DNA from: Fragilaria crotonensis
Taxonomy: Eukaryota; Bacillariophyta; Fragilariophyceae; Fragilariales; Fragilariaceae
Direction: 5' to 3'
Length of the DNA stretch: 64,000 nt
Assembly (NCBI GenBank): GCA_022925895.1
Contig: JAKSYS010000206.1
Location: 1-64,000 of the forward strand
The notes beneath the pieces are model-generated. The model made no database searches, was not told the origin of the DNA, and saw only the letters and a program-made list of their open reading frames with translations. Positions 1-64,000 of the stretch are shown piece by piece. The first letter of the stretch is position 1. Each line of letters starts with the position of its first letter. Both the position numbers and the translations under genes were made by a program.

Positions 1-1099
1 CTTGGTCGTTGTCGCTCTGCTGTTGCTCTGACTACCGTCAGGACCTACATATCGCGAGCACATCCCAAGCCTCGTACTGTGGTTTCAGTTCACACGGCGT
101 TGGATCAGGTCTTGGAGGGTATTGATGAGAGACGTAAGAAACAAGAAGAAAATTGGGTACTACGTGCAGAGCAGCGAATGAAGAAAGGCATCAAGGTGAG
201 TGGAGTGGGCACCTGACGATATGCGACAGATAATTCTAATGCACAGAATGCATGATACGATTCATATTGCAAATGTATGCGGTTCGGTTATGCACTTTGT
301 GCTTCGGTACTGTGTCCACTCTACCTCGTTGTTTCAAAACGACCATTGAACTCACACAAATCAATCCATCACTTTGCCGTCTTGGCTTTTTCTACTTCTA
401 TAGGATGATGGACCCTATCGCAACCAAGACGAGACCGTCGAATTGGCATTAAATCTCAATCTTGACCCTCGTAAACCAGGTCAGAATTTGAGAGGATCTG
501 TGAAATTGCCTCACGGAACTGGGAAGCTCATCAAGGTCGCCGTCTTTACTGCCGACGCTACTATCGCAAAAGCAGCATTGGAAGCTGGTGCGTCGTTTGC
601 TGGAGGAGAGGAATTGGTGGATCGAATTGTGGATGGTACGGTCACGGTGGATAGCTTTGATCGGACCGTGGCGTCACAAGACATTTTGAATTACTTGAGC
701 AGCAAATTGGCACGCACATTGGGTCCACGAGGGTTGATGCCAAATGTCAAGGTTGGAACACTCGTCAAATCGAGTGATGCTCTTTTGAAATCACTCGGTG
801 ATCAACTTGCAGGCCAAGCGCAATTTCGTACGGACAAGGCCGGCATTATTCATATTGGCGTTGGAAAGGGAAGCTTCGGTCCGGACAAATTGTTGGACAA
901 CATTAAGGAAGTCATTGCGGAGCTCTATCAGAACAAGCCTGAAGCGTATGGCAAGGGAAAGAAACCATCCAAGACGGCACAATATGTCCTAAGTGGGAAT
1001 CTGACTTCCACGCAAGGCAGTGGCCATCGCATCGACTTGCGAACGATTGATCCCACTTCCACATATTTCTTGTCCAAAGACGTCAAGACAACAAAGTAA
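1..1099 (+). CDS. Ribosomal protein uL1 (L1), probably mitochondrial; 5' end missing
   Basis: Large-subunit ribosomal protein L1, which binds 23S-type rRNA at the mobile L1 stalk. Two exons are visible. Exon 1 (1-195, frame 1) is open from the window edge and carries an Arg/Ser/Thr-rich leader followed by a charged segment ending KKGIK. A GT-AG intron runs 196-403 (GTGAGT donor, TATAG acceptor). Exon 2 (404-1099) starts DDGPYRNQDETVELAL, continues in the same frame and ends with TAA. Typical L1 signatures are NLDPRKPGQNLRGSVKLPHGTGK near the start of the domain (seen as a continuous stretch) and TLGPRGLMPNVK in the middle. The leader looks like an organelle presequence. Diatom plastid genomes usually encode rpl1 themselves, so mitochondrial use is the better inference. 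The true start lies outside the window. Confidence 0.9.
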
Positions 1100-1324
1100 G
1101 GAGGGATGGATTGTTTAGGTCAAATTAGGTTTGAGTCTCGTCTCATACTTAGAAAAAGGGATGGGACTAGTTAAAGTAGAAAAAATGATTTCGTTTCTGA
1201 ACGCTCACATCAGACATCAGACGTAATATCCAGAAATCTGGTATGCTGCGGGTGCTATTTGCCCTCTCTTGCTCCTGACGCGTGATTTCTCTGTGAGGGG
1301 GATCGTCGTCCAACACACTTGTCG

Positions 1325-2861
1325 TCACGAGCTGTTGTGGCTCTTGTCGCCTTGGAGCTCGGTAACATTTGCAACTACCGACCACGTTGAACTACTGGCA
1401 TTGGGTGTGGCTCGGTTCCAATTGCGGTGAAGAATTGGTGCTAAGGCGGTGGTCTGCATTCCTCGTAATAAGAGCATCAACTGGCGTCGCAACGTTAATC
1501 CTCCAGTGTAATGAACGCCATCCTTCGTATCTTCACATCCAAACTCTGAAGCGCCACGAATGTCCAACACCTTGACAGCAGAGTTGTTGTTGAATAGACT
1601 GTGCTGCGCAAGCGCCTCAACGCCCACTGCCGCACAGTTCATACCGCCAGCGTCATCAAAGAGAAAGTTGTCGCACTGGTGGTCTTTTCGCGATGGTGTA
1701 AGGACAGGAATGGGCCCTGTAGTTCGCAGCCAGAGGCGCAGTATGTTTGTTCCTGTACATTGTTGCCAGTGGTCTGGGGGTTCCATCAACAAACTCTTTT
1801 TCCTCCAGATACATATCGACCATTTTCTTTGCCCACAGCTTCGAATCACAAATGGCGGTAGTGGTACCGAAGAAAAATGTATGTGCAGGATTGGCTTTCT
1901 CGATGGAAGTGTACAAATCTGGGAAAAAAGGGTAACACGTGGGGTACAACTTGTCAACATATTTCTCCATACTCCCAGGCAACCATAGCTGATGAATGCA
2001 TGGCATAAGATAGAAAATGAATCGATTGCGATTGCGTCTAATGACATCGACAACATGTCCTTCCATTTCCCCAACAAACCATTGGACTTCAAACTCGAGG
2101 TGAATGGGAGTCGTTCCATTGGTAAAATTTGCTAGGATTCTGCAAGGTGTGCCAGCGAATTGGCATTTTCCTTTCATCTCGTCCAGTCGTTCCTGGCACA
2201 CATTCTCAACGAATTCTGCTTCCGACCGGTATGCGCCTTCCATAAGGCACCACAAGTTTCCAAAGAGTAAACGAGTTGTAGAATCTCCCATAAATAAGAT
2301 GCCTCGTGCTTGCAAAAGTGGTCGAAACTGTTCCTCAAGTTGTCGATAATTCAAAATCTCTTCACTCGGATCAAGCGTTATGAATCGAGACTGCATCTTG
2401 TCTTTCAGCACTTGTAGGTCCTGCTTTGTTTTTTCTGCCTCGGCGAGATGGATCGCCGTCCAATTCGTTGGTTGTCTCGTGGTGTTGCTGCTGTTAGTGT
2501 TGGTGTCGTTACTGGTGTCGTTATTGCCTTCATAGTTGGTGTCGTCGAAGGTGTCGCTGTTTGTGTCATTATAGGTGTCGATATTGTGGCCGATGTTATC
2601 GTCGTGGCTCTCGACAAGGGGTTCAAGGTAACTTGCATGGATTGTAGAATTGGCTACAGGTATTGAGCTGTTGCGAAACACTATCGGTGGTTCTTCATTT
2701 CTCACTGCTTCCAATGCAATAAGCGCTGCTGCCATTACAATAACTGCAATGAAAATGGTTCGAATCAGACGCACGTTCAATCTCCCAATAATGTGAGTTG
2801 CAAGCTCCGTATTGTTCGCGTTGGAGCCAGAAATCAGGCTCTTCGTCTCCTCATGCACCAT
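1325..2861 (-). CDS. Type II membrane GDS/DxxH acyl-esterase-like protein (TBL/CAS1/PC-esterase group)
   Basis: The protein starts at MVHEETKSL and has one hydrophobic segment at about residues 35-53 (TIFIAVIVMAAALIAL), which suggests a type II Golgi or ER anchor. An Asn/Asp/Thr-rich linker (about residues 80-130) with many NxT/S sequons follows. The catalytic-like part has a GDS block (FMGDSTTR), and near the C-terminus CEDTKDGVHYTGG, the DxxH block of PC-esterase/TBL-type carbohydrate acyl-transferases and esterases. GDS and DxxH lie in different frames: the upstream frame stops at 1656 while the downstream frame is open to 1325. Dropping one A from the AAAA run at 1685-1688 (TTTT on the + strand) joins them as SCPYTIAKDHQCDNF, giving about 511 residues. 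No plausible intron fits this point. The substrate is unknown; O-acetylation of glycans is the family-level guess. Confidence 0.6.
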
Positions 2862-3348
2862 GTCAGCTTCAATGTCTGATTGTTCGCTCGTGTTTGTGCA
2901 ATCACTTTAAGATGCATGCCAACCTATTAATGCCGACTAGACATCATCACCCATTGCCGATAATTTAGCCAGCTGATAAACAATTCGTTCTGAGACAAGA
3001 GATGTGGACCGATCCCATCGGGTCAACGCATTTATGACGGTTTCGACTATCAGAGCAAGCGAGGAGCTGCGCGTACCACTGAGAAATATTATTATTCATA
3101 CTCCTGAAACGTCAATTAGCGGTTATTATTCAGTTTAAAAAAACGGTCAGATCGGGGTCAGTCCGACAATCAGATGGTGCAACGCGGACCATGGTGCTCA
3201 ATACCAGGTACTGTAGCGAGAGTGATGGACAAGTGGGGCTCAGAATGCCGGACCTCATCGTGAATGTTCTCACCACAATGCAACTCGGTGACATCTCTCA
3301 TTGAATCATATATCATACCATCATACATACAAACAATCTAATAACAAC
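2862..3348. promoter_or_regulatory. Divergent intergenic region between esterase-like gene and PRP38
   Basis: This 487-bp spacer separates two head-to-head genes and must contain both promoters. I see no convincing TATA box or repeated motif in it, and no further ORF. Confidence 0.4.
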
Positions 3349-4391
3349 ATGGCCAACGTGACTGATCCTCTGGCGGGAGCTGTCCACGGGACAGATCCTC
3401 AGAATCTAATGGAGTACATTACTCGGCAACGAATATACGACTGTCGTTATTGGAAAGAGGAGTGTTTTGGACTAACAGCCGCTGACGTTCTAGAAAAGGC
3501 CACCAAACTTACCTGCTACGGGGCTTCTTTTGGAGGGAACTCCCAGCCAACCAAGTTTTTGTGTTTAGTCCTAAAATTACTACAGATCCAACCACCACAG
3601 GAGCTCATTGATTCATTCATACAAGCCGAAGAATTCAAGTATGTGAGAGCTCTGGGTGCCTTTTACAAACGCTTAACAGCCAGACCAGCGGATGTTTACG
3701 AGACGTTGGAACCTCTCTACACTGACTATTCCAAGCTGCGATACCGAGACGTTACGGAATGGAAACTCCATACCATGGATCAACTGATCCATCAATTGCT
3801 CCACGAGGATCGGTGTGTGGCATTTCCTTCACGAGATTGCCATCGCGGGAATCTCTGGAACGAGAGGGCTACTTAGAGTCCAAGTACATTTCACCAATTC
3901 TTCATGTCGTGGGAACTCGATCGCTCGAAGATTATCTGTACTCAAAAGTGTTGGACGGCAGTTCAGCGGCAATGGCGTTATGGGATGCACGAGAGGAAAT
4001 TCGAAAATCAAAAGGATGCAAAATTCAGGATCGAGATTATCCTATCAATCGAGCCACGTCTTCCATGAGTGCCTCGGGTGCGGTGCGAAGTACCCAATCA
4101 TTGGCCACGGAGGAGAGACGTCATGACAATGAAAGGCGAGCCGAACCTGCAAGGTTCGGGAATACTGACGATCCAACACTCTCGTTACCCTCTGTTGCGA
4201 AGAAAGCACGCGTAGATAAGAAGAATGATAATGCAAAGTACGGCGGGCTGTTCAAGTCATCAGGTCGCAAAACTGAGAAGAGCGTGGAGACAGATATTCC
4301 CAGTGAGCAAGGCCTTGTGGCTGCGAATTCAGAGGAGTATTGGAATGAGCAACGAGCTGCGCTTGGTTTGAAGCCCCTTCGGAAGAAGTAG
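3349..4391 (+). CDS. PRP38: Pre-mRNA splicing factor PRP38
   Basis: PRP38 is a component of the U4/U6.U5 tri-snRNP needed for spliceosome activation in the nucleus. The start is the ATG at 3349 (MANVTDPLAGAVHGTDP). The PRP38 core follows: PQNLMEYITRQRIYD, RYWKEECFGLTAADVLEKA, the GG...PTKFLCLVLKLLQIQP block and the YVRALGAFYKRLT block. The domain ends LHEDR then CGISFTRLPSRE, and the tail is basic and Ser-rich. The last two blocks lie in different frames. One missing G at CGG (3811-3813), read as CGGG, gives EDRVCGISFTRLP, the sequence expected for the family, and a protein of about 347 residues. There is no intron signal there, so this looks like a homopolymer error rather than a true break. 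It is divergent from the esterase-like gene. Confidence 0.85.
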
Positions 4392-4853
4392 GTTGCATCG
4401 CGCCGTATATGCTCGGTGAACGTCTACTGGCAGACATTGTGGCGTTCTTCAATTAAGCGTGACCTCACATGAGAGGATTTGCATGAATACGTAGGTCAGT
4501 GCATCTTTCCGTTGCATTGATTGTGGAACGGAGTCGGCCCACTTCTGTTAATGGCTTATAAACTCGTCCGTGGAGCTGTTCGACCCTGTGACTTATCTTG
4601 GTCGTGGAATTTTACCTCGAGAATCAAAAGAAACTACAACTTTCTTTGTCGCAACGAGGTAATGTGGTATGGATTGACGGGTCTTTGCCTTCCTATAACA
4701 ATGAAGGGTTGGGTTCTTAACACAAGCGTTCTACCCGGGAAAGAGAGTATGTGCTATAAATCATCGTATAAATTATATTGAATCAGACCACTTTTAGAAT
4801 CACCTCCGTGTCGTCAAACCTCGTCTGGTAATTCTGAGCTGCGTGGAGCAGCA
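4392..4853. other. Convergent 3' spacer
   Basis: Short spacer between the 3' ends of PRP38 and the PHD-like gene. I see no ORF with codon-like content or repeat. It should hold both polyadenylation regions, but no canonical signal is clear. Confidence 0.4.
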
Positions 4854-7233
4854 CTAGGTTCGTAGAAGTGTCGGGTGGATATCATTCGCGTATTTGAAAG
4901 CATGCAGAAGATCAAGCTCAAGGGATGCAACGCCACAAGCATTAGAACAAAAAATCGAGTCAAAACGAGGTTTGCACGAGCATCGCTGAGAAGCGCACTT
5001 CGTAGAGTTTCCTTTCTGGGAAACTCCAGAGAGCTTACGGGTGGATAAACGACGGCCCATGGCCAAATCAGAGTCATCACCTTCTTCGGAATTCGTCTTC
5101 TCGCCAACAATTCCATCATCATTGGCTGCCTCTGACTCAACATCATCTGACGACGGGATCAAGTCGTCTTCTGGATCGAAAATGTTGACAAATCGGCGTT
5201 CATATCCAACCGGCTTGTCTTTGCTAGTGTCCTGCTCGAGAAATAGAAGCATATTATGACGGTCTGTTATGCCCTCCGAGTCTTCAATTGAAACGAGGAG
5301 ACGCTCAAGCTCGCGAGTTCGAACTTTAACTCGTTCTTTCGGACGGTAGCCAGATGTTCGACTCAGACGTGTCACCATCTCAGACCATTGTTTTTCTGCC
5401 TTGTCATGACGTGAGTGCACACTTCGTGTGTGTCCGCTAATGTGGGTGTTATAGACGGATCCAAGTGGCCACTTGTATGTTCCGCTATGCTTTGCGAAGG
5501 ATGCCTGTCGAATCACGTGAGACGTAGCTAATGCACGACGAAGCTGCTCAACTCGCTGCTTTTCTAACCGCAACTCAGCCTTGGGAAAGTCCTTGAGAAT
5601 CTCACGCTCAGCATGACACCTGTCGCAAACTGGTACAAATGGCGTTTCCGTCGTGTCACGTATAGTCATGGACTTGAAGTGGCCTCCGCAACGAGCGTGG
5701 CGCCAGGTACTGCAAACAGAACAGCAAACCATTGGGTCGTTGCAGTAATTTTCGGTCACCTGCCAGCAAAAGGCATGGTCAGGTGCATTTGCAACTTTCT
5801 GTGCCTTCATGGCCATTCGATGAATGCGGCAATGCGGAAATTTCTCCAACACTCCAGGCTCAGATTCGGTGGCAAGGCGGCGATGGATCTCCGTCACGTC
5901 CGCACGAAAGTAGATATCACCTTCGCTCGGCAAATTTGTAGAGTCGTTGAAATCTTCTTCATCGCTCTTCTCCCCTTTAGAACGACGTTCTTTGCGGATA
6001 GTTGCAATTGATGGCCACCAGGTGTCTACCGGGTATGGGTATTCAACAGTCATCGACAAGGCTCCAGACTTGCTTTCCGCAGTAGGTTGCGATGCGACGG
6101 GTGGTTGCGCGCGTGATTTCGTGTCTGACGCAGTCACGTGTGGCGGCGGTTCAGAGTGGAGCGTGTCAGTTTACATTACACTCGGGCTCTGAGGGCAAGC
6201 GAGGAAGGACAGATCGGAAATTTGGAAGATCAATCACTTCGCTTGCATCGTAGATAACGTCATCATCATCGAGAGCATCGCAATCGACAGTAACTTTAAA
6301 TTTTGCCATAGTTCCCGCCGCAGAAACCAATTTCTCCTCGGCATCGGCGGCTGAAATCAGCGACTCAACTGTTCCTTTCGTGGGAGGAATGAGCTCAGAT
6401 TGGTCGCCACTCGGTACATCACCAAAATCTGCCAGGGCTTCAACAGCAACTGTTTCGTCGCGGTGGCTTTGCGGAGGCGTCTTTGATGGGAGCGCTGCTG
6501 CTCGTTTCTTCGCATTCACGGAGCTCAAAGCTGGGGATTGTTTCTTTCTCGAGATTTTGGGCTTTCCAGTAGCTGCAGAAGAAGCTTTTGCTGCGGCTTT
6601 CTCTGCTGCGCGGGCTGTTCGTTTGTTCGAGGGGACAGCGTCAGTCTCCGAAATATCGAAGCTCCTCTTTTTTGAGGACGCATTCGATGCAGAAGATCGT
6701 CGAACAGCATTTGTAGCTAACGACTCTCCAGCACGCTTTTCGGCGTTACGCTCGGGATTACGTTCAGTGTTTTGTGTCTGCGCCATAATTTGTTGCTGCA
6801 AATTATGGCGTCTGACCTTCTCTTGACGTTGAAGCAAGAATTCGCGTTCTTGAAGTTGAGCTGCAAGCCCGCCTCCTCCAAGTCCGCCTGCGAAATAGAG
6901 ACGCGATGCGTGCAATGACGCCGCGGCTTTGGAAAGTGCTTCCTGTTGTAGTTGTTCTTGAAGGAGATATCGTTGCACGTGAATATCCCTATCCAACTCT
7001 TGCTGACGTTGTAGATAAAGAGCCTCCTCCATTTCTAGAGCTTGTTGAGCCATTTGAACATTCATCTAAATAGAATCAAAATGTGATGAGGTGTTGTTTG
7101 ATGAAAGGGAATTCATGTAGCGCATACTACAGTTCATTGTAGATGACAGATTGCATTTTTGGTCACGTACCGCTTGCTGTCTTGAAGGGCGATCAGAGCT
7201 GTCGAACGGATAACCACGATTGTTTGGATCCAT
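4854..7233 (-). CDS. PHD-finger-like nuclear protein, three exons
   Basis: I read one gene from three segments. Exon 1 is 7171-7233 (MDPNNRGYPFDSSDRPSRQQA) and the intron is 7066-7170 (GTACGT...TTTAG). Exon 2 is 6180-7065: a Gln/Glu-rich coiled coil, then a basic Ala/Lys-rich stretch. A proposed 55-nt intron (6125-6179, GTAATG...GTCAG) keeps the frame into exon 3, 4854-6124. The total is 739 residues. Support for one gene: the third segment has no good start near its beginning (first ATG at 6053), and the proposed splice is in phase. Exon 3 has a PHD-like Cys/His cluster (CCSVCSTWRHARCGGH...VCDRCH) followed by a Lys/Glu-rich helix. A second C-terminal Cys cluster (CASQRCSCKPRFDSIFCSNACG) ends in a hydrophobic tail. 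A chromatin or RNA-linked role is a guess; no known orthologue is named. Alternatively these are two adjacent genes. Confidence 0.55.
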
Positions 7234-8329
7234 CCTCTTCTGGTTTTCAAAGAACGACGATCGATGATGGAGCGATAAGAATGGAGAACGGCGATGGCCT
7301 GCAATTTGCAAATCAAATATTCAGTGCCGAGCAGAAAAGTAGTTTCAATACTCAGTTTTCAGTCCTGCTGTCGTTCTTAGCTCAGACTCCGACTTCTGTA
7401 GTATGACGCACAAGCTGGGCGATAAGACGATTCGAATGCGATCAAGGCGAAGTGTGTTGTGAGTTGGCTGAGGACTGCGATGGTTGGGTGGAATCGTGAT
7501 GAATATTCAGCAGCGAAACACAAAAAGTGGGTGTCCGGTTATTCTTGCGCTACTATCATACGAGTACTCGATACACGCCCTGTATCCGTCAGTAGTTAAG
7601 TCGGGAGGACTCCCTAGTAGGATCATGGGTTTTGATCAGTGTTGGATACGCATCATACATAATCTCACTATCACCATTTGTGCAACTGGAGTACGGTAGA
7701 CATATTCAGCAACGTATGACAAATCGTTCGTTACGAACATTCCGTAGTATCAAGGTAATTCCCCTTAACCAGTGATCCAGCCGTACTGTACATAGTTACA
7801 GATGCTCTAGCGTTGTCGAATTTGTCGTATTTGAGCATTGGCCCTTCGCACATCAAATTTTTGTAAACAGAATATACTGCGTCAGGGCGGGGATGATCAA
7901 GACATTATTACCATGCTTCCGACTAAACTTCGCAGGTTCATGACAAAATTGCTACCTTAATATCTTGAACTTTCAATTAAACGTAGATCGTGTTTATGAA
8001 CGTCAATTGTTGTAGGTATCTCAATGTATCGTACGATCGTACTGTCGCGTACAAGAGTTCTCCGGATAGTCTTTCCCTATCACCGTCAGCACCACTCTCT
8101 GTACCACCAATACTGGAACAACTACCCCTTACGGCCTTTTTCAGCTCCTCCCGTCCCTGACCAACCTCTGCTGCTACAATGCGTCTTGCATACGCTTCCC
8201 TACCTTTCTTTTCGCGCCACCGGTGCTAAAGTCAGTGCCTCCCCTGCTGCTGCATGGCTATCGCTAGCTATCGCTTTTATGTCTCTTATCTGCCCCTAAC
8301 CATTTCGCCCGGCCTTGAGGGCAGCAACA
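7234..8329. other. Non-coding spacer
   Basis: About 1.1 kb without a supportable gene. It should contain the promoter of the PHD-like gene at its left end. A 91-codon open frame at 8024-8299 has no recognisable domain and looks like chance. Confidence 0.4.
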
Positions 8330-8620
8330 TAAAATGAATCAACCTAGTAAAAATAGATGAGTTTAGTATAATATTGTACTCTATTGAATAGATAATGATT
8401 ATGCACTCTTGCCGGTCTTCGATCGTAAGGGTATAGAGGTACAAGGTTTATCGTTACACAAGCGCCTCCACAACATTGTCCAACTCACACAGCGCATACT
8501 ACGAACGCCGAACCGCCATTGCCAAGAGGATTGCTTACCGTTCTCTGGTACTCGCGTGTGTGCTTCTGTGTGGACGATCGTGGACCTTCCATTCTCCTTT
8601 CTACACCCCCGAGCGTGAGC
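8330..8620 (+). mobile_element. Isolated LTR-like fragment, Copia-type fossil
   Basis: The stretch around 8394-8450 (TTGCCGGTC...GATCGTAAGGGT...AGAGGTAC) matches two other places in the window: 24,150-24,200 on + and 26,220-26,270 on the minus strand. Those copies belong to LTRs of Copia-like fossils. No internal coding region accompanies it, so it is a solo or fragmentary LTR. It is diverged from the other two copies, so it is not recent. The boundaries are approximate. Confidence 0.4.
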
Positions 8621-8640
8621 GCTCGATGCTTGGAAGGAGA

Positions 8641-11082
8641 TCACATCGAGGCACCAAAACCCGCTTGGTTTTCCATCACTACTAAAATCTGACCGTTCAT
8701 ATTTTTGAGATCCTCTCGCTGAACCTGTTGTGATGCGTCGAGTTTCGAATCGATGTCGCTTTTGAGAGAGTCTAGTTTTGTGTCAACCTCGTCAAAGCGA
8801 TGCAGTTGTCTCTCAATCTGCGCTAATCGGTCGGAAGAGATTTTGTCCTTACGATCAAATTCGGTCTGCTGACGTGTGATTTGCGCCTCAAGTTCAATGA
8901 ACCTTGCACTAGACGTTGATAGCATGGATTGACGAGACTTGCCTGAAAGACTGTTAAATGATGTTGACGCAGTTGCATTGTCGACCGACCTGGTCCGATA
9001 CTGATTGCGGATGGATTCTAGAGGTGTTGGTGGTCGTTTCGCAGTCCCATCGTGTTTAGAATCGTCGGATTCATTGCTCACCATAGAAAACTCAGAGTCG
9101 ACCGAGTACTGCTTATCAGAAGCCACACTGTGTGTCTCAGAGCCCTTGTCCTGCGTTGCTGTGTTCTTATGCTCTGATAACGCGGATAGGTTTTCCAGAA
9201 AACTCAAGTTTGCCTTCAATTTTGAGTTCACGTGTATAACTGATGGTAGTCCTATGTCTGCTCGAAAACGAGCCTCTCGTTGTGTAAAGGGGAAAACTTT
9301 CCTCCTGTACGTTTCTAAGGCTTCAATCGCGGCATGCTGCTCGTATTGCGGTGGGACAAGAAGATATGCTTTTTGGTCATACCCGCCGTTGACGACGTCA
9401 CATGGGATGTATGTTTTTCCATCAGACAATGTGATTGTCTTGGACCACTCACGAATGGTCCGTTCAATCGTGGTACCATCGTCTTGATATTCGGTGCGGA
9501 TCGTGTCAAGATTTGCAAACATGGGGAATAGAGGAATACCTTTGAGTGACTTTATGTATGTGTCATGAGTTTCAAAAAGTTTTCCAGCTTGTTCCTTTGT
9601 CATGTCAGCAAAGGCAAAACGGGGGATGTATACCGGTGATCTATCTCCAGTGAGATTGGCAATGAGCACTTGACAAATGGGATGGACATGCTTTTCCCCG
9701 CATTGAATAGCAAGATGGTTGATTTCTTGATCTAGAGGGGTTCGGCGATGTAAAAGAATGTCAAAGCCCGGTGTGGAGTCTGGAAGAGTGCTTCGAAGAA
9801 ATTGCAAGTATCGCAGTCGATGAGTGGTCATCGGAGCTTTGAGTAGAACATATCCTGCAATCACCAATTTCCCGCTAGTACTTTTGGAGTTTGAAAAAGA
9901 GACCGTGACCTTGTACTTGTCAAGTACTGCCTTTGTCGTGTCCTGGTTCCTCCATGTAGAGGGTGTATTACTCGTGAATCCAAAACGAATTGGAATAATC
10001 ATCATGGATTGGGAAGGCATCAGAGTAACCGATGGACTAATGAACGATCGAACTTCCTGCGGCGTCATATTCGAAATCAAGTTATACCTCTCCAGTCCTT
10101 CCGTTCCCCAATGATACAAGAGACCGTCGTCGTCGCTGAAAAGGTCATTTAAAAAATCATAAATAGACTTTGACAGAGAGGCGGCCTGACGGGAATTGTT
10201 TGTTGGATCAATCTTAGTCTTCCAACCAATTGTGATCCGGTATGTCCCGTCATTGACTGGTACGTTCGTGTTTGGGATGATGGCAGAGATTTTTCCGTCA
10301 GATGATGCTGTAGAGTTATCTTCTGCAGTTTGCTTTGTGGCAAGAACTTGGTCCTGCGAGGCTGTTTTTCCCAAAGGCGAAAGTTCCTTTGTTGTGACAG
10401 GAAAAGTTTCAACTGGTGGAGTTACATCTGGTGACGCTTCGACTGGAGGTAACTCTGCTTCTTCTTGAATTGTTTTTGGAGGAGATACGAGAAGGAAAGA
10501 TTTGCGAAAAGATCTTGTTAATCCGAGGCTGTGCAAATCCATTGACTTGCTTGCCTTGGCGGATTGAGATCGTCCTTTCTGTGGTCCAACTTTTTTCCAT
10601 GGCGTCATCGAGAAACCTTTGGTTGCTGCAATGGATTGCCATGTGGTCGTCAGAGTATCGGTGGTCATAATGGATGGTTCCTTGACGGCAAGAAGAGGTT
10701 GAGAGATCTTGGTGGCCCAGACTTCAAGTTTGTCAGGAATTAGCATCTTTCTCTCGATTTGGTACGTGTAGTTATACCAGATAATACTGTGCAATCTGGT
10801 TGGGTCAGTTTCAGACTCGTTCCATGCCATTTCGAAGAGTTCTCCGTTCACAGCGTAACGTCCGAGGACCGAGTACCTATGCCAAGCTGTTGGAATATGA
10901 CTGTTGCGAAAGTCAGCCTCGCTGTGCAAACGATTGTTTCTATCTTTCTGAATTTCCGGTGGTTTCGGGTCAAACTCAGGAGGTTCAATCCACTTCGAAG
11001 TGGAGAAGCCAAAGACAGGGTCATCGTCCGGTGGAAGAGACAAAGGAGCGGGAGATACAGAAGCGGTGGATCCTCCCATCAT
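8641..11082 (-). CDS. 813-residue uncharacterised protein, probably ORF1 of a diatom LINE-like repeat
   Basis: A single uninterrupted frame starts MMGGSTASVS and ends at a TGA near 8641. The N-terminal third is Pro/Ser/Thr-rich and low in complexity. The middle (about residues 270-590) looks globular, with YRITIGWKTKIDP, SKSIYDFLNDLFSDDDGLLYHW and TSGKLVIAGYVLLKAPMTTHRLRYLQ. The last 110 residues form a predicted coiled coil rich in Gln, Asp and Lys. From memory, diatom genomes carry many copies of this type of protein next to LINE reverse transcriptases, which suggests an ORF1-like RNA-binding protein. No reverse transcriptase lies directly downstream here; an LTR fragment does. It has no frame break over 2.4 kb, so the copy is young or under selection. 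A host gene is possible. Confidence 0.5.
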   Translation of the reverse strand: MMGGSTASVSPAPLSLPPDDDPVFGFSTSKWIEPPEFDPKPPEIQKDRNNRLHSEADFRNSHIPTAWHRYSVLGRYAVNGELFEMAWNESETDPTRLHSIIWYNYTYQIERKMLIPDKLEVWATKISQPLLAVKEPSIMTTDTLTTTWQSIAATKGFSMTPWKKVGPQKGRSQSAKASKSMDLHSLGLTRSFRKSFLLVSPPKTIQEEAELPPVEASPDVTPPVETFPVTTKELSPLGKTASQDQVLATKQTAEDNSTASSDGKISAIIPNTNVPVNDGTYRITIGWKTKIDPTNNSRQAASLSKSIYDFLNDLFSDDDGLLYHWGTEGLERYNLISNMTPQEVRSFISPSVTLMPSQSMMIIPIRFGFTSNTPSTWRNQDTTKAVLDKYKVTVSFSNSKSTSGKLVIAGYVLLKAPMTTHRLRYLQFLRSTLPDSTPGFDILLHRRTPLDQEINHLAIQCGEKHVHPICQVLIANLTGDRSPVYIPRFAFADMTKEQAGKLFETHDTYIKSLKGIPLFPMFANLDTIRTEYQDDGTTIERTIREWSKTITLSDGKTYIPCDVVNGGYDQKAYLLVPPQYEQHAAIEALETYRRKVFPFTQREARFRADIGLPSVIHVNSKLKANLSFLENLSALSEHKNTATQDKGSETHSVASDKQYSVDSEFSMVSNESDDSKHDGTAKRPPTPLESIRNQYRTRSVDNATASTSFNSLSGKSRQSMLSTSSARFIELEAQITRQQTEFDRKDKISSDRLAQIERQLHRFDEVDTKLDSLKSDIDSKLDASQQVQREDLKNMNGQILVVMENQAGFGASM

Positions 11083-12062
11083 GGTGGTTGGTCACGAGGA
11101 GATTCCGTAAGGGGAATACGAGAACGTTTGACGGACAGAAGGGTGTTTCGAAAACTAAATTCTTAAAAGTGTGTGCAAACCAGCACAACGGAACTGCCAT
11201 GAGATCGCTCGCCGCCGCACTCTGCATGGGACAAGGAAAGACTGTCGTGGATGGAGTGTCAAGAATGCGAGAACGACCCATTGCGGACCTCCATTTGAGC
11301 GCTCCGTCCACATCCTCGTCATTATCGTTACTGTTACGTTTGTTGTTGATGTTTGATGTCGCGTTTGTTGAGATTCGCGCCGCTCTTCCTCGTTGGTGAT
11401 GTTTTGACGGGTTTCTCATGACACTGTTTCAAGTTCTTTCTGCCATTGCGCACGCGCCACGCCAGGCATCATCTTTTCTGCTTATGGCCGCGCCTCTCGC
11501 GGTGGGCATTGTTATCGACCGCTCTTGTGCTCATTCCATGAATGCAGATGTTCATCATTCGAACGAGCTGGACAACTGCTTTCGCACTTGTGGCAAGACC
11601 AACAAATCCGATCCGTTGCTGTGCTATCTACTCGAGTTCAAGTACTCGAGTAGGTCAGCAATCTTGTCATCATTGTAGTGTGACAGTGTGATCGTGATAC
11701 ATGATATATGCATGCATGAATGCACCTGCCTCATTCGCGCTTTTTGCAAGAGTGAACCTGATCGTTCAGTCGTTGAATGGAAGATTGCAGACTCGTGTAA
11801 AGGAAAATTCCGATCTTGCCTCAAGTCACGGAAAATTTTGTTACGCAAGAGAGCACTGTATCGTCAATACTGGAAGCTGGACGTCTACACGTACCATAGT
11901 CAGCTGTACAGTTTTCATCAAATGTATATCTATACCCGAATGTTTAACATTAAAACCGTATCAGCTGTCTCGAATCACGACTCTCCCGCGCACATATTTG
12001 TATATTCAATCATGCTTTTCCCGCTCCGGGTTGGGGCTTGGTGCACATCGACTTAAAATTAT
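11083..12062. other. Intergenic region upstream of the ankyrin-kinase gene
   Basis: No gene is supportable. It holds a 350-bp segment (11,199-11,545) with a diverged copy at 16,849-17,225, then about 500 bp of unique sequence up to the heptamer array. It must hold the promoters of the divergent genes on either side. Confidence 0.4.
11199..11545 (+). repeat. Duplicated segment, copy A
   Basis: This shares interrupted but collinear similarity with 16,849-17,225. Both start ATGAGA..GCTCGC.GCCGC, both contain TGCGTTTGTTG followed by GAGATTCGC and a GGTGATGTT block, and both end with GGCC..GCCTCTCGCGG and ATTG. Copy A lies 0.9 kb upstream of the intact ankyrin-kinase gene and copy B just upstream of its pseudogene, so the duplication covered the upstream region and the gene. 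Confidence 0.5.
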
Positions 12063-12065
12063 TTA

Positions 12066-12384
12066 TGCACAACCCACAACCCACAACCCACAACCCACAA
12101 CCCACAACCCACAACCCACAACCCATAACCCACAACCCACAACCCACAACCCACAACCCACAACCCACAACCCACAACCCACAACCCACAACCCACAACC
12201 CACAACCCACAACCCACAACCCACAACCCACAACCCACAACCCACAACCCACAACCCACAACCCACAACCCACAACCCACAACCCACAACCCACAACCCA
12301 TAACCCACAACCCACAACCCACAACCCACAACCCACAACCCACAACCCACAACCCACAACCCACAACCCACAACCCACAACCCA
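12066..12384 (+). repeat. (CCCACAA)n heptamer array, about 45 copies
   Basis: A near-perfect 7-bp tandem repeat covers about 319 bp. Only two units differ, both reading CCCATAA, near 12,121 and 12,298, about 25 units apart. Because seven is not a multiple of three and no unit makes a stop, all frames stay open through it, so the ORFs there are artefacts. It ends 43 bp before the ATG of the ankyrin-kinase gene, placing it in that gene's promoter or 5' leader. Confidence 0.95.
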
Positions 12385-12427
12385 CCCCTCGTTGAACGCG
12401 TGAGATCTCTCTTTTCGAAGTAAAAGC

Positions 12428-15400
12428 ATGTCGTTGAGTATGAATGATCAGAGTTTGATCAACAACGCCCGCGATGGAAATCTACAGGAGGTTTGTGACC
12501 TGTTACTAGCGGGAGCCAACGTTAATGCTCAGGATAGTAAGGGCGACACGGCCCTAATCACGGCGTGCGACCGCAAAAACCTTTCACATGTTGCCCTTGA
12601 AATCTTGAAACGAGACAATGTTGATGTGAATGTCAAGAATAATGTTGGTGACACAGCCCTTTACCGGGCGTGCATGTGCGGGTATTCAGATGTCGCCCTT
12701 GAAATCTTGAAACGAGACAATGTCGATGTGGATGCCAAGGGTAGTTGGGGTTCCACAGCCCTACACTGGGCGTTCGCAACGCGTTCTTCAGAGGTAGCCC
12801 TTGAAATCTTCAAACGAGCCAATTTCGATGTGAATGAACAGGATGTTAAGGGCAACACAGCCCTTATCAAAGCGTGCTACCACAGCCTTGACGAGGTCGC
12901 CCTTGAAATCTTGAAACGAGACAATGTCGATGTGAATGTCAAGAATAGTGATGGCGAGACAGCCCTTCTCCACGCGTGCGACCGCAAAAACCTTTCACAT
13001 GTTGCCCTTGAAATCTTGAAACGAGACAATGTCAATGTGAATGTCAAGGATTGTTATGGTCAGTCAGCCCTTATCCACGCGTGCGAAAATGGCCATGCGG
13101 ATGTCGCCCTTGCAATCTTGAAACGAGACAATGTGGATGTGAACGCCAAGCGTAGAGACGGTCGGACAGCCCTATACTGGGCGTGCTACAATAACCTTTC
13201 AGGTGTCGCACTTGAAATCTTGGAACGAGAAGATGTGGATGTCAATGTCAAGAATAGTGATGGTTTGACATCCCTTGAAAGGGCCAGCCGCAATGGCCAT
13301 GCAGATGTCGTACGTGAAATCTTGAAACGAGAAAACGTCGATGTGAATGCTCAGAATAGTAATGCCGAGACAGCCCTTTTCCTTGCATGCTACAATGGCC
13401 ATGCAGATGTCGCGCTTGAAATCTTGAAACGAGACAATGTTGATGTGAATGTCAAGGATAGTGAAGGGTTGACAGCTCTATATTGGGCGTGCAACAAGAG
13501 CCTTTCAGATGTCGCGCTTGAAATCTTGAAACGAGACAATGTCGTTGTGAATGTCAAGAATAAGAGAGACGGCACAGCCCTTTTCTTGGCCTGCCGCAAT
13601 GGTCTTTCAGATGTTGCCCTTGAAATCTTGAAACAAGACAATGTCAATTTGAATTTCAAGGATAGTGAGGATCAGACAGCCCTGGACTGGGCTCAGGAAA
13701 AGAGACTTTTGGAAGTCACCAACGCATTGCTTGAATACGACTTCCAACAAGAAAACAAGATTAAAGAGGAACGAAAAAACCTCTTCAAGGTGATGACTAG
13801 CGCCTCCAAGGATGATGGTCCCGTTAAACTCTCCCTACAGTTTATTAAGCAGTGCACGACCCTAAGTGAACTTGGATCTGGTGCCTTTGGCAAAGTGTTG
13901 TTGGCCAAGGATAAGTTCCTCCCCCGAAAGTTCGCTGTCAAAACGATCAAATTTTCTCCAAGTTCTGGTGGCTCCGGTGCCCAAGCTCTTGTGACCTTCC
14001 AACGGGAACTGTCGGTACGTTCAGTATGGTGTTGCCTCGTTTGGAACAACGAATCCCGTCTTTGTCTCTCTCGAGTTCTCACAATAACGCGCAATTCCGC
14101 CAGACACTCAAAAGATTTCGTCATCCCAATATCATTGTCTTGTACGGCTACAATTTAAACGTCAGTGCAGAAGAGCAGTTTTTGGTGTTTGAATACGCGG
14201 AAAAGGGCTCCCTCGACGGCTTCTTCAAGAACGACGATACGAGAGCGAACCTGCCTGCAGATACGCGACTGTCAATCATGTACCAAGTGGCGAGAGCATT
14301 GCACGTCTTGCACACTGGTGCTCACCGTGTTATCAAGAGTGCAAAGATATGTCTGACGGAAGATCTTACACCACGTGGTGCTGCAGATTGGCACGTGTTT
14401 CACCGTGATATCAAGAGTGCAAACATTTGTCTGACGGAAGATCATACACCACGGCTCATTGATTGTGGACTGGCCAAGTTGGTAGAGGACGAGAACAACG
14501 CTTCTCCGTCGCAGTCGACCATGCCAACTGGGTCAACAGAAGACCCTGCATTTGGAACCAAGGAGTACATGTGCCCAGAGTATCTCTTAAGCCACGGATT
14601 CCGTAAATATATTCCCGCCTATGATGTGTATTCTTTTGGCGTTGTCATGGCTGAGCTAATTTTGGGCCGCTTGAATTGCAAGCCGACAAATGTCTTAGAG
14701 ACGTACGTCCAGGCTTGGGAGACGCCTGTCGTTGATGATGGATGGAAACAGCTCCAAAAAGATGCGGATAACAAGGTCGACTGGAAACCAGACGCTCTTG
14801 AACTAGTTTGCAAGATAGCGCTTGGATGTATCACCCGTTCACCTAAAGGAAGGCTGAGCACGGACGAGCTCCTTCCGATGCTACACCATGCCTTCAAGTT
14901 ACAAGGTGGTATAAGGGACTTTGAGTCGGAGGGTAAATCCATTGATCTCAATGCCCTTCTCAGAAGGTTGAACACTGGGAAAAGGAACTCTGAGATGGAG
15001 GGTTCTGTTCATGGTTTGTGTGTCGCTTGCACCCTAAACGATGCCGTTGTAAAGTGTAAGGGAGAGTCTCACGCACTGTGCTCCGGCTGTCTTGAGGATA
15101 AGATTGTGCGCGCCCCTAGCACTGGCGGTTTTCAACTCTTGTGCCTGACGGTCGGGTGCACGAGCCAATTCACGGAAAATGATATTTGTATGAAAATAGA
15201 CGCTAGTGCATTCAGCCTCTTCTTGCACAAGATCAGAGAACCAGATTTCGACAAACTCCATAAAGGGCAGAAAGAACACAATGAATTGCAGAAGGAAACC
15301 AAACAAGATGTCAAGGAAACCAAACAAGATGTCAAGGAAACCAAACAAGATGTCAAGGAAACCAAACAAGTTGTCAAGATAACCAAACAAGTTGTCGATG

Positions 15401-16068
15401 AAATCAGCGAAGGGCAGAAAAAGATGGCGCTCGCATTGGACCGTTACTTGTCAACGTTGGAAAAGCTCCATGCGTATATGGATCAACTCAATGTGTGCCC
15501 GAATCTCATGAAGTTCACTCCCAGCGCGGTGGGTCTCAAGAATTGTTGCATGGCCATGGTGCGCGCTCCCAGCGTGGTTGGTCTCAAGAATTGTTTCATG
15601 GCCATCAACGGGAAGAGAAAATACGAGGTGGTATTCTTGTGTGAACACTCGCGTGAAGATGGTCACGAGCCCTTTGAGATCACGGTGGACAGCAAATGGA
15701 CTGCAACCGCTTTACCTTGGCTTGAAGCTATAATCAATATACTCAAGATAGCAGGAGCCGCGGCACCGCCCCCCCTCGGTGTGCTTCTGACCGCACCCGC
15801 AGTAGTTGCACGTTCTAATACTACCAACGAGGAGCGGGCGTTAATCGAGGAGTTGGAGGGCGAAGGAAAACATGGTGAGCAGAAATTAAAGTTATGCGGA
15901 GATGCGTTAAAGATGATTGCAAGAAAGGCCAACAAGAAGAAGAATAAGGAGTGCTGGGAGGCTAAGATGCGTATGGTGCCCGTAACCATCAATGGAAAGC
16001 GAACGACAATTTGGGTGAAAAACGAATTCGAAGAGGACGGCGTTGGCGGTTTGAGGAGGCGATCCTAA
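12428..16068 (+). CDS. Ankyrin-repeat receptor-like protein kinase with Cys-rich module and coiled coil
   Basis: Two exons, 12,428-14,014 and 14,104-16,068, flank an 89-nt intron (GTACGT...CCGCCAG). The splice restores FQRELSTLKRFRHPNI; the total is 1,183 residues. Residues 1-440 hold 12-13 ankyrin repeats of 34-35 residues, unusually alike (VALEILKRDNVDVN recurs). A kinase follows: glycine loop GSGAFGKV at 483-490, AVK at 503-505, HRD at 629-631, and DCG instead of DFG at 649-651. Within it, the catalytic loop is duplicated, with the first copy reading HRVIKSAK. Next come a Cys/His-rich RING- or IBR-like module at about 835-885, heptads of KETKQDV at about 925-955, and a C-terminal domain with FLCEHSREDGHEPFEI and a GDALKMIARKA helix. 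There is no signal peptide or membrane span, so it is cytosolic. A sensing or immune-like role is only inferred. The C-terminal domain may be one shared with Roco-type proteins (low confidence). Confidence 0.75.
14323..14453 (+). repeat. In-frame duplication of the kinase catalytic loop
   Basis: The 53-bp blocks 14,323-14,375 and 14,401-14,453 agree at about 49 positions and are 78 bp (26 codons) apart. The first encodes HRVIKSAKICLTEDLTPR and the second HRDIKSANICLTEDHTPR. The first copy has lost the catalytic Asp and the metal-binding Asn; the second keeps both. Confidence 0.9.
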
Positions 16069-16848
16069 GGAAAGCGGTGCAGTACGACAGTAGTGCATGT
16101 CACGAAAGCGAAATACGGTGTACGGTGTACAGTGTGCAGCAGTGGTCGACCGGCGACTGTGCTGACCGATATCGATGATGAAATTGTCGTACAGTCGTAC
16201 AATGTAGTACTCAGTACTCAGAGTACATGTATAGCGAACATTTATATGTGAGGTGTGAGACAACAAGCAAGCCTATGACGTTTGTTAGCGATACGGTGCG
16301 CATTCCACAGTACATTGGAGGACTCACCATCAAGCACCACACTCGTTCACCGAGTCAGGATCCGGGGACGTGGTGTTGTTGAATAGATGAGAGAGAGAGA
16401 GCGAAATGTCTTGGTACACAACCGATCCCTCACACACACGTGATGGGAGAATGCCGATTAACCACTCACTCAGAGCGTTATTCGTCGAACCCGCGAAGTA
16501 CCTATGCGGTGGATCGGGGTTGACAATGAAGAAACCCGTGATCAACTCAGAGTTGAGGGCTTTGAAACCTGTGACAACTTTCAAGTCAAGGGCGGACGGA
16601 CAAGGATGTTCGCGATCTCGTGACATCCTATGGACGACGCACACTTGACGACGGACATCATCTACGGAGTTCGTCGTACTTGCAGGATTTTGACAGGGTT
16701 AGCAGAATCCCGTCCTTGGATGAGTTCAATGGTGATCCAGCTGCCTTCAGGCCTGCACTTGACGTCGCTTTGGCCTGTGCTGATGTAGCGCGCATCAAGA
16801 ACGACCAAGCTGATGTTGTTTCTTGGGAAATGCCGGTACTTCAATCAT
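16069..16848. other. Non-coding spacer
   Basis: About 780 bp downstream of the ankyrin-kinase gene. I see short microsatellite-like runs (GAGAGAGAGAG near 16,390) and small chance ORFs, but no recognisable gene. Confidence 0.35.
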
Positions 16849-17225
16849 GAGACTGCTCGCGGCCGCCCTTGGCACAAGCGTCACGTGTGTGGAAGAACGA
16901 AATGTCCGCCAGTCATCATGGATGCGATGACCGGTGCCGCCACTTCCCGAGGCAAGAGGCAAAGTTACGGTCACCTTGATAAGGCACGTTGTGTTGTCAT
17001 GATCTCTGCGCTGCGTTCCTTTTGCATGTTGGTTGTTGCGTTTGTTGTTGCTAGTAGAGATTCGCACTCGTGTATGCGACGTTTTCTCGCATCACCCCTT
17101 TGGTGATGTTCGTACGTGCACACACCAGGCCTCGATCAGGGGGAAAATGTCATGTCAGTTCCTATCCCCTCGGCTCGTGGCCGGGCCTCTCGCGGATGGC
17201 GATGGTGCCATTGCCAACAAGGATG
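16849..17225 (+). repeat. Duplicated segment, copy B
   Basis: Diverged copy of 11,199-11,545 with the same order of matching blocks. It lies directly upstream of the remnant of a second ankyrin-kinase-family gene and supports an old tandem duplication of the whole locus. Confidence 0.5.
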
Positions 17226-17596
17226 AACTCATTTCGGCCTAAGTCGTCGGCCAGTTGATACAGCACAACAAGGTAGATCTGAAATGATGTTGCATCAGCT
17301 CGTTATATGGCTAATGATAATGGGCATCATTCCGTTGGACTTGTCTTCCGGCAGCATGAGAAAGCATTCGTGGCAGGAGAACTGGACCGAAAATCGCTTG
17401 GTGATGTGATGAGAACCGCCTCCGCTGATCCCGTTGATTTCTCCTATCTGTTCATCAAACTTAGTCATGGAAGTGGATGCCAACTGTCATGCTTGATCAG
17501 CGGATGATCAACTCAACCTTTCCTCGACAAAGATGTGTTGGGACGCATATCTGTTGAGACGTTCAATAGGTACATTGAAAAACGAGCCAACCAGAC

Positions 17597-17614
17597 GATG
17601 TTGGAGCAATATTA
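17597..17614 (+). repeat. LINE target-site duplication, left copy
   Basis: GATGTTGGAGCAATATTA, 18 bp, identical to 20,221-20,238. It is part of the interrupted pseudogene sequence. Confidence 0.9.
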
Positions 17615-20220
17615 TATATAGAACTAATTATCGGGTTTTCACCGTCTCTGATCTTTTTGCAAGACCGGAGTGTGTACCCCACTGGGCCAAACCGTATTAC
17701 AGGTTGGCGTCAGTTGTTTTTATCCTAAGCCTAACTTTCCTAACGTGTGATGTCTGGTGCTTGTAGTAATACAGGTGCTGTTGGTCGAAAAAACTGTGTC
17801 ATCAGAAGTTGTCTCTTCCCGTCTTTGATCATTCGCTCGCGGGACATGCGAGTATAGCGCAGCCAACGTCGCCGAGACGCTGTACTTTTCTTGAGTATGT
17901 CTTCCAGCGGAGCATCGCAGTAATGTCTATCGCCTGTCTGTAGTAGGTCTGGGTGTGCATACAATTCTCGAATCTCTCGAGCTTCCGAGTCTCTGAGATC
18001 CTTTAGTGCCTGTTCGTCGGATTGATGAAGAACCGTGTTGCGGCTTTTCCATAGTCGTTGGTTGACATTGTGGACATATCGTAGTATAGATGTGAGCTTT
18101 GGGAAGCCGTCGCCTTGCTGTTCTTGGTGTGCATGATCATACATGGCTTCTTCTGCCAGTTTCCGCCACTCCACACTCATGTAGCCCTTGACTGCATTGT
18201 CCCAACCAATTGTTTCTTGATCCTTGAGTGCGCATCTGATCCTATCGCGCATTTTCGCTGGGAATTCCGTAATGTCGGGAGCATATGTCGTATCATCGTA
18301 CCAAGACATAACCCCGCCCTTCACTAGCGTATAGACTGGGTGACATTCACGTGGAGACATATTTTTTCGGAATTCGCTGAGTGCCTGCACACGATCGGGA
18401 TTGTTTTGACATCGGAGAACATGGGCCGTCGTCTCTATATGAACCATGCAACATGGACATTTGTCCAGATTGTCGCTCTTAATCGCAGATACTCGTTGCC
18501 GTCGCGTTCCAGTGTACCACTGATCGAAGATGAATTTTGTATGTGCAACTTTAGCGGTTGGAGACAGTTTGCGATAGAAGCGACCGAACAGTTCGAAATC
18601 AGCACGATCCCAGGTTTGATTTGACCAACCCCGGCGAGTCTGGATATAATTCCGAAGGTGATAACCGTTAATATGGAAACGGAGTGTTGCCTCCTCTTGG
18701 CCAACCACCCTGACGCCGTTGACCACGATTGATACCCTTGATTCTGGAGTATGATCCGTGCGTTCCACTGACTGACGGAGAGAACGTTGCATGCGATACC
18801 ACGTTGCGAGATGGTCTGCGCGGTTGTTCATCTTGGAGTCGTTGCTCTGTCCGCCACTGTCCGTCTGGTGTCCCTTCACCCAGACTGGATGGATGCTTCG
18901 ACGCATATCTACATTTGCAGTCTTGATAATACCCAAATAATCGGCGTTGCTTGGTTGTCGCTCTTTCGGACGTTTTCGCTCTGTTGCTTTTGTTACGTTC
19001 GTGATCGCCGCTTTACTATCCGTCACCCATCGAAAAGTACATTTATGTTGTTTTCCCCACAAGGAATGAAGCAATGACAGGAAAAGCAGAGACGCTGCAT
19101 ATCCTCCAAGTTCGCAGCGCGTTGAATTCGCCGTATCATACGGGCCATCAACCGGGCCGGCTCCTTCCACCAATACTTCATTGGCTTTGGTGCTGATAAT
19201 CCATCCGAAGGTCCCTAGATGCCCCTTCAAACCACCGTCGGTTGCGATCGTTAACTTCTGCTTCTTTTGGCACTCCTCCCACAATTTGTCGCTAGACGAC
19301 TTCAGACTGATGTGTGAAAGAAGACGCCGCCGTGGGCGTGATAATGAGGATATAACGGTATCTATGTTGTCAGGAGTGGTCGTCATACTCCCAGTGGAGG
19401 TGATGGATTGCTTCAGATCGCGTAGCGTAGGACGTGGTGATGTGGCCCAGAAACGATCGTAACGAAGATACTGTGACTGGATGTAGCGCTTCCATAACCG
19501 ACGTTGTGACGGAGTTAGGACATCCTGCCTTGGCCATGCCTTGTTGTTGCAGAAATGGTTTGGACGCCGCGCCTCCAATGCCCATGTCGCAATTTTATTG
19601 CTTTCCGTCGGGTCGACGAGTTCCGCGAGAGTAGAGACCTGAAGGTGAAGTCGCACGAGATTTAAGTCGATCTGTTGACGAGTGCTGTAGCCTCGCAAAC
19701 GCTGTAAATCCATGGTGCAGCTATCGTGTCTACCTTGCAATGTGATGGTAAAAGTGTCAGTCAACGTGATCCGAATGTTGTGATTGGACATAAATTGCCG
19801 CATGGACAAAATCCATGTCGGTGTGAGATAGGCAATGTGATAGCTCGGTTCCTCCAAAAGTGGATAGGACAGACCAGATTCCAATTGGGATGCCTGTAGC
19901 TGAAGAATAAGTAACTGTCCTACCTTCGTGTTCCCATACACCTCGTGTCGAAAATATTTAATGATTTCGATGCCGCATTCCGTTCGAAGATCCATTAGAT
20001 TTAGACCCCCCATTTCCACGGGACCATGTCGAATTGCAGTAGGCAGTTTAGACGATAGACCCAGTCGCTGTACAAGTGTTGGAAGAATCTTTGATTGGAT
20101 GCTGTTGAGTTCTTCTTCGTCGATCGCTATCGCTGGTAGCGAGTAAAGCATTGCTGGCTTGTATATGGACCGATGAAATACTCGTACGTCCGAGGAATTT
20201 AGTCGCGGAGATCGGAGACA
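17615..20220 (-). mobile_element. 5'-truncated, recently inserted LINE (diatom RT/RNase H type)
   Basis: A 2.6-kb element lies between perfect 18-bp direct repeats. Its reading frame is open from the 5' breakpoint (CLRSPRLNSSDVRVFHRSIYKPAMLYSLP, the reverse-transcriptase thumb region) through RNase H to the C-terminus. The 3' UTR is about 125 bp and ends in ATAATTAGTTC then TATATA, with no poly-A tail. The endonuclease and RT palm are missing, as in abortive target-primed reverse transcription. The perfect target duplication and unbroken frame mean the insertion is young. Confidence 0.9.
17740..20151 (-). CDS. LINE ORF2 C-terminal part: RT thumb, RNase H, zinc knuckle, PIP-box-like tail
   Basis: From the internal Met (MLYSLPAIAIDEEEL) there are 803 residues; the frame continues upstream to 20,220. 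The RNase H domain shows TIATDGGLKG with the first catalytic Asp, RCELGGYAA with the Glu, and VTDSKAAI with the second Asp, then a HQTDSGGQSND..NNRADHLA region. A CPCCMVHIETTAHVLRC zinc knuckle of the LINE C-terminal type follows. The last 30 residues contain QLLMTQFF, which fits the PCNA-interacting consensus Q-x-x-[ILM]-x-x-[FY]-[FY]. The protein is an incomplete copy and cannot drive its own retrotransposition. Confidence 0.85.
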   Translation of the reverse strand: MLYSLPAIAIDEEELNSIQSKILPTLVQRLGLSSKLPTAIRHGPVEMGGLNLMDLRTECGIEIIKYFRHEVYGNTKVGQLLILQLQASQLESGLSYPLLEEPSYHIAYLTPTWILSMRQFMSNHNIRITLTDTFTITLQGRHDSCTMDLQRLRGYSTRQQIDLNLVRLHLQVSTLAELVDPTESNKIATWALEARRPNHFCNNKAWPRQDVLTPSQRRLWKRYIQSQYLRYDRFWATSPRPTLRDLKQSITSTGSMTTTPDNIDTVISSLSRPRRRLLSHISLKSSSDKLWEECQKKQKLTIATDGGLKGHLGTFGWIISTKANEVLVEGAGPVDGPYDTANSTRCELGGYAASLLFLSLLHSLWGKQHKCTFRWVTDSKAAITNVTKATERKRPKERQPSNADYLGIIKTANVDMRRSIHPVWVKGHQTDSGGQSNDSKMNNRADHLATWYRMQRSLRQSVERTDHTPESRVSIVVNGVRVVGQEEATLRFHINGYHLRNYIQTRRGWSNQTWDRADFELFGRFYRKLSPTAKVAHTKFIFDQWYTGTRRQRVSAIKSDNLDKCPCCMVHIETTAHVLRCQNNPDRVQALSEFRKNMSPRECHPVYTLVKGGVMSWYDDTTYAPDITEFPAKMRDRIRCALKDQETIGWDNAVKGYMSVEWRKLAEEAMYDHAHQEQQGDGFPKLTSILRYVHNVNQRLWKSRNTVLHQSDEQALKDLRDSEAREIRELYAHPDLLQTGDRHYCDAPLEDILKKSTASRRRWLRYTRMSRERMIKDGKRQLLMTQFFRPTAPVLLQAPDITR

Positions 20221-20238
20221 GATGTTGGAGCAATATTA
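20221..20238 (+). repeat. LINE target-site duplication, right copy
   Basis: Perfect 18-bp match of 17,597-17,614. Confidence 0.9.
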
Positions 20239-20960
20239 CCGCCGATGCGAATCCCGATTCGATGATGTAGTCCGATCCCTTTACGGGTTGAGTTCCGCTG
20301 TGCATTACATCAAAAAGGGTGTTGACGACAACAACGAATTGCTGAACAAGCAGCAGCACACGCTGCAGAAAATTTGGCAAAAGGATTGGACCGGTCCTTG
20401 GCAGTGTTGTCCTTGCTCGCAGCGAATCATCACGGTCGAGAAGAAGGACCAGAACTGGGATCAGGAACGTGGTGAAGCAAATATTCAAGGTGGTCTTTAT
20501 TTGTGCGCACTCCGCGCGAACCGGACCATAAACCCTTTGAGATCGAGATGCCAAAAAGATGGATTGTAAAGATTGCACCATGGCTTAAATTGTGCCTCCT
20601 GGCACTCAAAGGCATTGCCATTTCTCAAGGCCTTCCGTTCCCCATTTCGAATCTCCATTTTTTCGAACAATTTGAAATGATGAAGACGTTCCTCGATTCG
20701 TTGATCGAAGAAGGAACAAAGACTCTCTTGTCGCATTGCGAGGCTCTCCTTGAGAATGGCACCATGAAGATCAAAATATATGGTCAGATGCAGACACTAG
20801 CGGGAGATGCGTTCAAGATGATCGCAGACAAGGCTATGAATGAGAAGCGATCGCAGTGGAAGCCACCGCAGATGGTTCCGGTGTGCGATCGGAACGGGAC
20901 GATAATGTGGGTGATATGTCAGTGCATATTTCATTCTTGCTACTGTGCAATTGTCTAATC

Positions 20961-22090
20961 GCGCACAGTCTCTACTATCTACAGTCGTTGACATGCATGA
21001 CGCATGCGCAACTCTGACTAGTTTAGCTTATGTAAGGCCAATGTACTCCATGTCAGGAGGTTCCGGAATATTTGCTTTTACCCCAAATTTTCTTTTATTA
21101 CAATTACTTTTTCCAAAACCGTTTCTTTTTTTCTGCGTTCCACGACTCCAACAAACCCGCACTTCCACCTAAATTGAAAACGTGAATCGGATTTTTAGGC
21201 CGACTATACGGATCGATACATATTCATAGAAACCCCAGAAGAAAAAACGAGAAAAGAGGAGAAACAAAAAATACTGGAAGAAATAAGGAGAAAATAGGAG
21301 AAAGAAAAAAGGCCAAGAAGAAAATAGGAGAAAATAGGAGTAAAAAGGAGAAGCTCCACTGGTGCATTTGGAGAAGAGCTAGACACGGCCCGAAATGGGC
21401 TTTTAGACCCTCGTGTACCTCGCAACTGGTTTCATTCCGCTTTCTGGTATCACCCCAGTGGCCAATAATTGCCGAAGAAGCTTCTGCGCGTCACTGTCTC
21501 TCCAGTGATGAGGCTCTGGAGCAATGGGGTCGCCCTCATGTTGTTCCCTCCCATCCTGCTGCACTCCTTGGCTCCTCGCCATGATCGACGAAATTCTGTT
21601 TGTGTGTGATTGTGTTGCGTGTCGTATGTACGAAGTCGTGGATTTCTGTTTTATTATGCACCAGTACTAGGTACGGTAAATCCACGGTGCACCACGTTGA
21701 AAGGGCTTCCCCGTGTTCCGAGGTCGAGTTCGCCTCAACAAAACAAAAATTCAAGTGCTTGCAACGGAGAAAGAAAAAAAGGAGAAAAAAGCAGAAAATA
21801 GGAGAAGGTGATGAGAAGAAAGGAGAAGAAAGGAGAAATTAGGAGAAAAGTGAAGAAGCTGAAATGTGCTTAAGTGGAACGAAGAAAAAAGGAGAAAGAA
21901 ATCGGCGGAGTTTCTTCTCAATTAATAGAGTAAAAGTCGTCATCTGCCAGAAAAAAGACTGTCCATTGTACCGCAGTTTCAACAAATGCTGTCTCTTAGC
22001 CACCAGCAAATTTATCGACCCAGTCCTGGAAATCTTATACACGTACCAGTCCTGTAGAAGATATACTAAGATGGAAGATGAAATTCCGGA
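20961..22090. repeat. Spacer with two polypurine (GGAGAAA-rich) tracts
   Basis: The stretches 21,240-21,350 and 21,765-21,900 are almost pure A/G with imperfect repeats of AAAATAGGAG and AAAGGAG. They lie on either side of about 400 bp of ordinary sequence. Short ORFs here are low in complexity and I support no gene. Confidence 0.5.
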
Positions 22091-25000
22091 ACCTCCAGTG
22101 CATACACAGGAGACGAGAAGTACCCAATTTGAAAAGCAGTATTGGTGTCCTAATCGGACAGACGAAAAAAACGTCATCAAATAGTTTCTCCGCATTCATC
22201 GTCTTGAGGAAATACCAATTTGGACCCAAATTGTTGCGAATGGTCCAGCTGGTTTTCCAAATTGGTAATATAACACTAATATAAATTCCATATTGGGGTA
22301 CGACATTTTGGGCGTCTCATCGCCAAACTCCCTTCTGAGAGTTATGTGATGTATGATTGACGTCATCAATTTGCACCAATTTGGTATCCAAATTACGATA
22401 TCAAAGAATCTCAATATGGATTCCAGATTGGTGTCACCAAATGTACCAACTTATTCTCCAAATTGGGTACTAGGTTCATCGTTGGTTCCAAATTGGGTAT
22501 ATATACTGTACTGGTGCTTTATTTCAACAAAAACAACGGTGCAGACTGCATCAAGCGCCTATTTAAACGAACGTATGGAATGTACTAACTATAATGTAAT
22601 CAAGGAGGCATTCTTGATGATGATGTGCCCTCAATCCTGTCTTTGTTCTGTGGGCTTCCTTTGCTTGGATAGCAGGTCTACCAATGTAACATGTAACTTC
22701 GAACCGACCCGGACATGGAGTGATCTCTCGCGAGTGGCTGAAAGCAATTCAACAAATGCAAAATCACCATCGCTATGTGGGGAAGAAAGCAATGTCATTC
22801 ATTGTCGTGTTCTTCCTGGAGTTCCGTGAGTACAAGGTTCTCAACGAATGCGACGAACAGAATGACGATCGCACTCCGTCGTGTTAACGCACTCACCTTG
22901 CTGGAACAACACCAATGCATTATAAAAGGCATCGGAGTCTCTCACACCAAACTTCGGTTCTTTCAAATTCAATATTTGATAATGATGAAACAAACAATCC
23001 AATGACACACCTAGCGCAAAGTCATCCACTCCTCAGGTAGAAACCACACTCTGATATCATCCCTGTCGCTTTGTGCATGGGGTTCCAGGTCGTCATTTGT
23101 CGCGCGCTGGGTCTTGGAGTTCCTGCACACCGTCGCCTTGTTCACGGGGTTCCAGGTTGTCACTGTTTGCTTCTTGCTTTGCCCTTGGTTTGTATGATAC
23201 TGAACTTGATACCTTTGTAACGTTCTTTTCTTAATCAAGAATTACCCACTTCAACGGCATTGCTGGGTCTTGCTTGTATCGTTAACCTAAAGAACGAGGT
23301 ATTTGCAACAGAGGACACAATTTGTGTGAAACACAATGATGCGGCACGCGTTTCATATGCATTACATTTGCCGATGTGGTTATAATCTTCATCTGAGGAC
23401 ATGATGGGTTACAATCGAAAGCAGCAACAACAACAATTATAAGTGTGGCGCATGTGATCCACCCCAGCAAATGTTGATCAGTATTGCTGCTGATGGTGAA
23501 ACGACAACAAATTGTATCGTCGAAGTCCCGTACATATCCCGTAGACTTCTACGGAAAAACAAGTTAGCAAGCCTGATGAAGAAGGTAAAGACGAACACCT
23601 TGGAGAACACCACTCTATGTCTATATAACGTGATACATCACAGACTTCGTAGTTTGGAGTAGATTTTTCATCACCAAGTCCGAAAAACCAATACTGATAC
23701 TACAAATTGGTGCTTACCGACCAACATGTGCATGAAAACCCAATTTGTATCTTACAAATTGGTACTCCTGGACCAATTTGAGTTCGACACGTAACCAATA
23801 AAATAATGTTTGTTAGGGTTATGAATTTCTTACCAATTTGGGAGTAATATTAGGGTTGAATTACCAATTTGGAAAAATACCCAATTTGGGATGAGACGTC
23901 GGACACAAAAAAACGTCAGCCCCGATTTGGAAAGCTATATTGGTGTCTAAAATCTCCAAATTGGGTACTTCTCGTCTCCTGTGTATATACTCTATATCTC
24001 CGCAGCACTGTGCTACTGCCTACTGCGCACGGTTGACTACCCATTGTCAACGCTGCGCGCCATGACGTGCGCTACTATGATTAGTCTAGTTTAAACGCCG
24101 ATGTACTTTCGGCTCACAACTTCTAATATAATCCTTTATTATCTCAATCGCATTCTTGCCGGTCCATTTGATCGTAAGGGTGAAGAGGCCAAAGGATATA
24201 CTTAGCCACAACACGAACGCCAACACATCACCCATCGCACGTTTGATATCGACATCGCCACGCGCCGTGCCTCCTTGTTTCTGCGTTCGCACCTCTTCAT
24301 TGCGACGGCCTCGTCATAACCCGACTCCCAAGCGAGTCACTGTTTGTGGAGCCGCCGTACTAGGGAGGGTCTCATAGGTTATGAGCCCAAATTCTACGAC
24401 TGCTTTCTGCGCCTTCTCCGACTGATTTCGAGTTCTCTCGTGTTCTTTGGTGTCGCACGATTCCCAAGATACAGGGAACCACGTAGCCACTCCGTGTCAG
24501 AAACACTCTCCGACCAAACACCCGGGACCGCATATTTCTGAAACCCGATAATAAAATGGTGGACGCAGAGGAGGGTCAATACGACAATGACTGTCTTGTC
24601 ATATCCATTGATATTGTGGACTGCCCGATGGCAGAAATCCCACTCACAGAGGTCTTTGATGTGCCTACGATGTCGCTTACGGGAGACTATCATGATATCT
24701 CATCCGGAACAGCGTTTTGCAACAACTCGAAGACACTACATGGTTGTCGGAAGATTTACTGCCTACGTTGACCGATCCCGGATTTGGCATGTATCACGCC
24801 CGCAGCCGCAACTCCGTCATCTCGTTGCGCAAGCCGGCGCTCCAGCGTCTCATCATCCAACGTCTCAAGGAACGTTCTCGCCCATCCGACATCGTGCACA
24901 TTCCTATCATGATCCGTTTCCTGCTCCCAGATAACGAAATTCGAAAGCCACCGGGATCCTCTGCCTCCTCCCAGAGTACTCATGGGAGCCGATCTCATCG

Positions 25001-26130
25001 CTCGCGCCAGGGCCCTCCTTCGGTTGTTGATACGTCTGCCCCGATGGACATGGACGTCCCTGTGAATGTGGTTGCACCCGGAATGAACGAAGAAATTGCA
25101 CCACCCGTTGATGACGTTGAAATAACCTACCCTACGGCTGCAATCCCGACCTTCCGCGGGCAGCCTGTGGACACTCGCCCAACAGGCGGACATGGACCTC
25201 CGATTGCTGCTGGACGATTCCACACTCCCCCGGAACCTCGCCCCCTCTTCGATTCAACGACTCGACCACGCACGAGTGGTGGAAATCTGACTCGGACGCC
25301 TACACGTATGCATCCTATCTCTGCAGAAGTTACTTTCGGCGCCGAATCCTATGAAGATTAAATGAGTCAATTCATGTATGGCGAAGTCAAGTTCAAAGAC
25401 TTTCGCAAGGCTAGCTTCCCAAGATTCTACTCGTCCAAAAACAATTCGTTCGTACACTGGTTCAAACTCTTTTGTTCCACATGCTTACAATGGGGAGTGT
25501 GGTGTCCACCATATGAATCTGCAAAGGAAGACGAAATCCACGGTGCTTGGTGGACTTGGCTCCCTGCTTCCGTCCGAGAGAAAGACTCTTTCATGTCTGG
25601 CCTGATCTACACTGCTTTGAGCCAGGACTCCACATTTCCCAGTGGCTCCCGAGAACATGGTGCTGTTGAGGGATGTCCACCGCAGGCGGGATACCATGCT
25701 ATCTATTCCCTATTTCGCCTCCATCATCCCCTGTTACATTCAGTCTTCTCGACCGCAAAGCGAGATTCCTCGCCAACGACGAACGGAGCCATTCAGCCTC
25801 TACATTCGTCGACTTCAAGATTTCATGGTTCGCGAACGACAGGCCACGCGCACCTACACAGAGTCTGAAGCCCTCGACTTGCTTGTCAGTCCGGAATCTC
25901 ACGTCCGAATGGCGTCCCGAGATCCGTCGCCTCGTCGAACGTGACAAACGGACCGGGCTCGATGGTACGCTCCCTTTCAAGCTCTCGCTGGCACAACTCG
26001 CCACCACGTTTGCCGAGTACTGTGAGACCCTCTCTATTACGGCAGATCCACAAACCTTGACCCGTTTGGGAGTCGGGTTAGTGCAGAACCGACGGGAACA
26101 GAAGAGAGGGAACACGACAACACAATGAAC
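22090..26130 (+). mobile_element. Copia-type LTR retrotransposon fossil (gag side), with a DNA transposon in its LTR
   Basis: The LTR runs from about 22,090 to about 24,390 and is split by the TIR element at 22,105-23,983. Without that insert the LTR reads AGTGCATATA..., like the start of the reverse-strand copy at 26,030-26,440. A gag-like coding region on + (about 24,700-26,130) has a Pro-rich part, then a capsid-like part (FYSSKNNSFVHWFKL, WWTWLPASVREKD). It is broken, with several frame disruptions. Its right end runs into an LTR in the opposite orientation, so the locus is rearranged. It is old enough for the LTR copies to have diverged clearly. Confidence 0.65.
22105..23983. mobile_element. 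1.88-kb TIR DNA transposon (TA target site) inserted in an LTR
   Basis: The terminal inverted repeats are a perfect 27 bp (22,105-22,131 and 23,957-23,983), beginning CACAGGAGACGAGAAGTACC. A TA flanks both ends (22,103-22,104 and 23,984-23,985). About 400 bp inside each end is packed with variants of CCAATTTGG in both orientations. The core (22,510-23,690) has no recognisable transposase and only short ORFs, so it is non-autonomous or too decayed to place. The TA target and TIRs suit the Tc1/mariner superfamily, but the start CACAGG is not the usual CAGT, so the family is open. Confidence 0.85.
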
Positions 26131-27710
26131 AAGAGCGTGGCGATGTCGAGAGGTGCGCGTCGCAAAGGGGTCGATGTCGGTGATGGTGGTGTCGTGTATC
26201 GTTGGCGTGAACGAAGCAATAACTGTACCTCTTCACCCTTACGATCGTAGACCGGCAAGAATGCAGTGGAGGTAATAGTTTTAAGCTAAGTTAGAAGTTG
26301 TGTGCCGATGAAGTACACCGGCTTAAACTAAACTAGTCGGAGTGGCGCGTCATACAAGACACGACCATAGATGGTATACTGTGCGCAGTTGAACGATAGC
26401 ACAGTATCCAAGAATGTAGAAGATATGCACTGACACACTCCCCCATTGTAAGCCGAGGCATGCAATGAGCAACAGAAGTGCATCTTGAGAGAGAAGAACA
26501 TTAGGGAGCCGGGGGCGACCAAGGAGCACCATAATGACCCATGAGACGACGAAGGTGGCGGTGGTGGAGCGTGGAACCGAGCGACTTTGTCAAAGAATCG
26601 GCGGAATTGATGACGCCAGGAATATGTGACAGGGCAATCTCGTTTGCGGCTTTCCACTCTTGAAGGGCAAAGTGTTGAATATCGATGTGACGAGCACGCG
26701 GTGTGGGACGACTGGCGTTGACCATGAGGATCGCAGCAGCGTTGTCTTCAAAAAGCGTGGTCGGGCCTGGTTGAGGATATCCGAGCTCCGAGAGAATCGA
26801 TCGGAGGTACTTGGCAATCTTGGCAGCGTGGACGGCGGCAAGGAATTCGGCTTCGGTGGAGCTGGTGGACACCGTGGACTGAATCTTGGACTTGTACTAG
26901 GCCAGGGGACCTCAACAGAACATAAAAACAAGCCCAGTAATTGACCGACGCGTGACAAGGTCCGTTGCATGCGCGGCGTCAACGTACCCAGCAAGTTTGA
27001 TCGAGGAATGCGGTTGCGGGAAGTCAGGGAGAGTAGGATCAGGAGTGAGAATCTGGAAGTCGCCATGTGGAAGCGTTGCCAGAAACGCGTTTCGCCAATA
27101 GAGCAAACCCCAATTTTTTGTCATGCGTAAGTACCGGGCGACACGACGTAACGCGTCGTAGTGCACTTTCGCAGGATGATCGGAGAACCGTGCAAGTGTT
27201 GTAACCGCGTATCCGATGTCCGGACGAGCAACCACATAGGCGTAAATCAACGCGCCCAAGACACTTCGATACGAAAATCCAGCAGCCGTTTCGAGCTCAC
27301 AATATTCGGGAGTTCCGTCACGAGGCGCAGTGATGTAATCGTCAAACATCTGCTGTGTCGTTGAGGTGGCGAGAGGCTCGATAGGTTTCTTGTCGGTCTC
27401 GCGTGTGCCAGAGGAAGACCATCCATAGTGCGCAAGCAGTTTATCGATTTACGACTCGCAAGTTATTTTGATGTAGCGGTCGCGTTGCTCGATGTCGACA
27501 CCGTTGAAGGACTCCAAAATACCCTCGTCGCGGAGGTCGATACCATCTTCGGAACATATCACGCGAACGAGGTCTTTAACAGCGTTGACATCGACACATC
27601 CGATAGCCAAATCGTCAACCTGACGACAGATAAGCATTCGATGCCCTAAGGGGGCGGGGTTCGAACTAGATAAATTTTCCTCAGGCATAAATATATTTAC
27701 TTGATACATC
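26030..27710 (-). mobile_element. Copia-type LTR retrotransposon fossil (pol 3' part and LTR)
   Basis: On the minus strand, the end of a Copia polyprotein runs from 27,710 to about 26,500: the RT active-site region, the YRSVLGALIYAYVVARPDIGYAV block and the RNase H end with STSSTEAEFLAA. A purine-rich tract and an LTR (about 26,440 to 26,030) follow. The LTR matches that of the gag-side fossil in inverted orientation. The integrase and protease regions are absent, and the remaining coding part is broken in a few places. It is an old, incomplete copy. Confidence 0.8.
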
Positions 27711-27830
27711 AGGAGCCATTTTACTTAGGCAAATTTGCATCGGGAGCCATTTTTCTGCATCAAGAGCCACTGATTACTTAAGGAAATTTGCATTGGGAGC
27801 TATGGAGAACCTACGCGTTCTGTGGTACAT
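27640..27830 (+). repeat. Element end repeat with CGGGAGCCA motif, copy 1
   Basis: This starts CCCTAAGGGGGCGGGGTTCG then AACTAGATAAATTTT, and continues with three spaced units of (C/A)ATCGGGAGCCA or similar and TTACTTA. The same 5' block recurs at 30,232 followed by a different tandem motif, ACCACGGGAGGGA. It probably marks the same end of two copies of one mobile element. Confidence 0.6.
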
Positions 27831-27850
27831 TCAATTCTGGTTTTGATACC

Positions 27851-29290
27851 TTTTTCTCACATGTTGCACCCTTGTTACACTAGACCGACAACTCAAAATT
27901 TGTGCTGCAAAATGTAGTTTACAAACTCGGCATGTGCGTTTTGTTCAAAGAACTATTGTGCAACATTCTTTGTGTTTCATCCCTCTTAACGTCCGTCGTT
28001 TCAGATTTTGAATTTGACTTCTATTTGTAAAGATACTGCATGAAATGCAGAGGTGGTTGAAATGCCAGTCACCATTAAAAACACGAATTTTGTTCTCGAT
28101 TCTGATATTTGCATCCTCTTCTGGTACGTTTCGTTCGCTTACCTACTGTCAAACTTTGTTCGAGGTTGATTATTCTCAACGTCCGTCGTTTCAGATTTTC
28201 GATCAGACTATTTTTAGTAAAGATAGAGAATGAAATGCAGAGGTGGTCAACATGCCAATCACGATTCAAAACTCGAAATTCGTTCGCCATTCGGTTGATT
28301 GCATCCTTGACCGGTACGTTTCGTTCGATGACTTGCTATCAAACTTTGTTCGAGGTTGATTATTCTCAACGTCCGTTGTTTCAGATTTTTGATCAGACTA
28401 TTTTTGGTAAAGATAGAGAATGAAATGCAGAGGTAGTCAACATGCCAATCACGATTCAAAACTCGAAATTCGTTCGCCATTCGGTTGATTGCATCCTTAA
28501 GAGGTCCGTTTCGTTCAATGACTTGCTATCAAACTTTGTTCGAGGTTGATTATTCGCAACGTCCGTCGTTTCAGATTTTTGATCAGACTATTTTTGGTAA
28601 AGATAGAGAATGAAATGCAGAGATGGTCAGCATGCCAATCACGATTCAAAACTCGAAATTCGTTCGCCATTCAGCTGTTTGCATCATTAACCGGTACGTT
28701 TCATTCGATGGACTACAATCAAACATTGTTCGGGGATGATTTGTCTCAACGTCCGTTGTTTCAGATTTTCAATTGGACTATTTTTGGTGAAGATGGATAA
28801 TGAAATGCAGAGATGGTCAACATGGCAATCACGATTCAAAACTTGAAATTCGTTCGCCATTCTGTTGATTGCATCCTTAACCGGTACGTTTCGTTCAATG
28901 ACCTGCTATCAAACTTTGTTCGAGGGTTATTTGTCTCAACGTCCGTTGTTTCAGATTTTCAATTGGATTATTTTTGGTGAAGATAGATAATGAAATGCAA
29001 AGATGGTCAACATGGCAATCACGATTCAAAACTTGAAATTCGTTCGCCATTCTGTTGATTGCATCCTTAACCGGTACATTTCGATCGATGACCTACTATC
29101 AAACTTTGTTCGAGGGTTATTTGTCTCATCGTCGGTTGTTTCAGATTTTCAATTGGACTATTTTTGGTGGAAATACAGTATGAAATACGGCGTCGGTGCA
29201 CATAACAACAATGATTGGAAACTCCAAAATGCTTCTGCAAATCGATTTATACCAACTCAGCAGGACCGTTTCGTTCCATTTGATAACTAG
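27851..29290 (+). repeat. 190-bp tandem satellite, about 7.5 copies
   Basis: The anchor TGAAATGCAG (with small variation) falls at 28,041, 28,231, 28,421, 28,611, 28,801, 28,991 and 29,181, an exact 190-bp step with no length change. Shared blocks are CGATTCAAAACT.GAAATTCGTTCGCCATTC (seen in every middle unit) and CAACGTCCGT.GTTTCAGATTTT. The outer units are the most diverged. Confidence 0.95.
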
Positions 29291-29555
29291 TCATGTGTTG
29301 ATTATGGTGAGTTTTCGATTACGATATTTAATCCATAACTAGTCATGTGTTGGATATGGTGAGTTATCGAATACGCATCGTAATCGATAACTCGCCATTT
29401 GTGGGATATGGCGAGTTATCGAATACTATTTTTATTCGATATAACTAGTCATGTGTTGGATATGGTGAGTTATCGAATACGCATTGTAATCGATAACTCG
29501 CCATTTGTGGGATATGGCGAGTTATCGAATACTATTTTTATTCGATAACTAGTCA
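29281..29555 (+). repeat. Palindromic tandem repeat (52-bp half units, 104-106-bp period)
   Basis: AACTAGTCATG occurs at 29,285, 29,337, 29,443 and 29,547. Within each unit, GAGTTATCGA and TCGATAACTC face each other, so both strands can fold into long hairpins. It follows the 190-bp satellite directly. Confidence 0.85.
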
Positions 29556-30231
29556 TGGGAAGTGGGGTAGTACGTTCTTTAGCATGCACGCGTGTGCATT
29601 CTGCTACGCAGTACCGTAGTACTGCATAATGTAAAATGGGAACATGTTATGATTACATACTCCGAGTAGATCATACTGTACAGTAGGTGAAAGCACACTA
29701 GAGTGTACTACATACTTCTACATATCGCATCGTATCAGAAGTTGATAGTACTCGAGTTAATGGACCGCTGTACGGTGGTACAGTGGTCGGTACTCGAGTA
29801 CTGAGCAACGGACAAAGGACGGATGACAGGTTCGCCGATAGTTTCGCCATGGTGATCAATCATGGTTGACTATGGTGAGGCTGGAATATTTTACAGGAAG
29901 GAAAAATGTAGGCTTAATGAATGTACTAAATTGACAATTGTGAGAAGGAAATGAAATGAAAAGTGAATGTTGGAGTGAGTTGGATTCTCATCTCTTTGGT
30001 CTTGGATGAGGTCGCGTTTGAAATGAGATTAGAAACACAGAGAGTGTTGGTAACAACAGATAAGTTGTTTCTCATTTCAAATTGTGTGGGGAGTTACTTA
30101 ACAGTCTTGGGTTTGATGTGGATGAGACTTAAACTCATTCAAAATGATTTTTGGATTAATTAGAGATGTTTGAAATGGGCATCGCTAATTTGAAATGGGA
30201 ATGGATCTACTTAGGTGAGTAGTTTTGATTC
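29556..30231. other. Non-coding spacer
   Basis: AT-rich sequence with many GTAC/AGTACT palindromes in the first 300 bp. An inverted pair lies near 30,018 and 30,071 (TTGAAATGAG...CTCATTTCAA). I see no gene. Confidence 0.4.
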
Positions 30232-30400
30232 CCTAAGGGGGCGGGGTTCAAACTAGATAAATTTTATTCGTGAATGATTTCATTTACTTGATACCACGGG
30301 AGGGACTTCTATTTAGGAAGATGTACCACGGGAGGGATTTTCCTTGCCATGGGAGGGACTTTTTACTTAAGGACAAATACCACGGGAGGTATGGAATTCA
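30232..30400 (+). repeat. Element end repeat with CCACGGGAGGGA motif, copy 2
   Basis: This shares CCCTAAGGGGGCGGGGTTC and ACTAGATAAATTTT with 27,648 onward. Four spaced units of ACCACGGGAGG with TTACTTA or similar follow. It lies just upstream of the zinc-finger ORF at 30,502, so it may be that element's 5' end. Confidence 0.6.
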
Positions 30401-30501
30401 TCATACTCTCTACCTCCCTTGTAGTATGAAAATCCGTGCGCCAATTTTCAAATGAAAGCCATATCATTCATCCCTCAACTCCATTGTCCCCACAACAAAC
30501 C

Positions 30502-31081
30502 ATGGACTTTAAAGTGTCTCAGATGACAAGCAAGCGAAAGGCAATGGTCCTTCAAGACATTCCACAAGAGGATGCAGACCCCATGCTTCCTATTAGGGAT
30601 CTTTTCACATTTTCTCCTTTTGGTTTATGCTGTCGGCAATGTAAAAAAAATCAATTATTCAGCCTGATGAGCGATGCATCTCCCGGCATTTAAAAAAACA
30701 TGGTATGGACAGCAGAGTTGCTTTGGTTCGTTCTCTTCTCCTCGCTTTCGAATTGCAACTCGAAATTGCAAAGGCCTCAGGATCCATTGAATCATACCGA
30801 AGCGACAAGAATACCTACACCGGTTATTCCTGTAGATGTGGGATGGTTTTTCAATTAAGAAAAGACAACGCACTTCGACATTGCAAAAGAATGGGTTGTG
30901 ACGCATCCAAACTGCAAAAACTCGAGCTAATCAAGCTCTGCTGTGGTCGATATGTGTCCCCATCACAGGTCACTTCTCTATTTGGTGATGGACCATCCCG
31001 CATAAAGAAACAATTTGATTATAAAGAGGCGAGAACTGTCCTTCTCCCATTGCTTCCTCAACGTGAAAAACAGGACCACAT
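30502..31081 (+). CDS. Zinc-finger ORF of a repeat family, interrupted by the 12-kb transposon
   Basis: The start is the ATG at 30,502 (MDFKVSQMTSKRKAM). Two Cys/His clusters are visible: CCRQCKK followed by PDERCISRHLKKHGM, and CRCGMVFQLRKDNALRHCKRMGC. The first cluster is split by one missing A in the A8 run at 30,643-30,650; the frames then continue as one. The frame stays open through YKEARTVLLPLLPQREKQDH and meets the transposon TIR. On the far side of the element, the frame from 43,229 (MYTLLVENIPSHKTTGN) is in phase if the element and one AT copy are left out. The function is unknown. Its place after the repeat at 30,232 suggests it belongs to a mobile element itself. Confidence 0.55.
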
Positions 31082-31102
31082 CGGAAGGTGGCGGGTTTTA
31101 CA
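31082..31102 (+). repeat. Left terminal inverted repeat of the 12-kb transposon
   Basis: 21 bp, starting CGGAAGGTGGCGGG and ending TTTTACA; the perfect inverse of 43,208-43,228. The flanking AT is at 31,080-31,081. Confidence 0.9.
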
Positions 31103-31490
31103 CGCAATATATTTAGTGCAGTGTACCATTTTTTTTTGGGTCCAGTACACCCTGTAAAAATTTATTACACCATTGCATGCGTACGTGCATGTAATATGTG
31201 TTTTACATGTAAATTCGCTGTTGCTCACTGTACCATTTTTTCTTGGGTCCAGTACAGTCCCATACCTCTTCATGGTACACAAAGTATTCTCCGGTTGGCA
31301 TACTCTTGCATTTGTTCGTGTACCGTCGGAACATTACTGTTCATTAGGTGTAGCATCAACTTTCAAGAGTCGTTACAGTACCACAGTATTACACCTGCCA
31401 ACCAGTGCTTCACTGGAGTATGAGTCGTCAATTGCGGTTGATTCAACTACTAGCTAGTAGTAACGTTTCTTTCCATCAATTGGCTGCTAT

Positions 31491-33171
31491 CTACAACTCG
31501 ATGAATGCGTTGATCTTCGGTCGATTTGCACGTTCCACAGCCCTCTGCACAGCACTCGGATCCATTTCTCTCATTTGTGTTCCACCTCCAACCCGTTCCC
31601 TCAGACTCTTGAGTACCCATTCCTCTGCATCCCTCGCATTCCTACTCTTCCTGTCGTCTTCCACAATTCCACCCAACATGTTGAACATTTCTATTCCTTC
31701 GTCACTCCAGCCTCCGTATTCAGAGGAGGAATCTTCGTTCTTCGTGTATTTCCCACCATACGTGGTGTCCTCGGTTCCCCCCTCCTATCTTCATGATATC
31801 TCTTAATCCACTTGTCTATGTACGCATCATAAAGTAGTAGGGCAAATGCCTCGTCAGAAACGGTGACTATGGCATTACCCGTGTCACTTGATGTTGCATC
31901 AGAAATTGTAGACCTGTACTTCTTCCTTGATCCCCATGCTCTCATTCCGCACACGGTTTGCAGAAACTCCCCAACAAACCACAAGAAAGCCTCCTTTTCC
32001 TCCGGTGTCTGTGACTGACGCAGTTTGCAAAGCACTTGGAAAGAATATGGAGGAGGCTCAACTTCATCTCTATGATCCTTCATCTTCAGTAGCTTCATGA
32101 CCGCTTCCGATGCAGACTGTGAGCACGTGCTCCGCTTGGTGTTGAGGGCTCCAGTAACGATGGTCTTGTACATTCTCACGAAGTGATTCACATTGGGTGG
32201 TTTTTCTTGAGCGATCACAACTTCCATCACCTTCTCCATGTGTTCTTCACAGGTAATGAATTTCACCACACGAAAGATGACAGTCTTCACCAGAACTTGT
32301 ATGCGCTCCTGGTACTCTTCGAAGTTGCAGTCCTGGCGGTTCTGTACGACATGTGTCTCTGCTTTTTTGGCGATGAAGTTCCATGCGGAGGTCCTTCGTC
32401 CAGCCATTCCTGGTGTCGTGCTTGTATGAAGAGTCGGGTTGCTGTTGCTGCTGATGGATGCTGTCCATTGGTAACAATGGAGTAGCCGCCGCCAACTTGG
32501 TCTCCAACACGGTCGTTTCCACCAGTTTGGTGGCCTCTGAATGGAGGCCCTCCGTGGTTGACAGACCATCCGGTACCAAGGTGGTTGCGACGTCCGCCGT
32601 CAACAATGGTATGGTCTCTGGATGGAGGCCTTCCATTGTTGACAACAATGCATCGTCCTGCAGTTCCAGCTTCTTGGCCATGTCCGATTTCCACCAATGG
32701 TTGGTCTCTGGATGGAGGCCTTCCGTTGTCGACAACAATGTGTCGTCCTGCAGTTCCAGCTTCTTGGCCACGTCTGATTTCCACCAATGGTTGGTCTCTG
32801 GATGGAGGCCTTGTTCCATTGCGGATATCGATGACAGCACCTCCGAGTTCACTGTTAGTAGCACTTCCGTCCAACTCCTCATCTGCCTCTTCCTCGACGC
32901 TTGAGTCATCTCCGTCCTCTCCGCTAGTCTCATCGTTCTTATGTCTAACGGCAGAAGGTCCGCTTTGGTCTTCCACGACAGCTTCTGCCAGCAATTGTGC
33001 TTCTTTGTCCGCCTTGTCATGGGTACCCTTGTTGACATTGGATTCTTTATCTAAATCACTTACTGTTTTCTTATGGATCTTACTTCCTCCTCTAGCGTTT
33101 CCCTTTTTTCTTTGTTGCGGGTCCTTGTTTTCAGCATCCGACCGCTTCCTCTTTTGTTGTCTGGAGCTCAT
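31491..33171 (-). CDS. orfA of the 12-kb transposon, uncharacterised protein with acidic repeats
   Basis: The start is MSSRQQKRKRSDAENKD at 33,171. The N-terminal part is basic then very acidic, followed by 2.5 tandem 30-residue repeats (NGRPPSRDQPLVEI.., 90-bp period at 32,640-32,830). The C-terminal part looks globular: GMAGRRTSAWNFIAKKAE, VTVSDEAFALLLYDAYIDKW, then GGKYTKN...YGGWSDEGIEMFN, and an end at INAFIEL. Three frames are used. One missing base at GGG 32,436-32,438 and one at C6 31,777-31,782 (both + strand) join them into about 560 residues. The SDEAFALL..Y.DKW and YGGWS..G..xFN blocks recur in hypothetical proteins of diatoms (recalled, not searched). An accessory transposition or host-interface role is a guess. 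Confidence 0.55.
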
Positions 33172-35054
33172 TGTAGAACATGATTTTTATGGGATTGTTT
33201 GTGCATTGTTTTGGACTTGTGCCGCGTAAAATGATTTGAACTGAAGGTGTACACGCTTGTTGTACGAGCATTATGTCAAATGTTGGTGTAACATTGTATA
33301 CGTGATAATTATCTTGATACTACGTATTACCGGTACGTTGCTGCCGTACCATGTCGTGTGGGTTACCATGTGTCTCATTTGAATGCTACTCGTGTACCAT
33401 TTCCGCTGCAGTACTGTGAGTAGTACTATGAATGTCGTGTGGGTTTAAATGCTCATGTACCATTTGCGCAGCGGTACTGTGCGTAATACTTCATACCTTG
33501 TTTACTGTAGTAGTGATACGTTTCGAATTTAAATACTCGTGTACCGTTTCCGCAACGTCACCAGGTACTACTGTGAGTAATACTACTACTTCATACAATT
33601 GTACCTTGTGTACTGCAGTAGAGGTACGTTTTGAATTTTTTTCTTTACTAACAGGGTTTAAATGCTCATGTATACGTACCATTTGCGCAGCGGTACTCGA
33701 GTACTGTGCGTAATACTTCATACCTTGTTTACTGTTGTAGTGATACGTTTTGAATATTTAAATACTCGTGTACCGTTTCCGCAACGTCACCAGGTACTAC
33801 TGTGAGTAGTACTTCATACAATTGTACCTTGTGTACTGTAGAGGTACGTTTTGATTTTTTTCTTCACTTGACTATACTTATATGTATGAAGACCTTTGAT
33901 TGATTGAATATATTTCCTTAGAAATGTATATCAAAATTCAGGAGTGCACATGCACCAATTTTTGTGACGGTCCCACCACATGGTCGCGGCATGTGTCTAA
34001 TTCTTAAATGCATCATAATTCATCCGACACACATATATGTTAACGTAGGATGTAGGAAGACAATTTTTTGTGTTGGTGCCCCACCACATGGTTGGAATGA
34101 TATGTGGATTCATGCGCATCTTTCTTAAGTATCACCTTTATTGCCACTGTATTGAGTGATATTTACTACTATATAGGTACACTTTACAAGTCGTTACTAC
34201 ATAAAAACTCCCATTTAACAACTCAATTGTTATGACATCTATAACATCGTAGATAACTATATATGAGTGCATGCTGTTTTCGTCGTGAAGTCCCACATCG
34301 TGTAATCTTGTTTATTGCTGTATCTTCTCGCTACTCATCGTACGTATTCCTCCGTACTAATTTTGCTCACATTTCCCGCAAATCTTCAGAATTATTCATA
34401 TATTATCACTCGAGTTTGACTGAATGAGGTGTTGTTGTTACCATCCAGTAGCACATCATTGATTTCTGTCTTACGTTGTCAGCGTTTGTTGTTGCCATTT
34501 TGTAACAAGTGAACGTCCTGACAAATTGTAGTGGTATTTGTTTCTGATCTGCTCCCATCGTTTTCGTGTAAGTGTGGCGAGTCATCCTCATTGTTGCCAT
34601 TAGTAACAATTCATCGTTACCAGTAGTAACGATGCATGAGGAGTAGATGTTCACTCTGTTGCGAGGACAGGGATCAGCCAGTTTTGAAGTGGTGTTGTTG
34701 GTGGGCTGCTTTCTTGAAGGGCTTGCGTCTGAATTGTTACCATCCAGTAACAAGAAGCAGCGTCATGCACATGATTGGCGTAAAGATTTTCCGACAGCGA
34801 TGTCGGTTGACTTGATATTTGTCTTTGTTTCCATTCAGTAATGAATATGAGTAGCACGTTATTGCTGTCTTGCAGGTAGTGCCTGTGAACCAGCATCATT
34901 GTTGCCAACCACCAGTAATGATGATGGGTATGCTGATTCGGCGCAGGTGGAGCATGAAACATGTCGTTCATTGTTCTCCGTCTTGGTTTTACATCATCTG
35001 TTGCGGTTAAGCTGCCTAGTAGTACTAAACCGCTTCATTTCACCGACAGCTCCT
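33172..35054. promoter_or_regulatory. Divergent control region between orfA and orfB of the transposon
   Basis: This 1.9-kb spacer separates head-to-head genes. It contains a 213-bp tandem duplication and many GTAC motifs in the left half, and AT-rich unique sequence in the right half. The orfB frame is open upstream to 34,899 but the first ATG is at 35,055. I see no other gene. Confidence 0.4.
33444..33862 (+). repeat. 213-bp direct tandem repeat, two copies
   Basis: The units start with TTTAAATGCTCATGT at 33,444 and 33,657. Both contain GTACCATTTGCGCAGCGGTACT, then TTTCCGCAACGTCACCAGG, then a CATACAATTGTACCTTGTG block, with small indels between copies. Confidence 0.85.
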
Positions 35055-38000
35055 ATGTCGTCTTCTTGTCCTTCTGCTCCTGGCCGTCGTCATATTCCGA
35101 CAACTCCATCTGGGCGTGTTGTCGTACCATTTAGTGAAGCTACGAGTCTGACGAACCGGAAGCGAGGTGCTCGTTCGCCCCCCTCGCATGAACGTCCTTG
35201 TCGTCATCGGGCTTTGCTACGTCGTCTACCCGATGTGATCCCTGATGTTGTTGGTCGCCGGACATATCCTGGTGAGCTCTCGCGATTCATTATTGCTGGT
35301 TGCAACAATCCTCGGGTCTTTTCTGGCACTGAAGTGGATGGCAAGGCCAAGACCCAAAAAAGCAAGAAGCGAAAGGCGTTTTCCCCAACTCAGGGACAAA
35401 TCGCTGCCGTTCTTTCGAAGGCACTCCCCAGGCATGTTGCGGCCTCTTTTGGTGATCGCATACTCCATTACCAGAACTCAAGGGATACTCCGTCTTTGTG
35501 TGTTGACGGCGTGATTGCTTGTGGTACAAAAATCTGCAAGACGACATTTGTGGCGAGTATCCACTTTGCGTTGGTGGACACATTTGGTGTAGGGAATATT
35601 ACTGTCGAACGTTGTGAATACATGGGTAGTGCTCATGACAGGACACGTGTTTTGTCTGTCCCTCACGTTATGGAGATGGTTGTACTTGATGCGGTGTTGG
35701 GACGTACAACAAAGCATGCAAAGCCTCTGACATCGATGGGTGCTACTGTCGACAAGCCTGTCCTCATGCACACCGTTGACGAGAGCTTGACAATGGAAGC
35801 ACACGATGGAAAATTCCGTGCAATTGTTGTTGTGGTCCCTGAAGCGGGTGTGTTCTACTGTCACCGAGAGCGCAGGAAGGCTTGTGTTGGTGTCCCCAAC
35901 AGTCTTGTTCCCATGGACATCAACTGGCTTCGCTTTTCCAAGAACAGCACTTCTTCCATTAGGTTTGCGGCCAATGGCTACGTTTCACGTCTCTGGGGTG
36001 GTGATGCAGACTGTGTGTGGAAGTGGAAGATCCATCGCCGATCACCTGCACTCAACATTCCTGCTCCTCCCTATGTTCCTTTGAGCATCCGTTCTCTGGA
36101 AAGCAGTCGAGGTATTGCTGTGTATCATTTGCGTCAGTGTGCTGATGAAGATTCACCACGTCTCCCACCCGATTTTATTGCTGGTGCTGACTTCTCTTCA
36201 ACACACACTGTAATGGAGCTCCGACAAGCATACTTGATGGAGTATGTGCAGTCGCCATCGGCAAGGAGGGGTTGTCGCCACTATGTTAAACAACATCTCC
36301 ACCGTGTTATTGATCCCGAGACTGTTCTGGTGATCGATGCGGCTGTTGAAGGCGATGCGGATCTTCACATATCCACACACATCCGTCATCCGAATGATAG
36401 GGACAAGGTTTCTCTTTTTCGGGATTCGATTGTTCAGGTTAGACACCTTCCTGCACTTGGTGAAGGTGCCATGCATCTGCTGAGTGATATTCGTCATCAC
36501 GCCTCGAGTGTCCGTGTTACGCGTGGCTCGTCGGGAGTTAGGGGAAACCACGGCGACTTGGGTTCCATGCATCCAGTTGGTACTAGAATTGAGAGAGACA
36601 AGGTCAATGGTCCCAGGAAAAGTCGATACAAGGCGTCCTCTGGGGCAGGAGAACAGCCAGCTTTGGCAGCTGCGGTTCAAGCTGCTGCACGTTTGGCATC
36701 GACGACTGTTCCAGCGGTCCTCCGAGCTATGCAGGACATGGAAGATGATGCTGATCTTGTCCCTGAGGGTGGGATGCTGGGTGATGGCCTGGGGGATGGC
36801 GTTAGCAATGGAGGTTTTGCTCGTGTTAGCCACACAATGGATGTGAGTGTGGATCTGTCGAATGCGTCTCATTACGATGTGAATGACGCATCGCAGTCCT
36901 TCAGTATTTGGACAGAGGATTTTCCCAACACCACATTGAATTGGTACTTTGTTCTTCCCAATGTGTATGGCAAGAAATCCCCAAATGGATGTACCTACAA
37001 TGGTGTTGCGATTAAGTTGACTCACGGTACTCTAATCTCTTGGGACGGTCGACTCATCAGGCACTGCACCTCAGTGATGCAGAGGATGCAGGGTGGTCAT
37101 GTCTACGGCACGTTCTTTGGTGCCAAGTCAGCTGTGGTGCATTATGGTGTCCACCGTGCAATGACTTCTGAGCGACAACGCAGGGCGTGTCTCGAATCAC
37201 GTGACTTTGTCCAAGATGATGGTGGGAAGGTGGGATGCGTTGTTGACGCAGGTGATGGTGGCAAGGTGGAACGCGTTGTTGACGTCGTCCCTGTTCCAGA
37301 ATCCAAGATCATTGTTGACAACAAGGATGATCTCGGCTTGGAGGGATCGTTGTGTTCCTCGGATTCCCTGAGTGAGGGCTGGATTGGTAGAATAGGTGAT
37401 GACCTTGGTCTGTCTGATGACGAATCCAGTGTTGACGAGGGGATACCTATTGGAGATGCTGCTATCGATGGTGACATTTCGGATTGTGGGCTTTGGGATT
37501 TACCTGAAGTGGCAACGTGGAGAATTCCACGTCGACGGGCTGCCTCAGGTTCTGGAGACGGCAGTGATGGAGATCATGAGTCCCTCTTGTCGCCAAGGCC
37601 TTCGGGAGAACGTGGTGAAAGACTTGCACCTGATGTGATTGCTCCGCGAATGGGCGGGAGTTGTGTTGCATGCGAGGAACTGTGCATTGATGGGGGTAAT
37701 ACGACAAGCGTTCGTGATGCCCTGCGATTTGTGTGTTCGGGTGGCCCTCACCGAGCAGTGGTGGATGCCAGAGAGTGTGTGCATCCAAATCAAGTGCTGC
37801 ATCAAGGCAATCGGCCAAAGTTGCATCCGTTGTGTTGTTACCTGCGGCGTCCGATGACGGTTGATGAAGTCAAGATCCATGTCTATTATCCCTACTTTCG
37901 TGTCCGGAACCGGGAGTTTGGATCGCTCTGGGAAGCCGTCCACCCAAGGAACGTTTCAGCTTTTCATTTGCTTCGTGCGTCCCATGTGCTGGTTCCTTGT

Positions 38001-39335
38001 CCACATCTCCAATTCCATTTTGAAGAATTGTGGAAACTGCTACTGCCGGAGTTCACCACGCTGAGAAGTGGTTTGGAGTGGATTGATGACGTCCCATGGT
38101 ACTATATTCGGGTGGTTACTTGCAGGACTAAGTACCCTCACATCCTCTCGTGCGGAGCAATGTACGACACTTGGGTACATGTTCAACGACGTGACTGGGA
38201 TGGATTCCTTCGGGCGATCCGTGGGAATGTGATGGTTGGGGTTGATGGTGATTGTGAGGCTGATGCACGGATGGTTGCCATCGAATCGCTGACACCTGCA
38301 ACTTACCTGGGTGGAGGGTCAATCTACTTCCCGTCTGAAGGCCTTCGAGACATATTTGCGAGGAAGTTTGAACCGTATTTGCCGCATGGTTCGCAAACTC
38401 GTGTTGGAGAACGGGAGAGTGATGGCTCTCCCTCACGACCACATGGACTGGAACAGAGAAGGCTTAGGTACTACTATATGCGGAAGGTCTGCTTGGTGAA
38501 AGCAGAGCCAAGACGAAGCCGAACTTGGTCTCGTGAGGTGACCAGTGGTTCGCTGTTGAAATATGACGAGGACGACCAATTCTTCTGTTATGACGTCGGA
38601 TCGCAGTTGTATGATGAACGCTTCTGTTGGTATGAAGAAAGGTTCGAGGCAGCTACGGAAGTTGCTCCTGGGTTTTCCTGGACATCTCTGCAGAACCTAT
38701 CAAGGGCGTTACATTCGGTCTTGACTCTGTCTACTGCACAGAGACTGTCATCTTTGCCGAGGGGAATTCCTGGCCCACCTCCGCAGGCCGTTGATGGGCA
38801 TGGTGCAGCTTCCGTTAAAACGCTCATCGCAGCACTTCGGGACGTCATGTGTTTTGGATTGAGATTTGCCATGGTGTTCGATCGCATGTGCCATTCTGTG
38901 AGAGTATCCATTTCATGCCTTGGTGGGAATAATGAATTGGTTCATTATCTTCTGTCTTCATTTGCCTCCATGATCATGCAACAAGTCCCTCGAGTAATTC
39001 CACGCTATGTCTTTGCATGTGATGATGCATTTCTTCTTGAGATGTTGGGTGTCGAAATGGTGCGGAATGCTCCTTTTTGTGAGAGGGAGAGAAGTGACAT
39101 TATAGGCATGTTTCGCGATGTGATGCCACGACGAGTGCCACCGCGGCGTCATGTGGGAAGAATACAAGTACAGTCATCATCTGTTGAACAACAAAACGAC
39201 AACGCTGCACGTGTGACGCGTCCTCTGCAGTCCCTTGTTGAACGACGAAATGATGGCACTGCATTTACGACGCGACAAGTACAGTCGTCTGTTGAACGAT
39301 GGAATGATGACACCTTACATGAATACATTTACTAG
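35055..39335 (+). CDS. orfB: large protein with candidate TET/JBP-like 2OG-Fe(II) oxygenase core
   Basis: A single uninterrupted frame; from the ATG at 35,055 (MSSSCPSAPGRRHIP) it encodes 1,426 residues. The N-terminal third is basic, with KKRKAFSPTQGQI. At residues 606-608 HYD begins HYDVNDASQSFSIW. It continues NWYFVLPNVYGKK, GVAIKLTHGTLISWDGR and LIRHCTSV, with the second His at 670, then HVYGTFFGAK. HxD followed about 60 residues later by His after a GxxIxLxxGxL(I/F)xWDG strand is the metal-binding layout of 2-oxoglutarate/Fe(II) dioxygenases, including the TET/JBP nucleic-acid oxidases. The Arg that binds 2OG is not certain. An acidic linker follows, then a Cys-rich region (SCVACEELC, PLCCYLRR) and a long C-terminal domain I do not recognise. 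Fungal KDZ transposons are known to travel with TET/JBP genes. Oxidation of methylated bases is inferred only. Confidence 0.6.
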   Translation: MSSSCPSAPGRRHIPTTPSGRVVVPFSEATSLTNRKRGARSPPSHERPCRHRALLRRLPDVIPDVVGRRTYPGELSRFIIAGCNNPRVFSGTEVDGKAKTQKSKKRKAFSPTQGQIAAVLSKALPRHVAASFGDRILHYQNSRDTPSLCVDGVIACGTKICKTTFVASIHFALVDTFGVGNITVERCEYMGSAHDRTRVLSVPHVMEMVVLDAVLGRTTKHAKPLTSMGATVDKPVLMHTVDESLTMEAHDGKFRAIVVVVPEAGVFYCHRERRKACVGVPNSLVPMDINWLRFSKNSTSSIRFAANGYVSRLWGGDADCVWKWKIHRRSPALNIPAPPYVPLSIRSLESSRGIAVYHLRQCADEDSPRLPPDFIAGADFSSTHTVMELRQAYLMEYVQSPSARRGCRHYVKQHLHRVIDPETVLVIDAAVEGDADLHISTHIRHPNDRDKVSLFRDSIVQVRHLPALGEGAMHLLSDIRHHASSVRVTRGSSGVRGNHGDLGSMHPVGTRIERDKVNGPRKSRYKASSGAGEQPALAAAVQAAARLASTTVPAVLRAMQDMEDDADLVPEGGMLGDGLGDGVSNGGFARVSHTMDVSVDLSNASHYDVNDASQSFSIWTEDFPNTTLNWYFVLPNVYGKKSPNGCTYNGVAIKLTHGTLISWDGRLIRHCTSVMQRMQGGHVYGTFFGAKSAVVHYGVHRAMTSERQRRACLESRDFVQDDGGKVGCVVDAGDGGKVERVVDVVPVPESKIIVDNKDDLGLEGSLCSSDSLSEGWIGRIGDDLGLSDDESSVDEGIPIGDAAIDGDISDCGLWDLPEVATWRIPRRRAASGSGDGSDGDHESLLSPRPSGERGERLAPDVIAPRMGGSCVACEELCIDGGNTTSVRDALRFVCSGGPHRAVVDARECVHPNQVLHQGNRPKLHPLCCYLRRPMTVDEVKIHVYYPYFRVRNREFGSLWEAVHPRNVSAFHLLRASHVLVPCPHLQFHFEELWKLLLPEFTTLRSGLEWIDDVPWYYIRVVTCRTKYPHILSCGAMYDTWVHVQRRDWDGFLRAIRGNVMVGVDGDCEADARMVAIESLTPATYLGGGSIYFPSEGLRDIFARKFEPYLPHGSQTRVGERESDGSPSRPHGLEQRRLRYYYMRKVCLVKAEPRRSRTWSREVTSGSLLKYDEDDQFFCYDVGSQLYDERFCWYEERFEAATEVAPGFSWTSLQNLSRALHSVLTLSTAQRLSSLPRGIPGPPPQAVDGHGAASVKTLIAALRDVMCFGLRFAMVFDRMCHSVRVSISCLGGNNELVHYLLSSFASMIMQQVPRVIPRYVFACDDAFLLEMLGVEMVRNAPFCERERSDIIGMFRDVMPRRVPPRRHVGRIQVQSSSVEQQNDNAARVTRPLQSLVERRNDGTAFTTRQVQSSVERWNDDTLHEYIY

Positions 39336-39366
39336 TACAAGAATTACAACGATGATGTACAAACAG

Positions 39367-42300
39367 CTACTTTGTACGTTGTCGCTTGTGACTCTTGGTT
39401 GACCCACCTGTCAAAGCTTTTCTTGGCACGCCTGTGGTGGCTGTTTTGGTACGGCGTGCTGTTTTGTTACGGCGGGATTGAGGAGAAGGAGGGACAATCC
39501 GTTCCATTCGTGTGAAGCCTTCGTCACCGCTTTCATCAGACTCTGCCATTTTCCCTGTCGAGATGTCGCGGTGCTTTTTATGGATGAAAGAGTCCCATGT
39601 ATTTGCCCATTCACTTTGGGGAAGCATCATGACAATGTATTTCGCATCAGGAATGGTCTGTCCCTGGTCGTCATTGATGCAATCGCTGAATGTATCGGCA
39701 ATTGCCACAGTGGGCCTTCTTATGGAGTCAACATGGACAAGATAGAGTTTGGGTTTGGGACTGTTGGGGATCAGGTCGACCATAAACTTCCTGAATATAG
39801 ATCGGTTGCCCTCCTCACGTTCTGAACCGTCACCTCTGTCATTGTCGTCGTTGGGCATGTTGTTGACGTCAGGTGGATCTTCCTCCCTTTCTGTTTTGCT
39901 GTTGTTGGAATCGGAAAATACCTCGTGGTATGATTCGATCAAAGCGTAGAAACCGGGAGATGTAACACAGACACATTGACCGGAATGTGGAATCGATATG
40001 TTGGATCCGTGTATCACGTTGCAAAGATTGAGAAAAACATGTATGCGAGCGGGAAAAGGCTCGTCATATCCATGCCAGTCTACCAACGCATAGTCAAACC
40101 ATGGTTTCTCTTGATAATTGGGATTGGCACGGTAAATCTGGCCATTGGCTGACTTGTATTCTGTGTGGCAATGCAAAACGCATGGAGTTGTGGTGTGTGG
40201 GAGAACATGCACAGCTAGTGTACTTGATACGTGGGAGTTCATGTGGTAGTGCTTGGGAGACGTATCCTCTCCTTTCTTCTTCTTCTTTGAAGCGTTACGC
40301 TTGCATACAATCACGCCATCAGCATCGGTCTCAAGAGTGTACTTCTTACCTTGAAGGTGATGAGTATTAGGTGCTGTTGATATACGGGGTGAGGACAAAC
40401 TGTCCAAATTTGCAGCACACTTCCGGATTGCAAGATTTTCTACATAACGCATGGCTGCTTGCAGAGTGAATGTTTGTTGACGCTTCTGCGTATTTCGCGT
40501 CGTGTCCTTTGAGATGGTTATGTGGGCGGACTCTGCGTAGCTGCTGTTTGTGACCTCAGGGACGCCAAAGTCGAGGATGTCTTCATCCATGTGCAATACG
40601 AGGTGGGTCTTTATGGTTGTGTTTCCCATTGCACCAGAAAGTCGAGGGGCAACAAACTTCAACGAGCGCATCAGGGATGACACAGCTAGACCCGATCGTT
40701 TGGCAGAAAGACGTGATATGCGGCTTTGCTTGAGCCAAGCGTGCCACTCCAGCAGAGAAGTCAGGAACATCCTCCAGTCTTCGACAAAAGCTGGGTTGCT
40801 GAGTGTCATGTCCACTTCAGCCTCAGAGTGTTTTCTCTTTGACATCTTCGATGACTTGAAAATTTCAGAAAAGTGAGTGGTGGACAGTGAGATGAGCATG
40901 ACAAATATGCAGCCAGCATACTCGTGTCCAGGAATGTTCGCGCCGGAAGTAAAACCCTTTGTGACCGTTGTCTTGGGAACAACTCGATCACTCTGACGGG
41001 ACAAGCGATTACTGATGTCCAACATCAGAATATCAAACCTCCTTGCGGATTCCGAGGCCTTTCCAATTTGCTTGAAAAAGAATCGAGGACATTTTGAACC
41101 ATCCAAGCAGAACAAGATGAAGGATCTCACCGGGACATGCACCAAATATGCCACGATTGTTGTGTGCACCAAACCGAACAGAATCGAATGCATTGATCAG
41201 AAACTGTTGCGAATTAGCCTTCAGCGATGCAAAATCCCTATTGGCAACCATTTGATTGACTGCGTATGGTGTTCGTTTTGCATATGACCTAGCCTTGGAA
41301 TAACCGGACTTCTCAGTTGGACAAACACAAGCGCGACAAAGCTGTGCAACCTTCGATGTGCGGGATTGATAATGACCACAAAGAGAATCGTGGCCAACGG
41401 TATCTCCAAGTATGAAAGGAACATATGGGTGGAGGTGAACGGGGAATGACTTTCCACGATAGTGAAGATCCCACTTCAAGCCAGATTCTTGGAGATCGAG
41501 ATATCCAGACTCACGTAGAATGAAGTCGATTTGAAGGTGATATTCATTAAGACGGTAACAAGCTTCTGAAACATGAGGAGGTGAGATGATGGGAAGGTGT
41601 ACTGGGTCGTGTTGAATCTCCCTCTTGGAATGAACGTTGCTTTATTGGTGTGGTGTTGATGAAACCCAAGACGCGCATCGCTGCAGGGGTTTTGCGTACG
41701 TTGTGTTTCATCAACCCATAAGAAATGACGATTGGCTCCAAACTCAACTTCCCACCACCGCCAATGTCACATGTGGTCTTGTCGATAGCAAGCACACAGG
41801 GAAGTAACATATCCTCGGCTTTCTTAACCAACAAATCGTATGTCTTCAGGTACGACCGACCAGAATTGATGTCCCCCAAAACTAAACCCGAGGGTCGCGC
41901 AAAAGGATCGACATCAGGTTTTTCGGGGTCGTGGAAAATATAGTTCTCGTCTCGATTGAGGTCAGGACATGAAAGGAAAGAATTGAAGACAGCGTGGGCA
42001 TTAAAATAAACAACGTCAACAGTGCAGTTAGAGTACGGGAGGTAGAGATGTTTCACGATGGGAGAAAGACCTTCGTAATCCACACGATCACGTAACTTGT
42101 CGACAACAGTTTTGCGAGAGCTGATGGGAAGGTCGTGGAACGTATGTCCTCTGGAGCATGATCTGACAGCCCACTTCATTACCTCGTCATATGCAATCAT
42201 CGGACATTTTAATCTCTGCAGGGTACGGAGGAGATCAACCTGCACCTCTTCTTCCAAAGAAAATAAGGCACCATCGAGACCACCATTGACCTCGCTCTCC

Positions 42301-42822
42301 AAAGGAAGCACCATGAAAGATGGGAACATTTGTAGCAGGTTCATCGGAATCCTCCGAAGAAATATCAACGTTTGTTTCTGAACTTCCAGCAAAATCATCT
42401 TCGGGAACAGAATGTTTTCCAGCTGCATTATCATTAGTTTCGTCAAAACCATCCGCAACAAAGAAATCGGAGGATTTACGAAAAGAATTGTCAATGTCAG
42501 GGGGGGAATAATTGTATTGATTACCATCAGCAAGTGACATGGAAGCGCTATGACAATGGTTGCCATCCGGTGCGTTGATCATCGTTTGGCCGTGAACAGA
42601 TGAATATGATACACGATCGGACAACAAAATCGGATCTCTGTAAAAGTCCAAGGAACACTGGGGGAAGTTCGAGAAATGGCGAGATAGTCCCATTGGACCA
42701 GAAACGACAGATCGACCACAGGAAGGGCATTGTTCCTTCTCTGGGGAAAGCATCAACCTTTTGTTCGTATCTCGCTTGCGTGCGTTCTCAATCCGGCGGG
42801 ACAGTCGGGATTGAAGGCTCAT
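39367..42822 (-). CDS. CACTA/Plavaka-like DDE transposase of the 12-kb element
   Basis: The start is MSLQSRLSRRIENARKRD at 42,822. The N-terminus has a C2H2-like finger (CPSCGRSVVSGPMGLSRHFSNFPQC). The DDE region has PCVLAIDKTTCDIGGGGKL, SLEPIVISYGLMKHNVRK and MRVLGFINTT, then KWDLHYRGKSFPV, VPFILGDTVGHDSLCGHY, CRACVCPTEKSGY and RFGAHNNRGIFGACPGEILH. This resembles fungal Plavaka transposases (DKT near the first Asp, GD.....LCGH, and a late IHGACPxExLH block). Three breaks each fit one extra base, at AAA 42,301-42,303, TTT 41,641-41,643 and TTTT 41,092-41,095 (+ strand). Without them the frame is continuous for 1,150 residues. The C-terminal domain (NPNYQEKPWFDYALVDW..) and a basic tail complete it. 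The last 80 residues are Lys/Arg/Thr-rich and likely nuclear-targeting. Confidence 0.7.
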
Positions 42823-43207
42823 GGTGGTTGAACCGGCAAAACAGACAGGGCGAAGTGAAGGGGCAACAGAAAGAAGGGAAGGCAGTGAAGTCAGTGAAAG
42901 GAAGAAAGTGACTTGCTCTGTAATATACATGTGGAGCATACTATTTCAAGGCGCAATGATTGAAAATTGAAGTCACGACATCACCATGTGTGTGTCGATA
43001 CGCGTAAAACAACCGGTATGCACGAAACATAGAGATGTGCAGGACACACTTTGGAGTGTTGAACCGTAAAATGCCGTGCTTTTGAAATGGTTGACAGATT
43101 GTAAATGAGGTGCCTAAACACAGAAATAGTACAGAGACATTTACAAATGTGCAAAACGTAACAGAAATGGCCAAAAATTGTAAAATTGTGTACTATGAAA
43201 TAGTACA

Positions 43208-43228
43208 TGTAAAACCCGCCACCTTCCG
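43208..43228 (-). repeat. Right terminal inverted repeat of the 12-kb transposon
   Basis: Perfect inverse of 31,082-31,102; the flanking AT is at 43,229-43,230. Confidence 0.9.
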
Positions 43229-43329
43229 ATGTATACCTTACTGGTGGAAAACATCCCTAGTCACAAAACAACAGGCAATACCAAGTATTCTTCCCGGCTC
43301 ATCTACAGTTTCCAGTCATTACAAATACA

Positions 43330-45000
43330 TTTTTTCAGAGCCTTTCACAAACGGACCGCAGATTACTCGATGGACTGGAACAAGTTGCCTCGGATCTCAA
43401 GATTTGGCGTGCCTTTCGATCGAAATCTCCCCTCCTCCATTTGGCATCGGACGGCGGACTCGGCGATACGGAGGAGGTGACTCATGGCTGGATAGTACTC
43501 AGCACGGGCAAAGTGGTGTCATACCAATGTTCCGGACCCATTGATGGCCCACATGATACTAATTCTCTACACGACGCGAACTTGGCGGCTGCGCATCATC
43601 ACTATTGTTTCTCTCTTCTTTATCGGACTTCTGGGGACTTCGACATCGGTGTACCTTTCGCTGGTACACGCATCCGCACGTCCGCCACAAATTCACAGAC
43701 GTGGACTGGGAGGACAGGTTCAAGTCGGTTGCCCCCGGAGGCTGACCTTCTTTCAATTATTTAATCGTGTTGACGAAAACTTCGACGACCCTTCAAACCA
43801 CACTGGGTGCGGTCACACCAAGACAATACCATTGCTTATGATCGGTTACCGCTAGCAGCACGCCTCAACATTGACGCTGACTTCCTAGCTACCCGATATT
43901 GCCAGCATTTAAAGCAATCGCGTTGATCGATCATCAGGCCAACTAACAGGTGTCCATTTAGCTACATCAATCGAGTTCCCGTCACTAGCCAATATGACGC
44001 ATGCGTTAGATTCCATGTGAATGGCTACCACTATCGCAACTATGTCCAACAACATAACGGATGGGACAATCGGACATGGGATACCATCAACTTTTATACC
44101 TTCGGCAAACACATCAAACGGATGCAATCATCGCAGCAAAGCATGCACTTCAAATTTGTCCATGACTATCTGCCGCTGTGCGAACGTCGATATCGTGAGG
44201 TGCCCGTTAAAGAGGCCTCTTGAAGCTCTGTCCATGTTGTTGAGAGGAGGAGGAAACCTTTCAACATTTCATTTGGTGTACATCAAACCCGTCCTTTCAT
44301 TCAAGCATGGGCAAACTTCGGTTGGATATCCTTGACAATGACCACCATCCCGTACGATATCTTCTGGCGGACGGCTTTTGTCATGTGATTCAACAAGACA
44401 CTGCTTACACACCGATGATAGCTCAATTCCCTTCCCATTTTCAAACTTTGATAGGCAAGGCACTTGAGAAACAACGCACCATAGGCTGGTTCAACGCGAC
44501 AAAAGGGTTCCTCGCAAAGCAAGAATGGGCTATTATGGCGCAATATGATATGGATCGTTGCAATCGAGATCAACGCAAAGGGGAACAACGTATGAGGCAG
44601 ATTACTCACGCCTTACATGCGCACATTCGGCGTCTCTGGCTTTCGCGGAACGACGCCCTCCATTCTTCAAAGGATAGCAATATTGACAGCATTTGGTCCG
44701 CGGAATCAGCCGAAATATTGCACTATCACAGTCGATCCCACTTACTCGAATCGACGATCAGCACTATTGTAACAGACCATTATCCAAAATATTAGCCGGT
44801 AACCCGGCGACGTTGGCTTCGGAGGGTGAAACAATCCACGGCAGAACTGACTAAAGATGGAACGCAACAAACACTGATTACAAAATACTTTCAACCCAAA
44901 GATGGATAGTTTAGATAACACTCTCCCGTTTTACGCTGGAGGAGGGTACACACTACGGCCTGCCAGCCGTGTCATGGTGACAACCTTTATAATTAGTTCA
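43330..45000 (+). mobile_element. LINE fossil, 5'-truncated, same clade as the 17.6-kb LINE
   Basis: RNase H is recognisable as LASDGGLGDTEEVTHGWIVL, and GPIDGPHDT matches GPVDGPYDT of the young LINE. Further on are VNGYHYRNYVQQHNGWDNRTWD, an RRWLRRVKQS end and a C-terminal QQTLITKYFQPKDG. The frame is broken several times. The 3' UTR keeps GGGTACACAC and ATAATTAGTTC, as in the young LINE. The 5' boundary is uncertain (43,231-43,385), because the interrupted zinc-finger frame runs into it. Confidence 0.8.
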
Positions 45001-45029
45001 CGTTTACATTTATGAAAATTACATAGTAA

Positions 45030-46540
45030 TCATTTTGGAATCAATCATGGAAAAGCAAATTTGGAGAGTTTGTGAAGACTCATGTGACTTTATTAGTGAA
45101 GCCAAGTGAGTTTTGTGATAAATACAGTGAAGAACAAAGATGAATGTGAAACCGTATTGATGCAAGAAGTTGAGACAATTCAAGGACAGCATCAAACCTT
45201 GTGGAAGAACGCAATTTTGTTGTTTGACTCTGCGAGCACCAACTCTTACATCACAAAGATGATAGTCTTACCAAAACGCGACTCCTAGTACTTAACACCA
45301 AGCTGAATGGAAAGCGACAGCCCTGGGAGGAGGAGAAAATGAGCAGCTTGTCCGTAAAGGCCCAAAACATAACGCTTCCGGAATTTATGATATCGTAAAA
45401 GTGGATCAGCATGAGCTTTGGATGCATGATAATGAAAATTTTCTAGGATGCCAAAATTGGAAGGCATTCATTACAAGAACTCAAAATTGACTTCTGTTAT
45501 TGGACTGAACAAAGAAAATGGTAAGCTGAATAGTTCTGATGAAGAAGTGAGGAAGATGCCAATGGTTTAGTAAATAATAGCAACGTGATTGAACAGCAGA
45601 AACATCTGAGTGCAGGACAAAGACAACAATTACAATCTCTGTTATGAGGCAATGACCACTTGATAGATGGAAAACTTAAACATATACTGGGAAACATTCA
45701 TCCTGAACTCAAAATACAATGCTCACTTGACGCTTTGTAAAGCTTGCCCATTTCGCAGATCAGCCAAGTCAGCAACAAACTAGTATTCATAAAAGAACAA
45801 TGCAAGAGATTATGTAGGAAGATGCCTAAGAGCCAGTGGGAGTGACAGAGCATGCAAGTGTCATCCCTTCTTGCCACAAATTCAAGATAGGGAGGCCAGC
45901 AGGTTGCAAGTATTTCACGAAAATCAACTTATCCATGTCTTTCTACATGTTTGAACTTGATGATGTCAGTTAATAACTTTTTATTGCTGAGGATGGGAGT
46001 ATCAAAGCACCGGATCTGTTCGGAGAGATAATGGAAGGCATCTTCAGAGATACGACCAACATTGAAGTGTCTTGGGATGACGTTGGCTTGGGTATTCACA
46101 AATTGTTGTGTTTCTCACTTGTGCATTCTCAAAGAAGTACAAGTACTTCACAGTCAACTCATTAACGAGTGTGTGGGTAGTCCTAGCAATGGATTGACTT
46201 ATTGTTGGGTATTGGCTAACACCAAATGGATTGATGCCTCGGTCCAAAAAATACCAGCAATTCAGCAAACTGACTTGGTGTGTTGGGTATTGGCTAGCTA
46301 ACACCAAATGGATTGATGCCTCAGTCCAAAGATACTAGCAATTCAGCAAATTCAACCGCCAGCCAACAAGTTTATAAAACAACATCTAAGAAGCTTCCTC
46401 GTTCGTGCAGTTAACTTTAATCGGGATATGTGGCCCAGATGACCAGCAGGATGAGGGACCAAATGCAATTTCCTCAGGTTCAACAATGACATCGCTCTTG
46501 TGTTCCTCCTTGCCTTCAGGTGATTCTTGTTCACTTCCCA
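45030..46540 (+). mobile_element. Gypsy/Ty3-like LTR retrotransposon fossil
   Basis: Short matches in order on the + strand indicate a Gypsy-type pol: an aspartic-protease-like block near 45,210-45,260, an RT N-terminal region near 45,580-45,720, and the WLGYWLTP-like region downstream of the RT active site near 46,200-46,340 with an internal tandem duplication there. No LTRs are recognisable. It is heavily broken, with many disruptions, and old. Confidence 0.5.
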
Positions 46541-47869
46541 TTGAAAAAACTTAATCTCAATTTAACATGATGCTGCCGCTTTGCTAACTGCGGGGCGGTC
46601 GACCCACACGACTAGATGCTATCCTTTTCAATAGGGTAGAGTCCGGCACTTCCATTGACAGAGATCACTGTACCAGTGCAAAATATGACCCCTGTGATTG
46701 CATGTCGTTTCGTGCGTGGTAGACGTTCTCTTAAGATAGGCGCATTAACCTAGAGCCAATTCGGTCCTCTGTACTCCAAATTCTATTGGCTTGTTTGCCT
46801 CCACAATTGCCAATCCACCTCTGACGGGATAGCTATCCTGTTGCACCGCCATCCACTAAAATCTAGAGCTAGTAGTTGATGAGGGAATTCCATTCAGCTT
46901 CCCGATATCCAATGATGTCCCGTTTGTATTTGTCAAACCAGTCTGGTGAAAGCATGACCGCCTTTTAGAAAAGGCGACAGTAATTCAATCTGATAACTTC
47001 TTTGTCCGTGAAGTTATTTGATTGAACGATCCACTCCATAATGTTACCACCATGATCCCACTTAATTGGGGGAAACCTGTAGCATTGAGATGTAGTGCTG
47101 CATTTATTGATGATGCCAAGTATCCTCGCGGTGATTCAAGCCAACGCGATTCCAAATGTGGGAGAGATATGATCGAAGTACTAGTACTTTGAGGATCGGC
47201 GAAGCCATTCCTCTTTTGTAACAACTGTGCCTATTCCACAAGGTTCCTTATCAATTCCCTGCACCTGTCTTCTGGCGCCAGTGACGTAGGAAGAGTGTCA
47301 GTTAACCAAGTTCTTGCTGGTTGAATAAGTGACAAAAATTCCCCGAGACTAGTACGGTAACGGTCCGTATAGGATCTCCTTCTTTGTGTTGTGCGTGGTT
47401 TATATCCCCACTTATACACAATTTGTAAGTACATTGAATGAAACACCAGATTGCAGGCAAGTTGGCACTGCCTTGACCTGTGCCAAGGATAGGATTTTCA
47501 TTGCTTTGCCGGTATCCTGCCGCTGACACCCCTAACAACTCTGTACAAACATGATATGAGGGCACGGACTCGGCTAGCTAAGGTATCATAGCACTGCTGA
47601 TACAACAAGCTGGAAATGAAACACCAGATTGCAGGCAAGTTGGCACTGCATTCATCTGGGAGATTGATTTGTTATGATGTACAAGTCTTGGGATCTGCAG
47701 TTCTTGGCGGTGATGGAATCTTGATACGTGTCACTCCGGACTTCTGTCTGACCAATCTAAGAGATTTCTCTATTTGGGAAGCTGTATAATTGTCTCCAAT
47801 TTCTTCAAATTTTGCAATCATGTGGCTCGTTCCTGGTCACTTGATACCTCGTGGACTTCCGGGTCCACC

Positions 47870-47940
47870 GGTTGGGGTACACACTCGAGTCCGTATGGTC
47901 TGGGGACGGTGATAACCCGATAAGTAGGTTGTTGTTTTGC
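47870..47940 (+). mobile_element. Isolated LINE 3' end
   Basis: GGGGTACACACTCGAGTCC ... GGGGACGGTGATAACCCGATAA matches the 3' UTR of the young LINE (GGGGTACACACTCCGGTC ... GAGACGGTGAAAACCCGATAATTAG). Only the tail is recognisable; the upstream coding sequence is not. Confidence 0.55.
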
Positions 47941-48216
47941 TTTGGTTTCCCTGAGCTCATGAGAGATTCAAAGAGTTTTTGCGTTTTTGTTTTCTAGTAC
48001 GTTGGAAACTTGGGGATACAATATCCATTATCCCTTTCTTTGCGAGTCAGAGAAGGGTTGAACACTCGTGCGCTGTTGTTGGTAAGAAGGGTTCACCACT
48101 CCCAATCGTTGAGCATTCGCTTGTACCATCTCCTGATTTCTTTACCTGTTCGTATCATTGATTCTTGCTTTTGACAACTCAACTGACCCATTAGTAGGGC
48201 TCTAAACAAATAGTTA

Positions 48217-48723
48217 TCATTTTGTTCTGCTGCCAAACTTGCTTCCAGAACGTCGGTGTTTTAATCGTTTTTCAAATTGATGGCAATTGTTCCTTGGTAG
48301 TGTCAGCCTTTGAACCCCTTTAAATGCGTTGTGTGTTTGCAGAGGTATGTATTCATATTTTTTCTCAGTATATGCTGTGACTTGGTGAATATTTGTTGCC
48401 ACCAAAAAACTTGGTTCGTACTTTGCCCATAGTTGTAGGTGAAGCCCAAAAGAGATGGGAGCCGACAAGTCAATGTAGTATGGTCTATGATCTGTAGGAA
48501 AGTGGGAGTTGACTGGTTCATAGCCAGTGTGTTGAACAGCCATTGTCACTGGTTCTGTCGCCAGCGCATAATCAAAAGATTGGTGACCTTGTACGTACAT
48601 ATTCGGCAGCTGTTTGCCAGGGTGACAATGCTTCATTTCATTGACCAAGTGACACTCCTCCCCCATTACTTTTCTCATACCGTCCGGATTGTGGTCCATA
48701 CATTCCTTGAAGTCACCCACCAA
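48217..48723 (-). pseudogene. LINE endonuclease (EEP) domain remnant
   Basis: The 168-codon open stretch starts MVGDFKECMDHNPDGM, in which GDF. is the usual EEP Asp-Asn block with Asn replaced by Lys. It contains QSFDYALAT and FPTDHRPYYIDL, where DH is the catalytic pair near the C-terminus of EEP nucleases. The fold family is that of apurinic-like LINE endonucleases that nick the target site. It is a remnant within the larger fossil. Confidence 0.7.
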
Positions 48724-50090
48724 AAGGATCTCTGGTGGGCCTAAAGATGGACATTGTTTGATATACTACATCAATAAGTCTGGAGGATATAATGCTGCTT
48801 GAGGTAATCTTTATGTGTCGTGTGTTTGAAATAACACGCTGTATTGTTGTGCTGCCGCTGTAGTATCTGTTGCAACTTGCTCGGTAGGCTGATATCACGG
48901 TCTAGGAGCAACCAGCTCTGTCGCTTTAAGTCTGGCTAGTCCATCGACCCCATTTGTCTTGGAATCATCCACTTGCTAACCTGCTTGTAATGTTTCCTAC
49001 CAACAAGATGAACGTTCCACCTGGTTTGAGAGGTTTTCTTCTTTCAAAGGGATCAAGGCAAAGTTGATTCAATTTCCTTGCCAGTGCTGTTATGTTGTCT
49101 TGCGCAAGATGTTTCTTCGGACAGGTATCCAAACTGTTCTTGTTGCCCACATGCAATACCAACTTGTGTTGATCTTAAGACTCTGCAATAATTGTCATAT
49201 TGGCTTCCTTGCCTGTCTAATGAGAGACCCTTGATGTTTGCAACCAAAACAAAAATAACACCGTCTGCCTTCTCCTTGAGTTCACCCCCCCCCCAATAGA
49301 CATTTGATCTAATCTTCAGCACTGTGAGCATGATTTTGCAATTGACTGCTGGTGCTCCTCGGGTGGTAGCAGCATTCAGATTCAGAATTCTGACTGAGAC
49401 ATGCTGACAACCTCCACACCTGTTACCGAGTAGTGTCCCGGTGTTGACTCGGGTGTTTCCCATTCAGGGCTTTCCATACTAGTATTATAAAGTCTTTGAT
49501 GTTGTTTATTTGGAGTATTTCTCTAGTCCCGCCTTTTTGATGTAGCACTCGTGGTTTCTCCTGCAAATTATTCGGTGTCAACCTCGTCGGCTTCCATGTC
49601 TTGGGCAGGCCGTTTTGGTATGGCTCCTGGCTTCTGGCACTTGATGCAGGGTTGTCACAGTATTTTCAAATATCTGTGCCATTTGGGCCGTAAAATGCGT
49701 CATCTCATCTTGGACTGCCTTTGTTACTTGTTTTTGCACAATATCTGATAGCGCTTTCTGCTGTGCCGCTCTCTCCGTTGCCCATTGAGCCACTTTCGAC
49801 TTCAAGGTCTCTACTCCTGCTCGGCTGCTCTCTAAGTCATTGATGATAGTTGACTGGTCTATTCCTACAGAGATAATGTCTGAGTGGCTGTGTTGTTGGG
49901 GTACTACCGTGATCTGCAACTGCCTGTGTTGGCCAACGTGCGTGCTGCACGACCTGGTGAAGTTGTTCGACTTCCTCACAACGTGGACTCATCCGACGAT
50001 GCTTTATTGGAAGTATTGTGAAAAACATCAGGAGGTGGACGTGTATCGGATATTGCTGATCCCACAGAAAGTGCGGTATTGACACTGATA

Positions 50091-50295
50091 TTCATGTACG
50101 ACTGTTCTACACGTGAAAATCATCTGAACTAATTAGAGCAACTTCAGGAGGGCTTGGGTGTTTCATCAGTGTCACCTTTGCATCGGGAGCACATTCATGT
50201 TTGACTGCTCTACATGTGAAAATCATCGGAACTAATTGGAGCAACTTCAGGAGGGCTTGGGTGTTTCATCAGGGTTGCCTTTGCATCGGGAGCAG
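50091..50295 (+). repeat. 103-bp tandem repeat, two copies
   Basis: TTCATGT occurs at 50,091 and 50,194. Both units continue with GTGAAAATCATC.GAACTAAT, GGAGGGCTTGGGTGTTTCAT and TTTGCATCGGGAGCA with few differences. CATCGGGAGC is also the motif of the repeat at 27,640. Confidence 0.85.
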
Positions 50296-51264
50296 CACTG
50301 TCAGCCGTTTATCCAGTTTGTGAGTTCGTCAATGAAACGTCTTCTCGCTGCATGATATTGATCTTTGTTTACCGAGATCTTATACTTCCCATCGTCATGC
50401 ACCGATTTTCAACGTAAAACTACTTTCACTCCATCCATCGTCAGAATTCTCTCCAAGGTAAAGTGCATAATGTCAGGTCCCGCATAGTAATTCAGGATTA
50501 TAACAAAATTATTAGCCACATGGTACATCTGCGCGCAGATCATCTTCTCAATGGTTTCTTGGTGATGCATTTTTCATTTTGCGCAGAGTATGTTTTGACT
50601 GCTGGCTTTATGGAGAATGAAACAATTAGTGTTGCTCTGAGACTCTGGAATTTTTCCAATGGTTGACAAGCTGTGTGGACCAAGATGTGGTGTGTTGCCG
50701 ATTCTGGCTATGCTCGTAGCGGGTCTAGATTGTCGATCTTGCAATTAGTGTTGTCAAAGATGACAACGCTATCACCAAAAGCCATTTCTTTGTGCATCCA
50801 TGCTAAAATAAGAGGATTAACTTAGCCATCGTTGCCTTTGGGCGTGAACTTGAGCCTTTTTCCTCGACGACTGATCCGCGAGTTCTGCTTTCTCTCCTTT
50901 CGGTAAGGTTAAAACCGTGCCAGAGGTAGTAGAAGGTTGAGCGGAGGGGTCCATCATCATCGGATGAAGTAGGTACCGGGACCTACACAAGATTCACGTA
51001 GAAGATCTAGTAGGTTTACTGTTTTCACCGAAGTGAAAGTTCTGTTGACTTCCCATTGAATCTTGTCATTGCCCTTGGAGGACTGTATCTTCTTGATGTT
51101 CATTAGGAAAATAGGAAAAATCTCAGTCTCTGTCGCCAGCTGGTGTTTCGTACTATAGATGGGGTTGAGTCTTGAATTCTTTGCATGGAATCATTTATCC
51201 ATCAGGACAATAGTAACCTTGAAGGCAAATGCAACACTGCATTGTTCACTCCTTCATAATTGAT

Positions 51265-51960
51265 CTACTCCTCCGATAAATGTTGAGCTCTGCTCTTCAG
51301 AGGCTTCCCGATTCCAATGTCAATGGGTTGGCACAGTCCAGTACAGACATCGTGCATAGTCTCAATTTGCACGCCTTGGTCTTGGATATCATTTGCCACA
51401 ATTGCCATCATATGACATTGATACAAATCCAGTAGGATCACATGCTGGACACCAGGAGGTGCTTGTTCAACACATGGCTTGTGGAGCATTTGAACCCTTA
51501 TTTGTATGTCACATTCATCCATCCAGGCTTGATCTTTGCATGCATACATGTTTTCAATTGGGTAGGTTGGGGATTCCCAAGTTTCAATCCTCAAACTTCT
51601 TGGCTTAGTATCTTTGGAGATGATCACCAGTTGTCGTAGAACTTCACCCGATGCTGTGATGGTTACACCAGACAGCATCACTTGTAATGCTGCCGATGAT
51701 GTTGTATGCCCATTAACAGTTCTCTCACCTGATGTAGCTACTAGCTATTTGTCCTCCCACTTGACATATCAAACAATATAGGTATCTGATTGTCCATGGT
51801 GACCACAAAGGCTGCTGCTAGATGTCAGTTTGGCCTAACAATCTTTGGCCTTGCATACTTGCTTGATGAAAGCAAGGGCCTTGCCGGCCTCTCCTTGTAG
51901 CTGTTGTGGAGGATGCTGACATTCGTGTGTGACGGCGCGATTACAATCTTGCTTGAAGCC
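51265..51960 (-). mobile_element. Pogo-like DDE transposase fossil
   Basis: On the minus strand, HPPQQLQGEAGKALAFIKQV (51,930-51,870) is followed by TITASGEVL, then CVEQAPPGVQHVILLDLYQC, and CTGLCQPIDIGIGKPLKSR. The order T.TASG, LLLD.Y.CH and CTGLCQP.D.G is typical of the DDE_1 domain of pogo/Tigger transposases (Tc1/mariner superfamily). The N-terminal and C-terminal parts are decayed and carry stops. No terminal repeats are recognisable. Confidence 0.75.
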
Positions 51961-52099
51961 AAGAACCGTCAAATGGCACAATCTGCTGTCGCTCAATTTG
52001 TTTGCATTTTCGGAATGATGGGCTCAGCTCACAAGCCCTCGAGGTGAATACTAAACAAAGTGAAACCATTAAGCCTTGTTCACGAAGCTAAAAAGATAG

Positions 52100-53346
52100 C
52101 GCATCAATTCTTCTTCAAAGGAGAAAAAAATGGAAATCCCGCCGGATTGAAGAGCGGGATCCTCGATTTGTAGCTGCTGGGTTGCCCATATTGCCCCTAA
52201 GATTCCTCCATCTTTGAACTTGTGACGGTTGAAGGTTAAACTCACGACAACATGCTATCAATGTCTCACCTGATCTTTGGCTGCCTTTCATCGATCCGGG
52301 ACAAAAGGTGGTGAAGCTTCTCTCAATTTGTGTACAATTTGCGGCGTGGCATCATTGGAAAAGTTGATACAGGAACAATAGTGTCAAGACAACAACAACA
52401 ATAGTGTCAGAAGCACGTTTAGTCGATGGATTTCTTTTGGCTCACCTTCATTTTGGAACGTCCGTTGTCCAATTTTCCTCAGTGTCCTGTACCCTTTCGA
52501 CATTTTTGATGTCCATTTTGGGGGGTGCAAAACACCGAGGAATACGGTAGGTGTTTTCGTTATAAAATGAAAAAAGATGCTATAGTAAAAGATGGCCAAT
52601 TAAAGATTTGTTATAATAATTACGATACAAAACTTGGTGTTAAAGTAATTTTGTTAGGAAAAGGTACTCAATTGTAAAAACTATATTCTTTTTGGTATAA
52701 AAAAGGTGGTATTGTAGAATTTCCCCTTTCATTACACTCTCTATATACTGTACACTGTATATGACTTATTATTAACTAGTGGGTACCTCCCAATTGGTCG
52801 GACTTTTGGAATACGTGTACGGTATGGGTTGTGCACGGTTGTGTGTACTGTTTGTACAGTTCAGTACTATACGCAAGTAGTGCAGTACCCCAGAGTGGTC
52901 ATACTCCGTAACAGACGCACGCACTGACGCAACTACGTATATGCAAATCTTACCGACATCGCTTACGGAGTACTCCAGTATGCATGTATGACATAGCTAT
53001 CATACTCCGAGTATGAGACAGTATTCATTTGATCCAGTACCCCAGAGTGGTCATACTCCGTAACAGACGGACGCACGCACGCACACACGCACACAATTAA
53101 TTTATAATATAGTAGGATACCTGGACTCGTCAAACTAAGTACAAGTACCTGGTACTTGTACTGTACAGTCCCGCTATGGACGAAAAAATACTGGAGTACG
53201 GAGTACTACCATACTTGTACGTGGTGCCGAGCCGCATACCTCATACTAGTACTGTAGTCTGTAGTCTGTAGTCCTAGCTAGTAGTAGGGTACTTCAAGTT
53301 CCAAGTACTCGTAGCTCAAGACTGTGGATCATATCTGCTGGTTCCA
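52100..53346. other. Spacer upstream of PUS3, GTAC-rich
   Basis: No gene. From about 52,740 the sequence is dense in GTAC, AGTACT and TACTCCGTA motifs. A 35-bp block (CAGTACCCCAGAGTGGTCAT...) is repeated exactly at 52,884-52,918 and 53,035-53,069. The PUS3 promoter must lie at the right end. Confidence 0.5.
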
Positions 53347-55011
53347 ATGGGCAAATCGACGATGACGAAGCCAACATTCCATCCGGTGATGGAGCGATTA
53401 AGCTTAACCAAGGAGAACCGGGGAAAAAACCAATTCGCTGCTAGGGATATCTTAAATTACTTGTTGCAGAATAATGTGGTCAAGGAGGAGGATGTTCAGG
53501 GCGCTTATGACGAACTAAATTGTGCGTCAGCATCGAGCAACAAGACTGCGACAATCGTCAAATCCGAGGCTGTGGAACAACCGTCTCTGAACTATCATAG
53601 ATATCGTCATGTTGCGCTTCGATTTTATTATGATGGTGCCGAATACTCTGGTTTGGCTGAAAACATTGGGATGGAGACCGATCAGTCGGTAGAAAAGACT
53701 CTCTTTGCCGCCTTGAAGCGAACCCAATTTGTCGTCGCTCGCGAGTCCTGTGGCTACTCGCGTTGTGGTAGGACCGATCGTGGTGTCAGTTCTGCCGGAC
53801 AGGTTGTTGCGATGCAGCTCAAGAGTAACATTCCGCGACATGCCTCGTGGGATGAATCCGGCGATCGAGTGGTCGGAGACGACGAGCTCCCACGAAATGG
53901 GATCGAGACGATCCACATTTGGGTACCGCCGAAAAACGGATCTGGACCGCGCGTCAAAAAGGAAATTTCTGAATATTGCTATGACAAAATTCTTAACAAC
54001 GTGCTACCACCCACTATTCGCGTCATGGGGTGGTGCCCAGTATCTGCCGAGTTTTCAGCAAGGTTCTCTGCGACGACACGGACGTATCGTTACTTCTTCG
54101 TGAACAGGCCAAATTTGGATCTCGAGAAGATGCGAGAGGGATTGCAGCTTCTAAAAGGGAAACACGATTTCCGCAACTTCTGCAAAATGGATGTCGAGAA
54201 GGTCTACAACTTCGAGCGGCTCATCCACCACGTCGACTTAGTCACGAGTGGAAATGACGTTTGCTACTTTCAAATATCGGGGCAAGCTTTTTTGTGGCAT
54301 CAGATTCGATGCATTGTGTCAATCCTTTTCATGATTGGTCGAGGACTAGAGGAGCCAAGCGTGGTCTCCGAATTGTTGAACGTTGAAAAACATCCTGGGA
54401 AACCAAGCTACCCTTTGGCGCCGGAAAGGCCATTGGTTCTTCACCATTGTGGGTTCCATGACTTGCGAGTAGGGCATACAGCTCACAATATGTGGTCAAC
54501 CCACTGTGAACTGGAGCGACAATGGGAAGAATTGGTCTTGGCAGCGGCACGTATTCGCAACTGTATCGAGAGCATGCACGAGATGGACGTCATGCACATT
54601 GACTTAGTTACGTTCGCCCGTTTGAAGATACAAGAACGTTTCAAGAAGCAACACAACCGCTGCACACAGATGAAGGAGGGGTTGGAAAAGCTGCTGGAGA
54701 CATTAACCGACGGGTTGGTTTCAGTGGCCTCGGTAAACGATTCGCGATTGCTTATTTCTTGGAAGGATGCACTCGGCTGGCTTAAAACCAAGCAGCTTGT
54801 GCCGTCCCCTGAAGGCGCGAGAGAAACTGCACACATTCCATTGATTCAACGACATATGGGGACCACTTACGAGGAAAAGATTGCTGCTCTGTCGAATTCT
54901 AAGCGCCGCCACGCTCGCTACGACGATAATGTGATCAAGAAGCGCAAGACAAAAGAGGAAGACGCGGCGTTTTATGTCCACATGACTAAGCAGGGAGGTA
55001 GCGCAATGTAG
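53347..55011 (+). CDS. PUS3: tRNA pseudouridine(38/39) synthase, PUS3/Deg1 type
   Basis: The enzyme converts uridine 38/39 in the tRNA anticodon arm to pseudouridine. It is one frame of 554 residues from the ATG at 53,347. The TruA-type core shows RHVALRFYYDGAEYSGLAEN, then CGYSRCGRTDRGVSSAGQV with the catalytic Asp at about residue 144. Later come YCYDKILNNVLPPTIRVMGW, ARFSATTRTYRYFF, GKHDFRNFCKMD and SGQAFLWHQIRCIVSILFMIGRGLE. The split RTDRGV and FCKMD blocks mark the PUS3 branch rather than PUS1. A helical N-terminal leader (1-80) and a long C-terminal tail with a basic KKRKTKEED segment suggest nuclear or cytoplasmic location. It has no introns. Confidence 0.93.
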   Translation: MGKSTMTKPTFHPVMERLSLTKENRGKNQFAARDILNYLLQNNVVKEEDVQGAYDELNCASASSNKTATIVKSEAVEQPSLNYHRYRHVALRFYYDGAEYSGLAENIGMETDQSVEKTLFAALKRTQFVVARESCGYSRCGRTDRGVSSAGQVVAMQLKSNIPRHASWDESGDRVVGDDELPRNGIETIHIWVPPKNGSGPRVKKEISEYCYDKILNNVLPPTIRVMGWCPVSAEFSARFSATTRTYRYFFVNRPNLDLEKMREGLQLLKGKHDFRNFCKMDVEKVYNFERLIHHVDLVTSGNDVCYFQISGQAFLWHQIRCIVSILFMIGRGLEEPSVVSELLNVEKHPGKPSYPLAPERPLVLHHCGFHDLRVGHTAHNMWSTHCELERQWEELVLAAARIRNCIESMHEMDVMHIDLVTFARLKIQERFKKQHNRCTQMKEGLEKLLETLTDGLVSVASVNDSRLLISWKDALGWLKTKQLVPSPEGARETAHIPLIQRHMGTTYEEKIAALSNSKRRHARYDDNVIKKRKTKEEDAAFYVHMTKQGGSAM

Positions 55012-55215
55012 CTTTAATGGCCTACGCTAATGTCGTTCACTGTTGTACAAGACTGATGAAATATCCTATGATCTAGGTCAACGATGATGCTACTCAGTCG
55101 ACCGTTCATTTGCAGCACATCCCACAACGTACACGCCAAGACCTCCACTCGAGGGCTGCCACTGGGTCCTGGTGCAGTCTGACAATTTGGTGAGGCAATG
55201 GTCGCTTCATTATTT

Positions 55216-56197
55216 TTAACTGCCACGATAAGTGGAAAAACTCCATGGGCTAACAAGTAGGGGGACATGGTAGTGATCGTCGGGATTGTCAATACCAAAA
55301 TGAATCGGAATCTCATCCAAGAATGGTGTGCCTGAGAAAAAGGTACCCTTGGCAGCAAAATAGTCGGCAGCGAAAAATGTAAGCTTATACGTCCCCACCG
55401 TGAACTCAATGCCACCCTTGAGAGCAGGTCCCCCCTCAAGGCGACCATCGTTGTTCGTGATGTATTCCGCTATGAAACCAGCCTTTTCTTTGGGAGAGAG
55501 GCGATGAAGATGAATTCTCATTTTGCCCGCTGGAATGATGTGAGAAAGGAACGTTTTATTGCAAACGAGGTTTGTCGGAACTGGCAGTGGAAGAATGCTG
55601 CGTACCTGGGCAACCATTTGCAGTATCGAGGACATGACAGGTAAGGAATCCATTGGCATCATCAGTGCTAATGGCAGCTAACAGCCGCATCCAAGCAATC
55701 TTATGCACTTGCGATAATGCGTTCACAAACTCATTTTCAATGGAATTCGAAAGTCGACCCTCCAAGGCTGCCAATACCGTAAACTTGGTTGCGTTACGCA
55801 CGGCAAGGATAAAGGGGAAACCAAACTTGGTGCGGTATCCCGAATTCGCCTTTGAGAACCTCTCCAGTTCATGATCAGAGAGAGACTGCAACCCGGCCCT
55901 CGACTGTTCTTCCTGGCTCGCAGCTGTCAGTTCCTTAATCTTGCCTACTTTCTCACAGAGATCTGGATGTGCACGAAGCAGCTCCATTTTGCGTTCCATG
56001 GTTGTGCCGTCAACGATGGCCTTCATGGCACCTGCAAGTTGAGAAACAGTTTCAAAGGATGCTAGTCCGATTCCATCACTTCCGTCAACAAGCTCCTCCG
56101 CCACCCAAGGAGAATGCTCGTAAATCCCTTCAAGAAAACTGATGATTTCCGCATCTGCCTTGCAGACTAACTCCTTGACTGAGGGCTTTCCTGACAT
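55216..56197 (-). CDS. Bifunctional OHCU decarboxylase / 5-hydroxyisourate hydrolase (allantoin synthase)
   Basis: Urate catabolism after uricase: HIU hydrolase opens 5-hydroxyisourate, and OHCU decarboxylase yields S-allantoin. Exon 1 (55,606-56,197) starts MSGKPSVKEL. It carries the OHCU domain with ELLRAHPDLCEKVG (catalytic HPDL), SRAGLQSLSDHELERF and YRTKFGFPFILAVR, then the start of the transthyretin-like domain, FLTCHVLDTANGCPA. An intron of 76 nt (55,530-55,605, GTACGC...TCCAG) splits codon phase 1. Exon 2 carries GKMRIHLHRLSPKEK, TYKLTFFAADYFAAKG, the DHYHVPLLVSPWSFSTYRGS end with the diagnostic YRGS, and the stop. The total is 301 residues. The OHCU-HIUH order is that of plant allantoin synthase. 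A start at MRTPSQ is not an ATG. No C-terminal peroxisome signal is visible. Confidence 0.92.
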
Positions 56198-57366
56198 AGA
56201 GGGCGAGGTGACAAGAAGTCCCGGTACCTGATGGTAAGAATTAGCTTTTATCTGTGATGGTGTGCGCAACGAGGATGTTCTGTGATCAAGGGAGTATCAC
56301 ACTCCTGGAGCACTAGTAGCATGCTTCATGTTGATATGCACATGTCCTCTATTAGGGGATTGATTGCCAGTGCCGTATGACATATTCATATGGTAACTAA
56401 AAGGAGTGGGAGTACAGTAAAATTCTACTCGAGTCTCCAGTCTACCGTAACAAGTTTCGCTACTCTACGACTCGTATGACATATTTGTAGCCATTGCTCG
56501 GAGAGCATGACACGGCCAGGTGTACTGTAGTACGCATTGAATTTGTACCGGTACAGAAGTGCGAAAGACTCTAAAAAGCTTGCGTGCGTACGTTGGCCGT
56601 TGTTGGTGAACACGGAATACTCTAACAACAAGAAAACACACTCTCTGACAAAAATCGCACGCTGACATCCTTCAAGAAGGCCCGGTGTCAATTTAACGCT
56701 GATGTTGGTCTTTTCTATTTGAAAACAATCACCTGTGTCGGGAGGGCAGTACAAAAGGACGACCACTGAACTCACGCAAATGACTGGCAAAGAAAAGTGC
56801 CCTCCTTTTGGAGAACTACAAGTAATCCACACCACACAACGCAAGGTTTTGTAAGTGCCATCGAAATGTAAGTTTCTTTTTTCGCCGTCTCAAGCACACC
56901 GCGTCATTTCATTCAATCGTTATCCCCACATTGAGAGGACGAGGATACGTTCAACTCGGGAATTTCTCTGAATTATGAAGAATTGTCCACTGTTGCTTTC
57001 ATTTTGCTTGTGGTTCTTTGTTCGTCGTTGATTTTCGTAGTATTCTTTCGACAGTTGATTGTCGTGTCCCTTGTTCTTCGGTTATTCCTCCCTCGCGAGA
57101 TTCGTTCTTCCGGAGTAGTGACGTCACATTTTCTTAGTTGCAACTTTGCTGGGAGTGACGACGACGGTTAAAGAACGCGAAAGAACCTTTTCTCCGCCAC
57201 CCTGATTCATTCACGTCACATTACCAGGTCATGTCGCGATGCGATCTGGCCTCAATTGCCGTCTTCTTGTCGTAATCTACTCGAGTATCTTTGTTCTATG
57301 TGACGCTAATGTTTGTCTTAGAAGAGTTTCTGTGATCTTCTCTAGCTTCCGCAACATTCCGTCCTC
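56198..57366. other. Divergent spacer between urate gene and HSF 1
   Basis: This 1.17-kb region must contain both promoters. A 139-codon ORF at 56,425-56,844 (-) has no recognisable domain, and a 62-codon ORF at 56,983-57,171 may be an upstream ORF in the HSF leader. Neither is supported as a gene. Confidence 0.35.
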
Positions 57367-59216
57367 ATGATCGCGCCTACGACTGGGAATGCCCAGAGTT
57401 CGACTCTAACGCTTTCACACTCATCGGCGACTTCATCGATCGGTGCACATCGTGGTGTGGATGCGTCTAATGCGGATCCTTCCCAGCAAAGCACGTCTCC
57501 CGGGCCGGACTCTGACGATCACGATGATCATGACTTGTCTGATGAGAACAACATGTCTGGAGGTGGTGTGAATGGTGCAAGAAGTCCGCATCACCCGATT
57601 GCGGAGTTCTTGTACCAGCTGACGAAGATGCTAACCGAAAACAACAACGAAATTGTGGAGTGGACGAACGGAAAAATCAGGGTACATCACCCCGACCGCT
57701 TGGAAGGCGAGGTCCTTCACAAGTACTTTCGCCACTCTAAGTTTGCCTCATTTCAGCGTCAACTCAACTATTTCGGATTCAGAAAGATCGCTGGAAAGGG
57801 AAAAATGTCGCCATGCTCCTACGTGAACGATTCCGCAACTACCGACCTGCGAAGCCTTTTGAGGATCAAAGAAAGACGAACGGCTCCGCTGCCCGCAAGG
57901 CAGCGATGGCGCAGCGTACTGCTACCGTGAGTGCGCATGGCCAAATGGGGATGGGGATTGGGCTTCACGGTGGCATGCAAATGCCTGTGGACATGTTCAC
58001 ACAGGCATACATGGGAAGCCACGGTGTTCAGCAGGGCCTTGGTATGTTTTCTGGAATGATGTTTTCCGATCCTCAACACCAGGCAGCTCTCCAGCAAGCC
58101 GCTGCGTTGCAACACCAAGCGCTTCAGAATTCGAGTCAGAATCAGCAACCCATGATTGACAGCATGTATATGCCAGGTCAAAAACAGACTTCTCATGATG
58201 TGCACGGGCTCTCGAAAAAGGCTGGTCTTGCTGGCTCTCTTGAGCACTTGCAGCAGTTAAGTGCTGCTCGGAACTCTGCCTTGAACCTTGCTAGCTTCGG
58301 CTGGACTCCAGGTTCCGTGGCGTCGATGAATTCACTCTTCGCTCCATCACCTGCGCCGCAAAGTGCATCTATGCCCATGCCGCCTCCGGCGGTACCGTCC
58401 ATGCCTGCCACGGTAGCGATGAACGCCACTGCCGCCGCGAACGCTGCCGCGTCTAATCAGGGTACCAATGTTTTCGAATCCAACGTAGCGTTGAATGCGC
58501 TCGTTGGAAACAACAATACTACTGGGGACGCGAAGCCTGGACAGAACGCATCGGCACCCAGTTATTCGGGAGGACCTTCTTCAGGCCAAGCGCCAGGACC
58601 GGCCCCAGGTCCATATCCTGGGGGAGGACCTATGCAGTACCCTGGGCTGACGATGCAACGGCTATCTAGCAGCAATCTGTTGAGAGGTCTGCCCTCCGCG
58701 GGAACGATGTTCCCTGACTCGCTAAGCAGTGTATCGCTGTCAGGCCTACTCCCAGGTATGGGGGGAATGAGCTCCAACAGATTGAATTCGATGTTGAGTT
58801 TGAGCAGCTTCTTGTCCCGCGACCCATCCATGGCTGATCTGTTGCCAGGAGCTTCCAATGTCAATTTGTCAAACCTCGGCGGGGGAGCTCAGTACGGCAA
58901 TGGTTACAATGCTAATGCTCCATACAGCAATGGATTCAATTCGGGTGGATTGGGAGGTACCACCTTAGTTCCACTCACTGGTGGCTCCTCGCAGTTCGAT
59001 TTCGCGGGAGCATCCGCCGCCTTGCAGAGTTTAGCGAATGCTGCAAACCCTGCAAGTGCGCTGCTGGGTGCTTTTACTGGACAGGCTTCTCAAAACACAA
59101 CTGCGAACGCGCCTGCTCCAAATGCTGCATCAAATCAGCAAGCGGGAGCTCCACTCGGTTTCGAACCGACCCCTATTCACGACATTGGTCGGAAGCGTCA
59201 AAAGTTTACTGCCTAG
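57367..59216 (+). CDS. Heat-shock transcription factor 1
   Basis: A nuclear DNA-binding activator. The start is [12 protein letters not shown]. The HSF domain runs from about residue 80 to 175: [40 protein letters not shown] and [23 protein letters not shown]. It ends with DLRSLLRIK, and the expected [11 protein letters not shown] follows in another frame. One missing A at AAA 57,868-57,870 restores it; no intron fits. The C-terminal 430 residues are rich in Gln, Ala, Ser, Pro, Gly and Met, an activation-type region, with no obvious coiled-coil trimerisation domain. The total is about 616 residues. A QKFTA end follows a basic patch. Confidence 0.88.
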
Positions 59217-60423
59217 CTAGGTCGAGATTATTCAGGTCGAATGTAATTAAGAATATCGAATGGAAAATGTAATCGCAAGCCTTGCTTCCTCCTCGGTCCG
59301 GTCCACACACGTCGTTGGTACCGATACTTAATCATTGTAGCCGTGTGTCTGAGATTGTATCCCGCCCCGCTATATGCAATCAAAATTTTGAAATCTGAGC
59401 AGCCGCATTTCCTTGTCAAGGTCATCGATGAGATCAAGACTTGACCGCTTGCCAGCAACGCACAAGACTGCTTTGCAAAACTTGCATGCTCTCCGTAGTT
59501 GATCATAGACCGATCAGTCCTTCTGGTAGATTCATTCAGCAGCACCAACATATTGTTCTGTATAAAATTGATTAGAGTGCTTCTTTTAGATCTCTTTTCT
59601 CTAGGTTCGTGCTGAATGGAGTCGGAGTACAACCCCTAACTCAGTATGTATCCAAGTAAAATGTTCTTGCTTTTTATCAATGCATTTGTCATAGGTATCG
59701 CCTTGTTGCTGATATCAAAGCCTTTTCGTAGTAGTAGTAGCAATTAAAGAATTAAAGCCAGCAGACTGAACCTTTCATGGCCCGGCTTCTCACTCACAAA
59801 TAAATGAGATACGCATACCTTGCACTGCGTCTGTAGCCCATACGTAGCTCAAGGCTCAAGTACCCGCAGTACAGTACTGGTAAAGTAGTGGAGACTGGAG
59901 TACACATTTCTTGGGTGTGCCAATACTCCAGTACAGTCCTGGAGTGCTGACGTACGGAGTACTGTAGTACAAGATCTACAAGTACCGGTAGAAGCTCGTG
60001 CTTCAGGACTCAAACCTATGTAATTTTACTACTAGTACCTGGTACTCAGTACAAGTACCGTGTACCCAATGAACCTTGAAGTTCGACTATACTGGTACTA
60101 CAGGATACAGGTATGGCATATTGGTTCTGGTACACAGTACTGTGTACGCTCCGAATGGACGTTCGTACAGTACTGGCGTACTCAGTACTGTAGTACTCCA
60201 CTATCGCCATGAATCCATTCTGCATCCTCCAAGTGCCTTGTACTCGGTTATCTATATGCGGTAGAAACAACCCACGCTCCGCGAGACCACCACACCCTTT
60301 CAGTCTTTCAGATGACCAGGTCGTCGTAGAGTAACAGATGCTGTCTTGAGTCCTCACCACATTCCCACCTTTACTCGTAGAGCGTTGAAGAAATCTAGTA
60401 AAGCTCCAATCGTTGCGTTACAA
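59217..60423. other. Spacer downstream of HSF 1, GTAC-rich
   Basis: No gene is supported. The right part (59,860-60,200) is crowded with AGTACTGTAGTAC-like palindromes. The methyltransferase-fusion promoter lies at the right end. The frame of that gene is open to 60,346, but the first ATG is at 60,424. Confidence 0.4.
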
Positions 60424-61629
60424 ATGGAAGAGAAATTGAAAGAGCTTGGAGATCCTTCTGGGAAACAGTCATCAGAATACTGGGACGAGTGGTTCAACGT
60501 GGTATGCGCAGAAAGCCATCGCCCTTTTGAATGGTACTGCGATGTTGATGAGGTTGCTCGGCTGCTCTGTTATCACTTACCACCGTCAATGTCTTCCGGT
60601 GGACGTATGATTCACCCAGGGTCTGGAAACTCTCGGGTACCAGTCAGGCTACGAAACGACTTTGGCTTTCCACACAAGCATGTGGTCGTTGACATCTCAA
60701 GTGTTGCGCTGGAGGAAATGAGAAGTGTTCATGATCAGAACGTGTCAGCAGCCGACAATGAAATCGAGTATCTTCTTGGCGATGTCCTAGAACCACCGCT
60801 GCCACTAGAAGGCGGCATGTTTGATGTTTGGCTGGACAAGGGGCTTGTTGATGCCCTTTTCAATGATTCAAGTGACGACTGCCGCGCGCAATCGGACACT
60901 CTTTTCTCGGAGGCTTTCCGATTATTGCGATCCGCAACAGGCATGATATTGATCGTCACAATGGCAGAAGAACATTCCTTGAAACTCATTTTAAATGGTT
61001 TCTGGAGAGAACTTCAGTCACGATCAGCCTCCCTGCATGTGTGGGACCTTGAGCCTGTCAGTGGTGACATGCTACCGTTTGGCTTGGTTTTGCAGAGGAC
61101 TACGAGGGGGAATGAGGAATTGATCCTCAGCTGGCATCACAAAGATAAGCAGGTTGAAGAAGTGAAAGTCCACACGAGAACTATTGAATGCTTGCTCCAG
61201 GAAGTCTCAAGCCGATGTGAAACGTCTCGGGCAGATTTCAAGGAATTGCGAAAACAGCAGAATGACAAAACGCTTGCAACTATTGAAATCAAACCGTGGG
61301 ACAGTGCGACCGATCTGGAGGTGTTGAAAGATGCCATCGTCGGCACTAGATGGACTGTGCCTTCGACCGGAAGTCAAGGAGACCAGCGTGCCATCGACCC
61401 AGACTGGCGGACGCATGACTACAAGGTGGTTCCCATCGGATATGGAATCAGTAAACTTGTCCTGCAATGCACTGTCAACTCGGATGATCTCGATGTTCTA
61501 GTTGATGCGATAAAGGAATGGGAGGGGATTCCATCCATCGAAGATGGAGTTCAGTCTGTCGACATAGATTGGAATAAGTCAGTCCGGATAGCTGCGTTCC
61601 CTGGGATAGCAATCTCTAAGTCAAAGTAG
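60424..61629 (+). CDS. METTL13-like methyltransferase fused to eEF1B guanine-nucleotide-exchange domain
   Basis: The protein has 401 residues from the ATG at 60,424 (MEEKLKELGDPSGKQ). The N-terminal part is a class I SAM methyltransferase of the METTL13/EEF1AKNMT group: YWDEWFN, motif I variant HPGSGNSRVPVRL at 64-76, and FDVWLDKGLVDAL at 133-145, close to the FDxVLDKGTLDAL signature. The C-terminal part (about 283-401) reads LATIEIKPWDSATDLEVL, HDYKVVPIGYGISKLVLQC and EGVQSVDIDWNKS near the end. This matches the EF1_GNE domain of eEF1B beta/delta (KPWD; VP.GYGI.KL; VQS.D). METTL13 methylates eEF1A, and eEF1B exchanges its nucleotide, so both domains have eEF1A as partner. A long helix links the domains. 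The terminus after the usual domain end adds AAFPGIAISKSK. The frame is unbroken, so a genuine fusion is likely. Confidence 0.85.
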   Translation: MEEKLKELGDPSGKQSSEYWDEWFNVVCAESHRPFEWYCDVDEVARLLCYHLPPSMSSGGRMIHPGSGNSRVPVRLRNDFGFPHKHVVVDISSVALEEMRSVHDQNVSAADNEIEYLLGDVLEPPLPLEGGMFDVWLDKGLVDALFNDSSDDCRAQSDTLFSEAFRLLRSATGMILIVTMAEEHSLKLILNGFWRELQSRSASLHVWDLEPVSGDMLPFGLVLQRTTRGNEELILSWHHKDKQVEEVKVHTRTIECLLQEVSSRCETSRADFKELRKQQNDKTLATIEIKPWDSATDLEVLKDAIVGTRWTVPSTGSQGDQRAIDPDWRTHDYKVVPIGYGISKLVLQCTVNSDDLDVLVDAIKEWEGIPSIEDGVQSVDIDWNKSVRIAAFPGIAISKSK

Positions 61630-61675
61630 TGCTCACACGATGGTATATGTTCGAGCGATAAAGTTATACTTCATA

Positions 61676-63374
61676 CTAGCCACCCAAGTTGGGTAAATCG
61701 AAATCTTGTGACGAATTGGGAAAGTCAACAAAAGACAAAAAGTGCGGATCGCCTGTTCCTTGCATCTCGCTCACAGGCGTTGGCTCGATCGGGTCGAGCA
61801 TTGCAAGATCAACTAATGATGAATCCCTACTCAGCATTTGATAGCATTGCATGTCGTCGGGAGCATTCCTCAACGAGTTCTTGAAGTTATTGCTCAACTC
61901 TGAAAGACTCGTTTGCACATCCATCCCAAGCTGATGTGGGTCCTTAAACGTGAAGTCCGGCGTAGCCGACGAAATTGTTGACACTGTTGTAGTATTTTCC
62001 TTCTTTGGAGGAGCTGCTAATGATTTGCCAGCAATGCTGGCATAGCCGTGGCGAATCCCTCTTCCAACAGCTGATCGAGCAAGAGCGATATGCGAATTGT
62101 TGGCTGGCACTCCGATACCAACTGGACTCTTCAGCAACCCGCCTACTTGATGAGTGATTCCCTTCCCTGTCACAATCTTAGGCACATTCGAACTTTTCAC
62201 AACAGGGTCACTCGTGGAGCGCTGTAGAATGTCCGCTAGAACTGGGTTCACTTGAGGTGTAGCAGCGACAGAACTGTCACCCGCCGATTCAGCGCGTTCT
62301 CGTTTCTTTGATCCTTTCTCTCGTGCTGTTGTAGGAGTCGTCTTGCGCTGGAGATAAATGTGAGATAATGATTACCCTTGCATACCAGCACAACACATTA
62401 GCAGGCGAAAACAGTACGTACTTTGATCAGGAGCAGGCTCTCAACTCTGGTGATGCTGCGTCGTTAACGTAGGAACAAGGTGCCATCTTTCCCTTGCCGG
62501 CGAGCTGAAAGCCAAAATAGTTCAGTTGCCGCTGAAAAGAGGCGAACTTTGAGTGGCGAAAGTATTTGTGAAGAACCTCGTTTGCCAACCGATGCGGATT
62601 ATGCACTTCTATCCTGCTGTTGGACCACTCAATAACTTCCCGGTTGTCATCTGTTAGCATCTTGGATAACTGATACAAAAACTCGGCTACGCCACTACTC
62701 GCTGGCGCTGCATCCGAAGCAGGGGTAACGTCAGCAGTAGATGACGTTTTCGATGGAACCAACGTTGCTGCGTGTGAAATAGCCATTTCAGATTCGACTG
62801 GATTTTGTAAGGAAAGGGGATTAGGAACACGACCGATACAATCGGATACGCAATCTATTCCAGATGCGATGGGCGGCGAGCTATGCAACAGCTGAGTGAC
62901 CGATGAAGCAGTTGATGTCCAGTTTTGAGTTAAATTGTCAACTGGACTTGCAAATGTGCCGTCAACTCGAGTTGCGGGCGACTGTGAGCTCTGCAACTGG
63001 TCCTCGACGGTGTGAGGAACTGTTAACACGTTTTCAGCAATATTGTCAGCAACGACGGTGGTATTAGATGTCCCGACAATTTGAGTTGTGGAGGATGGTG
63101 AGCTCCGCAAATGCTGGCTGACAGAGGAAGGAATTGATGCCACATTCTGATTTGAATTGTCTGCATGTCGGGTAGGATCTGATGTGCCGTCAACTCTAGT
63201 GGTGCTGGATGATGAGCTCTGCAACTGACGGGTTACTTGTGAAGGAATTGATGTAAAGTTTTGAGATGAATGCTGTGGCGCGCTTGCGGTGAAGGAATCC
63301 AGCGATGATGTGGATGATACCGCGGCAACAGGCCTGTGGATGCCTTCATTTTCGTTTGTGTTTGTGTTCGCCAT
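61676..63374 (-). CDS. Heat-shock transcription factor 2
   Basis: The start is [15 protein letters not shown] at 63,374. A 220-residue Ser/Thr/Gln-rich leader contains imperfect repeats ([23 protein letters not shown]). The HSF domain follows: [40 protein letters not shown], and [22 protein letters not shown]. Its end, SPELRA, breaks; one missing C at GG 62,436-62,437 (+) gives RALLLIK, ending at a GTACGT donor. The 74-nt intron is 62,348-62,421, and exon 2 starts [20 protein letters not shown]. The total is about 541 residues. The C-terminus is acidic with [21 protein letters not shown], a likely activation motif. It is convergent with the METTL13-like fusion. Confidence 0.85.
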
Positions 63375-64000
63375 CGTGCAGAGAGTTGAAAGTTATATAG
63401 TTACATGCGTGATCCGATGTTGACCTTCGAAAAGAAAGATACGCTTAGTCAGTCGTGTTCAAATAACAGCTCATAAGCTTGTCACGGCATGCATCATGGT
63501 ACGTCCAAATGCCAGCTAAATCACTTGATTTGCATATCACACGATTACAGAAAGGAACCCACCTTACACTAATCACTAATCGCAGCACGATAAAGCGCTG
63601 TCTTCAGATAGCGGTCGATATACAACGCTTGCGACTCCTTTCTTCTGATTCACTTGGTTGCAAGGAATCAATTGCTCTCGTCCTACCAACAGTATTGGTT
63701 TGAACCGTCCCAGTTGAATGAGTGTTACAATTATCAAAACATAAGAATGATGTGAGTCAGAAACCCTCCGTCGCACATTTGTGCTAAGTCATGATGTTCC
63801 ACCTTGTATATAGGAAACAAGCTAATTCACCGGATATATGTCGCTGTAGGATTCATTGAATGCGTCAGCAGAAACAACGCAGCCTTTTTTATATTATTAA
63901 AGCCCAGTCTTGTCATCCAATAGTACCAGTACAAGTACCACGTACTCGTACTCCAGTACGAATGCACATCACGTAGCAATACGATAGGGTCCTCGACTAA
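63375..64000. other. Spacer upstream of HSF 2
   Basis: This should hold the HSF 2 promoter at its left end. The last 90 bp are GTAC-rich (GTACCAGTACAAGTACC-like). No gene or repeat is supported. Confidence 0.4.

Follow-up and report, generated by a model that had tools for sequence, protein, structure and literature searches.

A PlavakaB-type transposon of the diatom Fragilaria crotonensis with a candidate 2OG-Fe(II) oxygenase gene

The window (the whole 64,000-nucleotide stretch of Fragilaria crotonensis DNA that was analysed) contains a copy of a large cut-and-paste transposon lineage of this diatom, which is shown by its ends, its copies and their 2-bp target duplications, a recurrent gene layout and purifying selection on its three genes (Table 1). 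With moderate confidence, we further read it as a Plavaka lineage (PlavakaB-type, CACTA-related) whose gene set is orfA–oxygenase–transposase and in which orfB encodes a DNA-base oxygenase that counters silencing: orfB, as judged from its sequence, would fold as an Fe(II)/2-oxoglutarate dioxygenase, would act on DNA bases, most likely by oxidising 5-methylcytosine or another modified base, would counter host silencing by acting at or near element copies, and would work in trans for the whole element family. This reading draws on the ends and 2-bp duplications of the copies, the Plavaka match, a sister subfamily with the same three genes, the dN/dS values, an invariant HxD...H motif, sub-threshold matches to a Tet-like family, the shared layout (including the oxygenase slot at locus C87) and the existence of fungal Plavaka elements with TET/JBP genes (PMC12730594). 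Counted against it were the lack of a family match above cut-off, the lack of an obvious 2OG-binding Arg, an orfB-less form found at three sites and a weak CpG signal.

Table 1. Features of the window copy (positions in the window).
Feature	Position	Strand	Remarks
Whole element	31079..43231	.	PlavakaB-type DNA transposon, 12,153 bp
Left 2-bp flank	31077..31078	.	CA; expected target duplication, unlike right flank
Left terminal inverted repeat	31079..31102	+	CATCGGAAGGTGGCGGGTTTTACA
Subterminal direct repeats	31119..31256	+	two of 31 nt, 31119-31149 and 31226-31256; putative transposase binding sites (a guess)
orfA	31691..33171	-	accessory protein without known domain; overlapping frames here
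Divergent non-coding region	33172..35054	.	orfA/orfB interval, 1.9 kb
orfB	35055..39335	+	candidate 2OG-Fe(II) oxygenase; uninterrupted frame, 1426 aa when counted from ATG; start at 34899 if TTG is used
orfB predicted catalytic core	36840..37127	+	HxD codons 36870-36878, distal His codon 37062-37064
Transposase	39367..42939	-	four separate frames here
Match to Pfam PF18759	41559..42032	-	Plavaka transposase
Right terminal inverted repeat	43208..43231	-	perfect complement of left arm over 24 bp
Right 2-bp flank	43232..43233	.	TA

Ends, copies and gene layout

The original prediction was that of a complete-looking element bounded by perfect 21-bp inverted repeats. The repeats are real, and since they recur at other loci they are not due to chance, but they are perfect over 24 bp and end 3 bp further out. 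The predicted arrangement of three genes and a divergent non-coding interval was recovered as such, with orfB on the strand opposite to orfA and the transposase gene. The term 'complete-looking' calls for a reservation: in the window copy, the transposase lies in four frames and orfA in at least two. In other copies, the transposase is a single open frame (836 aa in C254, 940 aa in C832). As for orfA, its N-terminal and C-terminal parts are in different frames in subfamily-A copies (307 and 515 aa in C516) and are both covered by a single 450-aa frame in the subfamily-B copy C265; the gene model may involve a frameshift or an intron. The four sister copies differ by 104 gap runs versus 32 singleton substitutions, and this preponderance of indels makes assembly error as likely as decay.

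The transposase is Plavaka-like, as anticipated: it matched PF18759 with 26.6 bits, for a cut-off of 26.3. The 836-aa frame of C254 scored just under the cut-off (26.2 bits) and contains CRAC, which may be the C(2)C part of a Plavaka hallmark, C(2)C and H(3–4)H between the second D and the last E. At E ≤ 0.001, Plavaka matches numbered 80 in the diatom's own genome and none in the 14 control genomes. Membership of the KDZ group was rejected: when the transposase frames were scanned against Pfam, no KDZ family appeared at E ≤ 10, and Plavaka was the sole family with a score at or close to its cut-off. The ends point the same way, PlavakaB termini being given as 5'-CATCA..TGATG-3' in PMC12730594: those of subfamily B are exactly CATCA..TGATG and those of the window subfamily, CATCG..CGATG, are one base off, so that termini and 2-bp duplication fit the PlavakaB type published there.

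The host is indeed a stramenopile and, as predicted, further copies with the ends of the window copy are present elsewhere in its genome, i.e. the element is a mobile unit with repeated ends. Identical 2-bp flanks (TA, TT or AA) were found at eight of nine distinct two-ended insertions, the exception being the window copy (C516, C446 and C625 were not scorable). A sister subfamily, about 70% identical at the DNA level, carries the same three genes, and its 11.7-kb copies have matching target duplications.

Genome-wide, where 122 orfA loci were counted, there are 55 transposase–orfA pairs lying within 20 kb, and 53 of them have a common layout in which the two genes use the same strand. A scored orfB relative occupies the same slot at at least 16 of 65 transposase loci (orfB counts are lower bounds, 32 of 416 first-look candidates having been scored), and the orfB-type gene is convergent to the transposase gene in all neighbouring pairs examined except one. 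Slot and strand are kept in elements whose transposases are about 40–73% identical to that of the window; at C87, for instance, an oxygenase frame sits in this slot beside a transposase that is only 44% identical. Over 15 loci, orfB and transposase identities (several rows averaged by hand) gave a rho of 0.67, which fell to a non-significant 0.46 once the four sister copies were left out. A look for the ends of the divergent C1 element revealed no inverted repeat in 4.5 kb. The transposase and orfA are under purifying selection, with dN/dS values of 0.11 and 0.22, respectively; our guess is that orfA probably binds DNA or assists transposition as a co-factor.

orfB as a candidate oxygenase

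The presence of an accessory gene in the element was substantiated: orfB has a catalytic-looking HxD...H motif and is maintained by selection. All 46 aligned orfB-family sequences share this motif and a further Asp three residues on without variation, and the gene is under purifying selection (dN/dS 0.22; 0.07 in the core), the lowest value being found in the 100-codon stretch that holds HxD and the distal His. On these sequence grounds, orfB is probably an oxygenase. The more specific TET/JBP identity fared less well: HxD...H is present, but no TET/JBP profile matched above cut-off, and we regard this type as possible. The best matches were those to PF20515 ('Tet-like 2OG-Fe(II) oxygenase'), below threshold (E about 0.05; best score 14 bits for a cut-off of 27): the relative P0147 aligned with almost the entire profile, and a trimmed part of P0040 with the half containing HxD...H; full-length P0040 gave no PF20515 match at E ≤ 1. 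Two of the 58 sequences in a second set of relatives matched PF20515 at E ≤ 10, and overall, out of about a hundred orfB relatives, no more than two or three matched the Tet-like family, all below cut-off. A PF20515 search gave no match in the diatom's own genome nor in the 14 controls and is thus uninformative. The fungal PE type of TET/JBP was rejected for orfB, its hallmark being HxE (PMC12730594) versus HxD in the whole alignment.

Other searches were negative: at E ≤ 1, the 46 family members gave no match to any oxygenase family of Pfam, orfB and the relatives scanned remained below cut-off in Pfam, NCBIfam, PHROG and PDB-sequence searches, tblastn against phages with orfB or its domain returned nothing above cut-off, and eight pattern matches in IMG/VR yielded no confirmed one. 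The 2OG-binding Arg usually lies about 10–16 residues past the distal His. In the orfB family, there is no conserved Arg at this spacing and the only invariant basic residue of this region is a Lys, located 21 residues past the distal His in the protein of the window copy and 19 past it in P0013, the distance being longer in sequences with loop inserts (the distant relative P0147 ends without it). A Lys in place of the Arg is found in prolyl 4-hydroxylases. This residue, along with the merely sub-threshold Tet-like similarity, would suit a 2OG-Fe(II) oxygenase acting on RNA, histones or another protein (prolyl-hydroxylase-like or JmjC-like) and aiding the transposon via chromatin or RNA instead of base oxidation. 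We hold such a substrate to be rather unlikely, since no enzyme family other than the Tet-like one was matched by two or more orfB relatives and since the transposon-borne oxygenases described from fungi are of the TET/JBP type (PMC12730594). It is quite improbable that orfB is no oxygenase at all and that its HxD...H belongs to another enzyme or DNA-binding fold serving the transposon, e.g. a regulator or a nuclease accessory: the absence of a family match above any cut-off would agree with this, but the invariance of HxD and the distal His, the dN/dS minimum around them and the register of the PF20515 matches argue against it.

A DNA-base oxygenase, the function that we favour, may demethylate the element's own copies. 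The excess of CpG transitions is strong among the four sister copies alone (7 of 1140 CpG versus 2 of 4375 other GC sites) and weak once the window subfamily is added to them (8 of 1754 versus 11 of 6924, odds 2.9, p 0.04); the observed/expected CpG ratio is only mildly low (0.85 versus 0.93 for the whole window).

Carriage of orfB and the window insertion

The original prediction would have been contradicted by the lack of a second copy with the same ends, or by copies devoid of orfA/orfB whose ends bound only unrelated DNA. Further copies with these ends are present. Some copies lack orfB, but the ones that were compared derive from the same element by deletion and do not consist of unrelated DNA; the small elements C209, C111 and C669 share little with the window copy beyond the ends. 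One orfB-less form is present at three sites, i.e. copies without orfB have moved, so that orfB is not needed in cis. For 12 of the 29 orfB loci scored, no Plavaka-type transposase match lay within 10 kb. Both observations would be expected if orfB were a host or other mobile gene carried as mere cargo, with no role for the transposon. This is quite improbable, considering the purifying selection on orfB, its constant slot and strand beside diverged transposases, and the fact that four of these 12 loci adjoin another, MULE-like transposase type: a frame at C63 matched MULE (E 0.0045) and a SWIM zinc finger (E 0.014), both below cut-off, and frames related to it weakly matched the same part of MULE. 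The orfB family is apparently shared between transposase types. We tentatively propose, at somewhat less than even confidence, that in diatoms, separately from fungi, transposon-borne HxD oxygenases acting on modified DNA bases form an anti-silencing module passed between the unrelated Plavaka and MULE-like transposase superfamilies.

The insertion site of the window copy is not proven. The empty-site comparison suggested initially was negative: with a query in which the two flanks are joined, no locus covering the pair of them was recovered, the left flank running only 5 bases into the right one at C776 and C413, and with two of three frames open there, an open frame across the join is not decisive. 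The unlike dinucleotides, CA and TA, and the failure to find the flanks joined elsewhere would be explained if the window copy were an assembly join of two insertions via a shared repeat and not one 12.1-kb insertion, which is quite unlikely given that the two near-identical left-flank relatives run on with those 5 bases and that the 11.7-kb sister copies have the same genes and matching duplications.

Comparison with known systems

Fungi have similar pairings of transposon and oxygenase, in which the enzyme presumably removes silencing marks from DNA. If orfB does oxidise DNA bases, mobile elements in a lineage remote from fungi would have evolved counter-silencing, or received it by spread, through an enzyme family that is nameless in the profile libraries searched here; our data suggest a fungal-like oxygenase trick in a distant lineage. 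The genome has copies with and without orfB, some nearly identical otherwise (C254, C516, C446 and C371 being near-identical copies that lack it), which makes self-protection from methylation directly testable. KDZ elements reportedly carry TET/JBP genes, in an account attributed to Iyer et al. 2014, and likewise combine a transposase with a DNA oxygenase (here a candidate); they differ in that the transposase described here matches Plavaka and, at E ≤ 10, no KDZ family.

The initial claim that no such arrangement had been described is partly wrong, since fungal Plavaka elements with TET/JBP genes, and their ends, have been characterised (PMC12730594, 2025). The TET+ PlavakaB elements of Agaricus bisporus and Gymnopus confluens resemble the diatom element by their Plavaka transposase, the oxygenase gene inside, CATC..GATG ends and a 2-bp (or 3-bp) target duplication. 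They differ by their fungal hosts and PE-type HxE (HxD here), while the diatom element also has orfA and an oxygenase without a Pfam match above cut-off. In fungal IS3EU elements, the TET gene has the transposase on one side and a third gene on the other (PMC12730594), which is also the position of orfB here. Fungal TET/JBP genes of the PU, AG and PE types occur across transposon superfamilies (PMC12730594), again one oxygenase family with apparently unrelated transposases; however, no known TET family was matched by orfB above cut-off, and the carriers listed in the abstract of that paper include no MULE-type transposase whereas some orfB relatives adjoin a MULE-like one.

Outside fungi, Plavaka-type transposases are found, as here, in non-fungal eukaryotes, namely in Amoebidium, within its 'giant repeats' (PMC11244446), and in Auxenochlorella, a green alga, within EnSpm-Plavaka transposons (PMC12633428). 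The extra genes of Amoebidium are often tyrosine recombinases (PMC11244446), and the excerpts of the two sources mention no oxygenase. While fungal Plavaka elements with TET/JBP genes are already known, the new points here are the host, a diatom, and an oxygenase family that is unnamed and that transposases of different types apparently share.

Ends, copies and target sites

The inverted repeats that the original prediction had seen at the ends of the element are present, but comparison with other copies shifts the ends to 31079 and 43231 and extends the perfect repeat to 24 bases (CATCGGAAGGTGGCGGGTTTTACA). The expectation of further copies was borne out: a search of the same genome (62.1 Mb, 881 contigs, of which C122 carries the window) with one 301-base query per end returned 18 and 15 matches, some of them on C629, C552, C153 and C404. 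When insertions were counted, C466, C183 and C265 were taken as one, and C209 and C111 likewise, because the flanks are common within each group. Of the insertions in which the two ends could both be read, nine are distinct; eight of these have identical 2-bp flanks (TA, TT or AA), the exception being the window copy (CA/TA). A repeated sequence family adjoins this copy; its left flank has more than 20 relatives in the genome (68–100% identity).

Element copies and other features of the F. crotonensis genome (C numbers, contigs and the copies on them; L numbers, loci)
Feature	Contig	Position	Size	Observation
Subfamily A, window copy	C122	31079-43231	12.1 kb	
Subfamily A	C254		7.1 kb	
Subfamily A	C516		7.1 kb	
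Subfamily A (L019, L020)	C371	19265-32524	12.7 kb	about 5.7 kb inserted inside transposase region
Subfamily A (L022)	C571	27512-31097	3.0 kb	
Subfamily A, one-ended	C625, C446			
Subfamily B	C466, C183, C265, C124		11.65-11.74 kb each	
Subfamily B	C832		8.6 kb	
Short element	C209	25084-26998		
Short element	C111	38050-39966		
Short element with family ends (L036)	C669	20366-27638		589-aa frame
Repeated family beside element	C122	30705-31078; 43232 onward		
Tandem repeat within orfA	C122	32604-32812		90-bp unit x 2.3
Plavaka-matching transposase frame	C122	41550-42566		
Overlapping frames	C122	12428-16068		ankyrin repeats, protein kinase domain; possibly one gene
Single frame	C122	60346-61629		methyltransferase and EF-1 guanine nucleotide exchange domains; odd pairing
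Neighbourhood of orfB relative (L070)	C63	92000-98300		1114-aa frame, convergent
Neighbourhood of orfB locus C183:62623 (L071)	C183	64800-71000		convergent frames
orfB relative and relative of C63 frame	C776	3372-6319		convergent
orfB relative and relative of C63 frame	C873	52192-55517		convergent

Subfamily B is 64–80% identical to the window element, varying by segment, and its four full copies are 99.1–99.5% identical to one another; alignment to the window element shows that all four keep orfA, orfB and transposase in the window's order. The original prediction regarded copies devoid of orfA/orfB, with terminal repeats around unrelated DNA only, as evidence against itself: full copies keep the trio, but orfB-less copies do exist, by deletion. 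One deletion (element positions 4192/9215) removed orfB from C254, C516 and C446, which lie at three different sites, judging from their right flanks; the orfB-deleted form has therefore moved at least twice. C371, whose insert carries what we take to be reverse-transcriptase- and RNase-H-like frames, lost orfB through a different deletion, and C832 also lacks it. The smaller elements C209, C111 and C669 have little beyond the ends in common with the window copy. The C669 frame, which we take to resemble a Harbinger-type transposase, is probably a nested insertion, while C571, C209 and C111 (1.9–3.0 kb) are MITE-like, with the two ends and the 2-bp duplications retained.

Gene layout and selective constraint

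After row merging, the genome holds at least 29 orfB, 65 transposase and 122 orfA loci; these are lower bounds, as scoring covered 32 of 416 candidates for orfB, 72 of 305 for the transposase and 150 of 211 for orfA, and the orfA count was moreover taken among the matches listed. In 53 of the 55 transposase–orfA pairs within 20 kb, orfA lies 3' of the transposase on the same strand, and such an orfA is found within 12 kb of 51 of the 65 transposases (about 3 expected from random placement). A scored orfB sits between the two, on the opposite strand, at 16 of the 65 transposase loci, with the same orientation in 18 of 19 transposase–orfB pairs within 20 kb. A second transposase that adjoins a complete trio on C160 accounts for the sole deviating orfB pair and for one of the two deviating orfA pairs. 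On C87, the transposase shares 44% and orfA 42% identity with the window counterparts, and orfB falls outside the scored list; in the gap, the one such gap read, the same slot is occupied by oxygenase frames that include HxD and the distal His. Since the slot is retained despite this divergence, the orfA–orfB–transposase layout is old within this lineage.

Frames were read as assembled, with no mending of the sequence. The window orfB is open from its ATG over 1426 aa, whereas orfB is divided into at least two frames in all four full subfamily-B copies (1137 + 238 aa in C466, more pieces in C183, C265 and C124), so that, among the copies compared, only the window's has an orfB open over its full length. 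Conversely, the window transposase is split over four frames and its orfA over at least two; open transposase frames exist in C254 (836 aa) and C832 (940 aa). The N- and C-terminal parts of orfA occupy separate frames in subfamily A (307 and 515 aa in C516) and are spanned by a single 450-aa frame in C265. The four sister copies show 104 gap runs against 32 singleton substitutions, so that assembly error and decay are not separable as the source of broken frames. The copy number of the 90-bp tandem unit in orfA may vary among copies.

All three genes are clearly under constraint, with dN/dS ratios that are approximate, dS being about 1.3 and near saturation: 0.22 for orfB (Nei–Gojobori, C122 vs C466, 1087 codons; 0.24 in a second stretch of 197 codons), 0.07 for its codons 600–700, which contain HxD...H, 0.11 for the transposase (C254 vs C832, 711 codons) and 0.22 for orfA (C516 vs C265, 177 codons). 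For orfA of C516 vs C832 (111 codons), synonymous sites were saturated and gave no usable ratio. The element lineage is real, repeated and constrained.

Identity of the encoded proteins

As predicted, the transposase is Plavaka-like: the window frame scores 26.6 bits against Pfam Plavaka (cut-off 26.3), and that of C254 26.2 bits. With this profile, matches at E<=0.001 number 80 in the F. crotonensis genome and zero across 14 control genomes. For orfB, 45 database relatives were found among the best 7999 candidates scored, and 57 among 8000 with a seven-row domain alignment; none carries a functional name, nor is the family named in any library searched. The H, D and distal H, and an Asp three residues past HxD, are invariant in the 46-row alignment. 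Two relatives approach PF20515 (Tet-like 2OG-Fe(II) oxygenase), both below its 27-bit cut-off: P0147 (E 0.054, profile positions 28–209 of 211) and a trimmed piece of P0040 (E 0.05, positions 99–208), full-length P0040 giving no match at E<=1. In a scan of 58 members, only PF20515 and two unrelated families were matched by two members. We conclude that orfB is a probable oxygenase, the alternative being a different fold. In its metagenomic relative P0045, a DUF6824 domain (PF20710, E 8.2e-13) is part of the same protein, possibly a host-side use of the oxygenase. The 50 relatives of orfA likewise bear no functional name. P0002 (88% identical to orfB) and P0047 (90% identical to orfA) each lie on a 10,858-base contig, probably one and the same contig of a related diatom.

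No Plavaka-type transposase match lies within 10 kb of 12 of the 29 orfB loci. Two of these neighbourhoods were read directly: the C63 frame matches MULE (E 0.0045) and SWIM (E 0.014) below cut-off, and one C183 frame has a weak ZSWIM RNaseH-like match (E 0.0035). A genome search placed relatives of the C63 frame beside two further orfB loci (C776, C873). From these sub-cut-off profile matches and the relatives of the C63 frame, a putative MULE-like transposase adjoins at least four of the 12 loci. The orfB family is likely common to the Plavaka and MULE-like superfamilies. The C63 frame has matches on 21 contigs, with a scored orfB nearby on only three.

Proposed working and comparison with known elements

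By analogy with its family, the Plavaka transposase would cut and paste at the 24-bp ends, with 2-bp duplication. orfB would be expressed from the divergent promoter region and might lift silencing by oxidising a modified base in the DNA of the element; since copies without orfB do move, its action would be in trans or at the level of expression. A CpG transition excess was sought among copies, as this trace is expected if they are methylated, and is weak. Alternatively, orfB could be a 2OG enzyme that acts on something other than DNA, or cargo. According to a transcriptome study (PMC9732472), mobile-element genes make up about 25% of the F. crotonensis genes raised at high pH, and expression data therefore exist.

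Plavaka elements are reported from a green alga (PMC12633428) and an ichthyosporean (PMC11244446); among the open-licence papers listed by literature searches, none was seen to describe elements of this kind in a diatom. Fungal transposons carry TET/JBP genes, and PMC12730594 assigns every TET-bearing Plavaka that it reports to PlavakaB, whose ends (CATCA..TGATG) and 2–3-bp duplications closely fit the diatom element. The fungal Plavaka-borne genes there are of PE type, with HxE, whereas the diatom orfB has HxD; MULE is absent from the TET/JBP carriers in the abstract of that source, whereas some diatom orfB relatives adjoin a putative MULE-like transposase. The same text describes IS3EU elements with a TET gene between transposase and alpha-kinase gene, so that a mid-position oxygenase in a three-gene set is not new by itself; the view in the original prediction that the arrangement is undescribed is partly wrong. 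With its probable oxygenase, the element is a variant of the transposon–oxygenase pairing already known from fungi.
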